Positions 1-64,000 of a stretch of 64,000 nucleotides of DNA are shown here, piece after piece. Position 1 is the first letter of the stretch; each line of letters opens with the position of its first letter. The DNA is from Vulcanimicrobiota bacterium (GTDB lineage Bacteria > Vulcanimicrobiota > Vulcanimicrobiia > Vulcanimicrobiales > Vulcanimicrobiaceae). Under the pieces are notes generated by a model. The model saw nothing but the letters and a program-made list of their open reading frames with translations, searched no databases and was not told the DNA's origin. The DNA is taken from assembly GCA_003140215.1 (NCBI GenBank), contig PLJL01000001.1, positions 124,001 through 188,000 on the forward strand, read 5' to 3'. The translations under genes were made by a program, and so were the position numbers.

Positions 1-723
1 CGAGTACGCGCCTGCACAGGCCGCGAGGTAGTTTAGCGGGCGCAGCAGCGAGGGTTCGGCGACGTGTCGCTGTTGGAGGGCGAAGACGAAGCTGATCCAG
101 TTGTGCTGCGCGTTCCAAGCCAGGAACGGCGCGTACAGGACCGCCGCCACGAAGAACGAGACGCCCAGCCCCTCGCGCCACAGCGCGCGGCGGGCCGGCA
201 TCAGCGCCCAGGCGACGATCCCCGCGACGAGCGCCCAGGCGAACATCTTCGAGAGCAGCGCGAACGCAATCGCGATGCCGAGCAACACGTAGTCGCGCCG
301 CGCGTGCGTCTGCGAGGCTCGCACCACGAGATACAGGCACAGCGCCCAGCCGGCCATCAACGGGCCGTCCGGCGTTGCCAGCACGAACCCGACCGACAGC
401 ATCGGCGCGAGCGTCATCGCCAGCGCGGTGACCATGCCGGCGCGATCGTCGCCGGTGAGGCGCTTCGCGGCGCCGGCCGCGGCGAGCGTCGCCACGACGC
501 CGCAAATCAAAAATCCCAGCCGCACGAAGAGCGGGTTGGCGGTGGCCCACGCGAAGGGCGCGATGAGGTAGGCGACCATCGGCGGATGGTCGGCGTAACC
601 CAGCGAGAGGTGCTTGGCCCACTCCCAGTAGTACGCCTCATCGCCGGTGAGCGGAACGCTGCGCGCGGCGACCGCGCGCATGAGCGTGACGAACGCGACG
701 ATGATCCAGGTCGCGTACTTCAC
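1..723 (-). CDS. ArnT/GT39-like membrane glycosyltransferase, C-terminus cut by window edge
   Basis: The reading frame is open on the minus strand from a GTG at 723 to the window edge, giving the first 241 residues. The segment near residue 25 reads PLTGDEAYYWEWAKHLSLGY followed by ADHPPMVAYL. This acidic, aromatic first periplasmic loop is typical of family 39 (PMT_2/ArnT) enzymes that transfer a sugar from a polyprenyl-phosphate donor to lipid or protein. The rest is a series of hydrophobic helices. The GTG overlaps the stop of the upstream SDR gene by four bases (GTGA), which suggests coupled translation. The acceptor cannot be told from sequence. Confidence 0.75.
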   Translation of the reverse strand, partial: MKYATWIIVAFVTLMRAVAARSVPLTGDEAYYWEWAKHLSLGYADHPPMVAYLIAPFAWATANPLFVRLGFLICGVVATLAAAGAAKRLTGDDRAGMVTALAMTLAPMLSVGFVLATPDGPLMAGWALCLYLVVRASQTHARRDYVLLGIAIAFALLSKMFAWALVAGIVAWALMPARRALWREGLGVSFFVAAVLYAPFLAWNAQHNWISFVFALQQRHVAEPSLLRPLNYLAACAGAYS

Positions 724-1493
724 TCGTGCGGCTCCACGAGTCCGCCGTTCACTCCCAGTACCACCCCGTTGAAAAACCCGTGGTCGTGCGCGGTCAGGAA
801 CCGCACCGCGTCGGCGACGTCTTCCCACGACCCCGCATGACCGGTCGGGTTCTTCGCCGCGATCGTTTGGGCCGCAGTGCGCGAGGCCGTTTTATCGCGA
901 ATGTCGCCCGGCTCGACCACGTTGACCGTGATGCCGTTGGCGCCTTCCTCGAGTGCGAGCGCGCGCGCAAAGGTGACCAGCCCGGCTTTCGCCGCACCGT
1001 AAAGCGCGAGCCCGCGCGCCGGGCGCGTCGCCGATGAACCGTTCATCCCGAAGAAGACGAGCCGGCCGTAGCGCCGTGCGCGCATCCCGGGCAAAACCGC
1101 GAACGCCAATCCGACCGCTGAGCAGAGATTGCCCTCGATCATCGCGCGATAGTCGTCCGGCGTGCAACGCGCGAAGCGCTTGAGCACCATCGGGCCGACG
1201 CCGTGCACGAGCACCTCGAGCGGCCCCAGCGCAGCTTCCGCGGCGTCCACGGCCTGTGCGGCGGCGTCGGGCTGGTCGAAGTCGGCCGGGATCGCCACGG
1301 CCTCCGAACCGCCGGAACGCAGCAGCGCCAGCGTCGCATCGGGGGGTGTGCCGCCGGGCCGGTACGTGAACGCGACCCGCTCGCCGGCGCTTGCGAAAGC
1401 CAGCGCGATCCCTTGGGCCAGCCCGGCAGCCGCCCCGGTGATCAGGACGGCCCGAGCAGACCGTCCGTCGTGACCGTCGACCGAAGGGGGCAC
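720..1493 (-). CDS. SDR-family oxidoreductase
   Basis: A classical short-chain dehydrogenase/reductase of about 257 residues, with an NAD(P)-dependent Rossmann fold. The cofactor loop is TGAAAGLAQG (residues 19-28). The catalytic Tyr and Lys are in YGAAK (165-169), preceded by Ser in GMNGSS (149-154). The C-terminal VNGG motif common in 3-oxoacyl-ACP-reductase-like SDRs is present. The frame is open further upstream, but that extension would overlap the preceding gene and is Arg/Ser-rich, so the GTG at 1493 is preferred; the start is uncertain. Substrate unknown. It overlaps the glycosyltransferase start by four bases, so the two may form one small envelope-sugar operon. Confidence 0.8.
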   Translation of the reverse strand: MPPSVDGHDGRSARAVLITGAAAGLAQGIALAFASAGERVAFTYRPGGTPPDATLALLRSGGSEAVAIPADFDQPDAAAQAVDAAEAALGPLEVLVHGVGPMVLKRFARCTPDDYRAMIEGNLCSAVGLAFAVLPGMRARRYGRLVFFGMNGSSATRPARGLALYGAAKAGLVTFARALALEEGANGITVNVVEPGDIRDKTASRTAAQTIAAKNPTGHAGSWEDVADAVRFLTAHDHGFFNGVVLGVNGGLVEPHE

Positions 1494-1542
1494 GGCGAAT
1501 CCGTGAGACGCCGGATGCGCCGCGCCCTTCTCGGCAACCGCC

Positions 1543-2670
1543 CTATTGGATGGAGACTCGCTCCTGGACCGGGACCGCGGTCGCGCCGGTCTGCGTGTCG
1601 GTCGCGTTGATGGCAATCGCGAGCTGGGTACCGGACGGCGCCTGGATGCTCACCTGCTGGGCGAAGCCCCCGTTAGCGTTGGCAGTGACCACGTAGCTCG
1701 CGGTGTTCCCCTGGTTACCGCTGCCGCCCAGGATCGCGCCGATGAGCCCGCCGATCGTCGTCTGACCGCTGCTCGCGGCGCCGATCTGGATCGTCACCCG
1801 GGCGCCGGGCGTCGTGCGGCCCGAAACGGTGAACGTGCTGCCGACCGTCGCGCCGTCAGCTGGACGAACGTTGGTGATCTGCCCGACCGACGCCGTGGAC
1901 GTCCCCGACGAGAAGCGCCAACTGCGGCTGAACGGGTTGCCGCTGGTGTCCGTGCCGCGCACCTGGACGGCGTGCTCGCCGGCTTGCAGCGGCGAGCGCG
2001 TAGCGTAGGAGAAAAAGCGCGGCGAGCGCGTCGACTCGGCGGTGACGTCGAGTCCGTCGAGGGAGACTCTGACGCTGTTCGGATCGGCGGTTCCGCCGGC
2101 GAACGTCGCCTCGATGGTCGGACGCCGCGTGCTCACCGAAGCACCGCGCGCGGGAACGAGGTTGACCAGCGTGATCGCGCCGTTTTGTCCGTTGGCGTTG
2201 GGCGCCGGCGTGATCGTTTGATTCGGCGGCGCGTTGACGCCGCTCGCCGAGATCGCGACGATGTTGTTCGCGCCGTCGTAGTTGACGTTCGCGCCGAGCG
2301 CCTGCGAGACGAAGCGCAACGGAACGTACGTCGAAGCGCCGATGATGAACGGGGCGACGTCGATCGTCTGTGGCTGTCCGTCAACGGTCGCCTGCTGCGA
2401 GCCGATCCGCAACGAAATGTTGTGACCGCGGCCGGTCGCGTTGATCACGCCGCCGGCATAGACGACTGACGCGCCGAGGTTTTCGAAGATGCCGCGCAGC
2501 GGCACGAACACCCGCCCCGCGCGCTCGGTCGGCGGCGGATTGAGACTCAACGTGGTGCCGTTGACTTGAACGGAAACCGGCCCCGCCGCCGTGGCCGGCA
2601 CGACGAGCATCGTCGTCAGCAGAGCGGCCGCGGCGAGCGCCGACAGGCTTCGTGTGGTGAATGAAATCAT
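1543..2670 (-). CDS. Secreted stalk-domain (copper amine oxidase N-like) protein
   Basis: About 375 residues. The ATG at 2670 has a clear ribosome-binding site (GGAGGT, nine bases upstream) and opens a signal peptide ending near VPATAAG. Residues about 30-135 form the repeated beta domain known as copper amine oxidase N-terminal or stalk domain, with the hallmarks RVFVPLRGIFENLGA and STYVPLRFVSQALGA. The remainder resembles Ig-like modules (RPADGATVGSTFTVSGRT). No enzyme active site is visible. Such proteins are exported and thought to act at the cell wall. It lies downstream of the RND pump on the same strand with about 130 bases between. Confidence 0.8.
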   Translation of the reverse strand: MISFTTRSLSALAAAALLTTMLVVPATAAGPVSVQVNGTTLSLNPPPTERAGRVFVPLRGIFENLGASVVYAGGVINATGRGHNISLRIGSQQATVDGQPQTIDVAPFIIGASTYVPLRFVSQALGANVNYDGANNIVAISASGVNAPPNQTITPAPNANGQNGAITLVNLVPARGASVSTRRPTIEATFAGGTADPNSVRVSLDGLDVTAESTRSPRFFSYATRSPLQAGEHAVQVRGTDTSGNPFSRSWRFSSGTSTASVGQITNVRPADGATVGSTFTVSGRTTPGARVTIQIGAASSGQTTIGGLIGAILGGSGNQGNTASYVVTANANGGFAQQVSIQAPSGTQLAIAINATDTQTGATAVPVQERVSIQ

Positions 2671-2798
2671 CGAGTACGAGGACCTCCGAGCTTGCATGTT
2701 GCCGAAGGTCCACTTACCCGTTCTCAGCGATTTCGCAGACGATCCCGTGCATTTCCCGTTCGAATCCGTCGCGGTACGTCCGAGATACTACCGAGCGA

Positions 2799-5700
2799 TC
2801 AGTCGCCCATGGCACCAGCCGGAATGTGCTCGGGTGTGCGCGATTCGTCGTCCGAGGGTTCGCGGCGCTCGGCCCGTGGCGCACGCCAATCCGCAAACCA
2901 TCCGCCGACTCTATTGGCGGTCACGTACATCGCCGGAACGAGGAACAGCGTCAGGAACAGCGAGCTTAGCAGGCCGCCGATCAACACGATTCCCATCGAC
3001 TGCCGAACTTCGGCACCTTCGGTGCGGCCCATCGCCAGTGGCAGCATGCCGAACACCATCGCCGCGGTGGTCATCACGATCGGACGCAAACGCGTACCGC
3101 CGGCGGTGAGCATCGCTTCGATGTAGGTCAGGCCGCGTTTGCGCAGCGTGTTGGCGTAGTCGACGAGCAAGATCCCGTTCTTCGCGACGAGACCCAACAG
3201 CATCACCAGCCCGATTCCGGAGAAGAGGTTGATGGTTTGGTGTGTGATCGACAGCGCGAGAAATGCCCCGATCAGCGCCACGGGTATCGAGAACATGATG
3301 ACGAACGGCGTGACGAACGATCCGTAGAGGATCACCATCAGGCAATAGATCAGCAAGATCGAGGTGACCAGCGCAAACGCCATCGAGACCAGGAACTCCA
3401 TGAAATACTTCGAGTCGCCCTCGGTGCCGAGCGTGACGCCGGAGGGCAGGAAGCCTGGGAGCGCGAGCTGGCGGTTCACCTTGCCGATCACTTCACCCAG
3501 CGTTGTCTTGGTGCGGTCGATGTCGCCGTTGACCCGCACGATGACCTGCTTGTCGAGGTGCTCGATCTTCGTCGGCGCGCGGTCCGAGGTGAATGATGCC
3601 ACTCGTCCGAGCGGAACCAACGAACCATCGGTGGCGCGAACCGGGATGCGTTGGATCTCGTCGAGCGAGTTGCGGTTCGTAACCGGATACTCGAGCAGGA
3701 CGTTCACCAGCCCGTTCCAGGTTCGCACTTTGGTCGCGATCGCGCCCCCGACTGCCGTGCGCGCTACGATCGCGGCCGCGCCGGGCGAGACGCCCAGCAG
3801 GGCGGCACGCTCGGGGTCGATCCGAATGCTGAGGTGCGGCGCCTCGTTCTCCGTGCCGGTCTGCACGTTGACCGTACCCGGGATCGTACGGATGAACGCG
3901 GCAAGCTTGCTAGCTGCCGATTGAATCACATCGCCGGGTCCGGAGAGGGTGTATGCGACCGGGAGTCCGCTCCCGCCGCCGCCGCGCCCGGAGATCGTAA
4001 CCTCGGCGCCCTTCGCCAGCGGCGGAAGCAGCGGGCGCAGCTTTGCGACGACGTCGTCCTGTTCGCGCCGGTACTCCTTCTGCAGCGTGATGTTGAATTG
4101 CCCGACGAAGCCGCCGTTGATCGAGCCGTATCCGTCCGGCTTGGAGCCGGCGTACGTGCGGACGGTGTCGATGTGCGGCAGCTTGAGAACTTCACGTTCG
4201 ATGCGGACGAGCGTCGCTTCGGTGGTCGCGAGCGGCGTGCCGACCGGGAAGGTCAGGTTGCCGTGAATCTGGCCTCGCTTGACGTCGGGGACGAACTCGC
4301 TTTGGATGCCGCGATTCGTACCCGAAATGAGGAGCAGGCCGCCCGCGGCGGCGAGGCACACGAGCGCTGATCCCAACGTCGCCCCGGTATGCATCTCGCT
4401 AACCCGGATGCCGGCAACGAGGTCGATCTGGTTGAGCATGCGCCCGAAGACGAAACCCCATGCCAGCACGACGACGGCGAAAACAGCATCCGCAATCGCC
4501 ATGTAAACCATCATCTGCTCGCCCGCCGCCAGCATCAGCGCATTGAGTACAAGCAGGAGGCTCAGCCAGAACGTCATCCAGCGGTGCCGCAGGGCCAGCG
4601 GCAGCGCGGCGTCACGGTACCACACAGTCGTGCGTTCGAACGCGCGCTGGAACCACACCAGATACTTCGGCGGGGCGATGGAACGTTTCTTCACCGACCA
4701 CCTTGCCGCGAGCACCGGCGTCAGCGTGAACGAGACGAACAGCGAGAAGAGCGTCGCCACCGTAACGACGATCCCGAACTCCTTGAGGTACTGGCCCACG
4801 AAGCCGCTCAGGAATGCCAAGGGCAGGAAGACGACGACGTCGACGAGCGTGATGGCGATTGCCGCGCCGCCGATCTCAGTGCGTCCGCTGATCGCGGCAT
4901 CGTTGGGCGACTGGCCCAGATCACGATGCCTGGTGATGTTTTCGAGGATGACGATCGAATCGTCGACCAGGATCCCGATGATGAGCGACAGCCCCATGAG
5001 CGACACGTTGTCCAGCGTCAGCCCCATCAGCCGCATAACAATGAAGCTCGCCAGCAACGATGAGGGGATCGCGATCATGACGACCGCGGCGTTGCGCCAG
5101 GCATGCAGGAACAGCATCAGCACGACCGCGGTGAGCAGGATCCCTTCGAGCAGCGAGGTGTTGACGCCGTTGAGCGAGGCCGTCGTGTAGTCGGCGGGCG
5201 CAAACAGCTCGTGGAAACCGATCTGCGGGTACTTCTTCATAATCTGGACCATCTGCGCGCGCACGACCTTCGTGGTTCCGACTTCATCGGAAGTGATCGT
5301 GCGGTTGATGTCGAGAATGAGCCCCGGCGCACCGTTCATGTGTGAGATTACGCGCTGTTCTTGATGCGTATCGACGACCGACGCTACTTGACGGATCTGC
5401 AGCGTCTTCTGGGAGCCGCCGGGAACGGTGAGGGGCAGCAGACCCAGGTCACTCGCCGAGTTGATCTCAGCGTGTACCGAAACGGTCGTCTCGATCGTCG
5501 GACGATCGATCCGGCCGCCGGGCAGGTTCGCGTTGTTGGCCGCGATCGCGGAAAACACGTCGGTCAAGGTCGCGCCGGCCCCGGACAGCCGCAAGGGGTC
5601 GGCTTCGACGTTGAACTGCCGCACCGCCGCACCACTCAACGAAACGCCGTTGACGCCCGGGATGTGCTGGATGTCGGAGTTGACACGATCGTTCATCATG

Positions 5701-6161
5701 TCGGCGAGCGCGGGCGCGGTGAGCGTCTTCGAAGCGACGGCATACGTCAGCACCGGCGCGTCCGCGCCGTTCTTTTGCACCGTCGGTGGATCGAGGTCGG
5801 CCGGCATGAAGACGCGCGCGGTGTCGACCCGGCGCTGGACGTCGATCGCGGCGAAGTCGAGGTTCGTGCCGAGCTGGAACTGGACGACAACGATGGCCAG
5901 GCCTTCTTGTGCCGTTGCCGTCATGTTGTCGAGGTGCTCGATCCCGTCGATCTGGTCTTCGATCGGCTTGATGACGAGCCGTTCCATCTCGGCCGGCGAC
6001 GCGCCGGGATACGACGCGACCGCGAAGACGATTGGGAAGTCGACGTTCGGCTGCGAGTTCTTGCCCAACGCAAAATATGAGGTGACGCCGTATGCCGCGA
6101 GCGCGATAAAAAACATCGCGACGATGATCGGGCGCTGGATCGAAAACCGCGTCAACCACAT
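2799..6161 (-). CDS. RND-type efflux pump inner-membrane permease (HAE/AcrB-like)
   Basis: 1120 residues, the usual length of an AcrB-type proton-driven resistance-nodulation-division transporter. The N-terminus WLTRFSIQRPIIVAMFFIAL, the porter-domain segment YPGASPAEMERLVIKPIED and the paired membrane blocks (LMGLSLIIGILVDDSIVILE and GIGLVMLLGLVAKNGILLVD, with the proton-relay Asp and Lys) are all recognisable. Family members export drugs, lipids or metals with a periplasmic adaptor and outer-membrane channel. Neither partner gene is in the window, so the substrate is unknown. A 19-base palindrome sits just upstream (separate entry). Confidence 0.92.
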   Translation of the reverse strand: MWLTRFSIQRPIIVAMFFIALAAYGVTSYFALGKNSQPNVDFPIVFAVASYPGASPAEMERLVIKPIEDQIDGIEHLDNMTATAQEGLAIVVVQFQLGTNLDFAAIDVQRRVDTARVFMPADLDPPTVQKNGADAPVLTYAVASKTLTAPALADMMNDRVNSDIQHIPGVNGVSLSGAAVRQFNVEADPLRLSGAGATLTDVFSAIAANNANLPGGRIDRPTIETTVSVHAEINSASDLGLLPLTVPGGSQKTLQIRQVASVVDTHQEQRVISHMNGAPGLILDINRTITSDEVGTTKVVRAQMVQIMKKYPQIGFHELFAPADYTTASLNGVNTSLLEGILLTAVVLMLFLHAWRNAAVVMIAIPSSLLASFIVMRLMGLTLDNVSLMGLSLIIGILVDDSIVILENITRHRDLGQSPNDAAISGRTEIGGAAIAITLVDVVVFLPLAFLSGFVGQYLKEFGIVVTVATLFSLFVSFTLTPVLAARWSVKKRSIAPPKYLVWFQRAFERTTVWYRDAALPLALRHRWMTFWLSLLLVLNALMLAAGEQMMVYMAIADAVFAVVVLAWGFVFGRMLNQIDLVAGIRVSEMHTGATLGSALVCLAAAGGLLLISGTNRGIQSEFVPDVKRGQIHGNLTFPVGTPLATTEATLVRIEREVLKLPHIDTVRTYAGSKPDGYGSINGGFVGQFNITLQKEYRREQDDVVAKLRPLLPPLAKGAEVTISGRGGGGSGLPVAYTLSGPGDVIQSAASKLAAFIRTIPGTVNVQTGTENEAPHLSIRIDPERAALLGVSPGAAAIVARTAVGGAIATKVRTWNGLVNVLLEYPVTNRNSLDEIQRIPVRATDGSLVPLGRVASFTSDRAPTKIEHLDKQVIVRVNGDIDRTKTTLGEVIGKVNRQLALPGFLPSGVTLGTEGDSKYFMEFLVSMAFALVTSILLIYCLMVILYGSFVTPFVIMFSIPVALIGAFLALSITHQTINLFSGIGLVMLLGLVAKNGILLVDYANTLRKRGLTYIEAMLTAGGTRLRPIVMTTAAMVFGMLPLAMGRTEGAEVRQSMGIVLIGGLLSSLFLTLFLVPAMYVTANRVGGWFADWRAPRAERREPSDDESRTPEHIPAGAMGD

Positions 6162-6190
6162 AAAATGAGGACCGTCCTCTCGTCGGTCGC

Positions 6191-6209
6191 TCCGAGGTAC
6201 AACCTCGGA
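6191..6209. promoter_or_regulatory. 19-bp perfect palindrome upstream of the RND pump gene
   Basis: TCCGAGGT-ACA-ACCTCGGA is an eight-base inverted repeat with a three-base spacer, 30 bases before the pump start. A TAAAAT (-10-like) lies upstream on the minus strand at 6237-6242, so the palindrome would fall in the early transcript. It could be an operator for an unseen repressor or an RNA hairpin. Only the symmetry is observed. Confidence 0.4.
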
Positions 6210-6309
6210 CGGCCCGATGTTTCGGCGGACCTACTAATTTTACCGTTGCTGGCAAACGGCTTGCTTGCCCACCCTTCAGACGACCCTTCCGGGGCTCGTC
6301 GAGGGGGCT

Positions 6310-6396
6310 TGGTGCGCGAGACTGGACTCGAACCAGCACGCCCTTGCGGGCGCTAGCCCCTCAAGCTAGTGCGTCTACCAATTCCGCCACTCGCGC
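6310..6396 (-). tRNA. tRNA-Leu (anticodon GAG)
   Basis: A class II tRNA. The acceptor stem GCGCGAG pairs with CTCGCGC, the discriminator is A and CCA is encoded (6310-6312). The anticodon stem CTAGC/GCTAG encloses the loop TTGAGGG, giving anticodon GAG (reads CUC/CUU). The long variable arm CGCCCGCAAGGGCG and the T-loop TTCGAGT fit tRNA-Leu. Confidence 0.95.
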
Positions 6397-6442
6397 ACAG
6401 GGCTGGCCCCCGCCGGCGAGAGCCGACAGGGACAACCACGAG

Positions 6443-6471
6443 AGTGTAGGCCATCGGCCCGGGCCACGCAA
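6443..6471 (-). promoter_or_regulatory. Sigma-70-type promoter of tRNA-Leu
   Basis: On the minus strand TTGCGT (6466-6471) and TACACT (6443-6448) are separated by exactly 17 bases. They lie 47 bases before the tRNA 5' end, a normal geometry for a housekeeping promoter. The same TACACT hexamer recurs in front of the fur-type gene. Confidence 0.6.
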
Positions 6472-6539
6472 TAGGGCCTCAGGCGACGCGGGTGGGACGC
6501 AGCTTCGATCCAGTCATGCCCGAAGGCCGTTTCTTGAGG

Positions 6540-8861
<2,322 letters not shown>

Positions 8862-8891
8862 CGTACCGGAGGCTACCCCATCCCGAACGCC

Positions 8892-9353
8892 ATGTCAAGC
8901 ACAGATTTCGGCCCCGCGACGGGCGCGGCTCGAGCGCTCCCGCCGAACTACCGCACGGTCCTCGACGTGGTCGAGACCGCCGGCCCGGGAAGCCATCTGA
9001 CCGCTCAGGAGATCTGGGTGCGGGCCCGCGCGCTGCAGCCGCGGATCGGCTTCGCCACGGTGCATCGCGGGTTGATTCGCCTGCACGAGCTGGGCAGCGT
9101 CATGAAGATCGACGTCCCCGGCGAGGCCTCGGCGGTCTACGAACCCGCCGCCCATCCGCACGCCCACTTCCGCTGCTCGGCCTGCGGCGCCATCGGCGAC
9201 CTCGATTACGTCGTGCCGCGCGCGGCGCTGCGCCGGCTGGGCGAGCGCCACGGTATCGCGATCGAGCGCGAAGCGGTCACCTTCACCGGCCGCTGCGCGG
9301 CCTGCAACGCCGTGCCACCGGGGACCTCGGACGGGCGGTCTACACCAGCGTGA
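8892..9353 (+). CDS. Fur/PerR-family metal-dependent repressor
   Basis: 153 residues. The winged helix covers about residues 15-75, with recognition helix around [14 protein letters not shown]. The dimerisation domain carries two CxxC zinc pairs (Cys95/98 in RCSACG, Cys135/138 in RCAACN) and His-rich metal ligands (HPHAHF). These are family features; whether it senses iron, peroxide, manganese or zinc cannot be read off. Its place opposite katG and its four-base overlap with msrB argue for peroxide sensing (PerR/FurA role). A GGAGG lies 19 bases before the ATG, rather far, so the start is not certain. Confidence 0.85.
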
Positions 9354-9751
9354 ACAAGATCGAGAAAACCGAGGCCCAGTGGCGCGCGGAGCTGCCGCCC
9401 GACAAGTACGCCGTGCTGCGTGAGGGCGCGACCGAACGGGCCTTCAGCGGCACCCTCTATCACAACCACGCCGAGGGTGAGTATCAGTGCGCCGCCTGTC
9501 GGCACACGCTCTTCTCCTCGGCGACGAAGTTCGAGAGCGGGAGCGGTTGGCCGAGTTTCTGGGCGCCGGAGGACCGGGCCAACGTCGAGCTGGTCGAGGA
9601 CCGCTCGCACGGGATGGTGCGGACCGAGGCGCGCTGCGCGCATTGCGGATCGCACCTGGGTCACGTCTTCGACGACGGCCCCAAGCCGACGGGGCAGCGG
9701 TACTGCATCAACTCGCTCGCGCTGGAGTTCGCGCCGAAAGCATCGGACTGA
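9350..9751 (+). CDS. msrB: Peptide-methionine (R)-S-oxide reductase MsrB
   Basis: 133 residues from the GTG at 9350, which overlaps the repressor stop (GTGA). It reduces the R form of methionine sulfoxide in proteins. The structural zinc site has two pairs, Cys47/50 (CAAC) and Cys96/99 (CAHC). The family signatures GWPSF (66-70) and the catalytic Cys119 in RYCINS are intact, so it should be active. The overlap with the regulator predicts co-expression, so a katG/MsrB response to peroxide is plausible. No signal peptide, so cytoplasmic, in contrast to the exported MsrA at 40.1 kb. Confidence 0.95.
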
Positions 9752-9790
9752 ACCTCGGCCGCCGGTCCGACGACGCACCGGAAGAAGCTG

Positions 9791-10342
9791 ATGAGTGACG
9801 ACGACGACCGACGCCTGCTGGAACGCATCGCCCAACGCGACCGGGTCGCGTTCGAGACGTTCTTCGGCACGCATGGGTCGGCGGTCCACCGATTCGTCCG
9901 CGATCTCGTGCGCGACGACGGTCTGGCTGAGGAGTTGACGAGCGACGTGATGGTCGAAGTTTGGCGGAGCGCCGGAAAGTACGGCGGCCGCTCGCGAGCG
10001 CGAACCTGGGTGTTCGGCATCGCGCACCACAAAGCGATCGATGCGCTGCGCAAGCGGCGCACGACGCTGGTCCCATTGGACGATCTGCTCGGTGCGGCCA
10101 GCGAGATCGAAGGTCCCGAAGCCGTGGCGTTGCGCGCCGACGACCGGCGCCGGCTCGAAGCCGCGCTGGCATCGTTGAGCGCCGAGCACCGCGCCGTCCT
10201 CGAGCTGACCTACATCGAGGGTTTTTCGCAGAAGGAGATCGCCGAGATCGTCGACTGTCCGATCCCCACCGTCAAGACACGCGCGTTTTACGCCAAGCAG
10301 CGCCTGCGCGAAGCGCTCACCACCGCGGAGCAGCAACGATGA
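9791..10342 (+). CDS. ECF-type RNA polymerase sigma factor
   Basis: 183 residues with sigma region 2 (about residues 15-85, including LAEELTSDVMVEVWRSAGKY and a following WVFGIAHHKAIDALR) and region 4 (about 130-175, LTYIEGFSQKEIAEIVDCPI, a helix-turn-helix). Regions 1 and 3 are missing, as in extracytoplasmic-function sigma factors. The stop overlaps the start of a membrane anti-sigma gene by four bases (ATGA), the usual pairing. Target promoters and signal are unknown. Confidence 0.9.
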   Translation: MSDDDDRRLLERIAQRDRVAFETFFGTHGSAVHRFVRDLVRDDGLAEELTSDVMVEVWRSAGKYGGRSRARTWVFGIAHHKAIDALRKRRTTLVPLDDLLGAASEIEGPEAVALRADDRRRLEAALASLSAEHRAVLELTYIEGFSQKEIAEIVDCPIPTVKTRAFYAKQRLREALTTAEQQR

Positions 10343-11544
10343 CCGAGCACGCTATCGCCGAACTGCTCCCCTTCTACGCCAACGGCACCCTCGACGAAGC
10401 CGAGCGCGCGCGCGTCGACGCGGAGCTGGCGACGTGCGCGAGCTGCGCCGCCGAACTGCGCGAGTTGCAGGCGATCGCCGCGGCCCTCACCGCCCGCGCC
10501 GCCGATGCCCCGGCGCTGCCGCGGCACGTCCTCGACGGCGCCCTGGCTCGGATCGCGAACGCGTCGGCCGGGGGCCGCGTGACGACGCTGCGCACCGCCT
10601 GGTGGAGCACCTCGGCGCGCTACGCGACCGCGGCCGCGCTGGTGGTCGGGTTCGGCGCCGTCGCCGCCGCCGCGTATCACGCGCACGAAGTGCAGGTCGC
10701 GACGGAAGGTCGTGGCGAGTCGCTGCAGGTCGCGAACGTCTACCGTGTCACGCCCGGGCCCGGTCAAGGCCAGCAGCACGTCGTGCACGGTGCGCCGTTG
10801 GCGATGAAGGTCGCTCCGCAACAGCGGGCCGCCGACGCCCCGACCACGGTCGCCAAGCAGCATCGCCTGGCCAAGAAGGCGCGCATCGAGCTGCTCGTGC
10901 GCGACGTCGAGGCATCGCTCAAGGCGGCGCAGTCGACCGTGCGCGACGCGGGCGGCGACGTGACGGCGCTCAACGACGCCACCCCGAGCACGGCCGGCAC
11001 CGTCCACGGCGCGACGATCGACGTCGAAGTTCCCGCCGATCGGCTTGATGGAACGCTCGATGCGCTGGGACGGCTGGGCGCGGTACAGACGCGCGCGATC
11101 GACGCCGAGGACCTCGACGCGTCGATCGTCGACCAGGAGGCTCGACTGCGCAACCTGCGCCGAGCCGAGGTCGACTTGCGCGCGCTCATGGACAAGGGCG
11201 GCAAGGTTGACGACATCCTCAACGTGCAGCAGCGGCTCAGCGAGACGCGCGGTCAGATCGAGCAACTCGACGCGCAGCACCGCCACGATCTGCACCGCGT
11301 CGCGACGAGCACGATCCAAGTCACGCTCACCGAGGACCGTCCCAACACCGCGCCGGCCAAACCCGGTCCCACCGCGCGCATCGACGGCGCCTGGCACAGC
11401 GGTCTGGACACCCTCGCGGACACTGTCATCTCGCTGCTCGCCACGATCGCCTGGTGCGCAGCCTTCTCCCCGATCGCAATCGCGCTGGGCGGACTCGGCT
11501 ACGCCGCCACGCGCCTGTTGCGGCGGCGCCCCGCCTCAGCCTAG
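10339..11544 (+). CDS. Anti-sigma factor fused to a DUF4349 membrane domain
   Basis: 401 residues. Residues 1-50 resemble the cytoplasmic anti-sigma zinc-finger domain (HAIAELLPFYANGTLDEAER and CASC), but the usual His before the CxxC is Glu, so zinc binding may be lost. A membrane helix follows at about 95-115. The outer part (about 165-345) has the DUF4349 pattern: a KARIELLVRDVEASL strand-helix, then coiled-coil-prone helices with RLRNLRRAEVDLRALMDKGG. A C-terminal membrane segment (about 355-390) ends in Arg-rich cytoplasmic residues. The gene is coupled to the ECF sigma factor. DUF4349 may be the sensor; its function is unknown. Confidence 0.75.
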   Translation: MTEHAIAELLPFYANGTLDEAERARVDAELATCASCAAELRELQAIAAALTARAADAPALPRHVLDGALARIANASAGGRVTTLRTAWWSTSARYATAAALVVGFGAVAAAAYHAHEVQVATEGRGESLQVANVYRVTPGPGQGQQHVVHGAPLAMKVAPQQRAADAPTTVAKQHRLAKKARIELLVRDVEASLKAAQSTVRDAGGDVTALNDATPSTAGTVHGATIDVEVPADRLDGTLDALGRLGAVQTRAIDAEDLDASIVDQEARLRNLRRAEVDLRALMDKGGKVDDILNVQQRLSETRGQIEQLDAQHRHDLHRVATSTIQVTLTEDRPNTAPAKPGPTARIDGAWHSGLDTLADTVISLLATIAWCAAFSPIAIALGGLGYAATRLLRRRPASA

Positions 11545-11588
11545 ACCGATCCACCCGACCCCCGCCCAGCCTCGCGCTAGCCGCAATC

Positions 11589-12515
11589 CTACGGCATATT
11601 CGGGTCGAGCGCGTCGCGCAGACCATCGCCTAAATAGTTGATCGAGAGCACGGTGACGAGGATGCACAGGCCGGGGAAGATCGCGACCCACGGACCTTGG
11701 GTCATGTTCGACTGCGCGTTGGCGAGCATGTTGCCCCACGACGCGGTCGGCGGCTGAATCCCGAAGCCCAGAAACGACAGCGTCGATTCGAGGATGATGA
11801 CGTTGGCGACTTCGAGCGTCGCCTGCACGATGATCGGCGCCATCGCGTTGGGCAGCAGGTGCCGGAAGATGATGCGCCCGTCACGGTTCCCCAGCGCCTT
11901 GGCGGCCTCGGCGAACTCGCGCTCGCGCAGCGAGAGGAACGACGCACGCACGAGCCGGGCGACCGCCGGCCACGACAAGCCGCCGATGATCAGCACGATC
12001 ACGGCGAAGTTGAGCGACGCCCGGGTCGACGTGCCCGCGACGATCGCGGTGATCACCAGCAGCAGCGGCAGCAGCGGGATCGAGAGCACCACATCGGTGA
12101 CCCGCATGATGACGAAGTCGACCCAGCCGCCGTAATATCCGGAGATCGCGCCGAGGAACGTCCCGATCGAGATCTCCATGATCACCGCGAACAGCGCGAC
12201 GGTGAGCGAGATGCGCGCGCCGAACATCAACCGCGCCAAGAGGTCGCGTCCGTTCTCGTCGGTCCCCAGGATGTGCCCGCCGATCCCGGGCGCGACCGGA
12301 TAGCCGTTCCAGTGGACCTGATCGATGAAGTCCGGGTTGGCCGGCGTGATGAAGTTGGCCAGGATCGCGATCAGCGCCATGATCGAGATGATGACGAGCC
12401 CGATCAGCGCGACCTTGTGGCGGCGGAAGCGGCGCCAGACGGTGTTGCGTGTCGGCGCCATCTCTTCGACGTACGGGATGCCGGCGGGCGGGACGAGCGG
12501 GAGTGTCGCTGCCAT
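11589..12515 (-). CDS. Dipeptide/oligopeptide ABC transporter permease, DppC-like
   Basis: 308 residues. The short N-terminal cytoplasmic tail (TVWRRFRRHKVALIGLVIIS), the LGTDENGRDLLARLMFGARI block and the EAA loop (REFAEAAKALGNRDGRIIFRHLLPN) identify an OppC/DppC-type inner-membrane permease. It would pair with the DppB-like protein encoded four bases upstream. No ATPase or binding-protein gene adjoins the pair. The nearest binding proteins are with the second system at 16.8-22.4 kb, and a beta-keto acid cleavage enzyme gene lies upstream. The ligand is unknown. Confidence 0.9.
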   Translation of the reverse strand: MAATLPLVPPAGIPYVEEMAPTRNTVWRRFRRHKVALIGLVIISIMALIAILANFITPANPDFIDQVHWNGYPVAPGIGGHILGTDENGRDLLARLMFGARISLTVALFAVIMEISIGTFLGAISGYYGGWVDFVIMRVTDVVLSIPLLPLLLVITAIVAGTSTRASLNFAVIVLIIGGLSWPAVARLVRASFLSLREREFAEAAKALGNRDGRIIFRHLLPNAMAPIIVQATLEVANVIILESTLSFLGFGIQPPTASWGNMLANAQSNMTQGPWVAIFPGLCILVTVLSINYLGDGLRDALDPNMP

Positions 12516-12519
12516 GCGC

Positions 12520-13491
12520 TCAGGTGTACTTCACGCGCGGATCGAGCCACGCGTAGCAGATGTCAGCCAACAAGTTACAGAACACCACCAGGAACGAGAC
12601 CATGACGAGATAGCCCATGAGCACAGCGAAGTCGAACTGCCCCAGCGCGTTGATGAAGAGCCGGCCCATCCCCGGCCAGGCAAAGATCGTCTCGGTGATC
12701 ACGGCGCCCGCAAACAGGCCGGGCAGGGTCAAGGCGATGACCGTCACGAGCGGGATCAGCGCGTTTTTGAGCCCGTGCTTGAGGATGACGGCGCGCTGCG
12801 AGACGCCCTTCGCGGCGGCGGTGCGCATGTAGTCGGTGCGGATCACCTCGAGCATCGAGCTGCGCATGAAGCGGCTGTACTGCGCGATGAACGCCAGCGA
12901 GAGCACGATCGTCGGCATGATGAGATGCTGAATGCGATCGCCCAGGTCGAAGTTGTCCTGCGTCGCTATCCCCGCCGACGGCAGCGCGAGGTGGTACCCG
13001 AACGCGGTGATCCCGACCACCGAGAACGCCAGCTGCAGCATCAGCGCGAACCAGAAGACCGGCATCGACTGGCCGAAGAACGCGAACGTCGTGATGAGGT
13101 AGTCCAGCCACGAATATTGCCGTATCGCGCTGACGATCCCGAACAGGACGCCCATCCCGATCGACAGGGTGAAGGCCGAGCCCATGAGCTCCAGCGTCGC
13201 CGGAAGCCGCTCGACGATCGCCTGGGTGACCGGCTCGGAGTTGGACATCGACCACCCGAAGTCGCCCTGAACGACCCGCCAGAGCCACTTGAAGTACTGC
13301 ACGTACTTCGGCTGATCGAGCCCGAGATTGTGACTGAGCCGGTCGATGTCGGCTTGCGTGATGTGCGGGTTCTGCAAGTACGGGGTGAGCGGTCCACCCG
13401 GCGCCGCCTGGAGGATCGAGAAGATCACGACCGAGACGAGCAGCAGGAGCGGGATGTTCTGCAGCGACCGGCGGACGACGTAGGTGAGCAG
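12520..13491 (-). CDS. Dipeptide/oligopeptide ABC transporter permease, DppB-like, probable CTG start
   Basis: About 323 residues with the DppB pattern: an N-terminal membrane helix, the periplasmic loop with QAAPGGPLTPYLQN, and the EAA loop DYMRTAAAKGVSQRAVILKH. The expected first helix (LLTYVVRRSLQNIPLLLLVS) lies upstream of the first GTG (13428). The only well-placed start is the CTG at 13491, eight bases after GGGAGG. It heads a two-gene permease operon with the DppC-like gene (four bases apart). The start is inferred from the ribosome-binding site and family topology. Confidence 0.85.
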   Translation of the reverse strand: MLTYVVRRSLQNIPLLLLVSVVIFSILQAAPGGPLTPYLQNPHITQADIDRLSHNLGLDQPKYVQYFKWLWRVVQGDFGWSMSNSEPVTQAIVERLPATLELMGSAFTLSIGMGVLFGIVSAIRQYSWLDYLITTFAFFGQSMPVFWFALMLQLAFSVVGITAFGYHLALPSAGIATQDNFDLGDRIQHLIMPTIVLSLAFIAQYSRFMRSSMLEVIRTDYMRTAAAKGVSQRAVILKHGLKNALIPLVTVIALTLPGLFAGAVITETIFAWPGMGRLFINALGQFDFAVLMGYLVMVSFLVVFCNLLADICYAWLDPRVKYT

Positions 13492-13584
13492 CGGTGCGAC
13501 CTCCCAGCAACGAACCGACGCGATTTCCGGCCGGGCCGCCTTTTCCCCTCGGCAAACCCTAGGAGCAACCCCGCAGCTCGATGT

Positions 13585-14406
13585 CTAGACGGCGGCCGTT
13601 CGCAGCTTGAGGATGCGCCGCGCCTCGTCGGGAGTCGCGACCGGACGGCCCAGCTCCGCCGCGATCCGCGCGACGCGGGCGACGAGCTCGTCGTTGCGCG
13701 CCAGCCGGCCTTTCTCGTAGTAGAGGTTGTCCTCGAGGCCGACCCGGACGTGACCGCCCATCGCGATCGCCACCATCGCGAGCGGCAGCTGCATGCGCCC
13801 GATCCCCGCAACCGACCAGGTGCAGCCGGCGGGGAGCGCGCGCACGCAGTCGACGAGGTGCTCCACCGAGGCCTCGAGCCCGCCCGGGACCCCGAGCACG
13901 AAGTCGACGTGGGCCGGAAGCTCGATCGCGCCCTCTTTGGCCAGCAGCTTCGCGTTGGAGAGGTGGCCGAGATCGAAGATCTCCAACTCGACGGCGACGT
14001 CGTTCGCGCGCATCGCCGCGGCGATCCCGCGCATGATCGGAAAGCTGTTCTCGAAGATGTCGTCGCCGAAGTTCACCGTGCCGCAGGTGAGCGTCGCCAT
14101 CTCGGGCCGCAGCGCCAACGGTCCGGCGCGCTGGTGCGGCGTCATCCCGATCGCGCCGCCGGTCGAGAACTGCACGATGAGGTCGCTCGCGGCGCGGATG
14201 GCGTCGTACGCCTGGCGGAAGCGCTCGACGGCGTGCGTGTTGGTCCCGTCGTCGTTGCGGCAGTGGACGTGCACGATGCTTGCGCCCGCGGCACGGCAGG
14301 CGCGCGCCGTCTCCCCGAGCTGCGCCGGCGTGACGGGCAGGTGCGGCGTCTGCTCGGGCATGACTTCGGCGCCGACCGGCGCGACGGTGATGATCAGCGG
14401 GTCCAC
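13585..14406 (-). CDS. Beta-keto acid cleavage enzyme (BKACE/DUF849 family)
   Basis: 273 residues. The family condenses a beta-keto acid with acetyl-CoA to give a CoA ester and acetoacetate, as in 3-keto-5-aminohexanoate cleavage during lysine fermentation. The zinc-binding HxH is His46/His48 in IVHVHCRND. The LEDNLYYEKGRLARND segment near the C-terminus is also typical. Which keto acid is used is not predictable; lysine degradation is one option, since KamB/KamC-like genes lie 10 kb away, but no aminomutase or diaminohexanoate dehydrogenase is in the window. It sits upstream of a dipeptide-type permease pair. Confidence 0.85.
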   Translation of the reverse strand: MDPLIITVAPVGAEVMPEQTPHLPVTPAQLGETARACRAAGASIVHVHCRNDDGTNTHAVERFRQAYDAIRAASDLIVQFSTGGAIGMTPHQRAGPLALRPEMATLTCGTVNFGDDIFENSFPIMRGIAAAMRANDVAVELEIFDLGHLSNAKLLAKEGAIELPAHVDFVLGVPGGLEASVEHLVDCVRALPAGCTWSVAGIGRMQLPLAMVAIAMGGHVRVGLEDNLYYEKGRLARNDELVARVARIAAELGRPVATPDEARRILKLRTAAV

Positions 14407-14455
14407 GACCGGGACGGTTCGCCGGGCAAAACGCGCGTCCCGCGCTTCCCATCCG

Positions 14456-16750
14456 TCAACCCTGACAGAAGAAGTCGGGAACCTCCTCCAAGCGTCGGAT
14501 GAACTCCATCTCGTTGACGTGGATCCGTATCTGCTCGGAAGGCGCCAAACTCGATCGTTGAAAAATCGACCTTCCTGCGATCGAACTCATGCGCACAATG
14601 GCGTCCAGCGACCGCGCCGCGTAGCGATATTTCTCCACGGTCAAGAAAGCGTACACGAGCCCTGGATCGATGTTTATCTCCTCCACCAAGGCGTCATCGT
14701 GCGCGACGACCTGGAACAGATGGGCGCCCGAGTTCTTCAGTTGCGCGCTCAGCAACAGAGCACGGCGCAGAGCGATCGACGCGTCGATGTCCTCGATGCT
14801 GTAATTTGCCGGATGGTCCAGGCTCAAGACATCAACGTGCCCTTTGAGCCTGCTGAGGAAATCGGGTGCCTTTGCATCGGCTCCGAGCTTCGAGAGTGCT
14901 TGTTTCTCGAACTCGGCCATCGAGGAATTCGTGCCCCCCGCGAATACGAAGATCGCCGGACCGACCGTGTGGGTAACGGGGCCCTCCTGAAATGTGCCGT
15001 CCTGCATTGGGGCCAGAAAATAGCGGAGCCAGCCGAGCCTTGCGTTCAGATTCGAATCGAACTCGTCCCAGAACACGACCGGCATCGCGCCTGCGACGCC
15101 TACGTCTCGAACTTGATGGAGCGCATCGTTAATCGCCTGTGCAGAGGAAAATTGTGACAGATTGAAGGTCAAGAGTCGGAGCGGTTGATCCTTCGCGACG
15201 TGATTCGCGACCTCGGTCACGCCGAAAGACTTGCCGGAGCCGGGCGCGCCGAAAACCGCGATGGAGAGCGGTTGACGCGTTTGCATCTCATTCTTCGGCA
15301 TTCGGACGTCGAGGTAATTCTTGAAAAGCGATGCTATGATACTGTACGACTCGATCTCGGTTCGATCGGTCAGCACCAGCTCGCCGAACTTTCTGAGGGG
15401 ATAGTCTGTCGTCGGCCCCACATCGGCGACGCCCTTCAATACGATGCGTTTCGCGTGCAGTAAGATCTCTTTGTAATCGGCGAGCGCTTCTCGCAAGATC
15501 TTCCACTTGAGCCTGTCCGTCTTCGCCGGTCTGCCGTCCAACTTCTGCGGGATCGCGCAACTTGCGTATCTGATCGCCGTCGGATGCAGAAGCTCGGCGC
15601 CCTGATCGAACGACTTGACGATCGTATCCGCGATACTGTCGAGCGGAAAGTGCAGAGTCGGGACGGACACGTGGTCCCTGATCCTCTCTTTTCCCTCATG
15701 CGACGTGTTGGCGAACCCTTCCCGATGAAGCCTCAGCTGTGCCCGGAGCGCGGGGACAATCGCCTTACCGAGGACGACAGGATCTCCACAATCGGCATTC
15801 CCGGCGTCAAGCATCCGAAGCAATTGCAAGAAGACAGCCGTCGTCAAACAGCGTGTATATCCGAACATCGACCCGGGGTACTTCTCGGCCCAGGTCTCGC
15901 GGAGTTGGTGCGGATCGTAGTAGAGGTGGCCTTTGTAGTCACGACGCGTACGCGCATAGACGGCTGCTCCGGCGCCGTAGAACGACACGACGACGTACGA
16001 ACAGTCCCCGTACTCTGTCGGCCAGAGCCGGCGCAGTCCCATATCGAGATCCTCGATCGTGCGCTCCCACGTGAGGCCCCTGCTTATTCGCATCCGCCCG
16101 ACGCGCAGATCGTCCGCACTGACGATGAGGACTATCCTGTTACCGAAATTTGCCTTGACGTGAGCCCACAACGGGGATGGAGCGCCGCCCTCGGGTTTCG
16201 GTTTCCACCGCACGACTGCCCACGCGTCGTTGCGCGGAGTGAGAAGCGAAGGGGGCCAGGCCTCACGCTTTCCGCCGAAGCCGTAGGACGCGTCCTGCAC
16301 GACCACGACATCGCCGCGAACCCCGTCGTCCCCATCCGCGTCCTCGACCAGTTTTCCGAGAAGCTCGTCGGGTTGGCGATCACTACCGACTCGGCGATAA
16401 ACACGCCAGACGATGGCCTTCCCGCTTTGCGATTTCGCTTCGTCGTCTTCAAGCTCGTACGGCGTACAGAGCATGTACGTGTGCCAATACGGCGGAGACC
16501 CTGGCAGAGTCGCGATCGAATCCATGTTCGGCCTCACGACGTACGCGTCGGCGCCACTGAGCTCGATCGTCTTTTCAATCAAACGCCCAAGTGCCGACGC
16601 GCATCCCTCTTCCGCAGTGCACTGCATGTAATGTCCCGTTTCCGGGCGCGTGCCGGTCGCGAGCAAGACCGTGCTCTGCGCAAAACGCCATTCGATCAGA
16701 ATGTCGCCCGCCACGACGATCTTACGCCTTGCACCCGTCACGTTTTGCAC
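14456..16750 (-). CDS. Orphan protein with PfkB-like N-terminal region and C-terminal AAA+ ATPase
   Basis: 764 residues from a GTG just after an in-frame stop. The C-terminal part is an AAA+ ATPase: Walker A GAPGSGKS (501-508), Walker B VVFWDEFD (558-565), sensor-1 Asn in FAGGTNSS (603-610) and a likely arginine finger in DFLSRLKG (630-637). The N-terminal 260 residues hold VVAGDILIEWRFA, VVVQDASYGFGG, ADDLRVGRMRISRGLTWERT and YVVVSFYGAGAAVYAR. From memory this resembles the ribokinase-like region of bacterial RyR-domain proteins, an unverified recall. Base use is visibly less GC-rich than its neighbours, and the gene splits two transporter loci, so acquisition by transfer is likely. Function unknown; signalling or defence is speculation. 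Confidence 0.75.
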   Translation of the reverse strand: MQNVTGARRKIVVAGDILIEWRFAQSTVLLATGTRPETGHYMQCTAEEGCASALGRLIEKTIELSGADAYVVRPNMDSIATLPGSPPYWHTYMLCTPYELEDDEAKSQSGKAIVWRVYRRVGSDRQPDELLGKLVEDADGDDGVRGDVVVVQDASYGFGGKREAWPPSLLTPRNDAWAVVRWKPKPEGGAPSPLWAHVKANFGNRIVLIVSADDLRVGRMRISRGLTWERTIEDLDMGLRRLWPTEYGDCSYVVVSFYGAGAAVYARTRRDYKGHLYYDPHQLRETWAEKYPGSMFGYTRCLTTAVFLQLLRMLDAGNADCGDPVVLGKAIVPALRAQLRLHREGFANTSHEGKERIRDHVSVPTLHFPLDSIADTIVKSFDQGAELLHPTAIRYASCAIPQKLDGRPAKTDRLKWKILREALADYKEILLHAKRIVLKGVADVGPTTDYPLRKFGELVLTDRTEIESYSIIASLFKNYLDVRMPKNEMQTRQPLSIAVFGAPGSGKSFGVTEVANHVAKDQPLRLLTFNLSQFSSAQAINDALHQVRDVGVAGAMPVVFWDEFDSNLNARLGWLRYFLAPMQDGTFQEGPVTHTVGPAIFVFAGGTNSSMAEFEKQALSKLGADAKAPDFLSRLKGHVDVLSLDHPANYSIEDIDASIALRRALLLSAQLKNSGAHLFQVVAHDDALVEEINIDPGLVYAFLTVEKYRYAARSLDAIVRMSSIAGRSIFQRSSLAPSEQIRIHVNEMEFIRRLEEVPDFFCQG

Positions 16751-16813
16751 CCCGACTCAGGCAACCGGAAGGAGACTCGCCTCTCCTTTACGAGCTTATG
16801 CTCATGCCACCTC

Positions 16814-17719
16814 TTACGCGCGCATCTCGGGGTCGAGCGCGTCGCGCAGGCCGTCGCCGAGCAGGTTCACGCCCATCACGGCGATCATGATCGCCAGCCC
16901 CGGGAAGAGCGCCGTCCACCAGGCGGTGTCGAGATATTGCCGCCCGTCGGCGAGCATTCCGCCCCATGAGGGCGTCGTCGGCGGAACACCCAAACCCAGA
17001 AACGACAGCGACGACTCGAGCACGATCGCGCGCGCGATCTCGAAGGTGCCCAGCACGATCGCTGCGCTCGCCACGTTGGGCAAGAGGTGGCGCGCCACGA
17101 CGCGCCCCGGTGCGGCTCCCGCGGCTTCTGCGGCGACGATGAACTCGCGCTCGCGCAGGCTCATCGTCTCGGCCCGCACCACGCGCACGTACTGAACCCA
17201 CGAGGTCAGGCCGATTGCGGCGATCACCGTCCACAGGCCGGGCCCCACGACGGCGACGATCGCCACCGCCAGCAGCACCAGCGGAAAGGCCAGCTGCACG
17301 TCGGTGATGCGCGCGATCACCGCGTCGACGCGACCGCGACGGTAGCCGGCGACGAGCCCCGCGGTGACGCCGATCGTGCCGCCGATCGCGACCACGGAGA
17401 GGCCGACGATCGCCGAGACGCGCGAGCCCCAGATGATCCGCGCGAGCAGATCGCGGCCGAGGTTGTCGGTGCCCAGCGGGTGCTCGTGGACGCCGCCGGC
17501 GATCCAGGCCGGCGGCAGCAACGTTGCGGTCAGGTTCTGCGCGTTGGGGTCGACCCGCGCGATCAGCGGCGCGAACAGCGCGCACACCGCGACGACGACG
17601 ACGATCGCGGCGCCGATCAACGCCGCGGGATCGCGCCGCAAGCGCCGCAGCGAGGCGGTCCGCGACGTGACCGAGACGACGTCGTCGGGCACGCCCGCCG
17701 CGGCAACGGCGGCGGTCAT
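16814..17719 (-). CDS. Dipeptide/oligopeptide ABC transporter permease, DppC-like (second system)
   Basis: About 301 residues from the ATG at 17719, which overlaps the DppB-like stop by four bases. It shows LGTDNLGRDLLARIIWGSRV, the EAA loop (REREFIVAAEAAGAAPGRVV then ARHLLPN) and the ending LLGDGLRDALDPEMRA. It is an inner-membrane channel subunit for peptide-like substrates. With the DppB-like gene and the binding protein immediately upstream it forms a three-gene minus-strand operon lacking an ATPase gene, so ATPases must come from elsewhere. It is clearly related to, but not a copy of, the permease at 11.6 kb. Confidence 0.92.
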   Translation of the reverse strand: MTAAVAAAGVPDDVVSVTSRTASLRRLRRDPAALIGAAIVVVVAVCALFAPLIARVDPNAQNLTATLLPPAWIAGGVHEHPLGTDNLGRDLLARIIWGSRVSAIVGLSVVAIGGTIGVTAGLVAGYRRGRVDAVIARITDVQLAFPLVLLAVAIVAVVGPGLWTVIAAIGLTSWVQYVRVVRAETMSLREREFIVAAEAAGAAPGRVVARHLLPNVASAAIVLGTFEIARAIVLESSLSFLGLGVPPTTPSWGGMLADGRQYLDTAWWTALFPGLAIMIAVMGVNLLGDGLRDALDPEMRA

Positions 17720-18633
17720 GCGTACCGGATGCGCGGGTCGAGCACCGCGTAGAGCAGGTCGACCGCGAGGTTGAGCACCACGAAGATCGTCGCGGCCAGC
17801 AGCACTACCGCCTCCACGACCGGGAAGTCGCGCTCGAACACGGCCTGCACCGCGAGCCGTCCGACCCCCGGCCACGCGAACACCGTCTCGGTGATGATCG
17901 CGCCCGAGAGCAGCGTGCCGAGCTCGACGCCCAATTGCGTCACGATCGGCAGCCAGGCGTTGCGCAGCCCGTGACCGAGCGCGACCCGCGTCCCGGTGAG
18001 CCCCTTGGCGCGCGCCGTGCGCAGGTAGTCGGCCTCCAAAATCTCCAGCATCGAGGCACGTGTCAGGCGCATGATCTTCGCCGTCGAGAAGAATCCCAGC
18101 GTCGCCGCCGGCAGCACCAGGTTGCGCCAGTCGCCGATCCCGCTCGCCGGCACCCAGCCCAGCCGCACCGCGAAGAGCAGGATCAACATGAGGCCGATCC
18201 AGTACGTCGGCGCGCTCTGGCCGATGAGCGCAACGATGCGGGCGACGTAATCGATCCAGGTGCGCGGCCGCAACGCGGAGAGGACGCCCGCCGGAACCCC
18301 GATGAGTGCAACGATGAGAAACGCGGTGCCGGCAAGCTCGATCGTCGCCGGCAGGCGCTCGAGCGCAAGCGACATCGCCGGCTCTTGGTGGCGCAGCGAC
18401 AGGCCCAGATCGCCGTGGGCGGCCGAAACCGCGAACCAGCCGAACTGCACGATCAGCGGACGGTCGAACCCTTGCGCGTGCCGAAACGCATCGAGCTCGG
18501 CGCGGGTCGACTCGGGCGGCATCATCACGCTGGTCGGGTCACCGGTCAGGTGCAGAATGATGAAGACGACGGTCGCGACGCCGATCAGCGCCCACAGCGC
18601 GCCCAGCGCGCGCCGCGCGAGGTACGCGACCAT
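17716..18633 (-). CDS. Dipeptide/oligopeptide ABC transporter permease, DppB-like (second system)
   Basis: 305 residues, full length with six predicted membrane helices starting YLARRALGALWALIGVATVV. The periplasmic segment contains HLTGDPTSVMMPPE and the EAA loop ADYLRTARAKGLTGTRVALG. It partners the DppC-like subunit (four-base overlap) and follows the substrate-binding protein gene by ten bases. Peptides, or other ligands of cluster-C binding proteins such as nickel or glutathione, are possible; the gamma-glutamyltransferase nearby makes gamma-glutamyl peptides attractive. Confidence 0.92.
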   Translation of the reverse strand: MVAYLARRALGALWALIGVATVVFIILHLTGDPTSVMMPPESTRAELDAFRHAQGFDRPLIVQFGWFAVSAAHGDLGLSLRHQEPAMSLALERLPATIELAGTAFLIVALIGVPAGVLSALRPRTWIDYVARIVALIGQSAPTYWIGLMLILLFAVRLGWVPASGIGDWRNLVLPAATLGFFSTAKIMRLTRASMLEILEADYLRTARAKGLTGTRVALGHGLRNAWLPIVTQLGVELGTLLSGAIITETVFAWPGVGRLAVQAVFERDFPVVEAVVLLAATIFVVLNLAVDLLYAVLDPRIRYA

Positions 18634-18643
18634 CAGCCCGGCA

Positions 18644-20152
18644 CTACGTCAGCGACATCTCGTAGGCGCGAATGTTCTCGTCGCCGCGCGGCTGCCAGTG
18701 CAGCCGTTTCGAGGTGCCGTACAAATCCTCGTACTCGAACATCACGACCCAGGGCGCCTCTTCGTGGAGGATGGTCGCGATCTGCCGGTAGAGTGCCTTG
18801 CGCTTGACGACGTCGAGCTCGCCGCGCGCCGCATCGGTGAGCTTGTCGATCTCCGGGTTGCTGTAGCACGAGAGCGGCGCCGTGGTGGTGAACAGTGCCG
18901 TGATGACGCCGTCCGCGTCGGCCGACGGCTGGTTCCAGCCGAGCTCGTACATCGGCGTCAGCGCGCGGCGATTGAGCTGGTCGGAGTACGAAACCCACTC
19001 CTGCGCCCGCACCGTCGTTGCAATCCCGGCCGCCTGCAACTGCCCGGCGATCGCTTCGGCGATCTCGCGGTCGCGGTTATAGCGGCCAATCGGCGCGTTG
19101 AGGGTCAGCGCGAGGCCCTTGCCGTCGGGATAGCCGGCCTTGACGAGCAGGGCCTTGGCCTTGGCGAGGTCGTGCTTGTAGCCCGGCACCGACGCGTCGT
19201 AACCGAAGTAGTTCGGCGGGATCGGCGAGCTGATCTCGTAACCGCGTCCGCCGACCACGTTCTTGACGATCGCCGGCACGTCAACCGCGTAGTTGATCGC
19301 TTGGCGCACGAGCTTGTTCTGTTGCGGCCCCGGCTGCAGCGTGTTGAACGCGATGAACAGCTGGCGCAGGCTGCGCGTGCTCGCGAGCTTGGTGTTCTGT
19401 CCGCCGACGAGCTGAATCTGGTATTGCGGCGGGACGTTGGTGATCAGGTCGGTCGCCCCCGTGCGCAGCGCCGCGACGCGCGCGCCGGCTTCCGGGATCG
19501 GCTTGAACACGACGTGGTCGATTTTCGGGTGGCCGCCCCACCACTTGGGGTTCACGTCGAACGAGGTCTGGTCGTCGCGCTTCCATTCGTGCAGCACGTA
19601 GGGTCCGGTGCCGACCGGGTGCTCGGCGACGTACGCGTTGCCGCGCGCTTGAAAGTATTTCGCATCGACGATGAACAGCGGGTTCTGCAGCCCCGGCGGG
19701 ATCGCCAGCGGCGTCTTCGAGATGAAGTGCACGGTGTACGGATCGGGCGTCTCGACCCGATCGATGTCGCGCACGTACGGCGTTTGCTTGGAGTTGTTGG
19801 CCGGATTTTTGATCCAGTCGACCGTGAACTTCACGTCGGCGCTGGTAAAGGGGTCGCCGTTGGAGAACGTCACACCCCGGCGCAGCTTGTACTCCTCGGT
19901 CGTGGGATTGATGCGCTTCCACGAAACGGCGAGCTTGGGCTCGTAGTCGCCGGGCCGCGTACCGAAGTCCGCCAACCGCTCGTAGACGTGCTGCACGACG
20001 TTGAAGGTCGGCGTGATCGTCGTAGCGAGGGGGTTGAGCGTGTCGGCGTCGACGCCTTGCGAAATTGTGACCGTCGTGTCGGCCGCACGCACCGATCCGG
20101 CGGCGGCGAGCGCCAGGGCGGCACCCGCGACAAGGACGATCGCGCGTTTCAT
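18644..20152 (-). CDS. Extracellular solute-binding protein family 5
   Basis: About 502 residues; the start MKRAIVLVAGAALALAAAG gives a clean signal peptide cut after VRA, while an ATG four codons upstream is equally possible. Family 5 marks include DTLNPLATTITPTFNVVQHV, the KLRRGVTFSNGDPFTSADVKF block and SWKRINPTTEEY. It is a periplasmic receptor for the DppBC-like permease encoded immediately downstream. It is strikingly similar to the second binding protein at 20.8 kb on the opposite strand (shared FKLRRGVTFSNGDPFTSADVK-type and AEHPxGTGPYVL segments), suggesting duplication. Confidence 0.93.
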   Translation of the reverse strand: MKRAIVLVAGAALALAAAGSVRAADTTVTISQGVDADTLNPLATTITPTFNVVQHVYERLADFGTRPGDYEPKLAVSWKRINPTTEEYKLRRGVTFSNGDPFTSADVKFTVDWIKNPANNSKQTPYVRDIDRVETPDPYTVHFISKTPLAIPPGLQNPLFIVDAKYFQARGNAYVAEHPVGTGPYVLHEWKRDDQTSFDVNPKWWGGHPKIDHVVFKPIPEAGARVAALRTGATDLITNVPPQYQIQLVGGQNTKLASTRSLRQLFIAFNTLQPGPQQNKLVRQAINYAVDVPAIVKNVVGGRGYEISSPIPPNYFGYDASVPGYKHDLAKAKALLVKAGYPDGKGLALTLNAPIGRYNRDREIAEAIAGQLQAAGIATTVRAQEWVSYSDQLNRRALTPMYELGWNQPSADADGVITALFTTTAPLSCYSNPEIDKLTDAARGELDVVKRKALYRQIATILHEEAPWVVMFEYEDLYGTSKRLHWQPRGDENIRAYEMSLT

Positions 20153-20188
20153 TTGCTCGCGCATACGGCCGTGGCGGGCGCAGCCCCT

Positions 20189-20761
20189 TCAGCCGTGCGT
20201 TACGACCTCGGCCCGGTCGCCGCCGAGCACGAGCTGCGGCCGTTGCGAGAAGGCATACTCGCCGGCGGGCTGCCGATCGAACACCCACACCAGGTCGAAG
20301 CGGTCGTCGGGCCACGCCTGCGGCGCCGTCGTGTCATTGCCGAGGATGGCGTTCGCGATCTTGGGGATGCGATTGTGCTCCCAGGAGACCAAGACGACAC
20401 CGCGCCGCCCGCGCAACTCGGCGACCAACGCGTCCTCCTCGTCGAGCCCGTAGCGCGCGTCGATCTCCACACCAAGCCGCTCGGCCAACGGCATGACGGT
20501 TTGGTGCGGACGGCCGTGATCGCCGTCGTCGCCCTTGAGCGGCGGCGCAAAGATCGCGTCCGGTACGAGTATCGCCGCGTCTGCGGGGAGGCGAAAGAAG
20601 TGCGCTAGCGCGCCCGCGCGCTGCCAGCCCCGCACCACCAACGAATGATGGTCCTCGCGGCCGTCATCCTTGATCCCGGCGGGCGGGCCGGACGGCGGCG
20701 GCTTCTCCCCGTGGCGGATCAGCAGGATCTGTCGGGGCGGTGCCCCGGCGCTCGATTCCAA
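20189..20761 (-). CDS. Histidine phosphatase (phosphoglycerate-mutase-like) family protein
   Basis: 190 residues from a TTG with GGAGAGG upstream. The catalytic loop LIRHGEK near residue 15 carries the phospho-accepting His; later VVLVSWEHNRIP supplies the second His characteristic of the branch. Histidine phosphatases dephosphorylate small molecules or proteins, and this short divergent member cannot be assigned a substrate. It is divergent from the second binding protein and lies 36 bases upstream of the first, so it may be the first gene of the minus-strand transporter operon. Confidence 0.75.
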   Translation of the reverse strand: MESSAGAPPRQILLIRHGEKPPPSGPPAGIKDDGREDHHSLVVRGWQRAGALAHFFRLPADAAILVPDAIFAPPLKGDDGDHGRPHQTVMPLAERLGVEIDARYGLDEEDALVAELRGRRGVVLVSWEHNRIPKIANAILGNDTTAPQAWPDDRFDLVWVFDRQPAGEYAFSQRPQLVLGGDRAEVVTHG

Positions 20762-20845
20762 TGGACCTCTCCTCGTTCGGCATGGCCCCCTTCGGCACGG
20801 GGAGAACGATCCGTTCCCCCGTCACCCGCGCAAGGACCCTCCGGC

Positions 20846-22357
20846 ATGCGACGTTCCCCCCTCGCCGTCGCGGCGCTGCTCGCGTTCGCGTCCCCGTTCG
20901 TGCCGGCGTCTGCCGCCGATCCCGGAACCGTCACGATCACGCAAGGCGTCGACACCAGCACCCTCGACCCGCTCAAAGCGTCGGTGACGCCCGACACCAA
21001 CGTGCAGGCGCAGATCTTCGACACGCTGGCGCGGCGTTCGGCCGACGGCTCGTCGCTGGTACCGCAGCTCGCGACGTCGTGGAAGCGCATCGCGCCCACG
21101 GTGTGGGAGTTCAAGCTACGCCGCGGCGTCACGTTCTCCAACGGCGACCCGTTCACCAGCGCCGACGTGAAGTACAGCGTCGAGAAGGTCCTCGATCCGG
21201 CCTACAAGTCGCAGCAGCTGCCGCGCGTCGACACGGTCGCGCGCGTCGAGACGCCCGATCCGCTGACGGTCCGCTTCATCACCAAGCGGCCGACGCCGCT
21301 CGCACCCACGATCACGCGGCCGATCTTCATCGCCGACGCGAAGTTCTGGCAGGAGCACGGCGACGCGTACGTGGCGGAGCACCCGATGGGCACCGGGCCC
21401 TACGTGCTCAAGTCATGGCACCGCGACGATGCGCTGGAGCTCGAGGCGAACCCGCGCTACTGGGGCGGCCCGCCGCCCATCGCCCACGTCGTCTTCAAGC
21501 CGATGCCCGAGTCGGGGACGCGCGTCTCGGCGCTGCGCACCGGCGCGACCGACCTCATCACCAACGTTCCGTTCCAGTACGCGACGCTGCTGGCGGGAGG
21601 AACCAATACCCGCATGGCCAGCGCGCGCAGCGTGCGCGTGCTCTACGTCGCGTTCAACACACTGCAGCCGGGGCCGCAGCAGAACGTGCTGGTACGCCAG
21701 GCGCTCAACTACGCCATCGACGTCCCGGCGATCGTCAAAGCGGTGCTGGGTGGACGTGCGTACGAGCTGGGCGAGCCGATCCCGCCCAGCTTCTTCGGCT
21801 ACGATCCGTCGCTGGCGCCGTATCACCACGATCTCGCCAAGGCCAAAGAGCTCTTGGCCAAAGCCGGCTATCCGGACGGAAAGGGGCTTTCGCTCACGCT
21901 CTACGCGCCGCAGGGGCGATACAACGGCGACAAGGAGGTCGCGCTGGCGATCGGCGGACAGCTGCAGGCCGCCGGCGTGCACGTCGACGTGCGCACCCAA
22001 GAGTGGGTCAGCTACTACGCCCAGACGTTGCGGCGCGCGATCTCGCCGATGTACATGCTGGGCTGGGGAAACATCACCTACGACGCCGACAACACCCTGT
22101 CGTCACAGCTCGTCTCCGACGCGGTCTCGTCGACCTACGCCAACCCGGCCGTGGACAAGCTCGTCGATGCGGCGCGCTACGAGCTCGACACCACGAAGCG
22201 CAAGGCGCTCTACGCCAAGGCGCTGCGGATCATCCACGACGATGCGCCGTGGCTGTTCCTGTTTCAATACGAGGATCTCTACGCGACCTCGAAACGGCTG
22301 CAATGGCAGCCCCGCCCCGACGAAGCGATCTACTGCACCGAGATGCGGCTGAAGTGA
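20846..22357 (+). CDS. Extracellular solute-binding protein family 5 (paralogue)
   Basis: 503 residues from the ATG at 20846, preceded by AAGGA nine bases upstream. The signal peptide is MRRSPLAVAALLAFASPF and onward, cut near ASA. Family hallmarks are DTSTLDPLKASVTPDTNVQA and RRGVTFSNGDPFTSADVKY. It is a close relative of the protein at 18.6-20.2 kb, facing away from it, so the pair probably arose by duplication and inversion and may give one permease two ligand ranges. It overlaps gamma-glutamyltransferase by four bases, which ties it to gamma-glutamyl compounds. Confidence 0.93.
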   Translation: MRRSPLAVAALLAFASPFVPASAADPGTVTITQGVDTSTLDPLKASVTPDTNVQAQIFDTLARRSADGSSLVPQLATSWKRIAPTVWEFKLRRGVTFSNGDPFTSADVKYSVEKVLDPAYKSQQLPRVDTVARVETPDPLTVRFITKRPTPLAPTITRPIFIADAKFWQEHGDAYVAEHPMGTGPYVLKSWHRDDALELEANPRYWGGPPPIAHVVFKPMPESGTRVSALRTGATDLITNVPFQYATLLAGGTNTRMASARSVRVLYVAFNTLQPGPQQNVLVRQALNYAIDVPAIVKAVLGGRAYELGEPIPPSFFGYDPSLAPYHHDLAKAKELLAKAGYPDGKGLSLTLYAPQGRYNGDKEVALAIGGQLQAAGVHVDVRTQEWVSYYAQTLRRAISPMYMLGWGNITYDADNTLSSQLVSDAVSSTYANPAVDKLVDAARYELDTTKRKALYAKALRIIHDDAPWLFLFQYEDLYATSKRLQWQPRPDEAIYCTEMRLK

Positions 22358-23994
22358 CCGTGATCGCCACGGCCGGCCTCTCCTGGCCCACCCGCGCGGT
22401 GGCGCGCTCGACGCGCGCGATGGTCGCGTCGCCGCACGCGCTCGCGACCGCCGCCGGCGTCGACGTGCTGCGCCGCGGCGGCAATGCGGTCGACGCGGCG
22501 ATCGCGGCGAACGCCGTGCTGACGGTGGTCTATCCGGCGAGCTGCGGGATCGGCGGCGACGCCTTCTGGATCGTCCACGACCCCAGCCGCGTCGTGCGCG
22601 ACAGCCACGCACTCCGCACCGTCTCCTACAATGGCAGCGGCCGCACGCCGCTGGGCGCTTCGATCGACCGGCTCCCCAACGGGGAGCTGCCGCAGCGCGG
22701 CGCACTGAGCGTCACCGTCCCGGGCGCGGTGCGCTCGTGGGAAGACGTCGCGCGCGCCCACGGCAGCTGCGGGCTCGACGAGCTACTCGCGCCGGCCGAA
22801 CTCTACGCGCGCAACGGCTGCGCGATCACCGACGTCGTGGCCAACTATGCCGCGCTCAACGCCGCGATGCTGCGTGCGGACGGCGACGCCGCCCGGATCT
22901 TCCTGCCCGACGGCGTGCCACCGCGTCCGGGCGACCTGCTGTGCAACCGCGAGCTCGGCGAGACGCTCAGCGCCATCCGGCGCCACGGTGCGGACGCCTT
23001 CTACACCGGAGCGATCGCGGAGAGCATCGTACGCACGCTCAACCGGGGCGGCAACCTCATGACGCTCGACGACCTCGCCGGGCACCGCACCGAGACGACG
23101 GTGCCGCTGGCGATCGATTGGAACGGCGGCCAACTGCTGACGCACCCGCCCAACTCTCAAGGCGCGTGTCTGCTGCTCGGCGCCGGCATGCTGGCCGCGG
23201 ACGGCGGCGCCGACGAACCGTTGTGGCACCATCTCGGCGTCGAAGCGATGAAGCGCGCCATGGCGATCCGCGACGCGACCTTCCGCGATCCGGCGTTCGG
23301 GCCGACCGGGATCGAGCGGGAACTCACGCCCGAGCGGCTGCGCGAGCTGCGCGGCGCGATCGATCCGAACCGTGCGAGCACCGCCACCCATCCGCCCGAT
23401 CGCGGCGGCACGATCTTCCTGTGCGTGGTCGACGAAGACGGCATGGCCGTCTCGCTCATCGAGAGCCTCTACATGAACTACGGCTCGGGCGTGGTCGCCG
23501 AAGGCACCGGGATCGTGCTGCAAAACCGCGGCGCCTACTTCTCGACCCAGCCCGGCCACCCCAACGCGTACGAGGGCGGGAAGCGCCCGCTGCACACCCT
23601 TTCGCCGCCGATGTTCTTGCGCGACGGTTCGCCCGAGATCGTCTTCGGCACGATGGGCGGCGACGGCCAGCCGCAGATTCTGTTGCAGATCTTGCATCAG
23701 ATGGTCGATCGCGGCCTCGACGTGCAACGCGCCCTCGATCACCCGCGCTGGGTGTACGGTCGCCATACCCTCACCGAGCGCCCCGATCTGGATCCGGCCG
23801 AGATGGTGCTGGTGGAGTCGCGGATCTCCGAGGAGATCGTCGCCGGCCTGGAACGGCGCGGCCACACGGTCGCAGCGCTCGGACCGTACGAGAACGCCAT
23901 GGGGCACGCCCACGGGATCGTGATCGATCGCGAGCGTGGCACGCTAGCCGGCGGCTCCGATCCACGCGCCGACTCGCTCGCGCTGGGGCTATGA
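22354..23994 (+). CDS. ggt: Gamma-glutamyltransferase family protein
   Basis: 546 residues from the GTG overlapping the preceding stop (GTGA). The N-terminal large subunit begins ARSTRAMVASPHALATAAGV and LRRGGNAVDAAIAANAVL. The autoprocessing and nucleophile Thr is in DRGGTIFLCVVDEDG, and the substrate loop YGSGVVAEGTGIVLQNRG follows. These enzymes are N-terminal-nucleophile hydrolases acting on glutathione or gamma-glutamyl peptides. No signal peptide is obvious, which is unusual for a glutathione-scavenging enzyme and points to a cytoplasmic member. Co-transcription with a peptide-binding protein supports uptake followed by hydrolysis. Confidence 0.92.
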   Translation: MTVIATAGLSWPTRAVARSTRAMVASPHALATAAGVDVLRRGGNAVDAAIAANAVLTVVYPASCGIGGDAFWIVHDPSRVVRDSHALRTVSYNGSGRTPLGASIDRLPNGELPQRGALSVTVPGAVRSWEDVARAHGSCGLDELLAPAELYARNGCAITDVVANYAALNAAMLRADGDAARIFLPDGVPPRPGDLLCNRELGETLSAIRRHGADAFYTGAIAESIVRTLNRGGNLMTLDDLAGHRTETTVPLAIDWNGGQLLTHPPNSQGACLLLGAGMLAADGGADEPLWHHLGVEAMKRAMAIRDATFRDPAFGPTGIERELTPERLRELRGAIDPNRASTATHPPDRGGTIFLCVVDEDGMAVSLIESLYMNYGSGVVAEGTGIVLQNRGAYFSTQPGHPNAYEGGKRPLHTLSPPMFLRDGSPEIVFGTMGGDGQPQILLQILHQMVDRGLDVQRALDHPRWVYGRHTLTERPDLDPAEMVLVESRISEEIVAGLERRGHTVAALGPYENAMGHAHGIVIDRERGTLAGGSDPRADSLALGL

Positions 23995-24013
23995 ACCGGC
24001 CCTTGCGGCGGCG

Positions 24014-25615
24014 TTAGTCGCGCGCTTCGTACAGCGCGCGGGCGCGGGCTATCACGTCGTCGTCGAGCCCCAGCAGCCGCGCCAGCTCGAGCGCGTCCGA
24101 GGACGCATCGCCGTCGCGCGCGTCGACGATGCGGTAGTCCATCGCGGCGTTGATCGCGTCGAGCGCCGCGTCGAGGTCGTCGGCTGCGACCGCATCGAGC
24201 GCGTGCGCCCGGAGGCCTGCGATGCGCAGGTGTGGGACGCCGGCCGCCGCGGCGACGCCGTCGAAGTGGGTCGCGACGAGCGCGAACGCACCGCGCGCGC
24301 GCAACGCCTCGACGAACGCGACCAGCAGCGCCCGCCCTTCGCGAGGGCCGGTAGTGCGCGCGAACTCGTCGACGAGCACGAGCGCACGCGCCGAAGCCGC
24401 GGCCAAGGTTTCGCGCGCGCGGACCACTTCGGCGGCATACGCCGAGAGCAGCCGCGTGCGTTCGCCCGGCCCCTCGCCGCCGATCCACGTCAGCGAGTCG
24501 CAGAGCGGGAGCGCTGCCGAGCGCGCCGGCGGCGGGACGCCGAGCGCGACACAGGCGCACAAGAAGCCCGTCGTCGCGAGCGCGGCGCTCTTGCCGCCCA
24601 TGTTCGGACCGGTCAGCACCGCCACGCCGGGCAGCTCGATCGACAGCGGCGTATACCGGTGGCCGCGCGCCGCCAGGGCGCCGGCGAGCGGCGCGAACGT
24701 CGCGTCCTCGAACGCGAACCTGCCGGGGCTCAGCTCCGGAACGCAGCCGCCCCACCGCTGGGTAAAGGCGACGCGCGCGAGCGTGCGATCGAGCGCGCCC
24801 AATGCGCGCGTCGCCGCGCCGACCGCCTCAGCTTGGCGGGCCACGCTCTCGGCCAGCGCGCGCCGCGCGTCATCCTCGGCTACGGTCAAGCGCGCCAGCG
24901 CGGCGTCGCGTTGCGGTGCGACGACGCGCAACGCCGCCACGCGGTAGGTCGGCGTCTCGCGCACGAGCACCACACCGTCGGGCAGCGGCCCGTCGTAGAC
25001 GTCGTGCAGCACGACGAACTCGTCACCGGCCGGATCGATGCCGATCGCGTCGCGGACGCGCGCGGCGATCGCCTCACGCCGTGCATCGTATTCCGCTTCG
25101 GCCTGGGCGAGCGCCGCGCGCGCCGCGTGCAATGGGGGCGCGAACGCGTCGGCCAGGTAGAACCCCGCGCCGTCGCGCCCGGGCGCGAGCAGCTCGCGCA
25201 GCGCGTCGACCGCCGGGACCGGCACATGATCCGGAGCTGCGCCGTTGTCACCCTGAGCCTGTCGAAGGACCGCAGCCTCCCAAGCGCGGGCGACGGCGTC
25301 GAGGCCGTCGACGAAGCGTCCCAATTCGTAGAAGTCGACGTCGCCGAGCGGATCGCCGGCGCGCGCGCGCGCAACGATCGGTTGCGGTTCGGGAACGGCG
25401 CGCAACGCCGCGCGCAGCCGCCCGACGCCGTCGTGGTCGAGTTGCTCGGCGAGCGCCACGATTTGGGCCATCTCCGCGAGCGCGCGTGCCTCGTCGCCCG
25501 GAGCATAAGCCGGCGTCGCTTCGTCGTGCCGCCGGCCGAACGCGCCGCCGGGCACCAGGGCCGCGCGCAGCCAAGGCAGCCCGATGCGCTCGGCGCTGAC
25601 CGCGTCGAGCTTCAC
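24014..25615 (-). CDS. kamC: MutS-like ATPase, probable KamC-type aminomutase reactivase subunit
   Basis: 533 residues from the GTG at 25615, overlapping the partner stop (GTGA). Only the MutS domain V ATPase is shared with mismatch-repair proteins: Walker A TGPNMGGKS (335-343), Walker B LVLVDEFART (412-421) and ATHFDG (448-453). DNA mismatch and clamp domains are missing. In lysine 5,6-aminomutase operons a protein of this kind (KamC) works with a P-loop partner (KamB) to exchange damaged adenosylcobalamin. Here the partner is present but no aminomutase. Residues 114-124 (AAVLRQAQGDN) derive from a dispersed repeat inserted in frame. Confidence 0.7.
   Translation of the reverse strand: MKLDAVSAERIGLPWLRAALVPGGAFGRRHDEATPAYAPGDEARALAEMAQIVALAEQLDHDGVGRLRAALRAVPEPQPIVARARAGDPLGDVDFYELGRFVDGLDAVARAWEAAVLRQAQGDNGAAPDHVPVPAVDALRELLAPGRDGAGFYLADAFAPPLHAARAALAQAEAEYDARREAIAARVRDAIGIDPAGDEFVVLHDVYDGPLPDGVVLVRETPTYRVAALRVVAPQRDAALARLTVAEDDARRALAESVARQAEAVGAATRALGALDRTLARVAFTQRWGGCVPELSPGRFAFEDATFAPLAGALAARGHRYTPLSIELPGVAVLTGPNMGGKSAALATTGFLCACVALGVPPPARSAALPLCDSLTWIGGEGPGERTRLLSAYAAEVVRARETLAAASARALVLVDEFARTTGPREGRALLVAFVEALRARGAFALVATHFDGVAAAAGVPHLRIAGLRAHALDAVAADDLDAALDAINAAMDYRIVDARDGDASSDALELARLLGLDDDVIARARALYEARD
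25247..25272. repeat. Dispersed ~20-bp repeat inside the kamC-like gene
   Basis: CCCTGAGCCTGTCGAAGG (25251-25268) matches the reverse complement of a copy at 39.69-39.71 kb in 16 of 18 positions. Here it lies inside a coding region and is translated as LRQAQG without breaking the frame. Confidence 0.6.
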
Positions 25616-26526
25616 GCGACGAGATCCGCGAGCACGTCGAACGCCGGGAGCCCGGTCGCGCGCGCCACCGCCGCGACCAGCTCGCGCGGTGCGAGCGTCG
25701 TCGCGCGGCCGTGCGAGGAGGTCGTGCACGCCACCACGCGCAGCGGGCGTTCGCAGCGCAGGTCGACCGTCGCGCGCAACTGCGCGAAGAGCGCGCCGCG
25801 GACGGCGATCCGGGTCGGATCCTCGACGACGACCGTCGCCGCGCGCGCATCGCGCAGCAGCTCCTCGGCGTCGCGCGCGTCGAGCGCGCCGGTGACGATG
25901 ACGACGCGACCTCGCTCCCGCGCCGGATCGCGCGCCGGAACCGTGAGCCGCGCGACGGTCTCCGCGGCGACCTCGGCGACCCGCGCGATCGTTGCGCCGC
26001 TCGCGGCGCCGGTCGCGACGATCACCGCGTCGTCCCCGCCGGCCAGCGGAGCGATGCGGTCGATCGCGCCGTCCACGATGACGGGACCCGGGCACAGCGC
26101 GTGCAGGCGGTCGATCGTGCGGCGCATCCCGCGCGCGGTCGGCGGACCGGCCAGCTCGCACGTCGTGGTCAGCACGACGCGCGCGAACACCGTCGCGCCG
26201 AGCGCGCCGTCGTCGCCGGCGCCCACGATCGCGAACGCCGGGCTGCGCGGCACGAGCGCCGCCGCCAGCGCGACGAACGTCCCGGCCGGCAACCGGATGC
26301 GCGGCTTGACCGCGGCATCGAGGGCGTCGAACGCTTCGCCGTCACGCCCGATCGAGGTGACCGCGATCGTCGTGCCGCTGCGGTGCGCGACGGCGCGCAG
26401 CGCGTTGAAGGTCGTCGTCTTGCCGGCATTCTTCGCGGTGCCGACGACGATCACGCTGCGGCCGCGCACGAGCGCGAGCGCGTACAGCGCTTCAGCTGCC
26501 GAGGTTGAAGAACTTGAGCGCGGCAA
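25612..26526 (-). CDS. kamB: P-loop protein, probable KamB-type aminomutase reactivase subunit
   Basis: About 304 residues with the nucleotide-binding loop VVGTAKNAGKTTTFNAL near residue 30, followed by TSIGRDGEAFDALDAAVKP. This combination (GxAKNxGKTT, then SIGRDGE and KP) is what I recall of KamB proteins. The rest alternates strands and helices with conserved-looking IVDGAIDR and VTGALDARD. It begins at a TTG inside the end of mntP (35-base overlap); a GTG at 26469 is an alternative start. It overlaps the MutS-like gene downstream by four bases, so the two proteins surely act together. Target enzyme absent from the window. Confidence 0.7.
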   Translation of the reverse strand: MPRSSSSTSAAEALYALALVRGRSVIVVGTAKNAGKTTTFNALRAVAHRSGTTIAVTSIGRDGEAFDALDAAVKPRIRLPAGTFVALAAALVPRSPAFAIVGAGDDGALGATVFARVVLTTTCELAGPPTARGMRRTIDRLHALCPGPVIVDGAIDRIAPLAGGDDAVIVATGAASGATIARVAEVAAETVARLTVPARDPARERGRVVIVTGALDARDAEELLRDARAATVVVEDPTRIAVRGALFAQLRATVDLRCERPLRVVACTTSSHGRATTLAPRELVAAVARATGLPAFDVLADLVA

Positions 26527-27064
26527 AGGCTAGACCGGTGAGCACGAGCACGATGCCCGCCCACAGCGCCGCGGTTTCTTCGGCGACGATCCCCAAGCGC
26601 TTGCCCAGCGCGAGCCCCAGCGTCGTCGAGAGCAGCGATGCGACGCCGATGAAGACCAGGCTGACCCCGAGCGGCACGCCGATGTAGAGGATCGAGAACC
26701 CGATCCCCAGCGAGTCGAGGCTGATCGAAAGCGCGCCCAGCGTGAGTCCCCAGCCGCGGGAGAGGTCGAAGCCGCCACCTTCTTCCGTTCCGTGCAGCGC
26801 CTCGTAGATCATGTAGGCGCCCACGCCGGCGAGCGCGGCGAAGCCGAGGTAACCCGCAGCGTCGCCGAGCAGCTTCCCCGCCGCCTGGCCCAGCAACACG
26901 CCGACGATCGTCATCGTGATCTCGGCGGCCGCGAAGGCGGCACCGATGCGCAGCTTCACCGCTCGATCGGTCCCTTTCATCCCGACGCCGACCGACACGG
27001 CGAAGACATCGAGCCCCAGCGAGACCGAGACGAAGAGGATCTTGAAAAACGCGGCGATGCTCAC
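26492..27064 (-). CDS. mntP: Manganese efflux pump MntP
   Basis: 190 residues, six membrane helices in two homologous halves. Each half has the family's membrane Asp motif: SLGLDVFAVSVGVGMKG near the N-terminus and SISLDSLGIGFSI in the second half. MntP exports excess manganese. No manganese-type riboswitch fits in the 34-base gap to the upstream response regulator, so control must lie further upstream. In a window rich in peroxide defence, manganese balance makes sense. It overlaps the KamB-like gene. Confidence 0.93.
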   Translation of the reverse strand: MSIAAFFKILFVSVSLGLDVFAVSVGVGMKGTDRAVKLRIGAAFAAAEITMTIVGVLLGQAAGKLLGDAAGYLGFAALAGVGAYMIYEALHGTEEGGGFDLSRGWGLTLGALSISLDSLGIGFSILYIGVPLGVSLVFIGVASLLSTTLGLALGKRLGIVAEETAALWAGIVLVLTGLAFAALKFFNLGS

Positions 27065-27098
27065 GCAGAGCCCGCGGCGGATCGATGGTTCGGGACCG

Positions 27099-27494
27099 CT
27101 ATGCGCCCAGGACCCAATCCATCGGGTCGGTGAGCAGCTGGTGCACGGTCGTGCGCAATTGCAACAGCGTGAACGGCTTGTTGAGAAACGCGTTGGCGCC
27201 GGCCGTGCGGGCGCGCTCGTCCATCGCGTAGTTGTTGTGCCCGCTGATCATGACGATCGGCATCCGAGCGGTGGCCGCGTTCTGCCTGACCTGCGCGATC
27301 AGCTCGATCCCCGAGATCCCCGGCAGCATGAAGTCGCTGATGAGGATGTCGTACGGTTCGTCGCGCTGGATGTGGACGAGCGCGCTCTCCGCATCGCTGC
27401 ACGCCGTGACGGCATACGGTCCTTTGCCGAGAATCGTAACGATCAAGGTGCAAATCTCGGGATCGTCGTCGGCAACGAGGACGCGCCACGCCAT
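27099..27494 (-). CDS. Single-domain response regulator (CheY-like receiver)
   Basis: 131 residues from the ATG at 27494 (GAGGAGG directly upstream). The acidic pocket is Asp10/Asp11, the phospho-acceptor Asp54 is in ILISDFMLPG, Ser84 in MISGHN and Lys106 in FLNKPF, so all active-site residues are present. There is no output domain; it would pass a signal by protein contact. No histidine kinase is nearby. An earlier in-frame start would add 22 poorly ordered residues. It is the first gene of a possible operon with mntP and the reactivase pair. Confidence 0.88.
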   Translation of the reverse strand: MAWRVLVADDDPEICTLIVTILGKGPYAVTACSDAESALVHIQRDEPYDILISDFMLPGISGIELIAQVRQNAATARMPIVMISGHNNYAMDERARTAGANAFLNKPFTLLQLRTTVHQLLTDPMDWVLGA

Positions 27495-27623
27495 CCTCCT
27501 CGCTTCCGGGGTTCGCGATCCGTCGCCTACGGGTCGAGTGAAAAGAGCGTGAAAAGGCAACGTCGGGCATTGGACGCGTGGTACCCCGAGGGCCGTGCCC
27601 GATCATGCCGAAGCCGCCGGTTC

Positions 27624-28511
27624 GTGGCAGTCCTCGACGTGATCCAGACCCCGGCGTTCCAGCAGCGATTCTTCTTCCTCGCCAAACGCTTCATCGCCGG
27701 GGAGACCGTCGATCAGGCGATGGACGCCGTCGCCGGCATCAACGCGCAGGGAATGTCCGCGACGCTCGACTTCCTGGGCGAAGACGTCGCGACGCACGAG
27801 GAGGCGGCGCGCACGCGCGACGCCTACTTCGAGCTCCTCGCCGCGATCCGCGCCCGCAACGTCGAGGCAAACGTCTCGGTGAAGCTGACCGCGATCGGGC
27901 TGCTGGTCGACGAGGACCTGGCGCTCGAGAACCTGCGTTCGATCCTCGGCGCCGCAGCGCGCAACCGCGATCCCTTCGTTCGCATCGACATGGAAGGCTC
28001 GGCGGTTACCGACGCCACGCTGCGCGTTTTCGAGCGCGCGTACGCCGAGACCAAAGACGTGGGGCCCGTCCTGCAAGCGTACCTGAAGCGCACGCCCGCC
28101 GACGTCGATCGCATGGTCGCCATCGGCGCCCGCGTGCGCCTGTGCAAAGGCGCCTACAGCGAACCGCCGTCGATCGCGTACGCGGACATGGCGACGATCC
28201 GCCGAGAGTACTTGCGCTGCGCCGAAACGTTGCTCGAACGCGGTTCCTACGCCGGTCTGGCCACGCACGACGCGCGCCTGATCGCCGGCGCGCAGACGTT
28301 TGCGACGGAGCGCGGCATCGCGCGCAGCCGCTTCGAGTTCCAAATGCTCTACGGCGTGCGCCCGGAGTTGCAGCGGCGCCTCGTCTCTGACGGCTACCGC
28401 GTGCGCATCTACGTCCCGTACGGAACGCATTGGGCCGGGTATTTCTACCGCCGCGTCACCGAGCGCCGCGAGAACGCGCTCTTCGCCCTGCGCTCGCTGT
28501 TCGGGCGCTAG
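27624..28511 (+). CDS. Proline dehydrogenase
   Basis: 295 residues. Flavin-dependent oxidation of proline to pyrroline-5-carboxylate, the first step of proline breakdown. The TIM-barrel motifs VSVKLTAIGL, FVRIDMEGSAVTD, VRLCKGAYSEPPS, ATHDARLI and QMLYGVRPELQRRL are in order, and the C-terminal YVPYGTHWAGYFYRRVTER completes the substrate site. It is a monofunctional bacterial PRODH; the second-step dehydrogenase is not in the window. The GTG at 27624 is chosen because upstream codons do not resemble protein; no strong ribosome-binding site is seen. It diverges from the response regulator gene. Confidence 0.92.
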   Translation: MAVLDVIQTPAFQQRFFFLAKRFIAGETVDQAMDAVAGINAQGMSATLDFLGEDVATHEEAARTRDAYFELLAAIRARNVEANVSVKLTAIGLLVDEDLALENLRSILGAAARNRDPFVRIDMEGSAVTDATLRVFERAYAETKDVGPVLQAYLKRTPADVDRMVAIGARVRLCKGAYSEPPSIAYADMATIRREYLRCAETLLERGSYAGLATHDARLIAGAQTFATERGIARSRFEFQMLYGVRPELQRRLVSDGYRVRIYVPYGTHWAGYFYRRVTERRENALFALRSLFGR

Positions 28512-28512
28512 C

Positions 28513-30021
28513 TCAGTCGTCCGCCAGGCGCTCGACCCGGGTCATGCGATCCTTTTCGATCAAGCGACCCAACGTCGAGAACCCGTTCTCGACCTCGCCG
28601 AACACCGTGAAGTCGCGACCGAGGTGCAGCTGCGGTGAGAGCGTGATGTAGAACTGCGTGCCCGCCGAGTCGCGGATCGCGTGCGCGTCAGGCGGATCGG
28701 TGTAGTTGAGGCCCATCGAGATGACGCCCGACCGCTGCTCGAGCGGGTTCTCCTCGGCCGGGATCGTGTATCCGGCGTCGCCCTCGCCGTTGTCGTGCGG
28801 ATCGCCGGTCTGCACCACGAAGTCCGGCACGATGCGAAACCAGCGCAGGCCGTCGTAGTAGCCGCGGTCGACGAGGTTGAGAAAATTCGCGACGGTCAAC
28901 GGCGCCCATTCGGGATAGAGACGCACCACCAGCGTCCCTTTGGTCGTACCGATGCGGACGCGCGGATGCGGTCCCGGCATCGGGCCGTTCATCAGCGCAC
29001 TCGTCGCCGGTTGCAGCGGTAGGTCGAGCCGCGCGTCGGCGGCGAGCGGTTTGCCGGGCGGCCCCAAGCCGGTCGGCCGCGGCAGCGGCGACTCGGTATT
29101 CGCCGGCGCGGGCGCCGGCGTCGCGACCCCGGCCGGGATCGCGGTAAGGTGCTCGGTACGTTTGCCGCCGCGCAGCAGCGTGATGCTCTCGCGCACCTGC
29201 TCGCGCACGCGCCACGAGGGATCGTGCAGCAACTCCTGCAGCTGGCGCAGGGCCTGCGGCGTGGCCTTGCGCCGGCCGACGAGGTCGGCGAACGCAATCC
29301 GCACCAGTTCGTCGCGATCGTGGAGGCCGGCACGAATCGCGGCCGGCGCGGTGACTGTGGCGAACGCTCGCCGCAGCGTCCAGGCTTCGTGCCAACGCAC
29401 GGCACGGTTGCGCTCCCGGGCGAGCGCCGCAGCGATGACCGCTGCGATGCCGGCCGGACCGACGTCGTCTTTCCACGCCGAGAGCGCGGTGGCGGCTCGG
29501 GCGCGGACGATCGGATCCGTATCCGAGACCAGGCGAGCCAGCAGCGGCGTACCGAGTGCGGCGGCGCCCGGCCGCTTGGCCGCCATCGCCCGCCAGGCCG
29601 CGTCGACGGCGGCGACTCGCACCGCCGCCGCGGTATCGTCGAGCACCTTAGCAACCAATGCCGTGTCGATTGGGTACTTAGCTGACAAGAGACCGTACCC
29701 GTACACCGCCAGCGCCCGAAGCGAAACGTCCTGGGCAGCGGTAGCGTTCTTTAGGGGCCCGGCCGCGCGTGGATCTTGGGTTCGCCCCAGCGCCAGCGCC
29801 GCTCGCCCCGCCACCCTTCCGTCACCCGACGCAAGCACCGCGGTCAGCTCGTCGGAAAACGACCGGGTGCTCTCCAGCTCTACCAATCGCCGGTAACCCG
29901 GCTGCTCTCCGGGAGCAGCGGCGACCGGACAGAGGACGACGCCGGCCGCGGCCACGACCCCCGCGACGGCGATGAGCGCCCGAACCTTGACGTAGACGAA
30001 GCCTCGACCGACAACTTCCAT
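28513..30021 (-). CDS. Exported HEAT-repeat protein with C-terminal cyclophilin domain
   Basis: 502 residues from the ATG at 30021. A hydrophobic export segment (VRALIAVAGVVAAAGVVL) is followed by alpha-helical HEAT-like repeats at about residues 45-290 (for example DDTAAAVRVAAVDAAWRAMA and SDTDPIVRARAATALSAWK). A Pro/Ala-rich linker leads to a cyclophilin peptidyl-prolyl isomerase domain (about 345-500) with LNLVDRGYYDGLRWFRIVPD, VVQTGDPHDNGEGDAGYTIP and GTQFYITLSPQLHLGRDFTV. The catalytic Arg is in the FRIVPDF segment. It likely folds or scaffolds envelope proteins. It is convergent with proline dehydrogenase, one base apart, and divergent from the KGG gene. Confidence 0.88.
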   Translation of the reverse strand: MEVVGRGFVYVKVRALIAVAGVVAAAGVVLCPVAAAPGEQPGYRRLVELESTRSFSDELTAVLASGDGRVAGRAALALGRTQDPRAAGPLKNATAAQDVSLRALAVYGYGLLSAKYPIDTALVAKVLDDTAAAVRVAAVDAAWRAMAAKRPGAAALGTPLLARLVSDTDPIVRARAATALSAWKDDVGPAGIAAVIAAALARERNRAVRWHEAWTLRRAFATVTAPAAIRAGLHDRDELVRIAFADLVGRRKATPQALRQLQELLHDPSWRVREQVRESITLLRGGKRTEHLTAIPAGVATPAPAPANTESPLPRPTGLGPPGKPLAADARLDLPLQPATSALMNGPMPGPHPRVRIGTTKGTLVVRLYPEWAPLTVANFLNLVDRGYYDGLRWFRIVPDFVVQTGDPHDNGEGDAGYTIPAEENPLEQRSGVISMGLNYTDPPDAHAIRDSAGTQFYITLSPQLHLGRDFTVFGEVENGFSTLGRLIEKDRMTRVERLADD

Positions 30022-30079
30022 GGGTTCGCTTACGTTACTGAGATAGGTCGATTTCCTTCCACGAGGTTCACCCCCACTC

Positions 30080-30418
30080 ATGTCAACCACTCCTGAACGC
30101 AAGCCCGGAAGCGGAATGTCCGTCCGCGAAGCCGGCCAAAAAGGCGGCGAGACCGTCAAGAAAAAATATGGGCCCGAGTTCTATGAGATGATCGGGCGCA
30201 AGGGCGGCCAAGCCACCAAGAAAGCCCACGGCCACGCCTTCTACGAAGCCATTGGCAAGAAGGGCGGCAAGAAGGGCGGCGAGGCGACGCGCGACCGCTA
30301 CGGTCCCGAATTCTACGAGACGATCGGTCAGAAGGGCGGCCAAAAGGTCAAAGCTCTGATCGAACAGGGCAAGAAGGCCGCGGCCGAAGCCGCCGAGGCA
30401 GAAAAGAAAGCAAGCTAG
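30080..30418 (+). CDS. KGG-repeat stress protein
   Basis: 112 residues, almost wholly made of four Lys-Gly-Gly repeats (for example GQKGGETVKKKYGPEFYEMI, IGRKGGQATKKAHG and IGQKGGQKVKAL) with a Lys/Ala/Glu-rich tail. Such hydrophilic, heat-stable proteins, like GsiB of Bacillus and Em-like LEA proteins, accumulate during starvation, drying or salt stress. No enzyme activity expected. It stands alone, 58 bases from the divergent HEAT-cyclophilin gene and four bases before a small exported protein. Confidence 0.9.
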   Translation: MSTTPERKPGSGMSVREAGQKGGETVKKKYGPEFYEMIGRKGGQATKKAHGHAFYEAIGKKGGKKGGEATRDRYGPEFYETIGQKGGQKVKALIEQGKKAAAEAAEAEKKAS

Positions 30419-30422
30419 GAGG

Positions 30423-31034
30423 GTGCCCGGCGTTCGCCGGACGGTCGTCCTCGCGACGGCTATCCTCCTCTTGAGCAGTGCCTCGTTCGCGACCGCCGAC
30501 TCCCCACGGCAGCAACACGTCTTGCCGTCGGGAACGGCGGTCGTTTTCGTGACCGATGCCCCGGTCGACCCCGGCCGGCGCGAGGGCGACGTGGTCGGCG
30601 TGCATCTGCGCGACGCCATCATGCTCGACGGTACGGTGCTGGCCGCCGCGGGGACCCGCGCCCACCTCCTCTACGGCGGCTACACGACGCCCGACGGAAA
30701 GCGCCATCCCGCGATCTCGCTCGACCACTTCAGCGTCAATGCGGGCCTGATGCCGGTGCGGACGGTGGCCCCGGTCGTGCCGCCGCTTCCTTCGGGTGCG
30801 CAGATCGATGCCGTCACACTGGCCGACGTCGACCACATCGGCGAGCGCTGGTCGATTCGCATCCCCTTCCCGTTTCGGCTGACCGGCGATCAGCCGGCCA
30901 GCGCGTATACGCCGACCCCGGCGCGCACCGCGCCGCCCAAAGCGCTTATGAAGCCCGAGCGGCCGACACCCACGCCGACCGCCTCGCCCACCGCGTCGCC
31001 GGACGCCGTGGCGACGAAGATACCGGGTTCCTGA
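30423..31034 (+). CDS. Exported protein of unknown function
   Basis: 203 residues from a GTG that directly follows AGGAGG; the spacing is unusually tight. A signal peptide (VRRTVVLATAILLLSSASFA) precedes a beta-rich body (PSGTAVVFVTDAPVDPGRRE and VLAAAGTRAHLLYGGYTTPD), and the C-terminus is a Pro/Thr-rich tail (TPTPTASPTASP). I recognise no family. The layout, with a domain concerned with conversion between states of a value and a low-complexity linker, is common among cell-surface proteins of this kind of genome. Probably co-transcribed with the KGG gene. Confidence 0.6.
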   Translation: MPGVRRTVVLATAILLLSSASFATADSPRQQHVLPSGTAVVFVTDAPVDPGRREGDVVGVHLRDAIMLDGTVLAAAGTRAHLLYGGYTTPDGKRHPAISLDHFSVNAGLMPVRTVAPVVPPLPSGAQIDAVTLADVDHIGERWSIRIPFPFRLTGDQPASAYTPTPARTAPPKALMKPERPTPTPTASPTASPDAVATKIPGS

Positions 31035-31050
31035 CCGCGAACCGGGGCGC

Positions 31051-31806
31051 ATGATGCGTCGCCGATGGTCGCTGCTTTTCGCTTGCGCGTTCGCGCTGGC
31101 TCCCTTCGCTGCGCAAGCCGTCAGCGCTCAATCGATGCCGATGCCGATGGCCTCGACAGCCGCGACACCGGCTGCGGCGCCGACGCCGGCACCGGCGCCC
31201 AATCCCGCCGAGGCAGCCTTCCTCAAGAAGGTGATGACCGATCTGCCCCAACGCTTCGCGACGACGCAAGCGGCCATCAAAGCGGGCTACGTTCGCTTCA
31301 CCAACGAGGACGAGACGGGCGCGATCAGCTATGCGAACCCGGCACGCTTCAACACGACCGATCCCGATGCGCCCGCGCAACTCTGGTACGACGTGAACGG
31401 GCGGCTGATCGGCGCCGACTTCAGCTCGCGCCGCGACCCCGACGCGTCGCCGGCGCCGAGTGCGCCGGCGCTGTTCGGGATCGATCCCAAACGCTTCTTC
31501 AAGATCGGCGCACACGTGCACTACGTCACCTGCGACCAGGCGACGAAGCGCTGCGTCTACGGCAAGGGCGTGGGCGGGAAGAAGTACGCCGACGTAGCCG
31601 GCGACCTCGAACATCCGACCGCTGCCGGATTGGTGAAGGTCGGCGCCGTGAAGGACGCGGCCTCGGTGACCACGGTCTTCTTGTTCCCCGCGATTTTCGA
31701 CGTCACGGTTTGGCTCGTGCCCAACCCGCTCGGGCAATTCGCCGACAAGAACCCGGCCGTCAAGCCCAGCCCGCGCGCGGGCAAAGGTGAAGACGACCCG
31801 ATGTAG
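31051..31806 (+). CDS. Exported protein of unknown function
   Basis: 251 residues. The signal peptide MRRRWSLLFACAFALAPFAA is followed by an Ala/Pro-rich linker (about residues 30-50) and a folded part with FLKKVMTDLPQRFATTQAAI, GYVRFTNEDETGAISYANPA and LWYDVNGRLIGADFS. Two Cys (CDQATKRC) could form a disulfide. Later GLVKVGAVKDAASVTTVFLF and VTVWLVPNPLG are typical of a small beta-alpha domain. No family assigned. It is the second of three consecutive exported proteins on this strand. Confidence 0.6.
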   Translation: MMRRRWSLLFACAFALAPFAAQAVSAQSMPMPMASTAATPAAAPTPAPAPNPAEAAFLKKVMTDLPQRFATTQAAIKAGYVRFTNEDETGAISYANPARFNTTDPDAPAQLWYDVNGRLIGADFSSRRDPDASPAPSAPALFGIDPKRFFKIGAHVHYVTCDQATKRCVYGKGVGGKKYADVAGDLEHPTAAGLVKVGAVKDAASVTTVFLFPAIFDVTVWLVPNPLGQFADKNPAVKPSPRAGKGEDDPM

Positions 31807-31807
31807 C

Positions 31808-32662
31808 GTGCCGCGCGCGCGATTCGGCGCCGCGCTGTGCGCGCTCGCCGTCTGCTCGGGCGCAGCGGCCTTCGCACAAACCGCCCCCGCGCCTGGACCC
31901 GCCGCTACGACGCTGCCCGAGATCGGGCGAACGCGCTCCCGCGGGCTGTGCACGACGATGCGCGACAGCGTCGCGCCGATCGTGTTGGGTTTGATGAAGA
32001 GCGACGAGCTCGTCGGCGCGGGGCACCGCGGTCTGCTCAAGACCGGCGACGATCAGCGCACCGGGTTTCGCGCGGCGATCGACCTCGACCAGGTCTATCT
32101 GCGCCACACCGCAGACGCGATGGTGCACAACCTCGGCATCATCGACAAGCTGCTCGCCGATGAACGGCGCTTTCCGAAGCAGGCGTCGACCGACGACGAA
32201 CGGCTCGCCCAAGACCTCAAGTCGCTGATCGCGGCGGTAGCCGACCGCCAGCGCGCGGCGCTCAACACGCTCGCCAACGCGCTCGACGCCGAGGATCTCG
32301 GGCGGATGCAGAACGAGTTTCCCGACGCGGTGAACGCGATCAACGGCAGCGGCGGGGGCGGTGCCGGTCCCGGCCCCGGCGCCCAGAAGGGCATGCTGGT
32401 CAACGGGCCGCGCGGCACCGACGTCGACGGGTCGTTCATCGGCGTTTCGGGTCTCATCATGCCGCAGCGGTCAACGCCCGACCCGCGCGCCCGCGGGACG
32501 TCGAACACCCGCGGCCACACCGTCTGGGACCGCGTCGCCACCGCGCTCGAGACGCAACAGAGCGTTATCGCCGGCGCCGAGCAGCGCCTCACGCCGACGG
32601 TCGTTGCGCTCTCGGTCGCCTGCCGCGACGAGCTTTCACCCGCGCCCAAAGCGACGCCGTAG
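31808..32662 (+). CDS. Exported helical protein of unknown function
   Basis: About 284 residues from the GTG at 31808, two bases after the preceding stop. The signal peptide (RARFGAALCALAVCSGAAAFA) leads to a largely helical protein with LCTTMRDSVAPIVLGLMKSD and a region of heptad-like helices (residues about 100-160, LAQDLKSLIAAVADRQRAAL). A Gly-rich linker follows (GSGGGGAGPGPGAQKG), then a tail ending CRDELSPAPK. No recognised domain. It probably forms an operon with the two genes before it and ends at a hairpin facing rpoD. Confidence 0.6.
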   Translation: MPRARFGAALCALAVCSGAAAFAQTAPAPGPAATTLPEIGRTRSRGLCTTMRDSVAPIVLGLMKSDELVGAGHRGLLKTGDDQRTGFRAAIDLDQVYLRHTADAMVHNLGIIDKLLADERRFPKQASTDDERLAQDLKSLIAAVADRQRAALNTLANALDAEDLGRMQNEFPDAVNAINGSGGGGAGPGPGAQKGMLVNGPRGTDVDGSFIGVSGLIMPQRSTPDPRARGTSNTRGHTVWDRVATALETQQSVIAGAEQRLTPTVVALSVACRDELSPAPKATP

Positions 32663-32667
32663 ACGCT

Positions 32668-32687
32668 GCGGCACGATCCCGTGCCGC
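32668..32687. terminator. Hairpin between convergent genes, likely two-way terminator
   Basis: GCGGCACG-ATCC-CGTGCCGC is a perfect eight-base stem with a four-base loop, six bases after one stop codon and five before the rpoD stop. There is no T-run, so factor-independent termination is uncertain. Confidence 0.5.
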
Positions 32688-32692
32688 GGCGG

Positions 32693-33862
32693 CTACTCGT
32701 TGGACCAGTAGTCTTTGAGGGCTTTGCCGCGGCTGGGGTGGCGCAGCTTGCGCAGCGCCTTGGCTTCGATCTGCCGGATCCGTTCGCGCGTGACGCCGAA
32801 CTCCTGACCGACCTCCTCGAGCGTGCGCTGATGCCCGTCCTCGAGCCCGAACCGCAGCACGAGCACCTTGCGCTCGCGCTCGGTGAGATTCTTGAGCACG
32901 TCCTGCATCTTCTCTTTGAGCAGCATGACGGACGCCGCTTCGGCCGGTGCGACCGCTTCTTGATCTTCGATGAAGTCGCCGAGGTGCGAGTCTTCTTCTT
33001 CGCCGATCGGGGTCTCGAGCGAGATCGGTTCTTGCGAAATCTTGATGACCTCGCGCACCTTCTCGGGCGTGAGCCCCATCTCGTTGGCGATCTCTTCGAC
33101 CGTCGGATCGCGGCCCAGCTCTTGGAGCAGCTGGCGGCTGATCTTGATCAGCCGGTTGATCGTCTCGACCATGTGGACCGGGATGCGGATGGTGCGCGCC
33201 TGGTCCGCGAGCGCGCGCGTGATCGCCTGGCGAATCCACCACGTCGCGTAGGTCGAGAACTTGTAGCCCTTGCGGTAGTCGAACTTCTCGACGGCGCGGA
33301 TCAGCCCGAGGTTCCCCTCCTGGATGAGGTCCAAGAACAGCATGCCGCGGCCGACGTACTTCTTCGCGATCGACACGACGAGGCGCAGGTTCGCCTCGGT
33401 CAGCTTGCGCTTCGCGTCTTCGCCGTGGAACACGACGGCGTTGTCGGCGGTCCCGTTCTTGAGCGCTTCCTTCTCGCCGGCTTCGATCGCCATCGCCAGA
33501 CGGCGCTCGTCCTCCATCGATAGGAGCGGGACGCGCCCGATCTCCTTGAGGTACATCCGGACCGGGTCGTCGAGGGCGAGACCGGCCGGCATGGCGACCT
33601 CTTCGGTCTCCTCGCGATCGGCGGGCTTCTCGTCCTTCGTCTGCTCTTCGACGATCTCGATGCCGAGCGAAGCGATCTCCTCGAGCAGGTCGTCCATGCG
33701 CTCGGGCGCGACGTCCTCGACGTTGTCGAAGACGGCGTTGATCTCTTCATACGTGAGCGTGCCGCGCTTCTTGCCCCCGGCGAGCAGTTTCTTGATCTGC
33801 TCGTCGAGCGTCAGTTGCGGCATCTCGGCGGTTGCGGCGGCGGTCTTTTTCGTGCGGGCCAT
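32693..33862 (-). CDS. rpoD: Primary RNA polymerase sigma factor RpoD (sigma-70/SigA)
   Basis: 389 residues. Region 1.1 is short. Region 1.2 to 2 includes [18 protein letters not shown], the core-binding [20 protein letters not shown] and -10 recognition ([20 protein letters not shown]). Region 3 has [19 protein letters not shown]. Region 4 ends [20 protein letters not shown] then [13 protein letters not shown], the -35-binding helix. The match is to group 1 sigma, the essential housekeeping type, not an alternative group 2 factor. It lies downstream of dnaG with 53 bases between, the conserved macromolecular-synthesis arrangement. Confidence 0.97.
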
Positions 33863-33915
33863 GCTGGTCGTTCACCCCCTTTCCTGCGATCCGGAACCGG
33901 AGAACTCTCGTTCCC

Positions 33916-35691
33916 CTAGCGGGGTTGTCCTTTCACTTCGAGGCCCAGGGCCTCGTATTCTGCGCGTAGTTCGTTCGGGATCGGCTCGCCCGCCTCGTAG
34001 AGGCGATCGATACGTGCACCGAGCTCTCGGTAGCGGCGCTCCGCGTCGTCGCGCGCGAAACGCACGACGACACGATCGAGCCGCGCGCGCCGCTCCTCGG
34101 CGTCGTTGAACCGCACGACCCCGGAGACCGACGCGAGCGTTGCCGCCGCGTCATCATCTCCTGCAAACACGGCGCGAACGTCGGACGGTTGCACCAGCGA
34201 GCGAGCGTGCTCGCACAGCGTCTCCCAAATCCTGCGGAGGCGCGGGTTCGCGAAGCGCTCGGGCGGGATGCGCCCGGCGTACTCGGCCACCAGCGCGGGC
34301 TCGTCCAACACGAGCGCGAGCACCTCGCGCTCGAACGACGGCAGCTCCATCGTCCGCGGGACGATGTGGCGCGACGCGTTCGGCTCGCCGCCACGGGGAA
34401 CGAAATGGAGGGGATTGATCAGCAGCCGAGCTTTGCGCAGGTCGTCGACGGAGAGTCCCAGCCGGCCGGCGACGTAGACGCGCCAGCGATCCTGTTCCTC
34501 GGCCGGTGCCAGGCGGCGGATCGTGTCCTCGGCCCAACGTGCGATCGCCCCGCCTTCGGTCTTGCCGGCGCGGCGCTCGATTTCGGCGTCGATCTTCACC
34601 TGGGTCGCGGCGACCGGCTTGGCCAGCAGCGCGCGAAACGCGTCGGCGCCGTTGCGGCGGACGAACTCGTCGGGATCCTTGCCGTCGGGGATGCGCAGCG
34701 CCGAGGCCGTGACGCCCTCGGCGGTCAGCATCTCGATCGACTTGAGCGCCGCGTCGAGGCCGGCGGCATCGGCGTCGAAGCACAGGATCGCGCGCGATGC
34801 GACCTTGCGCACTTCGCGGGCCTGTTCGGGCGTAAAGGCGGTCCCCAGCGCGGCGACGGCGTTGGGGAAGCCGGCTTGGTGCAGCGCGATGCAGTCGAGA
34901 TACCCCTCGACCACGATGAGGGTGTCCTCCTTGGCCGCGGCGCGGCGTGCGGCGTTGAGCGCGTACAGAAAACGCCCTTTGGTGTACACCGGCGTCGTCG
35001 TCGTGTTGAGGTACTTCGGCTCCGCGTCGCCCAGCGCGCGACCGCCGAAGGCGATCGTCTCGCCGGTGGTCGCGAAGGTCGGGATCATCAGCCGCTCGCG
35101 GTAGAAGTCGCGGAAGCTGCCGCGCTCGTTGGGCTTGATCAGGCCGGCCTTGACCGCGATCTCGGCCACGACATCGTTGCGCCGCAGCTCGCCGACCAAC
35201 GCGTCCCAGCTGCGCCCCGCGTAGCCCAGCCCGAAGGCCTCGATCGACGCGGTGGTGATTCCGCGCCCCTCGCAGTACGCGCGCGCCTCCGCGCCTTCGC
35301 GCGGTTCGAGCAGCATACGGTGGAAGAACGCGCGCGCCACGTCGTTGGCGTGGTAGATCGCCTCTTTCTCGGTGCGCACGCGCGCCGCACGCGGGTCCTC
35401 GTTCTCGACCTCGACCCCGTAGCGCTTCCCCAAGATTCGCAGCGCGTCGGTGAACCCGACGTTCTCTTGGCGCTGCACGAAGGTGAGGACGTCCCCTTTA
35501 GCGTCGCAGCCGAAACACTTGTAGAAGCCTTGGTCCGGATGCACGTGGAACGAGGGCGTCTTCTCGCCGTGGAACGGGCACAGCCCGACGAGGTCCTTCC
35601 CGCGCTTGTGCAGCGTGACGTACGCCCCGATCACCTCGCCGATGTCGGCGCGCGCGAGGATTTCACGCTTGACGCCATCGTCGATCCGCAC
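33916..35691 (-). CDS. dnaG: DNA primase DnaG
   Basis: 591 residues from a GTG. The N-terminal zinc ribbon has LVGLCPFHGEKTPSFHVHPD and FYKCFGCDAKGD (Cys-His-Cys-Cys). The RNA polymerase core includes the Toprim segment with VVEGYLDCIALHQAGFPNAV, then ILCFDADAAGLDAA. The C-terminal helicase-interaction domain is recognisable but diverged. It makes RNA primers at the replication fork. Downstream is rpoD; the rpsU gene found first in the E. coli operon is missing and an unknown gene takes its place. Confidence 0.97.
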   Translation of the reverse strand: MRIDDGVKREILARADIGEVIGAYVTLHKRGKDLVGLCPFHGEKTPSFHVHPDQGFYKCFGCDAKGDVLTFVQRQENVGFTDALRILGKRYGVEVENEDPRAARVRTEKEAIYHANDVARAFFHRMLLEPREGAEARAYCEGRGITTASIEAFGLGYAGRSWDALVGELRRNDVVAEIAVKAGLIKPNERGSFRDFYRERLMIPTFATTGETIAFGGRALGDAEPKYLNTTTTPVYTKGRFLYALNAARRAAAKEDTLIVVEGYLDCIALHQAGFPNAVAALGTAFTPEQAREVRKVASRAILCFDADAAGLDAALKSIEMLTAEGVTASALRIPDGKDPDEFVRRNGADAFRALLAKPVAATQVKIDAEIERRAGKTEGGAIARWAEDTIRRLAPAEEQDRWRVYVAGRLGLSVDDLRKARLLINPLHFVPRGGEPNASRHIVPRTMELPSFEREVLALVLDEPALVAEYAGRIPPERFANPRLRRIWETLCEHARSLVQPSDVRAVFAGDDDAAATLASVSGVVRFNDAEERRARLDRVVVRFARDDAERRYRELGARIDRLYEAGEPIPNELRAEYEALGLEVKGQPR

Positions 35692-35736
35692 GAAACGTAG
35701 CTTCGACGCCGGTGCGTGCCGCTCCGGCCTATCCCG

Positions 35737-36222
35737 CTAGCGGGATTCGACGATGAACTGGTACGCGATCGGGAGCTTCGTCGCGAAATTGTCGAACGAG
35801 TACATCTGGTGGATGAGGATTTCGACGTGGTTGCCCGAGATGTAGCTCGCGCCCGCGACCTGCTGGAACGGCGCCAAGGTCCCACCTTGAAACGCCGACC
35901 GTTGCAGCAGAACGCCGCTCGCGTGCGCCATCCACACGCGCACCTCGGTTTGGAACTGGTCTTGCTGGCGCGCTTGAGAGAAATCGATCCAGCCCGACAG
36001 GTCGAACGCGTCGGTCTGCACGCGAATGATCCGCGAATCGGCCGTGCTCTGCGGCGTGAAGACGTTGTCCGTATAGACGTAGATCTTTTTCAGCCGCGTG
36101 TCGCTGCCGACGGGGACGGGCGCCGGTTGGACGCCTTCATCGACCGAACCCTCGGGCAGGAAGATGTGATCGATGATGCGCTCGCCGATGGCGAGCTCTT
36201 CGATGGTCCGCGCCTGGTCCAT
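35737..36222 (-). CDS. Conserved-looking protein of unknown function upstream of dnaG
   Basis: 161 residues with a strong ribosome-binding site (AGGAGG five bases before the ATG). No signal peptide or membrane helix. The sequence is beta-rich and aromatic (RLKKIYVYTDNVFTPQST, FDLSGWIDFSQARQ, QTEVRVWMAHASGVLL and HVEILIHQMYSFDNF), ending AYQFIVESR. I do not recognise it. It sits 45 bases before dnaG and in the same direction, so it may be the first gene of the dnaG-rpoD operon. Confidence 0.65.
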   Translation of the reverse strand: MDQARTIEELAIGERIIDHIFLPEGSVDEGVQPAPVPVGSDTRLKKIYVYTDNVFTPQSTADSRIIRVQTDAFDLSGWIDFSQARQQDQFQTEVRVWMAHASGVLLQRSAFQGGTLAPFQQVAGASYISGNHVEILIHQMYSFDNFATKLPIAYQFIVESR

Positions 36223-36291
36223 GGAGCCTCCTGGGCGGAACGGTGGGCCTGAGTGCTTCAGCCGGTCCGCCCGGAACCCTCGCCGGGGCTC

Positions 36292-38412
36292 TCAGTCCGC
36301 CAGCTGGCTCCAGAAGAACGCGTAGCGCTCCGCGGTCGCGTCGACGGTCTGCTGGAACGAGTTCCCGATCCCGTGCCCCTGGCCGCTCTTCTGCAAGAGC
36401 AGGATCGGGTACGGTGACGACGAGGCAGCCTGCAGCGCGGCGACCATCTTGCGCGAGTTGTACGGTTCGACGCGCGGATCGTTCTCGCCGGTCGTCATGA
36501 GCACGGCGGGATACGCGACGCCCGCACGCACGTTGTGGTACGGCGACTGTTGACGCATCCAGGCGAATTGCGCCGGGTCGGTGACCGTGCCGAACTCGGG
36601 CGTATTGAAGGCCCCGTTGGGCGTCAGCTCGACGCGCAGCAGGTCGTAGATCCCCACGCTGCTGTCCACGGCACGGTACAGCTCCGGGTTGCGGGTCAGC
36701 GCGAGCCCCATCAGAAATCCGCCCGCGCTCCCACCGGCAATACCGAGATGCTTGGCGTCGCCGTAGCCGTTCGCCGCCAACCACTTCGCGCAGGCGGCGA
36801 GGTCGTCGGCGCTGACCGTCTTGGTCGCCAGCCGCGCGGCCTGATGCCACTCGTCGCCGTACTCGCCGCCGCCGCGAATCATCGCCGAGGCGAGCGCGCC
36901 GCCGCGTTCGAGCCAGGCCAGCGACGTCGCGGAGAAGCGCGGGCGCGTGATCGATCCGTACGCGCCGTACGCGCCCAGAATCGTCGGCGTGCGCGGACCG
37001 CGCGCGTTGGGTCCGCTCACGATCTCGAGCGGGATCTGCACCTTGCCGTCGAGCGAGGGGACCAGGACGCGTCGCACGCGCACTTGGGCGAAATCGCCGG
37101 GTGCGGTTTGCGCGATCCCCGTCGCGACGAGCGCATTCTGCGCGGCGTCGTAGCGATACCATTGCGCGGGTGCGGTGTAGCCCTGGTAGCCGACGATCAC
37201 GTCGCCGCCGCTCGGATCGGCGGCCAGCTCGTCGATCGTGGTAACGCCCGGGATCGGAACGGTCGCTGCCTTGCCGCCCGCGCCGAAGACGCGCATCCCG
37301 GAGTCGCCGCCGTCGATGTCGATCGCGGCGAAGCCGCCGGGGATCGCGACCACGTTGTCGATCACCAGCGCGCTCGCGGGGACGAGCGTGGTACCGCTGT
37401 CGACGGTTTGGCCGGCGCCGATCCCGATCACGACGCCGCGTGACGCGCGCCCCTTCGCGATGACGGCCAGCACGTTGCCGACGAAGGCGGCGTCGGGTGC
37501 GGAGCTGCTCCCGATCCCGGCCGCCGGCGTGGCCACCTGCTCGAACGCGCCGGCACCGCGGCGCACGTAGACCGACGCCGGCACGCCGTCGCCGTCGGCG
37601 ACGACCGCGGCGAGGGCGCTGCCGTCGCGCGAGGGGAGCAAATGATACTCCGCCTTGGGCGACAGGCCGCGTCCGAACACGTAGGCGTCGCTCGCCGGAT
37701 CGCTGCCGATGACGTGATGCACCAGCACGACCGCGTTGGTCGCGTAGGTGCCGTCGGCGTTACGCGGCAGCGCGGTGTGGGTGAAGCCTTTGGCGTCGGC
37801 ATCCCACGCCAGCGCTACGGGCGTCGTGCCGCCGCCGACGTGCGGCAGCGTGTCGGCCAGCATCGAGCCCGAAGCCAGGTCGACGACGTGCAAGGTTTCG
37901 TCTTCGCTGCCGCCCAGCTGCGTGGTGAACGCGACCCGCGAGCCGTCCGGCGCAAGGTAGACCGACCCGATCGCCGGCGGCGTCCCGGTTGCCGACGCAG
38001 CCGGATCGAACAGCACCCGCTCCGGCGCGGCGGCCCCGTCCCGCGCGACCAGGACGGCTTGCGGCGCCGGCGGGGTCCGGCGCAGGTACACCCAACGGCG
38101 CCCCGCGATCTGCAAGCCGCCGCGCGAGGGCGAGCCCTGGGCGAGCGTTTCGACGCGCCCGCGAATCGCCGCATAGGCCGGTTGGGCGCGAATGAAGCGG
38201 GTCGCGAGGTCGGTTTCGGCGGTCGCCCACGCATGCGTCGCCGGCGACGCGGGGTCTTCGAGCCAGCGATACGGGTCGGCGACGGCGGTCCCGAAGTACG
38301 TGTCCGTTACCGGCTGCGGCGGAGCCGGAGGGTACGCCGGTCGCTGCGGTGCAGTGGCACCGAGCAATACGGCGGACGACAGCAAGGCGAGGAACGTACG
38401 AGGGATCGACAT
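36292..38412 (-). CDS. Prolyl oligopeptidase family serine peptidase
   Basis: About 706 residues with signal peptide MSIPRTFLALLSSAVLLGAT. The N-terminal DPYRWLEDPASPATHAWA motif and the seven-bladed beta-propeller (residues about 70-430) are typical of S9A prolyl oligopeptidases. The C-terminal hydrolase domain has the nucleophile in GIAGGSAGGFLMG, the Asp in TTGENDPRVEPYNS and the His in SGQGHGIGNS. It cleaves after proline in short peptides, here probably in the periplasm. The ATG at 38412 overlaps the ATG of the opposite-strand HD gene by two bases; the frame continues to an ATG at 38466, so the true start could be upstream. Confidence 0.9.
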   Translation of the reverse strand: MSIPRTFLALLSSAVLLGATAPQRPAYPPAPPQPVTDTYFGTAVADPYRWLEDPASPATHAWATAETDLATRFIRAQPAYAAIRGRVETLAQGSPSRGGLQIAGRRWVYLRRTPPAPQAVLVARDGAAAPERVLFDPAASATGTPPAIGSVYLAPDGSRVAFTTQLGGSEDETLHVVDLASGSMLADTLPHVGGGTTPVALAWDADAKGFTHTALPRNADGTYATNAVVLVHHVIGSDPASDAYVFGRGLSPKAEYHLLPSRDGSALAAVVADGDGVPASVYVRRGAGAFEQVATPAAGIGSSSAPDAAFVGNVLAVIAKGRASRGVVIGIGAGQTVDSGTTLVPASALVIDNVVAIPGGFAAIDIDGGDSGMRVFGAGGKAATVPIPGVTTIDELAADPSGGDVIVGYQGYTAPAQWYRYDAAQNALVATGIAQTAPGDFAQVRVRRVLVPSLDGKVQIPLEIVSGPNARGPRTPTILGAYGAYGSITRPRFSATSLAWLERGGALASAMIRGGGEYGDEWHQAARLATKTVSADDLAACAKWLAANGYGDAKHLGIAGGSAGGFLMGLALTRNPELYRAVDSSVGIYDLLRVELTPNGAFNTPEFGTVTDPAQFAWMRQQSPYHNVRAGVAYPAVLMTTGENDPRVEPYNSRKMVAALQAASSSPYPILLLQKSGQGHGIGNSFQQTVDATAERYAFFWSQLAD

Positions 38413-39676
38413 GCGACGTGAGTACGACGCGTCGCGCGACAACCATGCGCTCAAGCCCAAGCGCATCTACGACCCGATCCACCGCTTCATCGAGCTCGAC
38501 GCGGGTGAGGTCACCTTGCTCTCGTCACCCGTCGTGCAGCGGCTGCGACGTTTGCGCCAGCTTGGGCTCGCCTACCTGGCGTTCCCGTCGGCCGAGCACT
38601 CACGCTTCTCGCACGCGCTCGGTGCGCTGGCGATCGGGACGCGTGCCTTCGACGCACTGCGCATCCACTCGCCCGAAGCCTTTGCCTCCGAGCGCGACGT
38701 TCGCGAGAAACGCACGCTGTTGCGCGCCAGCTTGCTGCTGCACGATCTCGGCCACGGTCCGTTCTCGCACGCCTGCGAAGCGGTCCTCGGCGTGCGTCAC
38801 GAGGAGCGCACCCACGCGATCCTGCAGCTCCCCGAGCTGCGCGGCGCGCTGGCGTCGATCGACGTCGATCCCGACGCCGTGCTCGGGCTCATCACCGGCG
38901 CGCCGGAGGCCGATCCGGTGCTGCGCGAGCTGGTGAGCGGCCCCAACCTCGACGCCGACCGGATGGACTACTTGCTGCGCGACGCGTACTTCACCGGCGT
39001 CGCGGGCGGGACGTACGATGCCGAGCAGCTCATCGAGTCGCTGCGCGTCCTCGAGGTCGACGGGCGGCCCCAGCTCGGCGTCGACGGACGCGGCGTGGTC
39101 GCGCTCGAGTCGTTCGTCCTCGCGCGATACATGATGTTCGCGACGGTGTACTTCCACCACACCACGCGCGCCTTCGAGCACGTGCTGCACGACGTGCTGG
39201 CCGTCCTGTGGCCGCACCCCCGCGCGCTCGACGACATCGCGGAGTTCCTGGGCTGGGACGACTTTCGCGTCATCGACGCGATTCGTCCGCTCGAAGGCGA
39301 GGGCGTGCGCGCGCTGCGCGAGCGCTATACGATCTACGGCTTGGCCGCCGAGTTCAACGCCGAGCGCGACCTGCACACCTACGAAGCGTGCGAACAGGCG
39401 TTGCGCGCGCGCTGGGGCGACGCGGTGTGGAGCGATTCACAGGAACAGTTGCTGCACCGCCTGCCGCTGGGCAGCGCCGGCGCGATGCCGACGGTGCGCG
39501 TGCGTTTGACCGGGCGCGTCGTCGACGCGCGCATCGCGTCGGATCTCATCGCGAAACTCTCGGGCAAGGCCTATTGGCGCAAGCTCTTCGTGCGCACCGA
39601 TGTGGCGTCGGTCGACGAAGCGCGCGCGATCTGCGCCGAGATCATCGAGACCGGCGGGCAGCCCCGGCTCCTGTAG
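38411..39676 (+). CDS. HD-domain phosphohydrolase (dGTPase-like)
   Basis: 421 residues; GAGGG lies seven bases before the ATG. After a short charged start comes KRIYDPIHRFIELDAGE and QRLRRLRQLGLAYLAFPSAE, HSRFSHALGALAIG (first metal His), then LLLHDLGHGPFSHACE (the HD pair). This is the SAMHD1/YdhJ-type HD family that hydrolyses nucleotides or related phosphoesters with a divalent metal. The later segment DADRMDYLLRDAYFTGVAGG is also typical. Substrate unknown. The start codon overlaps that of the divergent peptidase gene, so each promoter must lie inside the other gene, unless one start is wrong. Confidence 0.9.
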   Translation: MRREYDASRDNHALKPKRIYDPIHRFIELDAGEVTLLSSPVVQRLRRLRQLGLAYLAFPSAEHSRFSHALGALAIGTRAFDALRIHSPEAFASERDVREKRTLLRASLLLHDLGHGPFSHACEAVLGVRHEERTHAILQLPELRGALASIDVDPDAVLGLITGAPEADPVLRELVSGPNLDADRMDYLLRDAYFTGVAGGTYDAEQLIESLRVLEVDGRPQLGVDGRGVVALESFVLARYMMFATVYFHHTTRAFEHVLHDVLAVLWPHPRALDDIAEFLGWDDFRVIDAIRPLEGEGVRALRERYTIYGLAAEFNAERDLHTYEACEQALRARWGDAVWSDSQEQLLHRLPLGSAGAMPTVRVRLTGRVVDARIASDLIAKLSGKAYWRKLFVRTDVASVDEARAICAEIIETGGQPRLL

Positions 39677-39680
39677 CCTC

Positions 39681-39716
39681 CCTTCGACGGGCCCTTCGAC
39701 GAGCTCAGGGCAGGCC
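39681..39716. repeat. Dispersed ~20-bp repeat, with partial tandem copy
   Basis: CCCTTCGACGAGCTCAGGGC at 39692-39711, preceded by a partial copy (CCTTCGACGGGC) at 39681-39692. It is the same element as at 25.25 kb in the opposite orientation. It lies in the gap after the HD gene. Confidence 0.6.
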
Positions 39717-39727
39717 AAGGGGCAGGC

Positions 39728-39964
39728 TCAGGACATCCCGCGTTCGGGCGTGCCGCGCGCGCCGCGATTCGCATTGCACGTGTCGTGGCCGCAGGTGCAA
39801 TCGACGGCCAGCGACGCCTTGCCCGTCTCGACGTCGGCGAGCTCCACGGTATTCGCCGCGCACCACTCGGAACACGGCCCCGCACTGACGAGGTCGTTGC
39901 AGCCACAAGCGGCGTTGATGCACTGATGCGCGGGGGCCGGGGGCGGATCGATCGAGGCGCTCAT
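39728..39964 (-). CDS. Metallothionein-like small Cys-rich protein
   Basis: 78 residues with eight cysteines and two metal-ligand-like His: HQCINAACGCND, GPCSEWCAAN, then VDCTCGHDTCNAN. The order matches bacterial metallothioneins such as SmtA (CxxxxCxC, a CSExCA turn, then CGHxxC). They hold zinc or cadmium clusters. A middle insertion and a charged tail make it longer than SmtA (about 56 residues). The ATG at 39964 lacks a strong ribosome-binding site, but the Cys/His order is far from chance. Likely role is zinc storage or metal resistance. Confidence 0.65.
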   Translation of the reverse strand: MSASIDPPPAPAHQCINAACGCNDLVSAGPCSEWCAANTVELADVETGKASLAVDCTCGHDTCNANRGARGTPERGMS

Positions 39965-40105
39965 GGCCTGCTTGTACCCGCTCTCGTTGCTAGGGCGTTC
40001 GCTCCATGGCCCGGCCGCGGTACCCGGGGGCCGCTATCGGCAAACCCGGCGCAGTCCACGAACTTCTCCACCGCATCCACCGGCCGAGCGGCCGCCGTGG
40101 ATACT

Positions 40106-40738
40106 TCAGCCGTGGGCCTTGAGCAGCGCCGGATAGCGCTCGCGCAGCGCCTTGAGCTTGGGCATGTCGTTGTAGACGATGTACGGCTCGTCGGGGTGCT
40201 GCACGAGGTAATGCTGGTGGTAGGCCTCGGCTGGATAGAAGGCCACCAACGGCACGACCGTCGTCACGATCGGCGCCGCGAAGGCATGCTTGTCGGTGAG
40301 CTCGCGGATCGTGGCCTGGGCGACGCGCTTTTGCTCGTCGCTGGTGTAGAAGATCGACGAGCGGTATTGCGTGCCGTGGTCGGGCCCTTGATAGTCCAGC
40401 TCGGTCGGATCGTGCGCGACCCGGAAGTAGACGTCGAGCAGCTGGCGATATGAGATCTGCGCCGGGTCGTAGGTGATCTCGACCGACTCCGCGTGACCGG
40501 TCCGCCCGGTGCTGACGATCTCGTAGTGCGCCGTGACCGCGTTGCCGCCCGAGAACCCCGAGACGACCTTGCTCACCCCCCGCAGCGATTCGAAGACGGC
40601 CTCCACCCCCCAGAAGCAACCGCCGGCCAGGACGGCCTTCTCGGAGTGCGGGGCGGCCTGCGCCGGCGTCGCCGCCAGCATCGCGGCGGCCAGCGCCAGG
40701 GCCGAGGGGATGGATTTCCAGAGTCGCTTCACGTGCAT
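40106..40738 (-). CDS. msrA: Peptide-methionine (S)-S-oxide reductase MsrA, exported
   Basis: About 210 residues from the ATG at 40738 (a GTG four codons earlier is possible). A signal peptide (LWKSIPSALALAAAMLAATP) is cut near AQA. The catalytic Cys41 lies in VLAGGCFWGVEAVFE, followed by VVSGFSGG and the substrate loop TGRTGHAESVEITYDP. The region QGPDHGTQYRSSIFY is also conserved. It reduces the S form of methionine sulfoxide, probably in the periplasm, complementing the cytoplasmic MsrB at 9.4 kb. It is divergent from the aromatic biosynthesis gene. Confidence 0.95.
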   Translation of the reverse strand: MHVKRLWKSIPSALALAAAMLAATPAQAAPHSEKAVLAGGCFWGVEAVFESLRGVSKVVSGFSGGNAVTAHYEIVSTGRTGHAESVEITYDPAQISYRQLLDVYFRVAHDPTELDYQGPDHGTQYRSSIFYTSDEQKRVAQATIRELTDKHAFAAPIVTTVVPLVAFYPAEAYHQHYLVQHPDEPYIVYNDMPKLKALRERYPALLKAHG

Positions 40739-40802
40739 CACAACGCTCACCCTAGCACCGCAGTTTGCGCCCGGGCCATAAGGGCGCTTACAAGGGGGGC
40801 GA

Positions 40803-40832
40803 TTGACGCGGCCGGTCTGGTCGTGGTAAGAC
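40803..40832 (+). promoter_or_regulatory. Candidate promoter of the aromatic leader region
   Basis: TTGACG (40803-40808) and TAAGAC (40827-40832) with 18 bases between. The predicted transcript would begin at or just before the leader ATG at 40841, implying leaderless translation of the peptide. The -35 is good, the -10 weak. Confidence 0.45.
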
Positions 40833-40840
40833 CGTCGGAC

Positions 40841-40918
40841 ATGTCCGGTATGGCTCGGGGTTACGGGTATTTTTACGCAGCGTGCAGTGCGCGCCGGCGC
40901 GGAAGGCCTTTGCCGTAA
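40841..40918 (+). CDS. Aromatic leader peptide of an attenuator
   Basis: 25 codons: MSGMARGYGYFYAACSA followed by an Arg-rich end. Codons 8-12 (40862-40876, TAC GGG TAT TTT TAC) give three Tyr and one Phe within five positions, exceptional for so short a frame. It ends with TAA at 40916, 24 bases before an intrinsic-terminator hairpin and 69 bases before the prephenate dehydratase-DAHP synthase gene. Ribosome stalling at these codons when tyrosine or phenylalanine is scarce would free 40894-40902 to pair with part of the terminator (see findings). No strong ribosome-binding site is seen; a second ATG is at codon 4. Confidence 0.65.
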   Translation: MSGMARGYGYFYAACSARRRGRPLP

Positions 40919-40941
40919 CGAGTCCCCACGGACCGAACCGC

Positions 40942-40974
40942 AGAGCCCCTCGCCGGAGGGGCTCTTCTTCTTTT
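40942..40974 (+). terminator. Rho-independent terminator acting as attenuator
   Basis: AGAGCCCCTC-GCCG-GAGGGGCTCT is a perfect ten-base stem with a tetraloop, followed by TCTTCTTTT. It lies directly before the ribosome-binding site (CCGGAG) of the aromatic gene, so transcripts must read through it to express that gene. Confidence 0.85.
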
Positions 40975-40986
40975 CCGGAGATCACG

Positions 40987-42771
40987 ATGACCAGCGCCAA
41001 CGCCGCCGCCACCGGCGAGCCGCCGCCCCAGAACCTGACGCTCAGCGCCGCCTTCGAGGGGATCGAGGGGTCGTATTCGCACGCCGTCCTGTCGGCCTAC
41101 GCGGCGCGGCGCGGCGTCACGTTCGTGCCGCTGGGCTGCTCGTCGTTCCGTGGCGTGGCCCACGCGGTACTCGCCGGCAAAGCCGACCTGGGGCTGCTGC
41201 CGGTCGACAACGCCATCGCCGGAACGATCCGCGAAGGCTACGACGCGCTCGCCGAGTACGAGCTGGACCTGCTCGCCGAGATCACCTGGCGCATGGACCA
41301 CCGCCTGCTGGGCGTTCCGGGGGCCACGATCGACGGTCTGCGTGAGATCGATTCGCATCCGGTCGTGCTGGCCGAGTGCGGCCGCTTTCTGGGCTCGCTC
41401 GTCGAGGTCCGGCGCGTCCCCGTCCCCGACACGGGCGTCGCTGCGCGCGACGTCGCGGCCGCCGGCGACGCCAGCCGCGGCGCGATCGCTTCGAGCGACG
41501 CCGGCCGGCGCTTCGGCCTCGTCGAGCTGGCGAACACGATCGCCGATCATCCCGACAACTTCACCCGGTTCGTGTTGTTTCGCGCCCCCGATGCGCGCGG
41601 TCTCGCGGCCGACTTCGAACCGGCCCAGAACTTCGCCGATCGCAAGACGTCGCTGGTCTTCGCCGTCGCCGACATCCCCGGCGCGCTGGGGCGGTGTCTC
41701 TCGATATTGGGCGCCCACGGCCTCAACGTTTCGAAGCTCGACTCCAAGACGCGCCTGGGAACGAGCGGGCAGTCGTCGTTCTACGTCGACGTCGACGGCG
41801 ACGTGCGCGACGAGCGCTTCGCCGAGGCGCTGCGCGCCTTGCGCGACGTCACGGTCGCGCTCCACGTCATCGGCAGCTACGACGCCTCGAGCGCGGCCGC
41901 GCGGGTGCGCCGGGCGCCGGCGGTCGTGATCGACGCCGCGCCCGCCGTTGCACCGCAGCCCGCCAAACACGCGTTTCCGAAGGTCACGCGGCGCGAGCAT
42001 CACGGTAAGGCGCGCGTGCGCGTCGGCGACGTCGTCGTCGGCGACGGGCACTTCGTGGTCGTCGGGGGGCCGTGCAGCGTCGAATCGCGCGAGCAGATCC
42101 TCGCCACGGCCGAAGCGGTCGCGGCCAGCGGCGCGGTGATGCTGCGCGGCGGGGCGTTCAAACCCCGCACCTCACCCTACGCCTTCCAGGGACTCGGATG
42201 GGACGGCGTCGCGCTGTTGGCGGAGGCCGGACGCGCCACCGGGCTGCCGATCGTGAGCGAGGTGATGAGCGTCGAGCAGGTAGAGCGCATGGCGGCTTCG
42301 GTCGACGTGCTGCAGATCGGCGCGCGCAACATGCAGAACTTCGACCTGCTCAAGGCGGTCGGAAAAACCGATCGGCCGATCTTGCTCAAGCGTGGGATGG
42401 CGGCATCGATCGACGAGCTGCTCTCGGCCGCCGAGTACATCCTGGCCGAGGGGAACCCCAACGTGATCCTGTGCGAGCGCGGGATCCGCACCTTCGAAAC
42501 CGCGACCCGCAACACGCTCGACCTCTCCGCGATCCCGGTGCTGCGCGAGCGCACGCACCTGCCGGTGATGGTCGATCCGTCGCACGGGGTCGGCGTGCGG
42601 CGCTGGATAGCGCCGCTGTGCCGAGCTGCCAAGGCCGTCGGCGCGCACGGTCTGCTCATCGAGGTGCACCCCAATCCGAGCGAGGCCAAAAGCGATGCCG
42701 ATCAAGCGCTCACGTTCGGTGACTTCGCCCAGGTCATGCGCGAGTTGAAGGACGTACCGCTCGTCCACTGA
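40987..42771 (+). CDS. Prephenate dehydratase-ACT-DAHP synthase fusion
   Basis: 594 residues. Residues 20-215 are prephenate dehydratase (GIEGSYSHAVL; LLPVDNAIAGT; catalytic NFTRF at 191-195). Residues 220-300 form an ACT regulatory domain with PGAL (231-234), but the phenylalanine-contacting ESRP is DSKT (252-255). From about 345 a type I-beta DAHP synthase follows (GPCSVES 361-367, RGGAFKPRTSPYAFQGLGWD, DPSHGVGVR with metal His, LLIEVHPNP). It thus joins the first step of the shikimate pathway and the step committing prephenate to phenylalanine. GGAG lies seven bases before the ATG. Control by attenuation is suggested by the leader. Confidence 0.92.
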   Translation: MTSANAAATGEPPPQNLTLSAAFEGIEGSYSHAVLSAYAARRGVTFVPLGCSSFRGVAHAVLAGKADLGLLPVDNAIAGTIREGYDALAEYELDLLAEITWRMDHRLLGVPGATIDGLREIDSHPVVLAECGRFLGSLVEVRRVPVPDTGVAARDVAAAGDASRGAIASSDAGRRFGLVELANTIADHPDNFTRFVLFRAPDARGLAADFEPAQNFADRKTSLVFAVADIPGALGRCLSILGAHGLNVSKLDSKTRLGTSGQSSFYVDVDGDVRDERFAEALRALRDVTVALHVIGSYDASSAAARVRRAPAVVIDAAPAVAPQPAKHAFPKVTRREHHGKARVRVGDVVVGDGHFVVVGGPCSVESREQILATAEAVAASGAVMLRGGAFKPRTSPYAFQGLGWDGVALLAEAGRATGLPIVSEVMSVEQVERMAASVDVLQIGARNMQNFDLLKAVGKTDRPILLKRGMAASIDELLSAAEYILAEGNPNVILCERGIRTFETATRNTLDLSAIPVLRERTHLPVMVDPSHGVGVRRWIAPLCRAAKAVGAHGLLIEVHPNPSEAKSDADQALTFGDFAQVMRELKDVPLVH

Positions 42772-42774
42772 GCT

Positions 42775-44022
42775 TCACGGGCAGCCCGGAAATGGTCCGC
42801 CGCGGCCGCCGGGCTCGCAGCTTGGCAGCACGAGGGGCCACCGCGCGGGCGGGATATACACGCTGACCCGCGGAGCGGCGATGCCTGCGTTTCGCATGTC
42901 GCGCCACGCGTCCACCGCCGGCGCGGCGGCGAGCCAGTGGTCGTCGGAAGGAACTCGCGGCTCGCGGAAGTTCGCGTATGCGCTCGCGCACAGCGCCGCG
43001 ACAGCCGCGGCGCGAGCGAGCGTCGCTCGGCCGATCGAGGCGGCGAGCGCGGCGAGCGCGACGACAACCGCTGCGCACGGCGCGACGAAGTAGCGATCGG
43101 CACCGAAGAACGCGTAGCCGGCGAACCCGACGGCGTCGAACGACCGCGTCGCCAATACCAGTGCGACCGGCGCCACGATCACGTACACGAAGACTGCGGC
43201 GACCGCGCGTCCGCGGCGCCACGCCAGCGCGAGCAGCAGCGCTGCCAGCATCGCGAGTCCGAGCGCTGTGCCGGCCGCGCTCCCGGTCACCGCGAGGTTC
43301 TCGGCAGCGGCCTTTCCGAGCGTGAGTGCGTCGCCGACGCGAAATGCCATCACAGTCGCGAGCGCTTCGAACAGGTGCGGCGTCGCGTGCTCCAGCTCAT
43401 GCGGCGCCGTGGCGATATTGACGAGCGCGGTGCCCGCGTACAGCGTCGCGATCCAGGGATCGTGCCGCGCCGGTCGGCGCCACCAGAGGACTGCGGCGAT
43501 CGGGGCCGCGATCAGGCCCTGCGGCGTCGTGGCTCCGACGAGGACCGCCGCGACGCGTGCCGCGACACGCGCCCCCGCGGCGAGCGGCACGAGCGATGCC
43601 GCCAACACCGGAAGGTGAAGATACCACTGCAGCGACGCGACGCTGCCGATGATCTCGTCGGCCGGGACGGCAGCGGCGACGCCGATCGCGACGAATGCGC
43701 GCAGCCCGCGGTCCACGATCACACCGTGCAGCAGCGGCGCGAGGAGTGCGCAACACGCCGCGGCCAGCGCAACGGAGATCGCGACGTACGCCGCAGGCTG
43801 GATGGCAGCGGGAAACGGCGACGCGATCAACGCGATCGCGCGCGGGATGAGATGGTGGTATCCGGCGTACGGGGCGAGCAACGACGGCAGCCCGCTCAGG
43901 ATGGCGTCGCGAAAGAAGATCAGGCCGTCTTCAGCGTACAGCTGCGGCGTCGCGATCAAATCGGGCCGGCGCAAGAGCAAGACGACGGCACACGCGACCC
44001 ACAGGGGCGCAACGACCCTCAC
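42775..44022 (-). CDS. Multi-pass membrane protein of unknown function
   Basis: About 415 residues with ten or so hydrophobic helices. A soluble loop near the N-terminus reads LYAEDGLIFFRDAILSGLPS then PYAGYHHLIPRAIAL; its acidic and aromatic character, right after the first helix, recalls lipid-linked-sugar glycosyltransferases, but I cannot assign a family. The C-terminus is hydrophilic (VYIPPARWPLVLPSCEPGG). The GTG at 44022 is favoured because upstream codons (to 44112) do not look like protein. It is convergent with the aromatic fusion gene, three bases apart. Confidence 0.65.
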   Translation of the reverse strand: MRVVAPLWVACAVVLLLRRPDLIATPQLYAEDGLIFFRDAILSGLPSLLAPYAGYHHLIPRAIALIASPFPAAIQPAAYVAISVALAAACCALLAPLLHGVIVDRGLRAFVAIGVAAAVPADEIIGSVASLQWYLHLPVLAASLVPLAAGARVAARVAAVLVGATTPQGLIAAPIAAVLWWRRPARHDPWIATLYAGTALVNIATAPHELEHATPHLFEALATVMAFRVGDALTLGKAAAENLAVTGSAAGTALGLAMLAALLLALAWRRGRAVAAVFVYVIVAPVALVLATRSFDAVGFAGYAFFGADRYFVAPCAAVVVALAALAASIGRATLARAAAVAALCASAYANFREPRVPSDDHWLAAAPAVDAWRDMRNAGIAAPRVSVYIPPARWPLVLPSCEPGGRGGPFPGCP

Positions 44023-44112
44023 CCGCGACCTGTTTGCGAGGCTGCCGGGAAGCCCCCTCACGCAAGCTGCCGGTGATGCTCGATCCGCCGCCTGGAGCCG
44101 GCGGGCGTCCAC

Positions 44113-44128
44113 TGAGCGCCAGCGCTCA
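44113..44128. promoter_or_regulatory. 16-bp palindrome upstream of the Asn/Gly-rich gene
   Basis: TGAGCGCCAGCGCTCA is two seven-base arms around CA, about 90 bases before the start of the repeat protein. Possible operator; only symmetry is seen. Confidence 0.3.
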
Positions 44129-44218
44129 CTCTCAGTCGTCTCACAGCATTTTCATGCTCCGCTATGCGTTGGGAGCGTACCGGTGCTGGCAGCACCTTCG
44201 TACCCGCAAGGAGCAATC

Positions 44219-44845
44219 ATGAGGCCTCAAACGATCATCCGCACCTTTGCAGCAGCGGCGCTGCTGCTCGTCCCGACGGTGGCGCTCGCCGCGCCCGATC
44301 AGAACACCCACGGAAACAACGGCTGTTCCAACGGGCAGTACCGCAACAGCGCCGGCCAATGCGTCGGGAACAGCAACGGGCAATACAACAACAACAACAA
44401 CGGCGGGCACCGCGACGACAATCGCGGACGCGACCGCGACGACCGCAACCGCAACACCAACGGCCAGTACAACAACAACGGCCAATACAACGGCAACGGC
44501 CAGTACAACGGCAACGGCCAATATAACGGCAACGGCCAGTACAACGGCGGCTACAACAACGGCGGCGTGTACAACGGCGCGTACGGCGGCTACAACAACG
44601 GCGGCTACAACAACGGCCGCGCCGGTCAGTCCGGCAACCTGTCCGGCGTCGTCTCCTCGTTCTCGCCCTACAACCTCTACCTCAGCAACGGCACGCACGT
44701 CGAGCTGCACGACGGTACGGTGATCAACCCGCGCGGCACGAACCTCACGTCCGGTGAGCGCGTGCGGGTGAGCGGTACCTGGAACGGCGACGGCACCTTC
44801 AACGCCAACCAGATCGACCTCGTCGGCAACGGCCGCGGCTACTAG
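44219..44845 (+). CDS. Secreted Asn/Gly/Gln/Tyr-repeat protein
   Basis: 208 residues; AAGGAG lies six bases before the ATG. The signal peptide TIIRTFAAAALLLVPTVALA is cut before APDQNTHG. Residues about 40-140 are low complexity, dominated by NGQYNGN repeats with a short basic/acidic stretch (HRDDNRGRDRDDRNRN). Two Cys lie in NGCSNGQYRNSAGQCVG. The C-terminal 60 residues (SGVVSSFSPYNLYLSNGTHV, VRVSGTWNGDGTFNANQ) resemble small OB-like domains (DUF5666 type). The Tyr/Gln/Asn-rich region looks prion-like and could assemble or bind surfaces. Function unknown. Confidence 0.8.
   Translation: MRPQTIIRTFAAAALLLVPTVALAAPDQNTHGNNGCSNGQYRNSAGQCVGNSNGQYNNNNNGGHRDDNRGRDRDDRNRNTNGQYNNNGQYNGNGQYNGNGQYNGNGQYNGGYNNGGVYNGAYGGYNNGGYNNGRAGQSGNLSGVVSSFSPYNLYLSNGTHVELHDGTVINPRGTNLTSGERVRVSGTWNGDGTFNANQIDLVGNGRGY
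44462..44547 (+). repeat. 18-base tandem repeat within the Asn/Gly-rich gene
   Basis: Units of the form GGCCARTACAACGGCAAC (R = A or G) occur about five times in a row, encoding GQYNGN. Third positions vary slightly, so the array is partly diverged. Confidence 0.8.
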
Positions 44846-44876
44846 CGCGCCCAGCGCGTAACGGTCCATCCCGGCT

Positions 44877-44917
44877 CGGCCGGCAGGGGTCCCGATGGGA
44901 CTTCTGCCGGCCGTTTT
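44877..44917 (+). terminator. Rho-independent terminator after the Asn/Gly-rich gene
   Basis: CGGCCGGCAG (44877-44886) and CTGCCGGCCG (44904-44913) form a perfect ten-base stem, followed by TTTT. It lies 31 bases after the stop codon. Confidence 0.85.
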
Positions 44918-44931
44918 CGAATAGGGATCCT

Positions 44932-45702
44932 ATGACCGCCTTAGCCGACCTCACCAATGTGCGCGCTCGCGTCTCCGACGCCGAATGGCAAGCCCGCGTC
45001 GATCTCGCCGCGGCGTATCGGCTCGCCGCCCACTATGGCTGGGACGATTTGATCTACACCCACATCTCGGCGCGCGTCCCGGGTCCGGAGCACCACTTCC
45101 TCATCAACCCGTACGGGTTGCTGTTCAGCGAGATCACCGCGTCGAATCTGGTCAAGATCGACCTCGACGGCGCGATCGTGGAGCCGACGCCCTACATCGT
45201 GAACCCGGCTGGTTTCACGATTCACAGCGCGATCCACGCCGCGCGCGAAGACGCGAACTGCGTCCTGCACCTTCACACCGTTGCCGGCGTCGCCGTCTCG
45301 TGTCAGGAGCACGGGCTGCTGCCCCTCAACCAAACCGCGATGGTGTTCAACGAGGAGCTCGCGCACCACGAGTACGAGGGTCTCGCGCTCATGCTCGACG
45401 AGCGCCCCCGGCTCGTCGCCGACCTCGGCACAAAAAAGGCATTGCTGCTGCGAAATCACGGCGCGCTCACGGTAGGGAAGAGCGTTGCCGAAGCGTTCCA
45501 CACGATGTACCTGCTCGAGCGGGCGTTCACCATGCAGATCGCGGCCCTGGCCGGCGGCACCAGCTTGCATGTTCCGCCGCCCGCAGTGCAAGAAGTCGTG
45601 CGGAAACAGGCCAAGGTCGGCCTCACCTCCCAAGACTTGCAGCTCGTGTGGGACTCACAGCTGCGGATGCTCGACGCGAAGGACCCCAGCTACAAGACCT
45701 AG
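44932..45702 (+). CDS. Class II aldolase/adducin-family protein
   Basis: 256 residues. Zinc-dependent aldolase fold: LAAHYGWDDLIYTHISARVP, then FLINPYGLLFSEITASNLVK, the metal site CVLHLHTVAGVAVSC and a later ALLLRNHGALTVGKSVAEAF. His pairs for zinc are present, so aldolase, decarboxylase or dehydratase chemistry on a sugar or hydroxyacid is possible. The segment NPAGFTIHSAIHAAR is closest to the subgroup without sugar phosphate-binding residues, so no substrate is proposed. Followed after 11 bases by a glutathionyl-hydroquinone reductase gene. Confidence 0.85.
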   Translation: MTALADLTNVRARVSDAEWQARVDLAAAYRLAAHYGWDDLIYTHISARVPGPEHHFLINPYGLLFSEITASNLVKIDLDGAIVEPTPYIVNPAGFTIHSAIHAAREDANCVLHLHTVAGVAVSCQEHGLLPLNQTAMVFNEELAHHEYEGLALMLDERPRLVADLGTKKALLLRNHGALTVGKSVAEAFHTMYLLERAFTMQIAALAGGTSLHVPPPAVQEVVRKQAKVGLTSQDLQLVWDSQLRMLDAKDPSYKT

Positions 45703-45713
45703 CCCGCACGACG

Positions 45714-46661
45714 ATGACGGTCAAAACACAATTCCCCGACGAGTCGGTCGACGGGCGCTTCGTGCGCCAAGGCGACGCGTTTCGCGAGTGGGTCACCGCC
45801 GACGGCCGCTCCGGTTTCCCGGCGCAGGCCGGGCGCTATCACCTGTACGTGTCGCTGGCCTGCCCCTGGGCCCACCGCACCATCATCGTGCGCGCGCTCA
45901 AAGGGCTCGAGGACGCGGTCGGGATGAGCGTCGTCGACCCGGTGCGCGACGAACTCGGCTGGGCCTTCCGCGACGTCGACGGCGCGACGACCGGCGATCC
46001 GGTCAACGGTTTCGAGTATCTTGCCCAAGCATACCGCGTCACCGACCCGCACTATCACGGACGCGTTACGGTGCCCGTGCTGTGGGACACCCGGACCAAG
46101 CGCATCGTGAGCAACTCCGACGACGACATCATGCGCATGTTCGAGACGGAGTTCGATGCGCTCGCAGCGCACCCTGACGTCCAACTCTATCCGGCGCAGC
46201 ATCGCGCCGAGATCGAGCGGCTCAACGAGCTGATCTACGAGACCGTCAATGACGGCGTCTACCGCGCCGGCTTCGCGGCGACGCAAGCCGCGTACGAGCC
46301 GCCGGCGCGCCGCGTGTTCGAGACGCTCGATGCGCTCGACGAGCGCTTAGCGACGCAACGCTTTCTCTGTGGCGCCGCTCCGGTCGAAACCGATTGGCGG
46401 CTCTTCGTCACGCTGATCCGCTTCGACCCGGTGTATTACGGCCATTTCAAATGCAATCTGCGCCGGATCGTCGACTACCCGAACCTCTCGGGCTACCTGC
46501 GCGACCTCTATCAGACCGGCGGCGTCGCGGCGACGGTGAACTTCGATCACATCAAGCGGCACTACTACGTCACGCACGACGAGATCAACCCGACCCGCAT
46601 CGTGCCGATCGGCCCGCTCCAGGATCTCACCGCGCCGCACGGCCGCGAACGGTTGGCCTAG
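45714..46661 (+). CDS. S-glutathionyl-(chloro)hydroquinone reductase, GST xi class
   Basis: 315 residues. Cys50 in VSLACPWAHRTII is the catalytic thiol of the class, which reduces glutathionyl-hydroquinones back to hydroquinone with glutathione. Other hallmarks are DPHYHGRVTVPVLWD, IVSNSDDDIMRMFE, the Tyr-rich NDGVYRAGFAATQAAYE and CNLRRIVDYPNLSGYLRDLY. The start ATG at 45714 lies 11 bases after the aldolase stop. It belongs to the redox theme of the window. Aromatic compound breakdown or quinone repair are both possible. Confidence 0.92.
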   Translation: MTVKTQFPDESVDGRFVRQGDAFREWVTADGRSGFPAQAGRYHLYVSLACPWAHRTIIVRALKGLEDAVGMSVVDPVRDELGWAFRDVDGATTGDPVNGFEYLAQAYRVTDPHYHGRVTVPVLWDTRTKRIVSNSDDDIMRMFETEFDALAAHPDVQLYPAQHRAEIERLNELIYETVNDGVYRAGFAATQAAYEPPARRVFETLDALDERLATQRFLCGAAPVETDWRLFVTLIRFDPVYYGHFKCNLRRIVDYPNLSGYLRDLYQTGGVAATVNFDHIKRHYYVTHDEINPTRIVPIGPLQDLTAPHGRERLA

Positions 46662-46676
46662 CGGAGGTTCCGGCCC

Positions 46677-47252
46677 TCAGTCGTCGCCGTGGTGTCCGTC
46701 GCCGTGGTCGCGGTCACGGTCGCCGTCGTCGCGATCGGCGTGGCGCAGCGTGATGCTGCCGTTGTCGATGACCGGACAGCCCGCGCTGGCGCGGTCGGTG
46801 TTGAACCGGTAGAGGGCGTCGAACCGCTCTTCGGTCAATGTCCCGCTCACCGCGATCGTACACGGAGCATCGGCCGGCGAAACGAACGTCGCGGTGAACG
46901 CCGTACCGGTCACCGTGCCGGTGAAGGTGCCGGCGTCGTGCAGGGTCGGATTCGTGAAATCCTCGGTCCACGTCCCCGAGATCGTGCCGGGACCGCGGGT
47001 CAGCTCGACGGCGAACTTGCCGGTGCACGAAAAGCTGGGCTGACCGCAGGGCGGGAGCAGGTCGGTGATCGTACCGGCGTATCGCCGCGGCTTTTTGGAG
47101 TCGTCGTCGCTTTGGGTCTGCCGGCTCTCGCTCTGCGCACCCGTTTGATGCGCGGCAACCGACGGAACCGACGCCGTCGAGCCTCCGCCGCCGCCGCAGG
47201 CGGCAAGCGCGAACAGCAACACCATCACGAGCCGGCGATCGACGATTCTCAT
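46677..47252 (-). CDS. Lipoprotein of unknown function
   Basis: 191 residues from an ATG with GGGGAG upstream. The lipobox LAAC lies at the end of a short hydrophobic signal (LVMVLLFALAAC), followed by a Gly/Ser-rich tether. The body (KKPRRYAGTITDLLPPCGQP, FAVELTRGPGTISGTWTEDF, GTFTGTVTGTAFTATFV) is a beta-rich domain with two Cys that could pair. The C-terminus is an Asp/Arg/His-rich tail (HADRDDGDRDRDHGDGHHG), likely metal-binding or disordered. No family assigned. It is convergent with the reductase gene. Confidence 0.75.
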   Translation of the reverse strand: MRIVDRRLVMVLLFALAACGGGGGSTASVPSVAAHQTGAQSESRQTQSDDDSKKPRRYAGTITDLLPPCGQPSFSCTGKFAVELTRGPGTISGTWTEDFTNPTLHDAGTFTGTVTGTAFTATFVSPADAPCTIAVSGTLTEERFDALYRFNTDRASAGCPVIDNGSITLRHADRDDGDRDRDHGDGHHGDD

Positions 47253-47445
47253 ATGGCAAACTCCCCGCGATCCGTAGTGCCTACGCCCTCGCGGCCCCGA
47301 TAGGCCCTCGTCGTGCCGCGTTCCTTCCGAGCAGGCAGCACGGGCGCGTCAAGATCGTTCAACATGCGCGCCGCTCGAGGGTGTACTATGGTTGTAGTTG
47401 CAATACGCCGACGAGGCGAGCGAAGCGGCGAGGGAGGCGCCGTGC

Positions 47446-47646
47446 GAACCGCCGTGGATCGCGCATGCCGAGGAGTACCTCCAGCGGACGTTTCGGAGCG
47501 CGTCGAACTGCGCACCGTCGCGCGCGAGCTGGGGGTCGATCCGCAGCCGCATCGCGGAGCACGCCGGATTCACCGATCAGAGCCACATCACGCGCATCTT
47601 CAAACGCGTCACCGGCGTCACGCCGGGTTCCTACCGCCGCAGCTAG
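47446..47646 (+). pseudogene. AraC-family regulator remnant, frameshifted
   Basis: Pieces of an AraC DNA-binding domain occur in two frames: WIAHAEEYLQ in one, VELRTVARELGVDP in the next, then RIAEHAGFTDQSHITRIFKR and VTGVTPGSYRRS back in the first. Roughly 30 residues between the two helix-turn-helix units are missing and no start region or effector domain is present. The interval 47253-47445 holds nothing else I can support. The remnant is a decayed gene, or badly damaged assembly, but the missing segment argues for decay. Confidence 0.7.
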
Positions 47647-47665
47647 CGCCCGTCGTGACCTCGGA

Positions 47666-47917
47666 TCACGAATGCCCCATGTCGTACGCTTGCGTGATCG
47701 ACAAGAGCGTCTTGGGCCCGACGATGCCGTCCGCCACCAGGACGCCCGTGTAGAGTGCCGGGTTGTCCGCGCTCTGGTTGGCTTGGAATTCCCTGACCGC
47801 GTGGTCCGTCTCCGGGCCGAAAACGCCATCGACGGTGCACTTCAGACCGATACCGGCCAAGAAGCCTTGGACCTCGCGAACGTCGTCGCCGGTATCGCCT
47901 AGCTTGAGATCTCTCAT
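47666..47917 (-). CDS. Small peptidoglycan-binding-domain protein
   Basis: 83 residues forming one PG_binding_1 module: LKLGDTGDDVREVQGFLAGI, VDGVFGPETDHAVREFQAN and ADGIVGPKTLLSI. The three-helix fold binds cell-wall peptides in larger hydrolases, but here it stands alone without a signal peptide or catalytic domain. AAAGGG lies nine bases before the ATG. The protein might bind murein precursors or be an accessory to phage-like or toxin systems, but nothing adjacent supports that. Confidence 0.85.
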   Translation of the reverse strand: MRDLKLGDTGDDVREVQGFLAGIGLKCTVDGVFGPETDHAVREFQANQSADNPALYTGVLVADGIVGPKTLLSITQAYDMGHS

Positions 47918-47988
47918 GGTTGCACCCTTTGGTAGATAGAAGAAGCGTCGGCGTTCGACGGGTCACGGCGCACGGCCCTGCGTCGAAG

Positions 47989-48736
47989 TCAACGCGGGAG
48001 GTGCGGCCATACCGAGGCGTCGACCACCCGCGGCAGCGACGGCTCGCCCGTGTGCAGCCGCTCCACCTGCCACTCGCTGTCGTGCTTCACGAGCGTGGCC
48101 ACGACGAGGTTCGGGGCCGGACTCAAGATGACGCTGTGCGAGCGAATGAACGGATCGGCTGCCCAGGCAGCGGCCGGTGACGGGCTCCATTCGAAGGCGG
48201 CGCGGAACACCTGCGCTTCGTGCCCGTCGCGCGCCACCCGCTCGACATGGATGGCATCGTTCCAGACGACGCGCTGCGGCACGATCGAGGAGTAGCACAG
48301 ATACGACGCGCCGGTCACGTTGTTGCCGAACTGGTTGTCGGTATAGAAATACGGAATCGCGCGGACCGTCAAGCGATAGACGTCGCCGCCGGGGGCGCGC
48401 TGCTTCTGCACGAGGTCCAGCCGCGCCAGCTCGTCGAGGACTTGGGCCGTCGCGCGCACCTCGGGTACCGCGAGGTTTGGCCTTGCTGATGCGCGCGATC
48501 CACAAGGCCGGGAGCCACACACCCTCTTGCGGCAGCTCGACGTTCACGCCGGGATAGTACGTCCCGGCAACCGGAACGGGATTCCACCCCAGCGGCACGC
48601 ACTCGTGATACTGTCCGGCGAGTTGCGTACGCAGCGTCTGAAGGGCGACGCGATGATCCGTCGGCGCGCACGCCGTGATCAGCGCCGCCGATAACGACGC
48701 GGCTACGAGGGCAGCGCGCTGGTCCACAACTCCCAC
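47989..48736 (-). pseudogene. Lipoprotein gene with a single-base frameshift
   Basis: The first part encodes a lipoprotein signal (LVAASLSAALITAC) and ends in VELPQEGVWLPALWIARIS. The rest continues in the neighbouring frame from about 48480 (RPNLAVPEVRATAQVLDELA, then YRLTVRAIPYFYTDNQFGNN) to a natural stop. One base added or lost in AAGGCCAAACC rejoins them into about 240 residues. It starts inside the end of the class II aldolase gene (GTG at 48736 or 48727). The family is unknown. Either a real mutation or a sequencing error. Confidence 0.65.
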
Positions 48737-49398
48737 GCGCGAGTGATCTGGCCGGCGTTCGATTCGCTCGAACGCAACGCTTCGGTCTCACTGAGGTACG
48801 TCACCGGTCCCAACCGCAGCGCTTCGGCTTGCAGCCGCGCGTTGGCCTCGGCATAGACGGCCCGAAACACCGCCTCGCGCACGTCGCGCCCGACCGTCGT
48901 CGAGCCGTGCCCCCGCATCAGGACCACGCTCCCCGCGCCGAGCGTCCGGGCCAGCGCGTGGCCCAGCGATACGTCGCGCACGAGCAGGTCGTTGTCCGGT
49001 CCGGCGGCGTCGCGGATCTCGAACACCGGCACGCTGCCGCGCAGAAACGACGCCATGTGAAAGACCGGCCGCAACGGCGCCCCGCTGACGATGCCGAACG
49101 GGATCACCCCGGGCGAATGGCTGTGCACCACCGCGCCGACGTCGGGGCGAGCGCGATAGATCGAGCCGTGGATGAAGCGCTCGAGGTACGGCGTGCGAGC
49201 GTCGCCGTCACACGCAGTGCCGTCGAGATCGAAGGTCATGATGTCGTCCGCGGTCACCAGCGCGGGCGCCACGTTGCGCGCGAGGAGAAAGCGCTGCGGA
49301 TCGCTTTCGTCGCGCAGGCTCACGTGACCGAACCCGTCGAGCACCCCCCGTTCGTACAGGATCCGGTTGGCGGCGACGAGATCGTTGACGGACGTCAC
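48703..49398 (-). CDS. Class II aldolase/adducin-family protein (second copy type)
   Basis: 231 residues from the GTG at 49398, overlapping the binding-protein stop by four bases. Typical blocks are DLVAANRILYERGVLDGFGH, RFLLARNVAPALVTADDIMT, the metal site VGAVVHSHSPGVIPFGI and VVLMRGHGSTTVGRDVREAV with an expected His. It differs clearly from the aldolase at 44.9 kb and is more like decarboxylase/epimerase forms. Its coupling to an amino-acid-type binding protein suggests it acts on an imported hydroxy or aromatic acid, but the substrate is not clear. Confidence 0.87.
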   Translation of the reverse strand: MTSVNDLVAANRILYERGVLDGFGHVSLRDESDPQRFLLARNVAPALVTADDIMTFDLDGTACDGDARTPYLERFIHGSIYRARPDVGAVVHSHSPGVIPFGIVSGAPLRPVFHMASFLRGSVPVFEIRDAAGPDNDLLVRDVSLGHALARTLGAGSVVLMRGHGSTTVGRDVREAVFRAVYAEANARLQAEALRLGPVTYLSETEALRSSESNAGQITRAWELWTSALPS

Positions 49399-50657
49399 CA
49401 GGTCTTGGCCGTGTAGCCCCCTCGGTCGCCGATCTTCTGCCCGGCCATGTTCGCGGTGGCGGCCTTCGCCCAGGGCGAATCGCAGGTTCCGTCCGACTCG
49501 TTCGCCGGGACCTCGCCGACGAGGTCGTACATGAACTGCTTTTTCTCGAACGCCTTCTGCGACACGCTCGCGCCTGCGTACACGTCCTGAATGCACTGGT
49601 GATCGCAGCCGCGGTACGTCGATTTCGACGCCTTCGCGCCGTCGAAGGTGTAGTTCTCGAAGGCGGCCGCGAGCTTGTCGGCCTTGGTGCTGCCGACGGT
49701 CTTGATCCGTTCCATCAGCGACCAGGCGGACATGTAGCCCAGGTAGTGACGACCGCCGATCGGTCCGGGGATCGCCGCGCTCAGGCGTTTAGCGAGCTTG
49801 GCCGCGGAGGCCGAGACGGTCGGCGCCCAGAGCACCGGGAACGTCGCGCCGACCACCGCGTCGAGCGGCAGCGACTTGTAGTAGATGTCCTCGAGCGAGA
49901 TCCCGGCCAGCCTCTGCTTCTTGTTGAGGCCGAAGTCGACCCATTGTTTGGCGGTGTTCGCAGCGTCGAGCCCGCTGTTGCACAGGATGAAGACATCGGC
50001 GTCGGTGTTGCGCAGCTTGGTGAGCACCGGCGAGAAATCGCTCGTCCCGAGCTTGACGATGTCGTGCCCGACCTCGGTTCCGCCGGCGCGGCGCAGCGCC
50101 TCGGACATCTGCGCGTAGGCGTCCTTGCCCAGCGCGTAGTCGGCTTGGATGAAGTACCACTTCTTGCCCAGCGCCAGCGCGCGCCGTAGCACCGGGCCCA
50201 AAAGCATCCGCACGTTGGGGCCGAACCGATAGGTGAGCTTGGAGGCCTTGGCACCGGTCATCGACGAGTCTTGCGGTCCCAGCGAGAGGTTGAAGATTCC
50301 GGCATCGAGGGTCAGCGGTTCGAGCGCCAAACCGATGCCTGACGACGTGCCGCCATAGAGCACGTCGACGCCCTCTTGAGCGATCAGGCGTCGCGCCTCG
50401 GTGTTCGCCGTCGCCGGAGCCGAGCCGTCGTCGCCGAAGACCAGCTCGAACTTGACCCGCCCCGTGCGGTTCGCGTCCTCGACCGCGAGCTGCGCGCCCA
50501 GCTTGTGCACGCCCCCCAGATCGGAGAAGACGCCGCTGAACGATTCGAGCATCCCGATCTTGACCGTCGCGGCAGTACCGGCGGCCAAGGTGAACTGCGG
50601 CGTAGCCGTGGCGGCAGCAACGGCCACGCCGGCCGTCAGAAAGGTCGTTCGCTTCAT
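49395..50657 (-). CDS. ABC transporter substrate-binding protein, branched-chain amino acid type
   Basis: 420 residues from the ATG at 50657 (GAGGGA upstream), with signal peptide KRTTFLTAGVAVAAATATPQ. Periplasmic binding protein family 6 marks: IGMLESFSGVFSDLGGVHKL, LAVEDANRTGRVKFELVFGD, YGGTSSGIGLALEPLTLDAG and the later WYFIQADYALGKDAYAQM. It would bind an amino acid, amide or aromatic acid and pass it to LivHMGF-like permeases, which are not in the window. Four-base overlap with the class II aldolase gene downstream links uptake to metabolism. Several Cys near the C-terminus (YRGCDHQCIQ) are unusual for the family. Confidence 0.92.
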   Translation of the reverse strand: MKRTTFLTAGVAVAAATATPQFTLAAGTAATVKIGMLESFSGVFSDLGGVHKLGAQLAVEDANRTGRVKFELVFGDDGSAPATANTEARRLIAQEGVDVLYGGTSSGIGLALEPLTLDAGIFNLSLGPQDSSMTGAKASKLTYRFGPNVRMLLGPVLRRALALGKKWYFIQADYALGKDAYAQMSEALRRAGGTEVGHDIVKLGTSDFSPVLTKLRNTDADVFILCNSGLDAANTAKQWVDFGLNKKQRLAGISLEDIYYKSLPLDAVVGATFPVLWAPTVSASAAKLAKRLSAAIPGPIGGRHYLGYMSAWSLMERIKTVGSTKADKLAAAFENYTFDGAKASKSTYRGCDHQCIQDVYAGASVSQKAFEKKQFMYDLVGEVPANESDGTCDSPWAKAATANMAGQKIGDRGGYTAKTW

Positions 50658-50735
50658 CCTGATCCCTCGCTTCTTGGTCGGCGGGGTTCTCTGGCGAGCG
50701 TGGCGCCCTCCTTCGCAGTGGGTATCCCTACGGTC

Positions 50736-51722
50736 GTGAGGAGCCTTCTCTTCGTCGTGGTACTGTGCGTCGCGACGCTCTGCGCGAGCGATGTTCGGGC
50801 GCAGTCGAGCTCGCTGGGGTCGTGGTCGAACGGACCGCAGCTCCCCACGCGGCGCAGCGAGGTCGCGGTCGCGGCGGCCGGCAACGCGCTCTACGTGATC
50901 GGCGGCTACGCGGCGGCCGGCCCGAACCCGACCGCGCTCGACGCGAGCGGCAACGTCGACGTCGACCAGCCGCAGGTGCAAGCGTTCGATTTTGCGACCG
51001 GCCGCTGGTCGAACCGCCAGCCGCTGCCGCGCGGCCTCAACCACGTCGGCGTCGCCGCGTTCGCCGGGAAGATCTACGCCTTCGGCGGCTTCAGCGCGCA
51101 GAACCGCACGCCGGTGACCGACGCCAACGTCTACGATCCCGCAACGGACCAGTGGAGCCCGCTGCCCGCGCTACCCGCCGCACTGGGCTCGATCGCCGTC
51201 GCCGCGCTCGACGGGAAGCTGCACCTCGTCGGCGGGCGCGACACCCACAGCGTCGGCACGCATCTGGTCTTCGATCCGGTCACCCAACGCTACGTCCGGG
51301 CCGCGCCGCTGCCCGTGGGCCGCGACCATCTGGGCCTCGTCGCGTTCGCCGGCAAGCTCTACGCAATCGCCGGCCGCATCGACGACTTCGACCACAACAC
51401 GTCGTACGTCGACGTCTTCGATCCCGCGGCGAACCGCTGGACGCCGGGCGCGCCGATGCCCTCGCAGCGCAGCGGCATGGCGGTCGCGTTGTACCGCGAC
51501 CACATCTTGGCCATCGGCGGCGAGCGAGGCGGCGGCACCTTCACCAACAACGAGGCGTACGATCCGCGCACGAACTCGTGGAGCGTGCTCGCACCGCTGC
51601 CCGAAGGACGGCACGGCACCGGCGCGGCCGTCGTGGGCACGGCGCTCTACCTCCCGGCCGGCGCCCCGGTCAACGGCGGCAGCCAACAATCGGATTCGTT
51701 CCTCAGCTTCAGGCAACCCTGA
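50736..51722 (+). CDS. Exported kelch-repeat beta-propeller protein
   Basis: About 328 residues from the GTG at 50736 (another GTG at 50718 would add six). Signal peptide RSLLFVVVLCVATLCAS ends near VRAQ. Six kelch repeats follow, each with a Gly-Gly pair: LYVIGGYAAAGP, IYAFGGFSAQNR, LHLVGGRDTH, LYAIAGRIDDFD, ILAIGGERGGGT and LYLPAGAP. The fold is a six-bladed propeller for protein or sugar binding, sometimes a galactose-oxidase-like or sialic acid mutarotase. No catalytic residues recognised. It overlaps the following membrane protein gene or abuts it. Confidence 0.88.
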   Translation: MRSLLFVVVLCVATLCASDVRAQSSSLGSWSNGPQLPTRRSEVAVAAAGNALYVIGGYAAAGPNPTALDASGNVDVDQPQVQAFDFATGRWSNRQPLPRGLNHVGVAAFAGKIYAFGGFSAQNRTPVTDANVYDPATDQWSPLPALPAALGSIAVAALDGKLHLVGGRDTHSVGTHLVFDPVTQRYVRAAPLPVGRDHLGLVAFAGKLYAIAGRIDDFDHNTSYVDVFDPAANRWTPGAPMPSQRSGMAVALYRDHILAIGGERGGGTFTNNEAYDPRTNSWSVLAPLPEGRHGTGAAVVGTALYLPAGAPVNGGSQQSDSFLSFRQP

Positions 51723-52126
51723 GACGCGCGGTTTGGGCGGCGCTCGCGATCGCCGTCGTCATGGTGTTGATTTGGGCGGCGGTGAGCCATCGCGTCTACA
51801 CCGGCACCCTTCCGCGGCGCCTCATCGAGCACGTCTTCGGCGAAGAGGATTCGCGCGGCATCGCGATCGCGTTGCGCAAGCTCTACTCAGTCGTCGCGTT
51901 CACGTTGGTCGGCTTCGTCGTCGACAGAGCGCTCCCGCCGTCGCGCCGGCCGGCCCTGCGCGCGGCGCTCATCGTCGCCGCGATCTCGACCCTCATCGAG
52001 ATCGCCCAAAAACTGCACTACGCCCCCGAGGGCATACTCTCGAACGCAATCGACATCGCCTGCGGCGCGCTGGGCGGCTGGCTAGGCGTAGTACTCGGCC
52101 GCGCGCTCAGACCGCGACGCGCGTAG
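51719..52126 (+). CDS. VanZ-like membrane protein
   Basis: About 135 residues if it starts at a CTG that overlaps the kelch stop (CTGA), or 121 from the ATG at 51761, which would lose half of the first helix. Four predicted helices; the motif LIEIAQKLHYAPEGILSNAI then DIACGALGGWLG is that of VanZ-like proteins (Glu-Gln helix, then a polar loop and Gly-rich helix). These are linked to envelope and teicoplanin resistance in the founding member, but mostly unknown. Start uncertain. Confidence 0.65.
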   Translation: MRRAVWAALAIAVVMVLIWAAVSHRVYTGTLPRRLIEHVFGEEDSRGIAIALRKLYSVVAFTLVGFVVDRALPPSRRPALRAALIVAAISTLIEIAQKLHYAPEGILSNAIDIACGALGGWLGVVLGRALRPRRA

Positions 52127-52140
52127 GCAGCTCGCGCTCG

Positions 52141-52674
52141 ATGATCGTCGTCGAAACGAAGCGGCTCCACCTCGTCGCCGCGACCTTGGAGACGCTCGCG
52201 GCGGAAGCCGACCGCGAACGTCTCGGCGCGTTGCTCGGCGCCGAAGTTCCGGTGGAATGGCCTCCGCCGCTCAACGACGACGACTCGCTGCGGTTCTGGA
52301 TCTCGCGCCTGACCGAACAGCCGGATGCGTCAGGCTGGGTCGCCTGGTATTTCGTGCGCGCCGAGGCGGGCGCAGCGCGCGTCGTCGTCGGCAACGGCGG
52401 GTTCAAGGGTAAACCGTCGGCCGACGGGGTGGTCGAGGTCGGCTATTCGCTGTTTCCGCGGTTTCAGCATCACGGCTACGCGACCGAAGCCGTCGGCGCG
52501 CTGATCGAGTGGGCTTTCGCGCACGATGCAGTGCGTTCGGTCATCGCGGAGACGCTTCCCGACCTCAGCGCCTCCATCGCGGTGCTGCGCAGACTCGGTT
52601 TCACCAGAGTGCCCCAGTCCAGCGAGCCCGGCGTGATCCGGTTCGCGAAACCGCGCCCGCGCGCACCCGCATAG
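52141..52674 (+). CDS. GNAT-family N-acetyltransferase (RimJ/RimL-like)
   Basis: 177 residues. It starts with TKRLHLVAATLETLAAEAD, as in RimJ/RimL N-acetyltransferases. The acetyl-CoA pyrophosphate loop is in RFQHHGYATEAVGALIEWAF, with the preceding strand VVEVGYSLFP and the following VIAETLPDLSASIAVLRRLG giving the rest of the fold. Substrate could be a ribosomal protein N-terminus, an antibiotic or a small amine. It lies 14 bases after the VanZ-like gene, so the two may be co-transcribed. Confidence 0.88.
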   Translation: MIVVETKRLHLVAATLETLAAEADRERLGALLGAEVPVEWPPPLNDDDSLRFWISRLTEQPDASGWVAWYFVRAEAGAARVVVGNGGFKGKPSADGVVEVGYSLFPRFQHHGYATEAVGALIEWAFAHDAVRSVIAETLPDLSASIAVLRRLGFTRVPQSSEPGVIRFAKPRPRAPA

Positions 52675-52762
52675 CTTCGCGTCCCGTCTCTAGCCGAATA
52701 GCCGATAGCGAGTCTCCGAGGGCGACCGAGGCGAAGGCTGACCAACGGCGCGAACCCAGCCG

Positions 52763-53023
52763 CTACCCGTGTTTGTCAGCGGCGTCTTCCGTGTTGGTGA
52801 CGCTACGCTCCCAAGCAGGTTCGCGGAACGTGTACATTGCGCCGGAGACGAAGCACACGACCCCGAGGAGGACGATCATGTACCAGCGGTGAGGGTCGTT
52901 CTTCAGCCAGGACTGCGGGGCGACATACACGACGATCACGCCGAGAATCACGCCGACGAGCCCGCCTAGAAGGCCCTTGAGGAGAACCGTCGCCGTCCGC
53001 TTTGCCACGCCCCGTACCGTCAT
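52763..53023 (-). CDS. Small two-helix membrane protein of unknown function
   Basis: 86 residues. Two hydrophobic segments, LLKGLLGGLVGVILGVIVVY and WYMIVLLGVVCFVSGAMYTF, are joined by a short loop (APQSWLKNDPHRW), with a charged C-terminus. No family recognised and no good ribosome-binding site, but hydrophobicity and codon use look real. It stands alone between the acetyltransferase (convergent) and a gene-free stretch. Confidence 0.5.
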   Translation of the reverse strand: MTVRGVAKRTATVLLKGLLGGLVGVILGVIVVYVAPQSWLKNDPHRWYMIVLLGVVCFVSGAMYTFREPAWERSVTNTEDAADKHG

Positions 53024-53139
53024 GCCGTCCTGTTTCTAGAGACCTACCGTTCGGTCCGCGCTCTGGCCTCGCTATCGGCGTCCCGTCTCTAGACGACTTG
53101 CCGTGCTGAGCGTCAGCGTGAATGGCGCGGTGCTGGGGC

Positions 53140-53307
53140 GGTCGGTGGTCCGAAGATGAAGCCTCGACAACTTCATCGCGCGGGTTCGATTCTCGCACGC
53201 TCCAGCCCGGCGGCCTTGTCCGTCGAAGGGCAGTATGTTAGAGTAGCCACGTCGAGGCTTCACCTTCATACCACCGCGGGCATCGCGTTCATCGAACGCG
53301 GTGCCCG
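53140..53307. other. Gene-free interval with inverted repeats and a hairpin
   Basis: The interval 53024-53319 has no convincing gene. TGAAGCCTCGAC (53157-53168) reappears inverted as GTCGAGGCTTCA (53251-53262). Nested in the left part is GATGAAG-CCTCGACAA-CTTCATC (53154-53176). At the right end, CGGGCA.CGCGTTC and GAACGCG.TGCCCG (53277-53307) make a 13-base-pair stem around ATC with one mismatch, which could end transcription of the minus-strand operon stopping at 53320, although it has no T-run. Confidence 0.45.
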
Positions 53308-53319
53308 TCGCCATTTCGG

Positions 53320-54270
53320 CTATACTTCGACCGGCGTCAGCAGCGGTTTACCGTCGATGAACGCGAGGAGATTCTCGGCGGCGAGCATCGCCATGCGGGT
53401 GCGCGTTTCGACGGTTGCGCTGCCGACATGCGGGACGATCAAGACGTCTTCGCGCGCGAAGAGCGGATGATCGGGCGGCAACGGCTCGGGATCGGTCACG
53501 TCGAGTGCCGCGCCGGCGATCTGCTTGCGCTCGAGCGCCTTGAGCAGTGCGGCGGTATCGCAGACGGCACCGCGCGCGGCGTTGACGAAGTACGCCGTCG
53601 GTTTCATGCGGGCGAAAGCGGCGGCGTCGAACATCCGGCGTGTCTGCGGCGTCAGCGGAACCAACGCGACCACACAATCGGCTTCGGCCAGCAGCTGGTC
53701 GAAGGTGCGGTAGGCCGCGCCGGTAGCCGCGTCGTCGGTGCGTGGGTGCCGGTTGCTGTAGATAACACGCATCCCACCGGCTTGGGCGCGCCGCGCGACG
53801 GCCGCGCCGATGGCGCCCAAGCCGACGATCCCCAGCGTCGCTCCCTGCAGATCGTGCCCGTACGGCGCGTCACCTTCTCGGAGCCAACGGCCGTCACGGG
53901 CCCATGCCATCGAGCGGCCGTAGTCGCGTAGCGCCGCCGTCACCAGCCAGTACGCGGTATCGGCGACCGCTTCGGTCAGCGAACCGCGCGAGTTCGTCAG
54001 CACCACCCCGCGCTCGCGCAACGCGGCGAGGTCGACGCTGTCGTAGCCGACCGACTGCATCGCCACGATCCGCAGCGCCGGCGCCTGCGCGAGGAACGCC
54101 GCGTCGATCGGCACGCCCGAGCCGCCGAGCACCCCGGTCGCATCGGCGAGCGCGGCGCCCCACTCGGCACGCGGCATGCTCGACACGTCGGTGACATCGG
54201 CGCGTTCGCGCAACCGCGCGAGCACGACGTCGGGCACAGCCGGAATCACCACGAGGTGCGGGCGGCTCAC
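53320..54270 (-). CDS. D-2-hydroxyacid dehydrogenase (glyoxylate/hydroxypyruvate reductase type)
   Basis: 316 residues, NAD(P)-dependent. The nucleotide loop is TLGIVGLGAIGAAVARRA. The catalytic Arg is in NAARGAVCD, the Glu/Asp partner in LDVTDPEPLPPDHPL and His in VPHVGSATVETR. The substrate loop QSVGYDSVDLAALRERGVVL is intact. It reduces a 2-keto acid such as glyoxylate, hydroxypyruvate or a product of tartrate breakdown. It is the last gene of a minus-strand operon, one base after the tartrate/malate-type dehydrogenase, so dicarboxylic or hydroxy acid use is likely. Confidence 0.93.
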   Translation of the reverse strand: MSRPHLVVIPAVPDVVLARLRERADVTDVSSMPRAEWGAALADATGVLGGSGVPIDAAFLAQAPALRIVAMQSVGYDSVDLAALRERGVVLTNSRGSLTEAVADTAYWLVTAALRDYGRSMAWARDGRWLREGDAPYGHDLQGATLGIVGLGAIGAAVARRAQAGGMRVIYSNRHPRTDDAATGAAYRTFDQLLAEADCVVALVPLTPQTRRMFDAAAFARMKPTAYFVNAARGAVCDTAALLKALERKQIAGAALDVTDPEPLPPDHPLFAREDVLIVPHVGSATVETRTRMAMLAAENLLAFIDGKPLLTPVEV

Positions 54271-54271
54271 G

Positions 54272-55327
54272 CTAGACGGCCTCGGCGATCGCTTTGCCCA
54301 CGTCTTCGGTGCTCGCGCTGCCGCCGATGTCGCGCGTCCGCGGCCCGTCGGTCAGCACGTGCTCGATCGCGCGCACGACCGCGGCGGCGGCGTCGGAATG
54401 ACCCAGATGCTCGAGCATCATCGCGCCCGACCAGATCTGGCCGATCGGGTTGGCGATCCCCTGACCGGCGATGTCGGGCGCCGACCCGTGCACGGGTTCG
54501 AACAGCGACGGAAACTCGCGCTCGGGGTTCAAGCTGCCCGACGGCGCGATCCCGATCGTGCCGGTCGCCGCCGGGCCCAGGTCGGAGAGGATGTCGCCGA
54601 ACAGATTCGAGCCCACGACCACGTCGAACCAATCCGGGTGCTGCACGAAGTGCGCGGCGAGGATGTCGATGTGGTACTGATCGGTGCGCACGTCGGGATA
54701 GCCGGCCGCCATCTCCTTCACGCGCTCGTCCCAGTACGGCATCGTGATCGCGATCCCGTTGGACTTGGTCGCCGAGGTGAGGTGCTTTTTGGGGCGGCTG
54801 CGCGCCAACTCGAAGGCGTAGCGCAGGATGCGGTCGACGCCGCGGCGCGTGAAGATCGATTCTTGGATCACGACCTCGGCGTCAGTGCCCTCGAACATCC
54901 GGCCGCCGACCGACGAGTATTCACCCTCGGTGTTCTCGCGCACGATCCAGAAGTCGATGTCGCCGGCTTCGCGGCCCGCCAGCGGCGAGCGGATCCCCGG
55001 CATGAGCCGTACCGGACGCAAGTTCACGTACTGCTGGAAGCCGCGGCGCATCGGGATGAGCAAGCCCCACAGCGAGACGTGATCGAGCACGGTCGGGAAA
55101 CCGACCGCGCCGAAAAAGATCGCGTCATAGCCTTTGATCTGCGCCAAACCGTCGTCGGGCATCATCGCGCCGGTCGCGGCGTAGCGCTCGCAGCTCCAGT
55201 CGAAGTGCTGCCAGTCGAAGCCGATGCCGTGCTTGCGCCCGACCGCCTCCAAGACGCGCATCCCCTCGGGCACGACCTCTTTGCCGATCCCGTCGCCCGG
55301 AATCGATGCGATGCGATACCGCTTCAC
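54272..55327 (-). CDS. Tartrate/D-malate-type decarboxylating dehydrogenase
   Basis: 351 residues from a GTG one base after the transporter stop. It belongs to the isopropylmalate/isocitrate dehydrogenase family: SIPGDGIGKEVVPEGMRVLE, NLRPVRLMPGIRSPL, VRENTEGEYSSVGGRMFEGT, the active-site Lys in TSATKSNGIAITMPYWDE and metal Asp in SNLFGDILSDLGP. The GGRMFEGTDAEVVIQESIFT segment is that of tartrate dehydrogenases (TtuC) and D-malate dehydrogenases rather than LeuB. With the TRAP transporter upstream, it fits uptake and oxidation of tartrate, D-malate or a related diacid. Exact substrate unproven. Confidence 0.88.
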   Translation of the reverse strand: MKRYRIASIPGDGIGKEVVPEGMRVLEAVGRKHGIGFDWQHFDWSCERYAATGAMMPDDGLAQIKGYDAIFFGAVGFPTVLDHVSLWGLLIPMRRGFQQYVNLRPVRLMPGIRSPLAGREAGDIDFWIVRENTEGEYSSVGGRMFEGTDAEVVIQESIFTRRGVDRILRYAFELARSRPKKHLTSATKSNGIAITMPYWDERVKEMAAGYPDVRTDQYHIDILAAHFVQHPDWFDVVVGSNLFGDILSDLGPAATGTIGIAPSGSLNPEREFPSLFEPVHGSAPDIAGQGIANPIGQIWSGAMMLEHLGHSDAAAAVVRAIEHVLTDGPRTRDIGGSASTEDVGKAIAEAV

Positions 55328-55328
55328 G

Positions 55329-57215
55329 TCACTGACCTTGGAGCTTGGGCAGAAAACCGAGCGAGATCCACGGCACGTACGCGACGATGAGCAGCCCGAC
55401 CAGCAGCGCGAGCATATATGGAAGCAGCGGTTTGACGACCTGTTCGGGGTTGGCCTTGCCGATCGCGCTGGCGGCGAAGAATCCGATCCCGACCGGCGGC
55501 GAGAACAGCCCGACACCCATTGCGAGGACCACCACGATCGCGTAGTGGACCTCGTTGATTCCGGCGGCCTTGGCGACGGGGAACAGCAACGGACCGAACA
55601 GGACCATCGCCGGAATCCCTTCGAGCACCGAGCCCAAGAAGATGAACATCACGATCGACAGCAGCATGATCCCGGCCTTGCCGCCGGGTGCGTGTCCGAG
55701 GATGTCGGCGAGCTGCTGCGCGAACCCCGACTGCGTCAGCGCCCAACCCATCGCCGTCGCGGTCGCGATGATGAGCAGGATCGCGCCGGCCAGCGAGACC
55801 GTCTCGATAAGCGTCGGATACAGCGTGCGCCAATCCAGCGCGCGATAGACGAGCACGCCGACGAGCAGCGTGTAGATGATGCCGACGACGCTGACCTCGG
55901 TCGCCGTCGCGATCCCGGCGACGACGAAGTAGCGGATCACCAGCGGCAACACGAGGCCCGGGATGGCAATGAAGAACGCCCATGCGACCACCTTCATCGG
56001 CGCGCGCTTCGAGAGCGTCGCATTCTCGCGTTTGGCGTCCCACAGGGCGACTGCGACCAGGAAGATCGAGAGTAGGAACGCCGGCAGCAGGCCGGCGGTG
56101 AACATCGCCTGGATCGAAACGCCGGTGACCGATCCGATGATGATGAGCACCAGGCTGGGCGGAATCGTCTCGGCCATCGCGCCCGACGTCGCCAGCAGCG
56201 CGATCATCGAGGTCCGCTTCTGGCCGCGCCGTTCCATGTCGGGGAAGAGCACCGGCGCGACCGCGGCCATGTCGGCGATCTTCGAACCCGAGATCCCCGA
56301 GACCAGATACATCGCGCCGACCAGCACGATGCTCAAGCCGCCCCGCAAGTGGCCGACCAGGCTGGCCAGCGCGCCGACGAGCCGCTGCGCGATCCCGGCC
56401 GTCTCCATCAGTAAGCCCAGGAAGATGAACAGCGGGACGGCCAGCAGCACGAGGTTCGAGACACCCTCTTGCATGCGCTGAACCACGATGTCCGGTCCGA
56501 CGCTGGTGACGATCAAGATGTAGCTCAGCGTCCCCAAACCGAACGAGAACGCGATCGGCACGCCCATCGCGACGCACACGCCGACGAGCACGACGAAGAA
56601 CAACACCAAGTTGAAGTTGCCCAAGCCGACGAAGGCGGCACGCTCGAACCACATCACGCCGCTGATCGCGACGGCCGCGACCACCACCCCGGCGACGATC
56701 TTGGGATCCTGCTCGGAGAGCCGCAGCAACGCCAGGATCAGGATCAGGCTCAGCGCGATCATGACAGCGAGGACTTCGTAGGAGCGCGGTATCTGCAGCG
56801 CGGGCGTGAGATCGATCTGCTGCTGCTTGAAGAACTTCAGCGTCGCGGGCATCAGCTCGATCACGAAGATCGTCGCGACGACCGACGAGATCGTCTCGAG
56901 GATCTGGCGCGTTCGCGGTGATGCCCGCCGCACCAGCGCCGAGAGGCTGATGTGTTCGCCGCGCCGGTACGCGACGACCGATCCCAGCATCGCCAGCCAC
57001 AGAAACACCAGCGTCGCTAGCTCGTCGCTCCATACCAGTGGATTGCCCAGCACGTAGCGGGTGAAGACGCCCGCGCTCAGGATGACGACCTCGGCGACGA
57101 CCAGCAGCGCCGCGACCGGCTCGACGACCATGCCGATGGCGCGGTCGACCGCCGCCGCCCAGGGCCGGCGAAATGTTACGCGGGTGGGCTCGACAGCCGT
57201 CTCGGCTACGTGCAT
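55329..57215 (-). CDS. TRAP transporter fused permease (DctQ-DctM)
   Basis: 628 residues. The first 190 form a small DctQ-like four-helix unit (VVILSAGVFTRYVLGNPLVW, WSDELATLVFLWLAMLGSVV). From about 205 the large DctM unit follows, with VGVCVAMGVPIAFSFGLGTL, SNLVLLAVPLFIFLGLLMET, GSKIADMAAVAPVLFPDMER and the late GVGLFSPPVGIGFFAASAIG. Fusion of the two is a common variant. Sodium- or proton-coupled uptake of C4-dicarboxylates, sialic acid or other acids in partnership with a DctP receptor, encoded six bases upstream. It is part of the operon with the decarboxylating dehydrogenase. Confidence 0.95.
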   Translation of the reverse strand: MHVAETAVEPTRVTFRRPWAAAVDRAIGMVVEPVAALLVVAEVVILSAGVFTRYVLGNPLVWSDELATLVFLWLAMLGSVVAYRRGEHISLSALVRRASPRTRQILETISSVVATIFVIELMPATLKFFKQQQIDLTPALQIPRSYEVLAVMIALSLILILALLRLSEQDPKIVAGVVVAAVAISGVMWFERAAFVGLGNFNLVLFFVVLVGVCVAMGVPIAFSFGLGTLSYILIVTSVGPDIVVQRMQEGVSNLVLLAVPLFIFLGLLMETAGIAQRLVGALASLVGHLRGGLSIVLVGAMYLVSGISGSKIADMAAVAPVLFPDMERRGQKRTSMIALLATSGAMAETIPPSLVLIIIGSVTGVSIQAMFTAGLLPAFLLSIFLVAVALWDAKRENATLSKRAPMKVVAWAFFIAIPGLVLPLVIRYFVVAGIATATEVSVVGIIYTLLVGVLVYRALDWRTLYPTLIETVSLAGAILLIIATATAMGWALTQSGFAQQLADILGHAPGGKAGIMLLSIVMFIFLGSVLEGIPAMVLFGPLLFPVAKAAGINEVHYAIVVVLAMGVGLFSPPVGIGFFAASAIGKANPEQVVKPLLPYMLALLVGLLIVAYVPWISLGFLPKLQGQ

Positions 57216-57221
57216 GCGGCG

Positions 57222-58232
57222 CTACGCGAGCTTGTTCGCGTACTTCTCGAGCGCGGCCCAGGCCTTGGGTCCGAACTTGTCGCGCCAGCGCTCGTAGTAC
57301 TTCGCCTCGAGGAGCTTCTGCTTGAAGCTGTTCTTGTCGACGTCGTTGAACTTCATCCCGCGCCGGGTCAGCTTGTCGCGCACCGAGACGTTGAGGATCA
57401 CGTTGTCCTTGCGTGCGGCCAGCGTCGCGGTACCCATCTCGCGCGCGATCACGTCCTGCAGCCCCTTGCCCAGTTTGGTCCAGACGTCAGGATTGAACAA
57501 CGTCCAGTATCCCGACCAAATGTGGTCGGAGAGCGAGACGTACTTCTGAACCTCGTAGAACTTTTGCTGATCGATGAGCAGCAGCGGGTTCTCTTGGGCG
57601 TCGATGACGTGGGTCTGCAGCGACGTGTACAGCTCGCTCAGCGCGATCGGCGTCGGCGCCGCGCCCAGCGACTTGAACGTGTCGACGCGGATCTCGCCGG
57701 GCGAGACGCGGATTTTGAGCCCCGCCAAATCGCTCACGTTGTGGATCGGTTTGGTCGAGGTCGTGATCTCGCGGAAGCCGTTCTCCCAGATCCGATCGAG
57801 CACCACCATCCCGCCTTTGGCCTGGATGTCGTCGCGCACCACCTTGCCCAGATCGCCGTCCATCGCGCGGAACACCGTCTCGCGGTTCGGATAGGCATAG
57901 GCGAGGTTCTCGATCGAGGCCAGCGGCGCGATCTGGTTGAGGAACGCGCCCGGCATCGCGAGCGCTTCGATCGCGCCCGAACGCAGCTGCGAGATCATGT
58001 TCGGATCGCTGCCGAGCTGACTGGTCGGGAACGACTTGAGCTCGACCCGGCCGTTGGTCGCCTTCTTGATCCGCGCGAAGGCCTCGACTGAGCGCACGTT
58101 GATGGGGTGCTCGGCCGGAAGATCGTGCCCGTATTTGAGCGAGAAGTCGGCGGCTCGGGCCGGCGTGATGATGCCGATCGTGGCGAACGTCGCGGCGCTA
58201 CCGAGGACGAAACCCTGACGGGTCACGGGCAT
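57222..58232 (-). CDS. TRAP transporter solute receptor (DctP-like)
   Basis: 336 residues from the ATG at 58232, with AAGGA ten bases upstream. A signal peptide (RQGFVLGSAATFATIGII) may be Tat-like but lacks twin Arg. Family marks: LKYGHDLPAEHPINVRSVEA, RVELKSFPTSQLGSDPNMIS, the ligand-binding Arg in LAGLKIRVSPGE and PLLLIDQQKFYEVQKYVSLS. It delivers an organic acid to the fused permease downstream. The operon's enzymes (tartrate/malate-type dehydrogenase, hydroxyacid dehydrogenase, class III CoA-transferase) point to a hydroxy-dicarboxylic acid. Confidence 0.94.
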   Translation of the reverse strand: MPVTRQGFVLGSAATFATIGIITPARAADFSLKYGHDLPAEHPINVRSVEAFARIKKATNGRVELKSFPTSQLGSDPNMISQLRSGAIEALAMPGAFLNQIAPLASIENLAYAYPNRETVFRAMDGDLGKVVRDDIQAKGGMVVLDRIWENGFREITTSTKPIHNVSDLAGLKIRVSPGEIRVDTFKSLGAAPTPIALSELYTSLQTHVIDAQENPLLLIDQQKFYEVQKYVSLSDHIWSGYWTLFNPDVWTKLGKGLQDVIAREMGTATLAARKDNVILNVSVRDKLTRRGMKFNDVDKNSFKQKLLEAKYYERWRDKFGPKAWAALEKYANKLA

Positions 58233-58284
58233 GGAGGTGGTCCTTCCGTTGAGCGAGCGCGCGCCGGCGGCGCGGAGGCTACCT

Positions 58285-59691
58285 CTACGTCCTCGGGCCG
58301 CCGTGGTCCCGGTGGCCCGGGCCGGCGGCGGCGTCCGGGTGCTCCAGGTCGCGCAGGTCCTCATCGCGCAGGCCGAGGTCGTGCCGTAGGACCTCCGCCG
58401 TGTGAGCGCCCACGGCGCTCGGACCGGGCTCGAGCCGCGGCGAACCGGCGTGCGCGAAACGCGGGAATGCGTTGCTCACCACGATCTCGCCGAGGTCGGG
58501 GTCGGCCAGCCGCGCCAGCGAGCCGCGCGCGACGATCTGCGCGTTCTCGAAGACCGAGGCGATCGACTCCAGCGGACCGACGGCGCAACCCGCGCCGGTG
58601 AAGACGGCGATCGCTTCGTCCCGCGCGCGGCCGGCGCAGAACGCGTCGATGAGCTCGTCGAGCGCCGCGCCGTTGGCCACGCGGTTGGCGTTGGTCGCAA
58701 AGCGCGGGTCGGCGACGAGCGCGTCGCCGCCGATCGTGCCCAGCACGCGCTCGGCGACCTCTTGGGTGCTGCCGGAGAGCGCGACGTACGCGCCGTCGCC
58801 GCAGCGGTACGCACCGCGGGGCGCGGTATCGTCCATGCGGCTTCCCATCCGCCGGTGCAGCGTGCCGTTGGCTGCATACTCGGTGATCTGCGACTCGACC
58901 AGCTTCATCACCGATTCGTAGATCGCGAAGTCGATCACCTCGCCGTCGCCGGTGCGCAAACGGCGTGCATAGGCCGCGCACACCGCCGCCGTCGCGGCTT
59001 GACCGGCCATGACGTCGGCCAGCGGAAACGCCGGCAGCAGCGGCGGCCGGTCGTCGTAGCCCGACACGGCGGCGACGCCCGTCATCGCCTCGGCGAGGGT
59101 TCCGAACCCGGCCCGGTCGCGGTACGGTCCGTCCTGCCCGAACGCGGTCACGCGCAGAATCACCAGGTGCGGCGCCGCGCCGAGCAGGCGCTCCGGTCCG
59201 AGATTCCAGCGCTCCAACGTGCCGGGCCGAAAATTCTCGATGAAGATGTCGAACTGCGGCAGCCAGCGCAACAGCAGCGCCTGCACCGCCGGCACGTGCA
59301 AGTCGAGCGCGACGCTCTTCTTGTTGCGCGCCAGCGCTTTCCAGTACAAGCCGATCCCGTTCTTCTGGGCGCCGTAGCGGCGCACGTGATCGCCCGAACC
59401 CGGCCGTTCCAGCTTGACGACCTCAGCGCCGAAGTCTCCCAACATCGCCGCGGTGCTCGGCGCCGCGATCATCGTCGAACAATCCAGGACCCGCACCCCA
59501 GCCAGCGGCCCCGCGCTCGCACCTGTGCTCGTGGGGCCTAGCATCGCCTCCACGTGCTCAGGAGTCAGACGACAGGGACAATCGACGGCGTCCTCTGTAT
59601 CCGTCCGCAATCGAATTGTCTCATCGCAGCCGAAGGCGACATGAATCGCAACCATGTGACCGCAGGCTGGGCACTCTCGCGTCGCGTTCAT
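58285..59691 (-). CDS. CaiB/BaiF class III CoA-transferase with a Cys-rich N-terminal extension
   Basis: 468 residues from the ATG at 59691. Residues from about 62 are a class III CoA-transferase: LAGVRVLDCSTMIAAPSTAA, LGDFGAEVVKLERPGSGDHV, FRPGTLERWNLGPERL and YVALSGSTQEVAERVLG. The first 50 residues contain ECPACGHMVAIHV, FGCDETIRL and DCPCRLTPEH, a plausible zinc ribbon not normal for this family. Its DNA is less GC-rich than the rest. A second start, ATG at 59544 with GGAGG upstream, gives the usual enzyme alone. The extension may be a fused small gene or a chance readable stretch. The enzyme would activate an acid brought in by the TRAP system. Confidence 0.85.
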   Translation of the reverse strand: MNATRECPACGHMVAIHVAFGCDETIRLRTDTEDAVDCPCRLTPEHVEAMLGPTSTGASAGPLAGVRVLDCSTMIAAPSTAAMLGDFGAEVVKLERPGSGDHVRRYGAQKNGIGLYWKALARNKKSVALDLHVPAVQALLLRWLPQFDIFIENFRPGTLERWNLGPERLLGAAPHLVILRVTAFGQDGPYRDRAGFGTLAEAMTGVAAVSGYDDRPPLLPAFPLADVMAGQAATAAVCAAYARRLRTGDGEVIDFAIYESVMKLVESQITEYAANGTLHRRMGSRMDDTAPRGAYRCGDGAYVALSGSTQEVAERVLGTIGGDALVADPRFATNANRVANGAALDELIDAFCAGRARDEAIAVFTGAGCAVGPLESIASVFENAQIVARGSLARLADPDLGEIVVSNAFPRFAHAGSPRLEPGPSAVGAHTAEVLRHDLGLRDEDLRDLEHPDAAAGPGHRDHGGPRT

Positions 59692-59770
59692 TTAGTTTGA
59701 CAGTTCCAGCGCCACATCAAATGCCATCTGGGCCACCCTTATGCGGCGTGCCGTCCGGACCGATCCACAG

Positions 59771-59923
59771 CTAGCGCCGAGCGTTCCCGTCGTCGGTATC
59801 GAGCGGAAAATCCGCCCAAGGGTCTATCTCCCGTCCCGTATCAGCACGATCCCGCTCGGGTATCTCGAGCCCTTTCAGGCCCAACCGATCGAAAAATTCA
59901 ATCAAACTGTCTACCACCGTCAC
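59771..59923 (-). CDS. Small acidic protein of unknown function
   Basis: 50 residues from a GTG with AAAGG seven bases upstream: TVVDSLIEFFDRLGLKGLEI then RDRADTGREIDPWADFP and an acidic end. An amphipathic helix (residues 3-20) is followed by a charged, disordered stretch. The stop is TAG; the same frame goes on with LWIGPDGTPHKGGPDGI to TGA at 59717. Base use is AT-richer than the surroundings. It lies upstream of the CoA-transferase in the same direction. I do not recognise it. The rest of 59692-59980 holds only this and a possible start region for the plus-strand amidohydrolase. Confidence 0.45.
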   Translation of the reverse strand: MTVVDSLIEFFDRLGLKGLEIPERDRADTGREIDPWADFPLDTDDGNARR

Positions 59924-59980
59924 ACCCGAACCTTTTAAGAATAACCGGACTGTATCAGTCGGAGGGAGAACACGGCGAGG

Positions 59981-61723
59981 ATGCGTCGTGCTACCGTGCT
60001 CGCCGGGTTAGCCGCTACGGCGGGCGTTCCTCGTGCGGCGTTCGCAACCGGCGGCAATGCCGATCTCATCCTTACGGCGGGGACGATTCACACGGTCGAT
60101 CCGCAGGTGCCGCGGGCGCAGGCGTTTGCCGTGCGGGGCGGCCGCTTCGTGTACGTCGGCAGCCGCGACGGCGTGCGCGCGTTTCGCGGACCGCGCACCA
60201 AGACCGTCGATGCCGGCGCGGCGACCGTGCTGCCGGGACTGATCGACGCGCACCTGCACTTCGTGGCGGTCGGACGGGCCCTGCACGAGGTTGACCTCAT
60301 GCACGCCTCGTCGCTCGCCGAGGTCGTGCGGCGCACGGTCGCCTTCGCGGCCGGCTCGCAGGATCCGTGGATCGTCGGCGACGGCTGGGACCAAAACCTC
60401 TGGCCCGACAAGGCCTTCCCCACCCACGACGCGCTCAGCGCGGCGTTACCGGATCGTCCCGTCGTGCTGCACCGCGTCGACGGTCATGCGATCCTCGCCA
60501 ACGCGAAGGCGATGGCGCACGCCGGTGTCGACGCGACGACGGCCGAACCCGTCGGCGGCCGGATCCTGCGCGACGCCCGGGGCGCCCCCAGTGGCGTCTT
60601 CATCGACAACGCGCAGGGCTTGGTCGCGCGGGCGATCCCGCCGCCGACGCACGACCAGCTCGTGCGCGCCGCGACCGCGGCGCTGGCCGAGTGTCACCGC
60701 TGGGGCCTGACCGCGATCGGCGATCCCGGCGTCGGCGCCGACGTGATCGCGGCGTACGAGGAACTGGCACGTGCGGATCGTTTCACGCTGCGCAACCACA
60801 TCATGCTGGCCGGGAGCGACGCCGAGCTGGTCGCAGCGCACGTGCGCAGCGGCCCGCGCGCGCTCGACGCCCGCGGGATTCTCGCGGTCCGCGCGATCAA
60901 ACTCTACGCCGACGGTGCGCTGGGCTCGCGCGGCGCTGCCCTGCTGGCGCCCTACAGCGACGACCCCGGCAACACCGGCCTGCTGCGCACCAGCGGCGCG
61001 ACGATCCAGGAGATGGCCGAACGCGCCCTGCGCGCCGGCTTTCAGCTCTGCACGCACGCGATCGGCGACCGCGGCAACCGCATCGTGCTCGACGCCTACG
61101 AGGCGGCGCTGCGCGCGGTGCCGGTCCGCGATCACCGGCTGCGCGTCGAGCACGCGCAAGTGCTCGATTCGGCCGACATTCCACGCTTCGCTCGGCTGGG
61201 CGTCATCGCGTCGATGCAGTCGACGCACCAGATCAGCGACATGGCCTGGGCGCAAACGCGGCTGGGCCCGCAGCGCGTCACCGGCGCATACGCCTGGCGC
61301 AGCTTGCTCGACACCGGCGTGCTGATCGCCAACGGCACCGACGCTCCGGTCGAGGCCGTCAATACGCTGCGCACGTTCCACTCCGCAATCGCGCGGCAGA
61401 ACGAACTGAACCAGCCGCCCGGCGGCTGGTATCCACGCCAGCGCATGACCCGCGACGAAGCGCTGCGCTCGATGACGCTCTGGGCCGCGCGCGCCAACTT
61501 CATGGAGACGGTCGCCGGTTCGATCGCCGTCGGCAAGTTCGCCGACTTCGTCGTGCTCGACCGCGACCTGATGGGCGTCGCGCCCGAGCAGATCATGGCG
61601 ACGCGTGTCCTGGCGACGTACTCGTCCGGCAAGCCCGTCTACGAAGCCGCGATCAAAACCGCGACGGCGCCGCTGCGCGCCCGCGGCCGCCGCCCCGGCA
61701 CGTGTTGCGGACCGTTCGCCTAG
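59981..61723 (+). CDS. Amidohydrolase family 3 (YtcJ-like)
   Basis: 580 residues. The beginning (RRATVLAGLAATAGVPRAAF) looks like a signal sequence. Typical metal-dependent hydrolase marks: GNADLILTAGTIHTVDPQVP, VLPGLIDAHLHFVAVGRALH (metal HxH), the carboxylated-Lys region in VRAIKLYADGALGSRGAAL, CTHAIGDRG and RVEHAQVLDSADIPRF. The Asp in ANGTDAPVEAVNTLR completes the site. Family 3 includes N-acyl-amino-acid and formamide hydrolases; substrate unknown. GGAGGG and GCGAGG precede the ATG. It is divergent from the CoA-transferase operon and may be transcribed on into the cox genes. Confidence 0.9.
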   Translation: MRRATVLAGLAATAGVPRAAFATGGNADLILTAGTIHTVDPQVPRAQAFAVRGGRFVYVGSRDGVRAFRGPRTKTVDAGAATVLPGLIDAHLHFVAVGRALHEVDLMHASSLAEVVRRTVAFAAGSQDPWIVGDGWDQNLWPDKAFPTHDALSAALPDRPVVLHRVDGHAILANAKAMAHAGVDATTAEPVGGRILRDARGAPSGVFIDNAQGLVARAIPPPTHDQLVRAATAALAECHRWGLTAIGDPGVGADVIAAYEELARADRFTLRNHIMLAGSDAELVAAHVRSGPRALDARGILAVRAIKLYADGALGSRGAALLAPYSDDPGNTGLLRTSGATIQEMAERALRAGFQLCTHAIGDRGNRIVLDAYEAALRAVPVRDHRLRVEHAQVLDSADIPRFARLGVIASMQSTHQISDMAWAQTRLGPQRVTGAYAWRSLLDTGVLIANGTDAPVEAVNTLRTFHSAIARQNELNQPPGGWYPRQRMTRDEALRSMTLWAARANFMETVAGSIAVGKFADFVVLDRDLMGVAPEQIMATRVLATYSSGKPVYEAAIKTATAPLRARGRRPGTCCGPFA

Positions 61724-61838
61724 CCGGACCCCCAACTTCAGAGAGTCCTCACATCGGTCGCGGACCCTAGCACAGGACCCCATCAGCTTGCCGCTGTAAC
61801 CTCGCTCCCCCACACCTTACGACGCGTAGGGAGGCTAC

Positions 61839-62720
61839 ATGTTCCCTGCCCCGTTCGACTACCATCGGCCCGGTTCGGTCGATGAGGCGCTGGCGCTGCT
61901 CACTCGGTACGGCGCCGACGCGCGCGTCCTGGCCGGAGGGCAGAGCCTGATCCCGGCGATGCGCTTCCGACTCGCACGCCCGGCCGTGCTCGTCGACATC
62001 AACGCGCTCAGCGAGCTGTCCTACCTGCGCGAAGTGGACGGCATGCTCGCGATCGGCGCGATGACCCGCGACGCGGCGCTCGAGACGTCGGCGCTCATCA
62101 CGTCGAAGTACCCGCTGCTCGCCGACACCTCGGCACTGGTCGCGGATCCCGTCGTGCGTCAGTCGGGAACGGTCGTCGGCAGCCTCTGCCACAACGACCC
62201 AGCCGGCGACTGGGGGGTGACGGCGCTCGCCGGACGCGCGCAGATCGTCATCCGCGGCGCGACCGGGACGCGCACGGTCACGATCGACGACTTTCTGGTC
62301 GACTCGTTTACGACCGCGGTCGGCGACGGCGAGCTGGCGCTCGAAGTCCGCTTCCCGACCCCGCCGCCTCGGACGGCGGGATCGTATCAAAAGATCGAGC
62401 GCAAAGTCGGCGACTTCGCGACTGCCGCCGCCGCGGCACGAATCACGCTCGATGCGAACGGTGCGATCGCCGATGCCGGCATCGCGATCGGGGCGGCCGG
62501 TCCGCACGCGCTGCGCGTCCGCGACGCCGAGCTGCTGTTGAACGGTGCGAAGCCGACCAAGGAGCTGATCCGCGCGGCGGGCGACGCGGCCCGCAAGCTC
62601 GCCGATCCGGCCGCCGACAACCGCGGCTCGGTGGAGTACAAGAAGGACATGGCCGGCGTGCTGGTGGCACGCGGGCTGATCGCGGCGCTGGCGCGACTCG
62701 GTGTGGAGGGTCTGCGATGA
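61839..62720 (+). CDS. coxM: Carbon monoxide dehydrogenase medium (FAD) subunit CoxM
   Basis: 293 residues. The FAD-binding loops [17 protein letters not shown] (residues 32-48) and [18 protein letters not shown] (about 107-124) are those of CODH/xanthine-dehydrogenase M subunits. A GGGAGG lies before the ATG. CoxM passes electrons from the iron-sulfur subunit to quinone. It overlaps coxS by four bases (ATGA). The M-S-L gene order is the order of form I, true CO-oxidising, operons. The 115-base gap before it has no obvious promoter. Confidence 0.92.
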
Positions 62721-63208
62721 AGATTTCGGTGACGGTCAACGGCACGCTCTACGAGCGTGAGGTCGAGCCGCGCACGCTGCTCGTGTACTTCTTGCGCGAA
62801 GCGCTCGGGCTCACCGGCACGCACGTCGGCTGTGACACGTCGAGCTGCGGCGTCTGCGTCGTCGTGCTCGACGGCGACCGTGCGGTGAAGTCGTGCACGA
62901 TGTTCGCCGCGATGGCGGACGGGCACGACATCACGACCGTCGAGGGGCTGGTGCAAGGGGGCAAGCTGCATCCGCTGCAGCAGGCGTTCTGGGACTGCCA
63001 CGGCCTGCAGTGCGGTTACTGCACGCCGGGGATGCTCATGACGTCGTACGCGCTGCTCAAGCACCAGCCCAACCCCGACGAGCCCGCGATCCGCGAAGCG
63101 CTGGCCGGGAACCTTTGCCGCTGCACCGGCTACCAGAACATCGTGAAAGCGGTGCAGCAAGCCGCCGCCGAGACGAACGCTCCCGCGCCCGAGCCCGTGG
63201 CGACGTAA
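62717..63208 (+). CDS. coxS: Carbon monoxide dehydrogenase small [2Fe-2S] subunit CoxS
   Basis: 163 residues with two [2Fe-2S] clusters: Cys39, 44 and 47 in [12 protein letters not shown] plus Cys60 for the plant-type ferredoxin cluster, and Cys99, 102, 134 and 136 in QCGYCTPGM and NLCRCTGYQ for the helical domain. All eight ligands are present. It passes electrons between the molybdenum site of the large subunit and the FAD of the medium subunit. It is overlapped by coxM and followed after nine bases by coxL. Confidence 0.96.
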
Positions 63209-63217
63209 GGAAACACG

Positions 63218-64000
63218 ATGAGCACCACCGCCGAACCGACCCCCGACAAGTACTCGCTCGGTCAATCGATGAAGCGCAAGGAAGACCCGCGCTTCATCCG
63301 CGGTGCCGGGAATTTCCTCGACGACATCGTGCTGCCGGGGATGCTCTGGCTCTCGATCGTCCACAGCCCGTATCCGCACGCGCGGCTCGTCAAGATCGAC
63401 AAAACCGCGGCGCTGGCCGTTCCGGGCGTCGTAGCCGTGCTCACCGGCGAGGATCTTGCCGCGCACAACCTGGCCTGGATCCCGACCTTCCACGGCTACG
63501 ACAAGCAGATGATCCTCGCGGTCGGTAAGGTGCTGTTCCAATACCAAGAGGTCGCCGGCGTGATCGCGACCTCGCGCGAGATCGCGCAGGATGCCGCCGA
63601 GCTGGTCGACGTAGAATACGAGCCGCTCGACCCGGTCGTGAACCCGTTCCAGTCGCGCGAAGACAAGATCATCCTGCGCGACGACCGCGAGAACAAGACC
63701 AACCACATTTATCACTGGGAGGTCGGCAAGCGCGATGCGACCGACGCCGCGATCGCCGCGTCGGACGTCAGCATCAAAGAGCGCGTCGTCTTCCAGCGCT
63801 GCCATCCCGCGCCGCTCGAACCGTGCGGGATCGTCGCGGACATGGACGCGGCGACCGGGCGGCTCACGCTGTACCTGACCTCGCAGGCCCCGCACGCGCA
63901 CCGCACCGTCGTCTCGCTGGTGACCGGGATCCCCGAGGACAAGATCCACGTCATCTCGCCCGACCTCGGCGGCGGTTTCGGCAACAAGGTCCCGGTGTAT
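63218..64000 (+). CDS. coxL: Carbon monoxide dehydrogenase large molybdenum subunit CoxL, 3' end cut by window
   Basis: The first 261 residues only. AAGGAAA lies before the ATG. Family marks are YSLGQSMKRKEDPRFIRGAG, FLDDIVLPGMLWLSIVHSPY and CHPAPLEPCGIVADMD, ending DLGGGFGNKVPVY. The motif that tells true CO dehydrogenase (AYxCSFR) from related form II enzymes lies beyond the window. The coxM-S-L order and the GNKVPVY ending favour form I. The enzyme oxidises CO to CO2 and feeds the respiratory chain. Confidence 0.93.
   Translation, partial: MSTTAEPTPDKYSLGQSMKRKEDPRFIRGAGNFLDDIVLPGMLWLSIVHSPYPHARLVKIDKTAALAVPGVVAVLTGEDLAAHNLAWIPTFHGYDKQMILAVGKVLFQYQEVAGVIATSREIAQDAAELVDVEYEPLDPVVNPFQSREDKIILRDDRENKTNHIYHWEVGKRDATDAAIAASDVSIKERVVFQRCHPAPLEPCGIVADMDAATGRLTLYLTSQAPHAHRTVVSLVTGIPEDKIHVISPDLGGGFGNKVPVY

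Follow-up and report, generated by a model that had tools for sequence, protein, structure and literature searches.

A horizontally acquired gene for a predicted pseudokinase-AAA+ protein, lacking the RyR domain of its relatives, in a variable spot of an oligopeptide-transporter gene row

Bacterial conflict loci with SLOG-SLATT and TIR genes have predicted roles as sensors of ADP-ribose-type signals, NADases and 2TM effectors; in the proposed scheme SLOG senses derivatives of ADP-ribose, which regulate the membrane effector SLATT (PMC9503650). Such genes stand beside relatives of the gene described here, whereas none of them adjoins the gene itself. A second point of comparison comes from RyR domains, which in phages bind or cleave cADPR immune signals (2026 preprint, PMC13232231). 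The RyR domains of the relatives conserve EH..W, H and DR residues; His, Trp, His and Asp at the corresponding places of phage RyR-domain proteins are reported to contact 3'cADPR (PMC13232231). With phage RyDEP and animal RyR Repeat12 (PF02026; PMC13232231) the relatives share the EH..W, H and D residues of this binding, whereas our protein has no such domain at all. RyR proteins with PfkB-like and AAA+ domains are exemplified by WP_264051538.1 ('RyR domain-containing protein', Methylobacterium sp. FF17 plasmid), which has the same order of pseudokinase and AAA+ and is ~28-30% identical along most of its length. Proteins of this type carry RyR at the C-terminus, whereas the copy studied here stops earlier and has no SIR2, SLOG or TIR neighbour. 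No description of the pseudokinase-AAA+-RyR architecture was found in the open-access literature, subscription papers lying outside that scope, and we do not claim novelty for the architecture.

Judged from its sequence, the gene belongs to a rare pseudokinase-AAA+-(RyR) family as a RyR-less member. It lies in the window, that is, the whole 64-kb stretch of DNA that was analysed, and is present in a single copy in its genome (Table 1). With a probability of about 0.5 we read it as a conflict-system ATPase of the pseudokinase-AAA+-RyR kind that arrived by horizontal transfer and lacks RyR, from a family found mostly in predicted conflict systems that work with NAD-derived signals. A preliminary description had noted codons richer in AT than those of the neighbours, and this is borne out: third-position GC is 0.73, the lowest among plausible genes of the window, versus 0.84-0.95 in the neighbours (0.87-0.95 in those measured singly) and a mean of ~0.86 in the other plausible frames; the few frames below 0.73 show GC1 > GC3 and resemble antisense shadows.

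Table 1. Coordinates in the window of the gene, its parts and its surroundings
Feature	Position	Strand	Description and basis
Whole gene	14456..16750	(-)	764-aa pseudokinase-AAA+ protein; GTG start, alternative GTG 3 codons in; homologues and alignment
N-terminal domain, residues 8-384	15599..16729	(-)	predicted ribokinase/PfkB fold, GAGD catalytic Asp absent (GSMFGYT); AlphaFold2 model, VIA, Foldseek
AAA+ domain with lid, residues 425-734	14549..15478	(-)	Pfam PF00004; model pLDDT 77; AAA+ folds Z ~15; motifs
AAA+ motifs (residues)			Walker A 501-508; Walker B 558-565; sensor-1 region FAGGT 603-607; SR 633-634
Gap to BKACE-type gene	14407..14455	(-)	49 bp; no RyR remnant; six-frame hmmsearch
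Downstream flank, BKACE-type gene (by eye)	13585..14406	(-)	in all 11 genus genomes; outside the system
Upstream flank, ABC transporter permease (OppC-like, by eye)	16814..17734	(-)	outside the system
Variable insertion spot, OppC to BKACE-type gene	14407..16813	(.)	empty in two genomes of the genus; four others hold different cargo

The N-terminal half had been described as PfkB-like, and a lack of any similarity to ribokinase folds had been named as evidence that would speak against this. In the AlphaFold2 model (whole protein: mean pLDDT 65, pTM 0.59, alignment of nine sequences) residues 8-384 are predicted to share the fold of the ribokinase/PfkB family (PF00294), VIA-align giving Z 19.5 with 292 residues aligned at 4.8 A to Giardia ribokinase 6whj, followed in its list by many ribokinases and nucleoside kinases, and Foldseek giving E 3e-8 to HldA. 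The fold prediction thus confirms the earlier view, though sequence profiles give no support for the window protein: the PfkB Pfam profile did not match it and matched a single relative weakly, hhalign against E. coli RbsK gave no match, and direct comparison with PfkB profiles or PDB sequences gave nothing significant. In ribokinases the GAGD motif holds the catalytic Asp. This residue is missing in 11 of 11 aligned sequences, Bacteroidota members still showing GHGSSFLAGF or GLGSSFLAGF, recognisable as the motif but with Ser in place of Asp, and because the loss extends to all of them it would be logical to regard the domain as a pseudokinase, not an active kinase. The 'nucleoside-kinase-like sensor' proposed earlier is consequently plausible as a binding domain, while its kinase part falls with the catalytic Asp.

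The AAA+ ATPase site is intact, as had been stated: Walker A (GAPGSGKS), Walker B (VVFWDEFD), the sensor-1 sequence FAGGT and an SR pair, an arginine-finger candidate, are all conserved in the alignment, and the Pfam AAA profile scores 22.9 bits, just over its cut-off of 21.2. Modelled separately, this part reached the values given in Table 1; naming its AAA+ clade by fold is ruled out, as sigma-54 activators and Clp ATPases tie in that comparison. Pfam AAA is the only curated family matched by the protein, and no named defence model was matched above threshold, the nearest one, the IteA/IetA anti-phage ATPase, reaching 16.4 bits where its cut-off lies at 510 (12 bits in PADLOC).

Homologues were found in Anaerolineaceae (L002, L004), Peptococcaceae (L003), Fimbriimonas (L005), Bacteroidota (L006-L008) and Acidobacteriaceae (L009), and on plasmids of one Streptomyces and one Methylobacterium; there were no further plasmid records, and none in viral contigs or phage collections. 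The similarity spans both the pseudokinase and AAA+ domains along the protein length at 25-32% identity, in a sample of only about a dozen homologues, several of which are close kin of one another. Occurrence is sporadic (3 of 98 relatives), and within the genus one of ten other genomes, G007, has a homologue. That protein (L015:3687-6386) has 899 aa, is also RyR-less and carries ~140 aa inserted between both domains; in the tree it groups with the window protein with support of 100/98. The RyR-less members as a single clade were unsupported by the tree (3 changes).

Most relatives have ~880-950 aa, with 150-200 extra C-terminal residues. RyR (Pfam PF02026) is recognised in L009 (4.5e-12), L014 (1.1e-14), L008 (6e-10) and L007 (3e-9), weakly in L002 and L004, and in L006 in a separate frame, which makes seven RyR-bearing relatives. 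L003 has a SLOG-like part fused where RyR would be, resembling the partner of L002 (E 8e-8), and L005, cut by a contig end, was left out of the comparison of RyR-bearing and RyR-less proteins. The kinship with bacterial RyR-domain proteins suspected in the preliminary description holds, and both N-terminal motifs on which it was based occur, in related form, in RyR-bearing relatives. Other RyR-type architectures exist in the same phylum (domains named by eye): L045 and L048, in G093 and G086, are repeat-rich proteins with a SLOG-like stretch ahead of RyR, and L046, in G146, is a membrane protein with TrkA/RCK-like domains and RyR at its end.

The window protein stops where relatives run on for ~60-100 aa to RyR, and a six-frame hmmsearch of the window with an RyR profile built from the relatives gave no match, so that RyR is truly absent here and the window copy has lost this domain. 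For a RyR-domain partner elsewhere in the own genome, a PF02026 search gave no match, and it gave none in the control genomes either. The window copy may be a remnant in decay, part of a once larger conflict locus that was moved by transfer, was stripped of the RyR sensor and partners and is becoming a pseudogene, an idea that suits the absence of both here, the separate RyR frame of L006 and the broken relative in the same phylum (G086, L016:5636-7602), reduced to pieces of 186 and 202 aa with stops between. We regard it as doubtful, though not negligible: the frame is open for 764 codons with every AAA+ motif intact, and the RyR-less form recurs in the G007 and Streptomyces plasmid homologues, the two other complete proteins of this kind (n=3 with ours). 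Because both are open frames ending at about the same place as ours, the recurrence points to a stable form more than to random truncation.

A survey of the homologues' neighbourhoods for partner genes, proposed earlier, found SLOG, TIR or SIR2 genes near all seven RyR-bearing relatives. SLOG-type proteins adjoin L002 and L004, and SLOG-DUF4231-SLATT proteins adjoin L005 and L007, with a homologous gene at L006; TIR neighbours are nSTAND2-TIR at L002, TIR-NB-ARC-TPR at L007, TIR-Kelch at L008 and TIR-phosphofructokinase at L009, and a SIR2-TPR protein lies two transposase-type genes off from L014. In the L009 neighbour (L009:11067-13085), two genes downstream of the RyR-bearing relative, TIR is fused to a phosphofructokinase (PF00365, 5.5e-48). 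None of the three RyR-less proteins (window, G007, Streptomyces) has a SLOG, SLATT, TIR or SIR2 neighbour, the G007 contig showing only a few kilobases either side of its homologue; the Streptomyces plasmid copy has adjoining tyrosine recombinases and a NACHT gene ~4 kb away. The association of RyR with SLOG, TIR or SIR2 neighbours (7/7 versus 0/3, Fisher 0.008 by sequence) should be read as a pattern, not proof, shared ancestry leaving ~4 versus 2 independent lineages. A diverged SLOG-type gene is present in the own genome (L055:4252-6069, C5 ~613 kb; E 2e-13), unlinked to the window gene, and similar genes occur in G003 and G008.

The mechanism that we infer, with its ring assembly, ligand, direction of signal, signalling and defence roles and continued function in the host, would run as follows. 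The AAA+ part may assemble into a nucleotide-driven ring, gated by the dead ribokinase-fold domain upon binding of a nucleoside or nucleotide ligand or of a protein. In full-length relatives the C-terminal RyR would serve as a second input, for an ADP-ribose-type signal from a neighbouring TIR protein, and the ring would control an effector, either SLOG-SLATT at the membrane or an NADase of the TIR/SIR2 type. The window copy, with RyR and local partners gone, may respond via the pseudokinase alone or use factors encoded elsewhere. Because this copy and its closest relative have neither RyR nor a SLOG, TIR or SIR2 neighbour, that it belongs to a working conflict system is something that we infer from relatives only 25-36% identical to it.

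One may think instead of a regulator outside defence, a pseudokinase-gated AAA+ remodelling ATPase acting in a MoxR- or Clp-like manner to control metabolism or stress, the SLOG/TIR links being confined to other branches. The AAA+ fold matches are unspecific, with a tie of sigma-54 activators and Clp ATPases at Z ~15, relatives give weak bpMoxR and Torsin profile matches, and RyR-less members have no conflict-gene neighbours, which all agrees with such a role; we nevertheless hold it to be unlikely, for a sporadic distribution, foreign composition, a variable spot and kinship with RyR, SLOG and TIR suit conflict genes better than housekeeping regulators. The preliminary description had also speculated on a one-gene signalling or defence system. 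This is not established: the RyR-bearing relatives sit in multi-gene SLOG/SLATT/TIR or SIR2 neighbourhoods, and RyR is precisely what the window copy lacks. That the RyR-less form is a self-contained immune switch, in which the AAA+ ring would respond to a nucleoside or nucleotide tied to infection and sensed by the pseudokinase itself, with no RyR or SLOG/TIR partners, seems to us rather improbable.

The reading as an acquired conflict-system ATPase also draws on the position of the gene. As had been noted, no partner gene flanks it; it sits between oligopeptide-transporter genes and a BKACE-type gene. Among the ten other genus genomes, in those where the junction is readable, the gap between OppC and BKACE is empty in G003 and G007, where the match ends lie 54 and 122 bp apart, and is filled with unrelated cargo in G008 (2.0 kb), G006 (3.6 kb), G005 (3.8 kb) and G010 (5.2 kb). 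In G006 the spot (L034:5782-8736) is occupied by a Dam-family adenine methyltransferase and a DGQHR protein (Dnd-associated type; TIGR04172, 3.6e-56), accompanied by an HTH gene and by a 220-aa protein that had no match and looks membrane-like by eye; third-position GC is 0.54-0.62 in this cargo versus 0.88 in the flanks. The cargo of G005 and G010 looks ordinary by eye, with TonB-receptor-like and aldolase-like frames in G005 and surface- or usher-like frames in G010; at the same spot in G008 there is a 149-aa frame (L036:5931-6380), HNH-like by eye, with no Pfam, PADLOC or NCBIfam match. The ends of the window insert show no convincing target-site duplications and no clear terminal repeats. 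The G007 homologue sits in the same gene row, ~6 kb from the position of the window gene; the two proteins have ~36% identity, against 80-90% for most of the flanking genes. Two separate arrivals appear likelier than one inherited gene, and a relocation followed by fast divergence is a less likely alternative.

The foreign composition of the gene and its insertion in a variable spot of the oligopeptide-transporter row are shown, and we take it to have arrived there by horizontal transfer. A conserved metabolic operon with the flanking transporters, mentioned earlier as an observation that would count against a signalling gene, is not what the genus presents: because the gap is empty or differently filled elsewhere and the G007 copy is placed differently, the gene is not part of a conserved transporter operon. 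An accessory role in the row, for instance as a transport regulator, for which same-strand neighbours with gaps of ~50-60 bp and the place of the G007 homologue between SBP2 and GGT genes of this same region could be quoted, is largely refuted and very improbable, as the gene is missing in 9 of 11 genus genomes, the gap it occupies here is empty even in G007, and homologues elsewhere do not adjoin transporters.

The gene draws attention to a family in which a predicted ribokinase-fold domain without the catalytic Asp is coupled to an AAA+ motor, and in relatives also to RyR, SLOG, SLATT and TIR domains. The RyR-less copies constitute a natural deletion for probing the pseudokinase and AAA+ parts alone, and the gap between OppC and BKACE can be used as a hot spot for finding more cargo in the genus. 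Bacterial AAA+ proteins with RyR beside TIR genes may represent a possible host-side counterpart of the phage RyR domains (PMC13232231).
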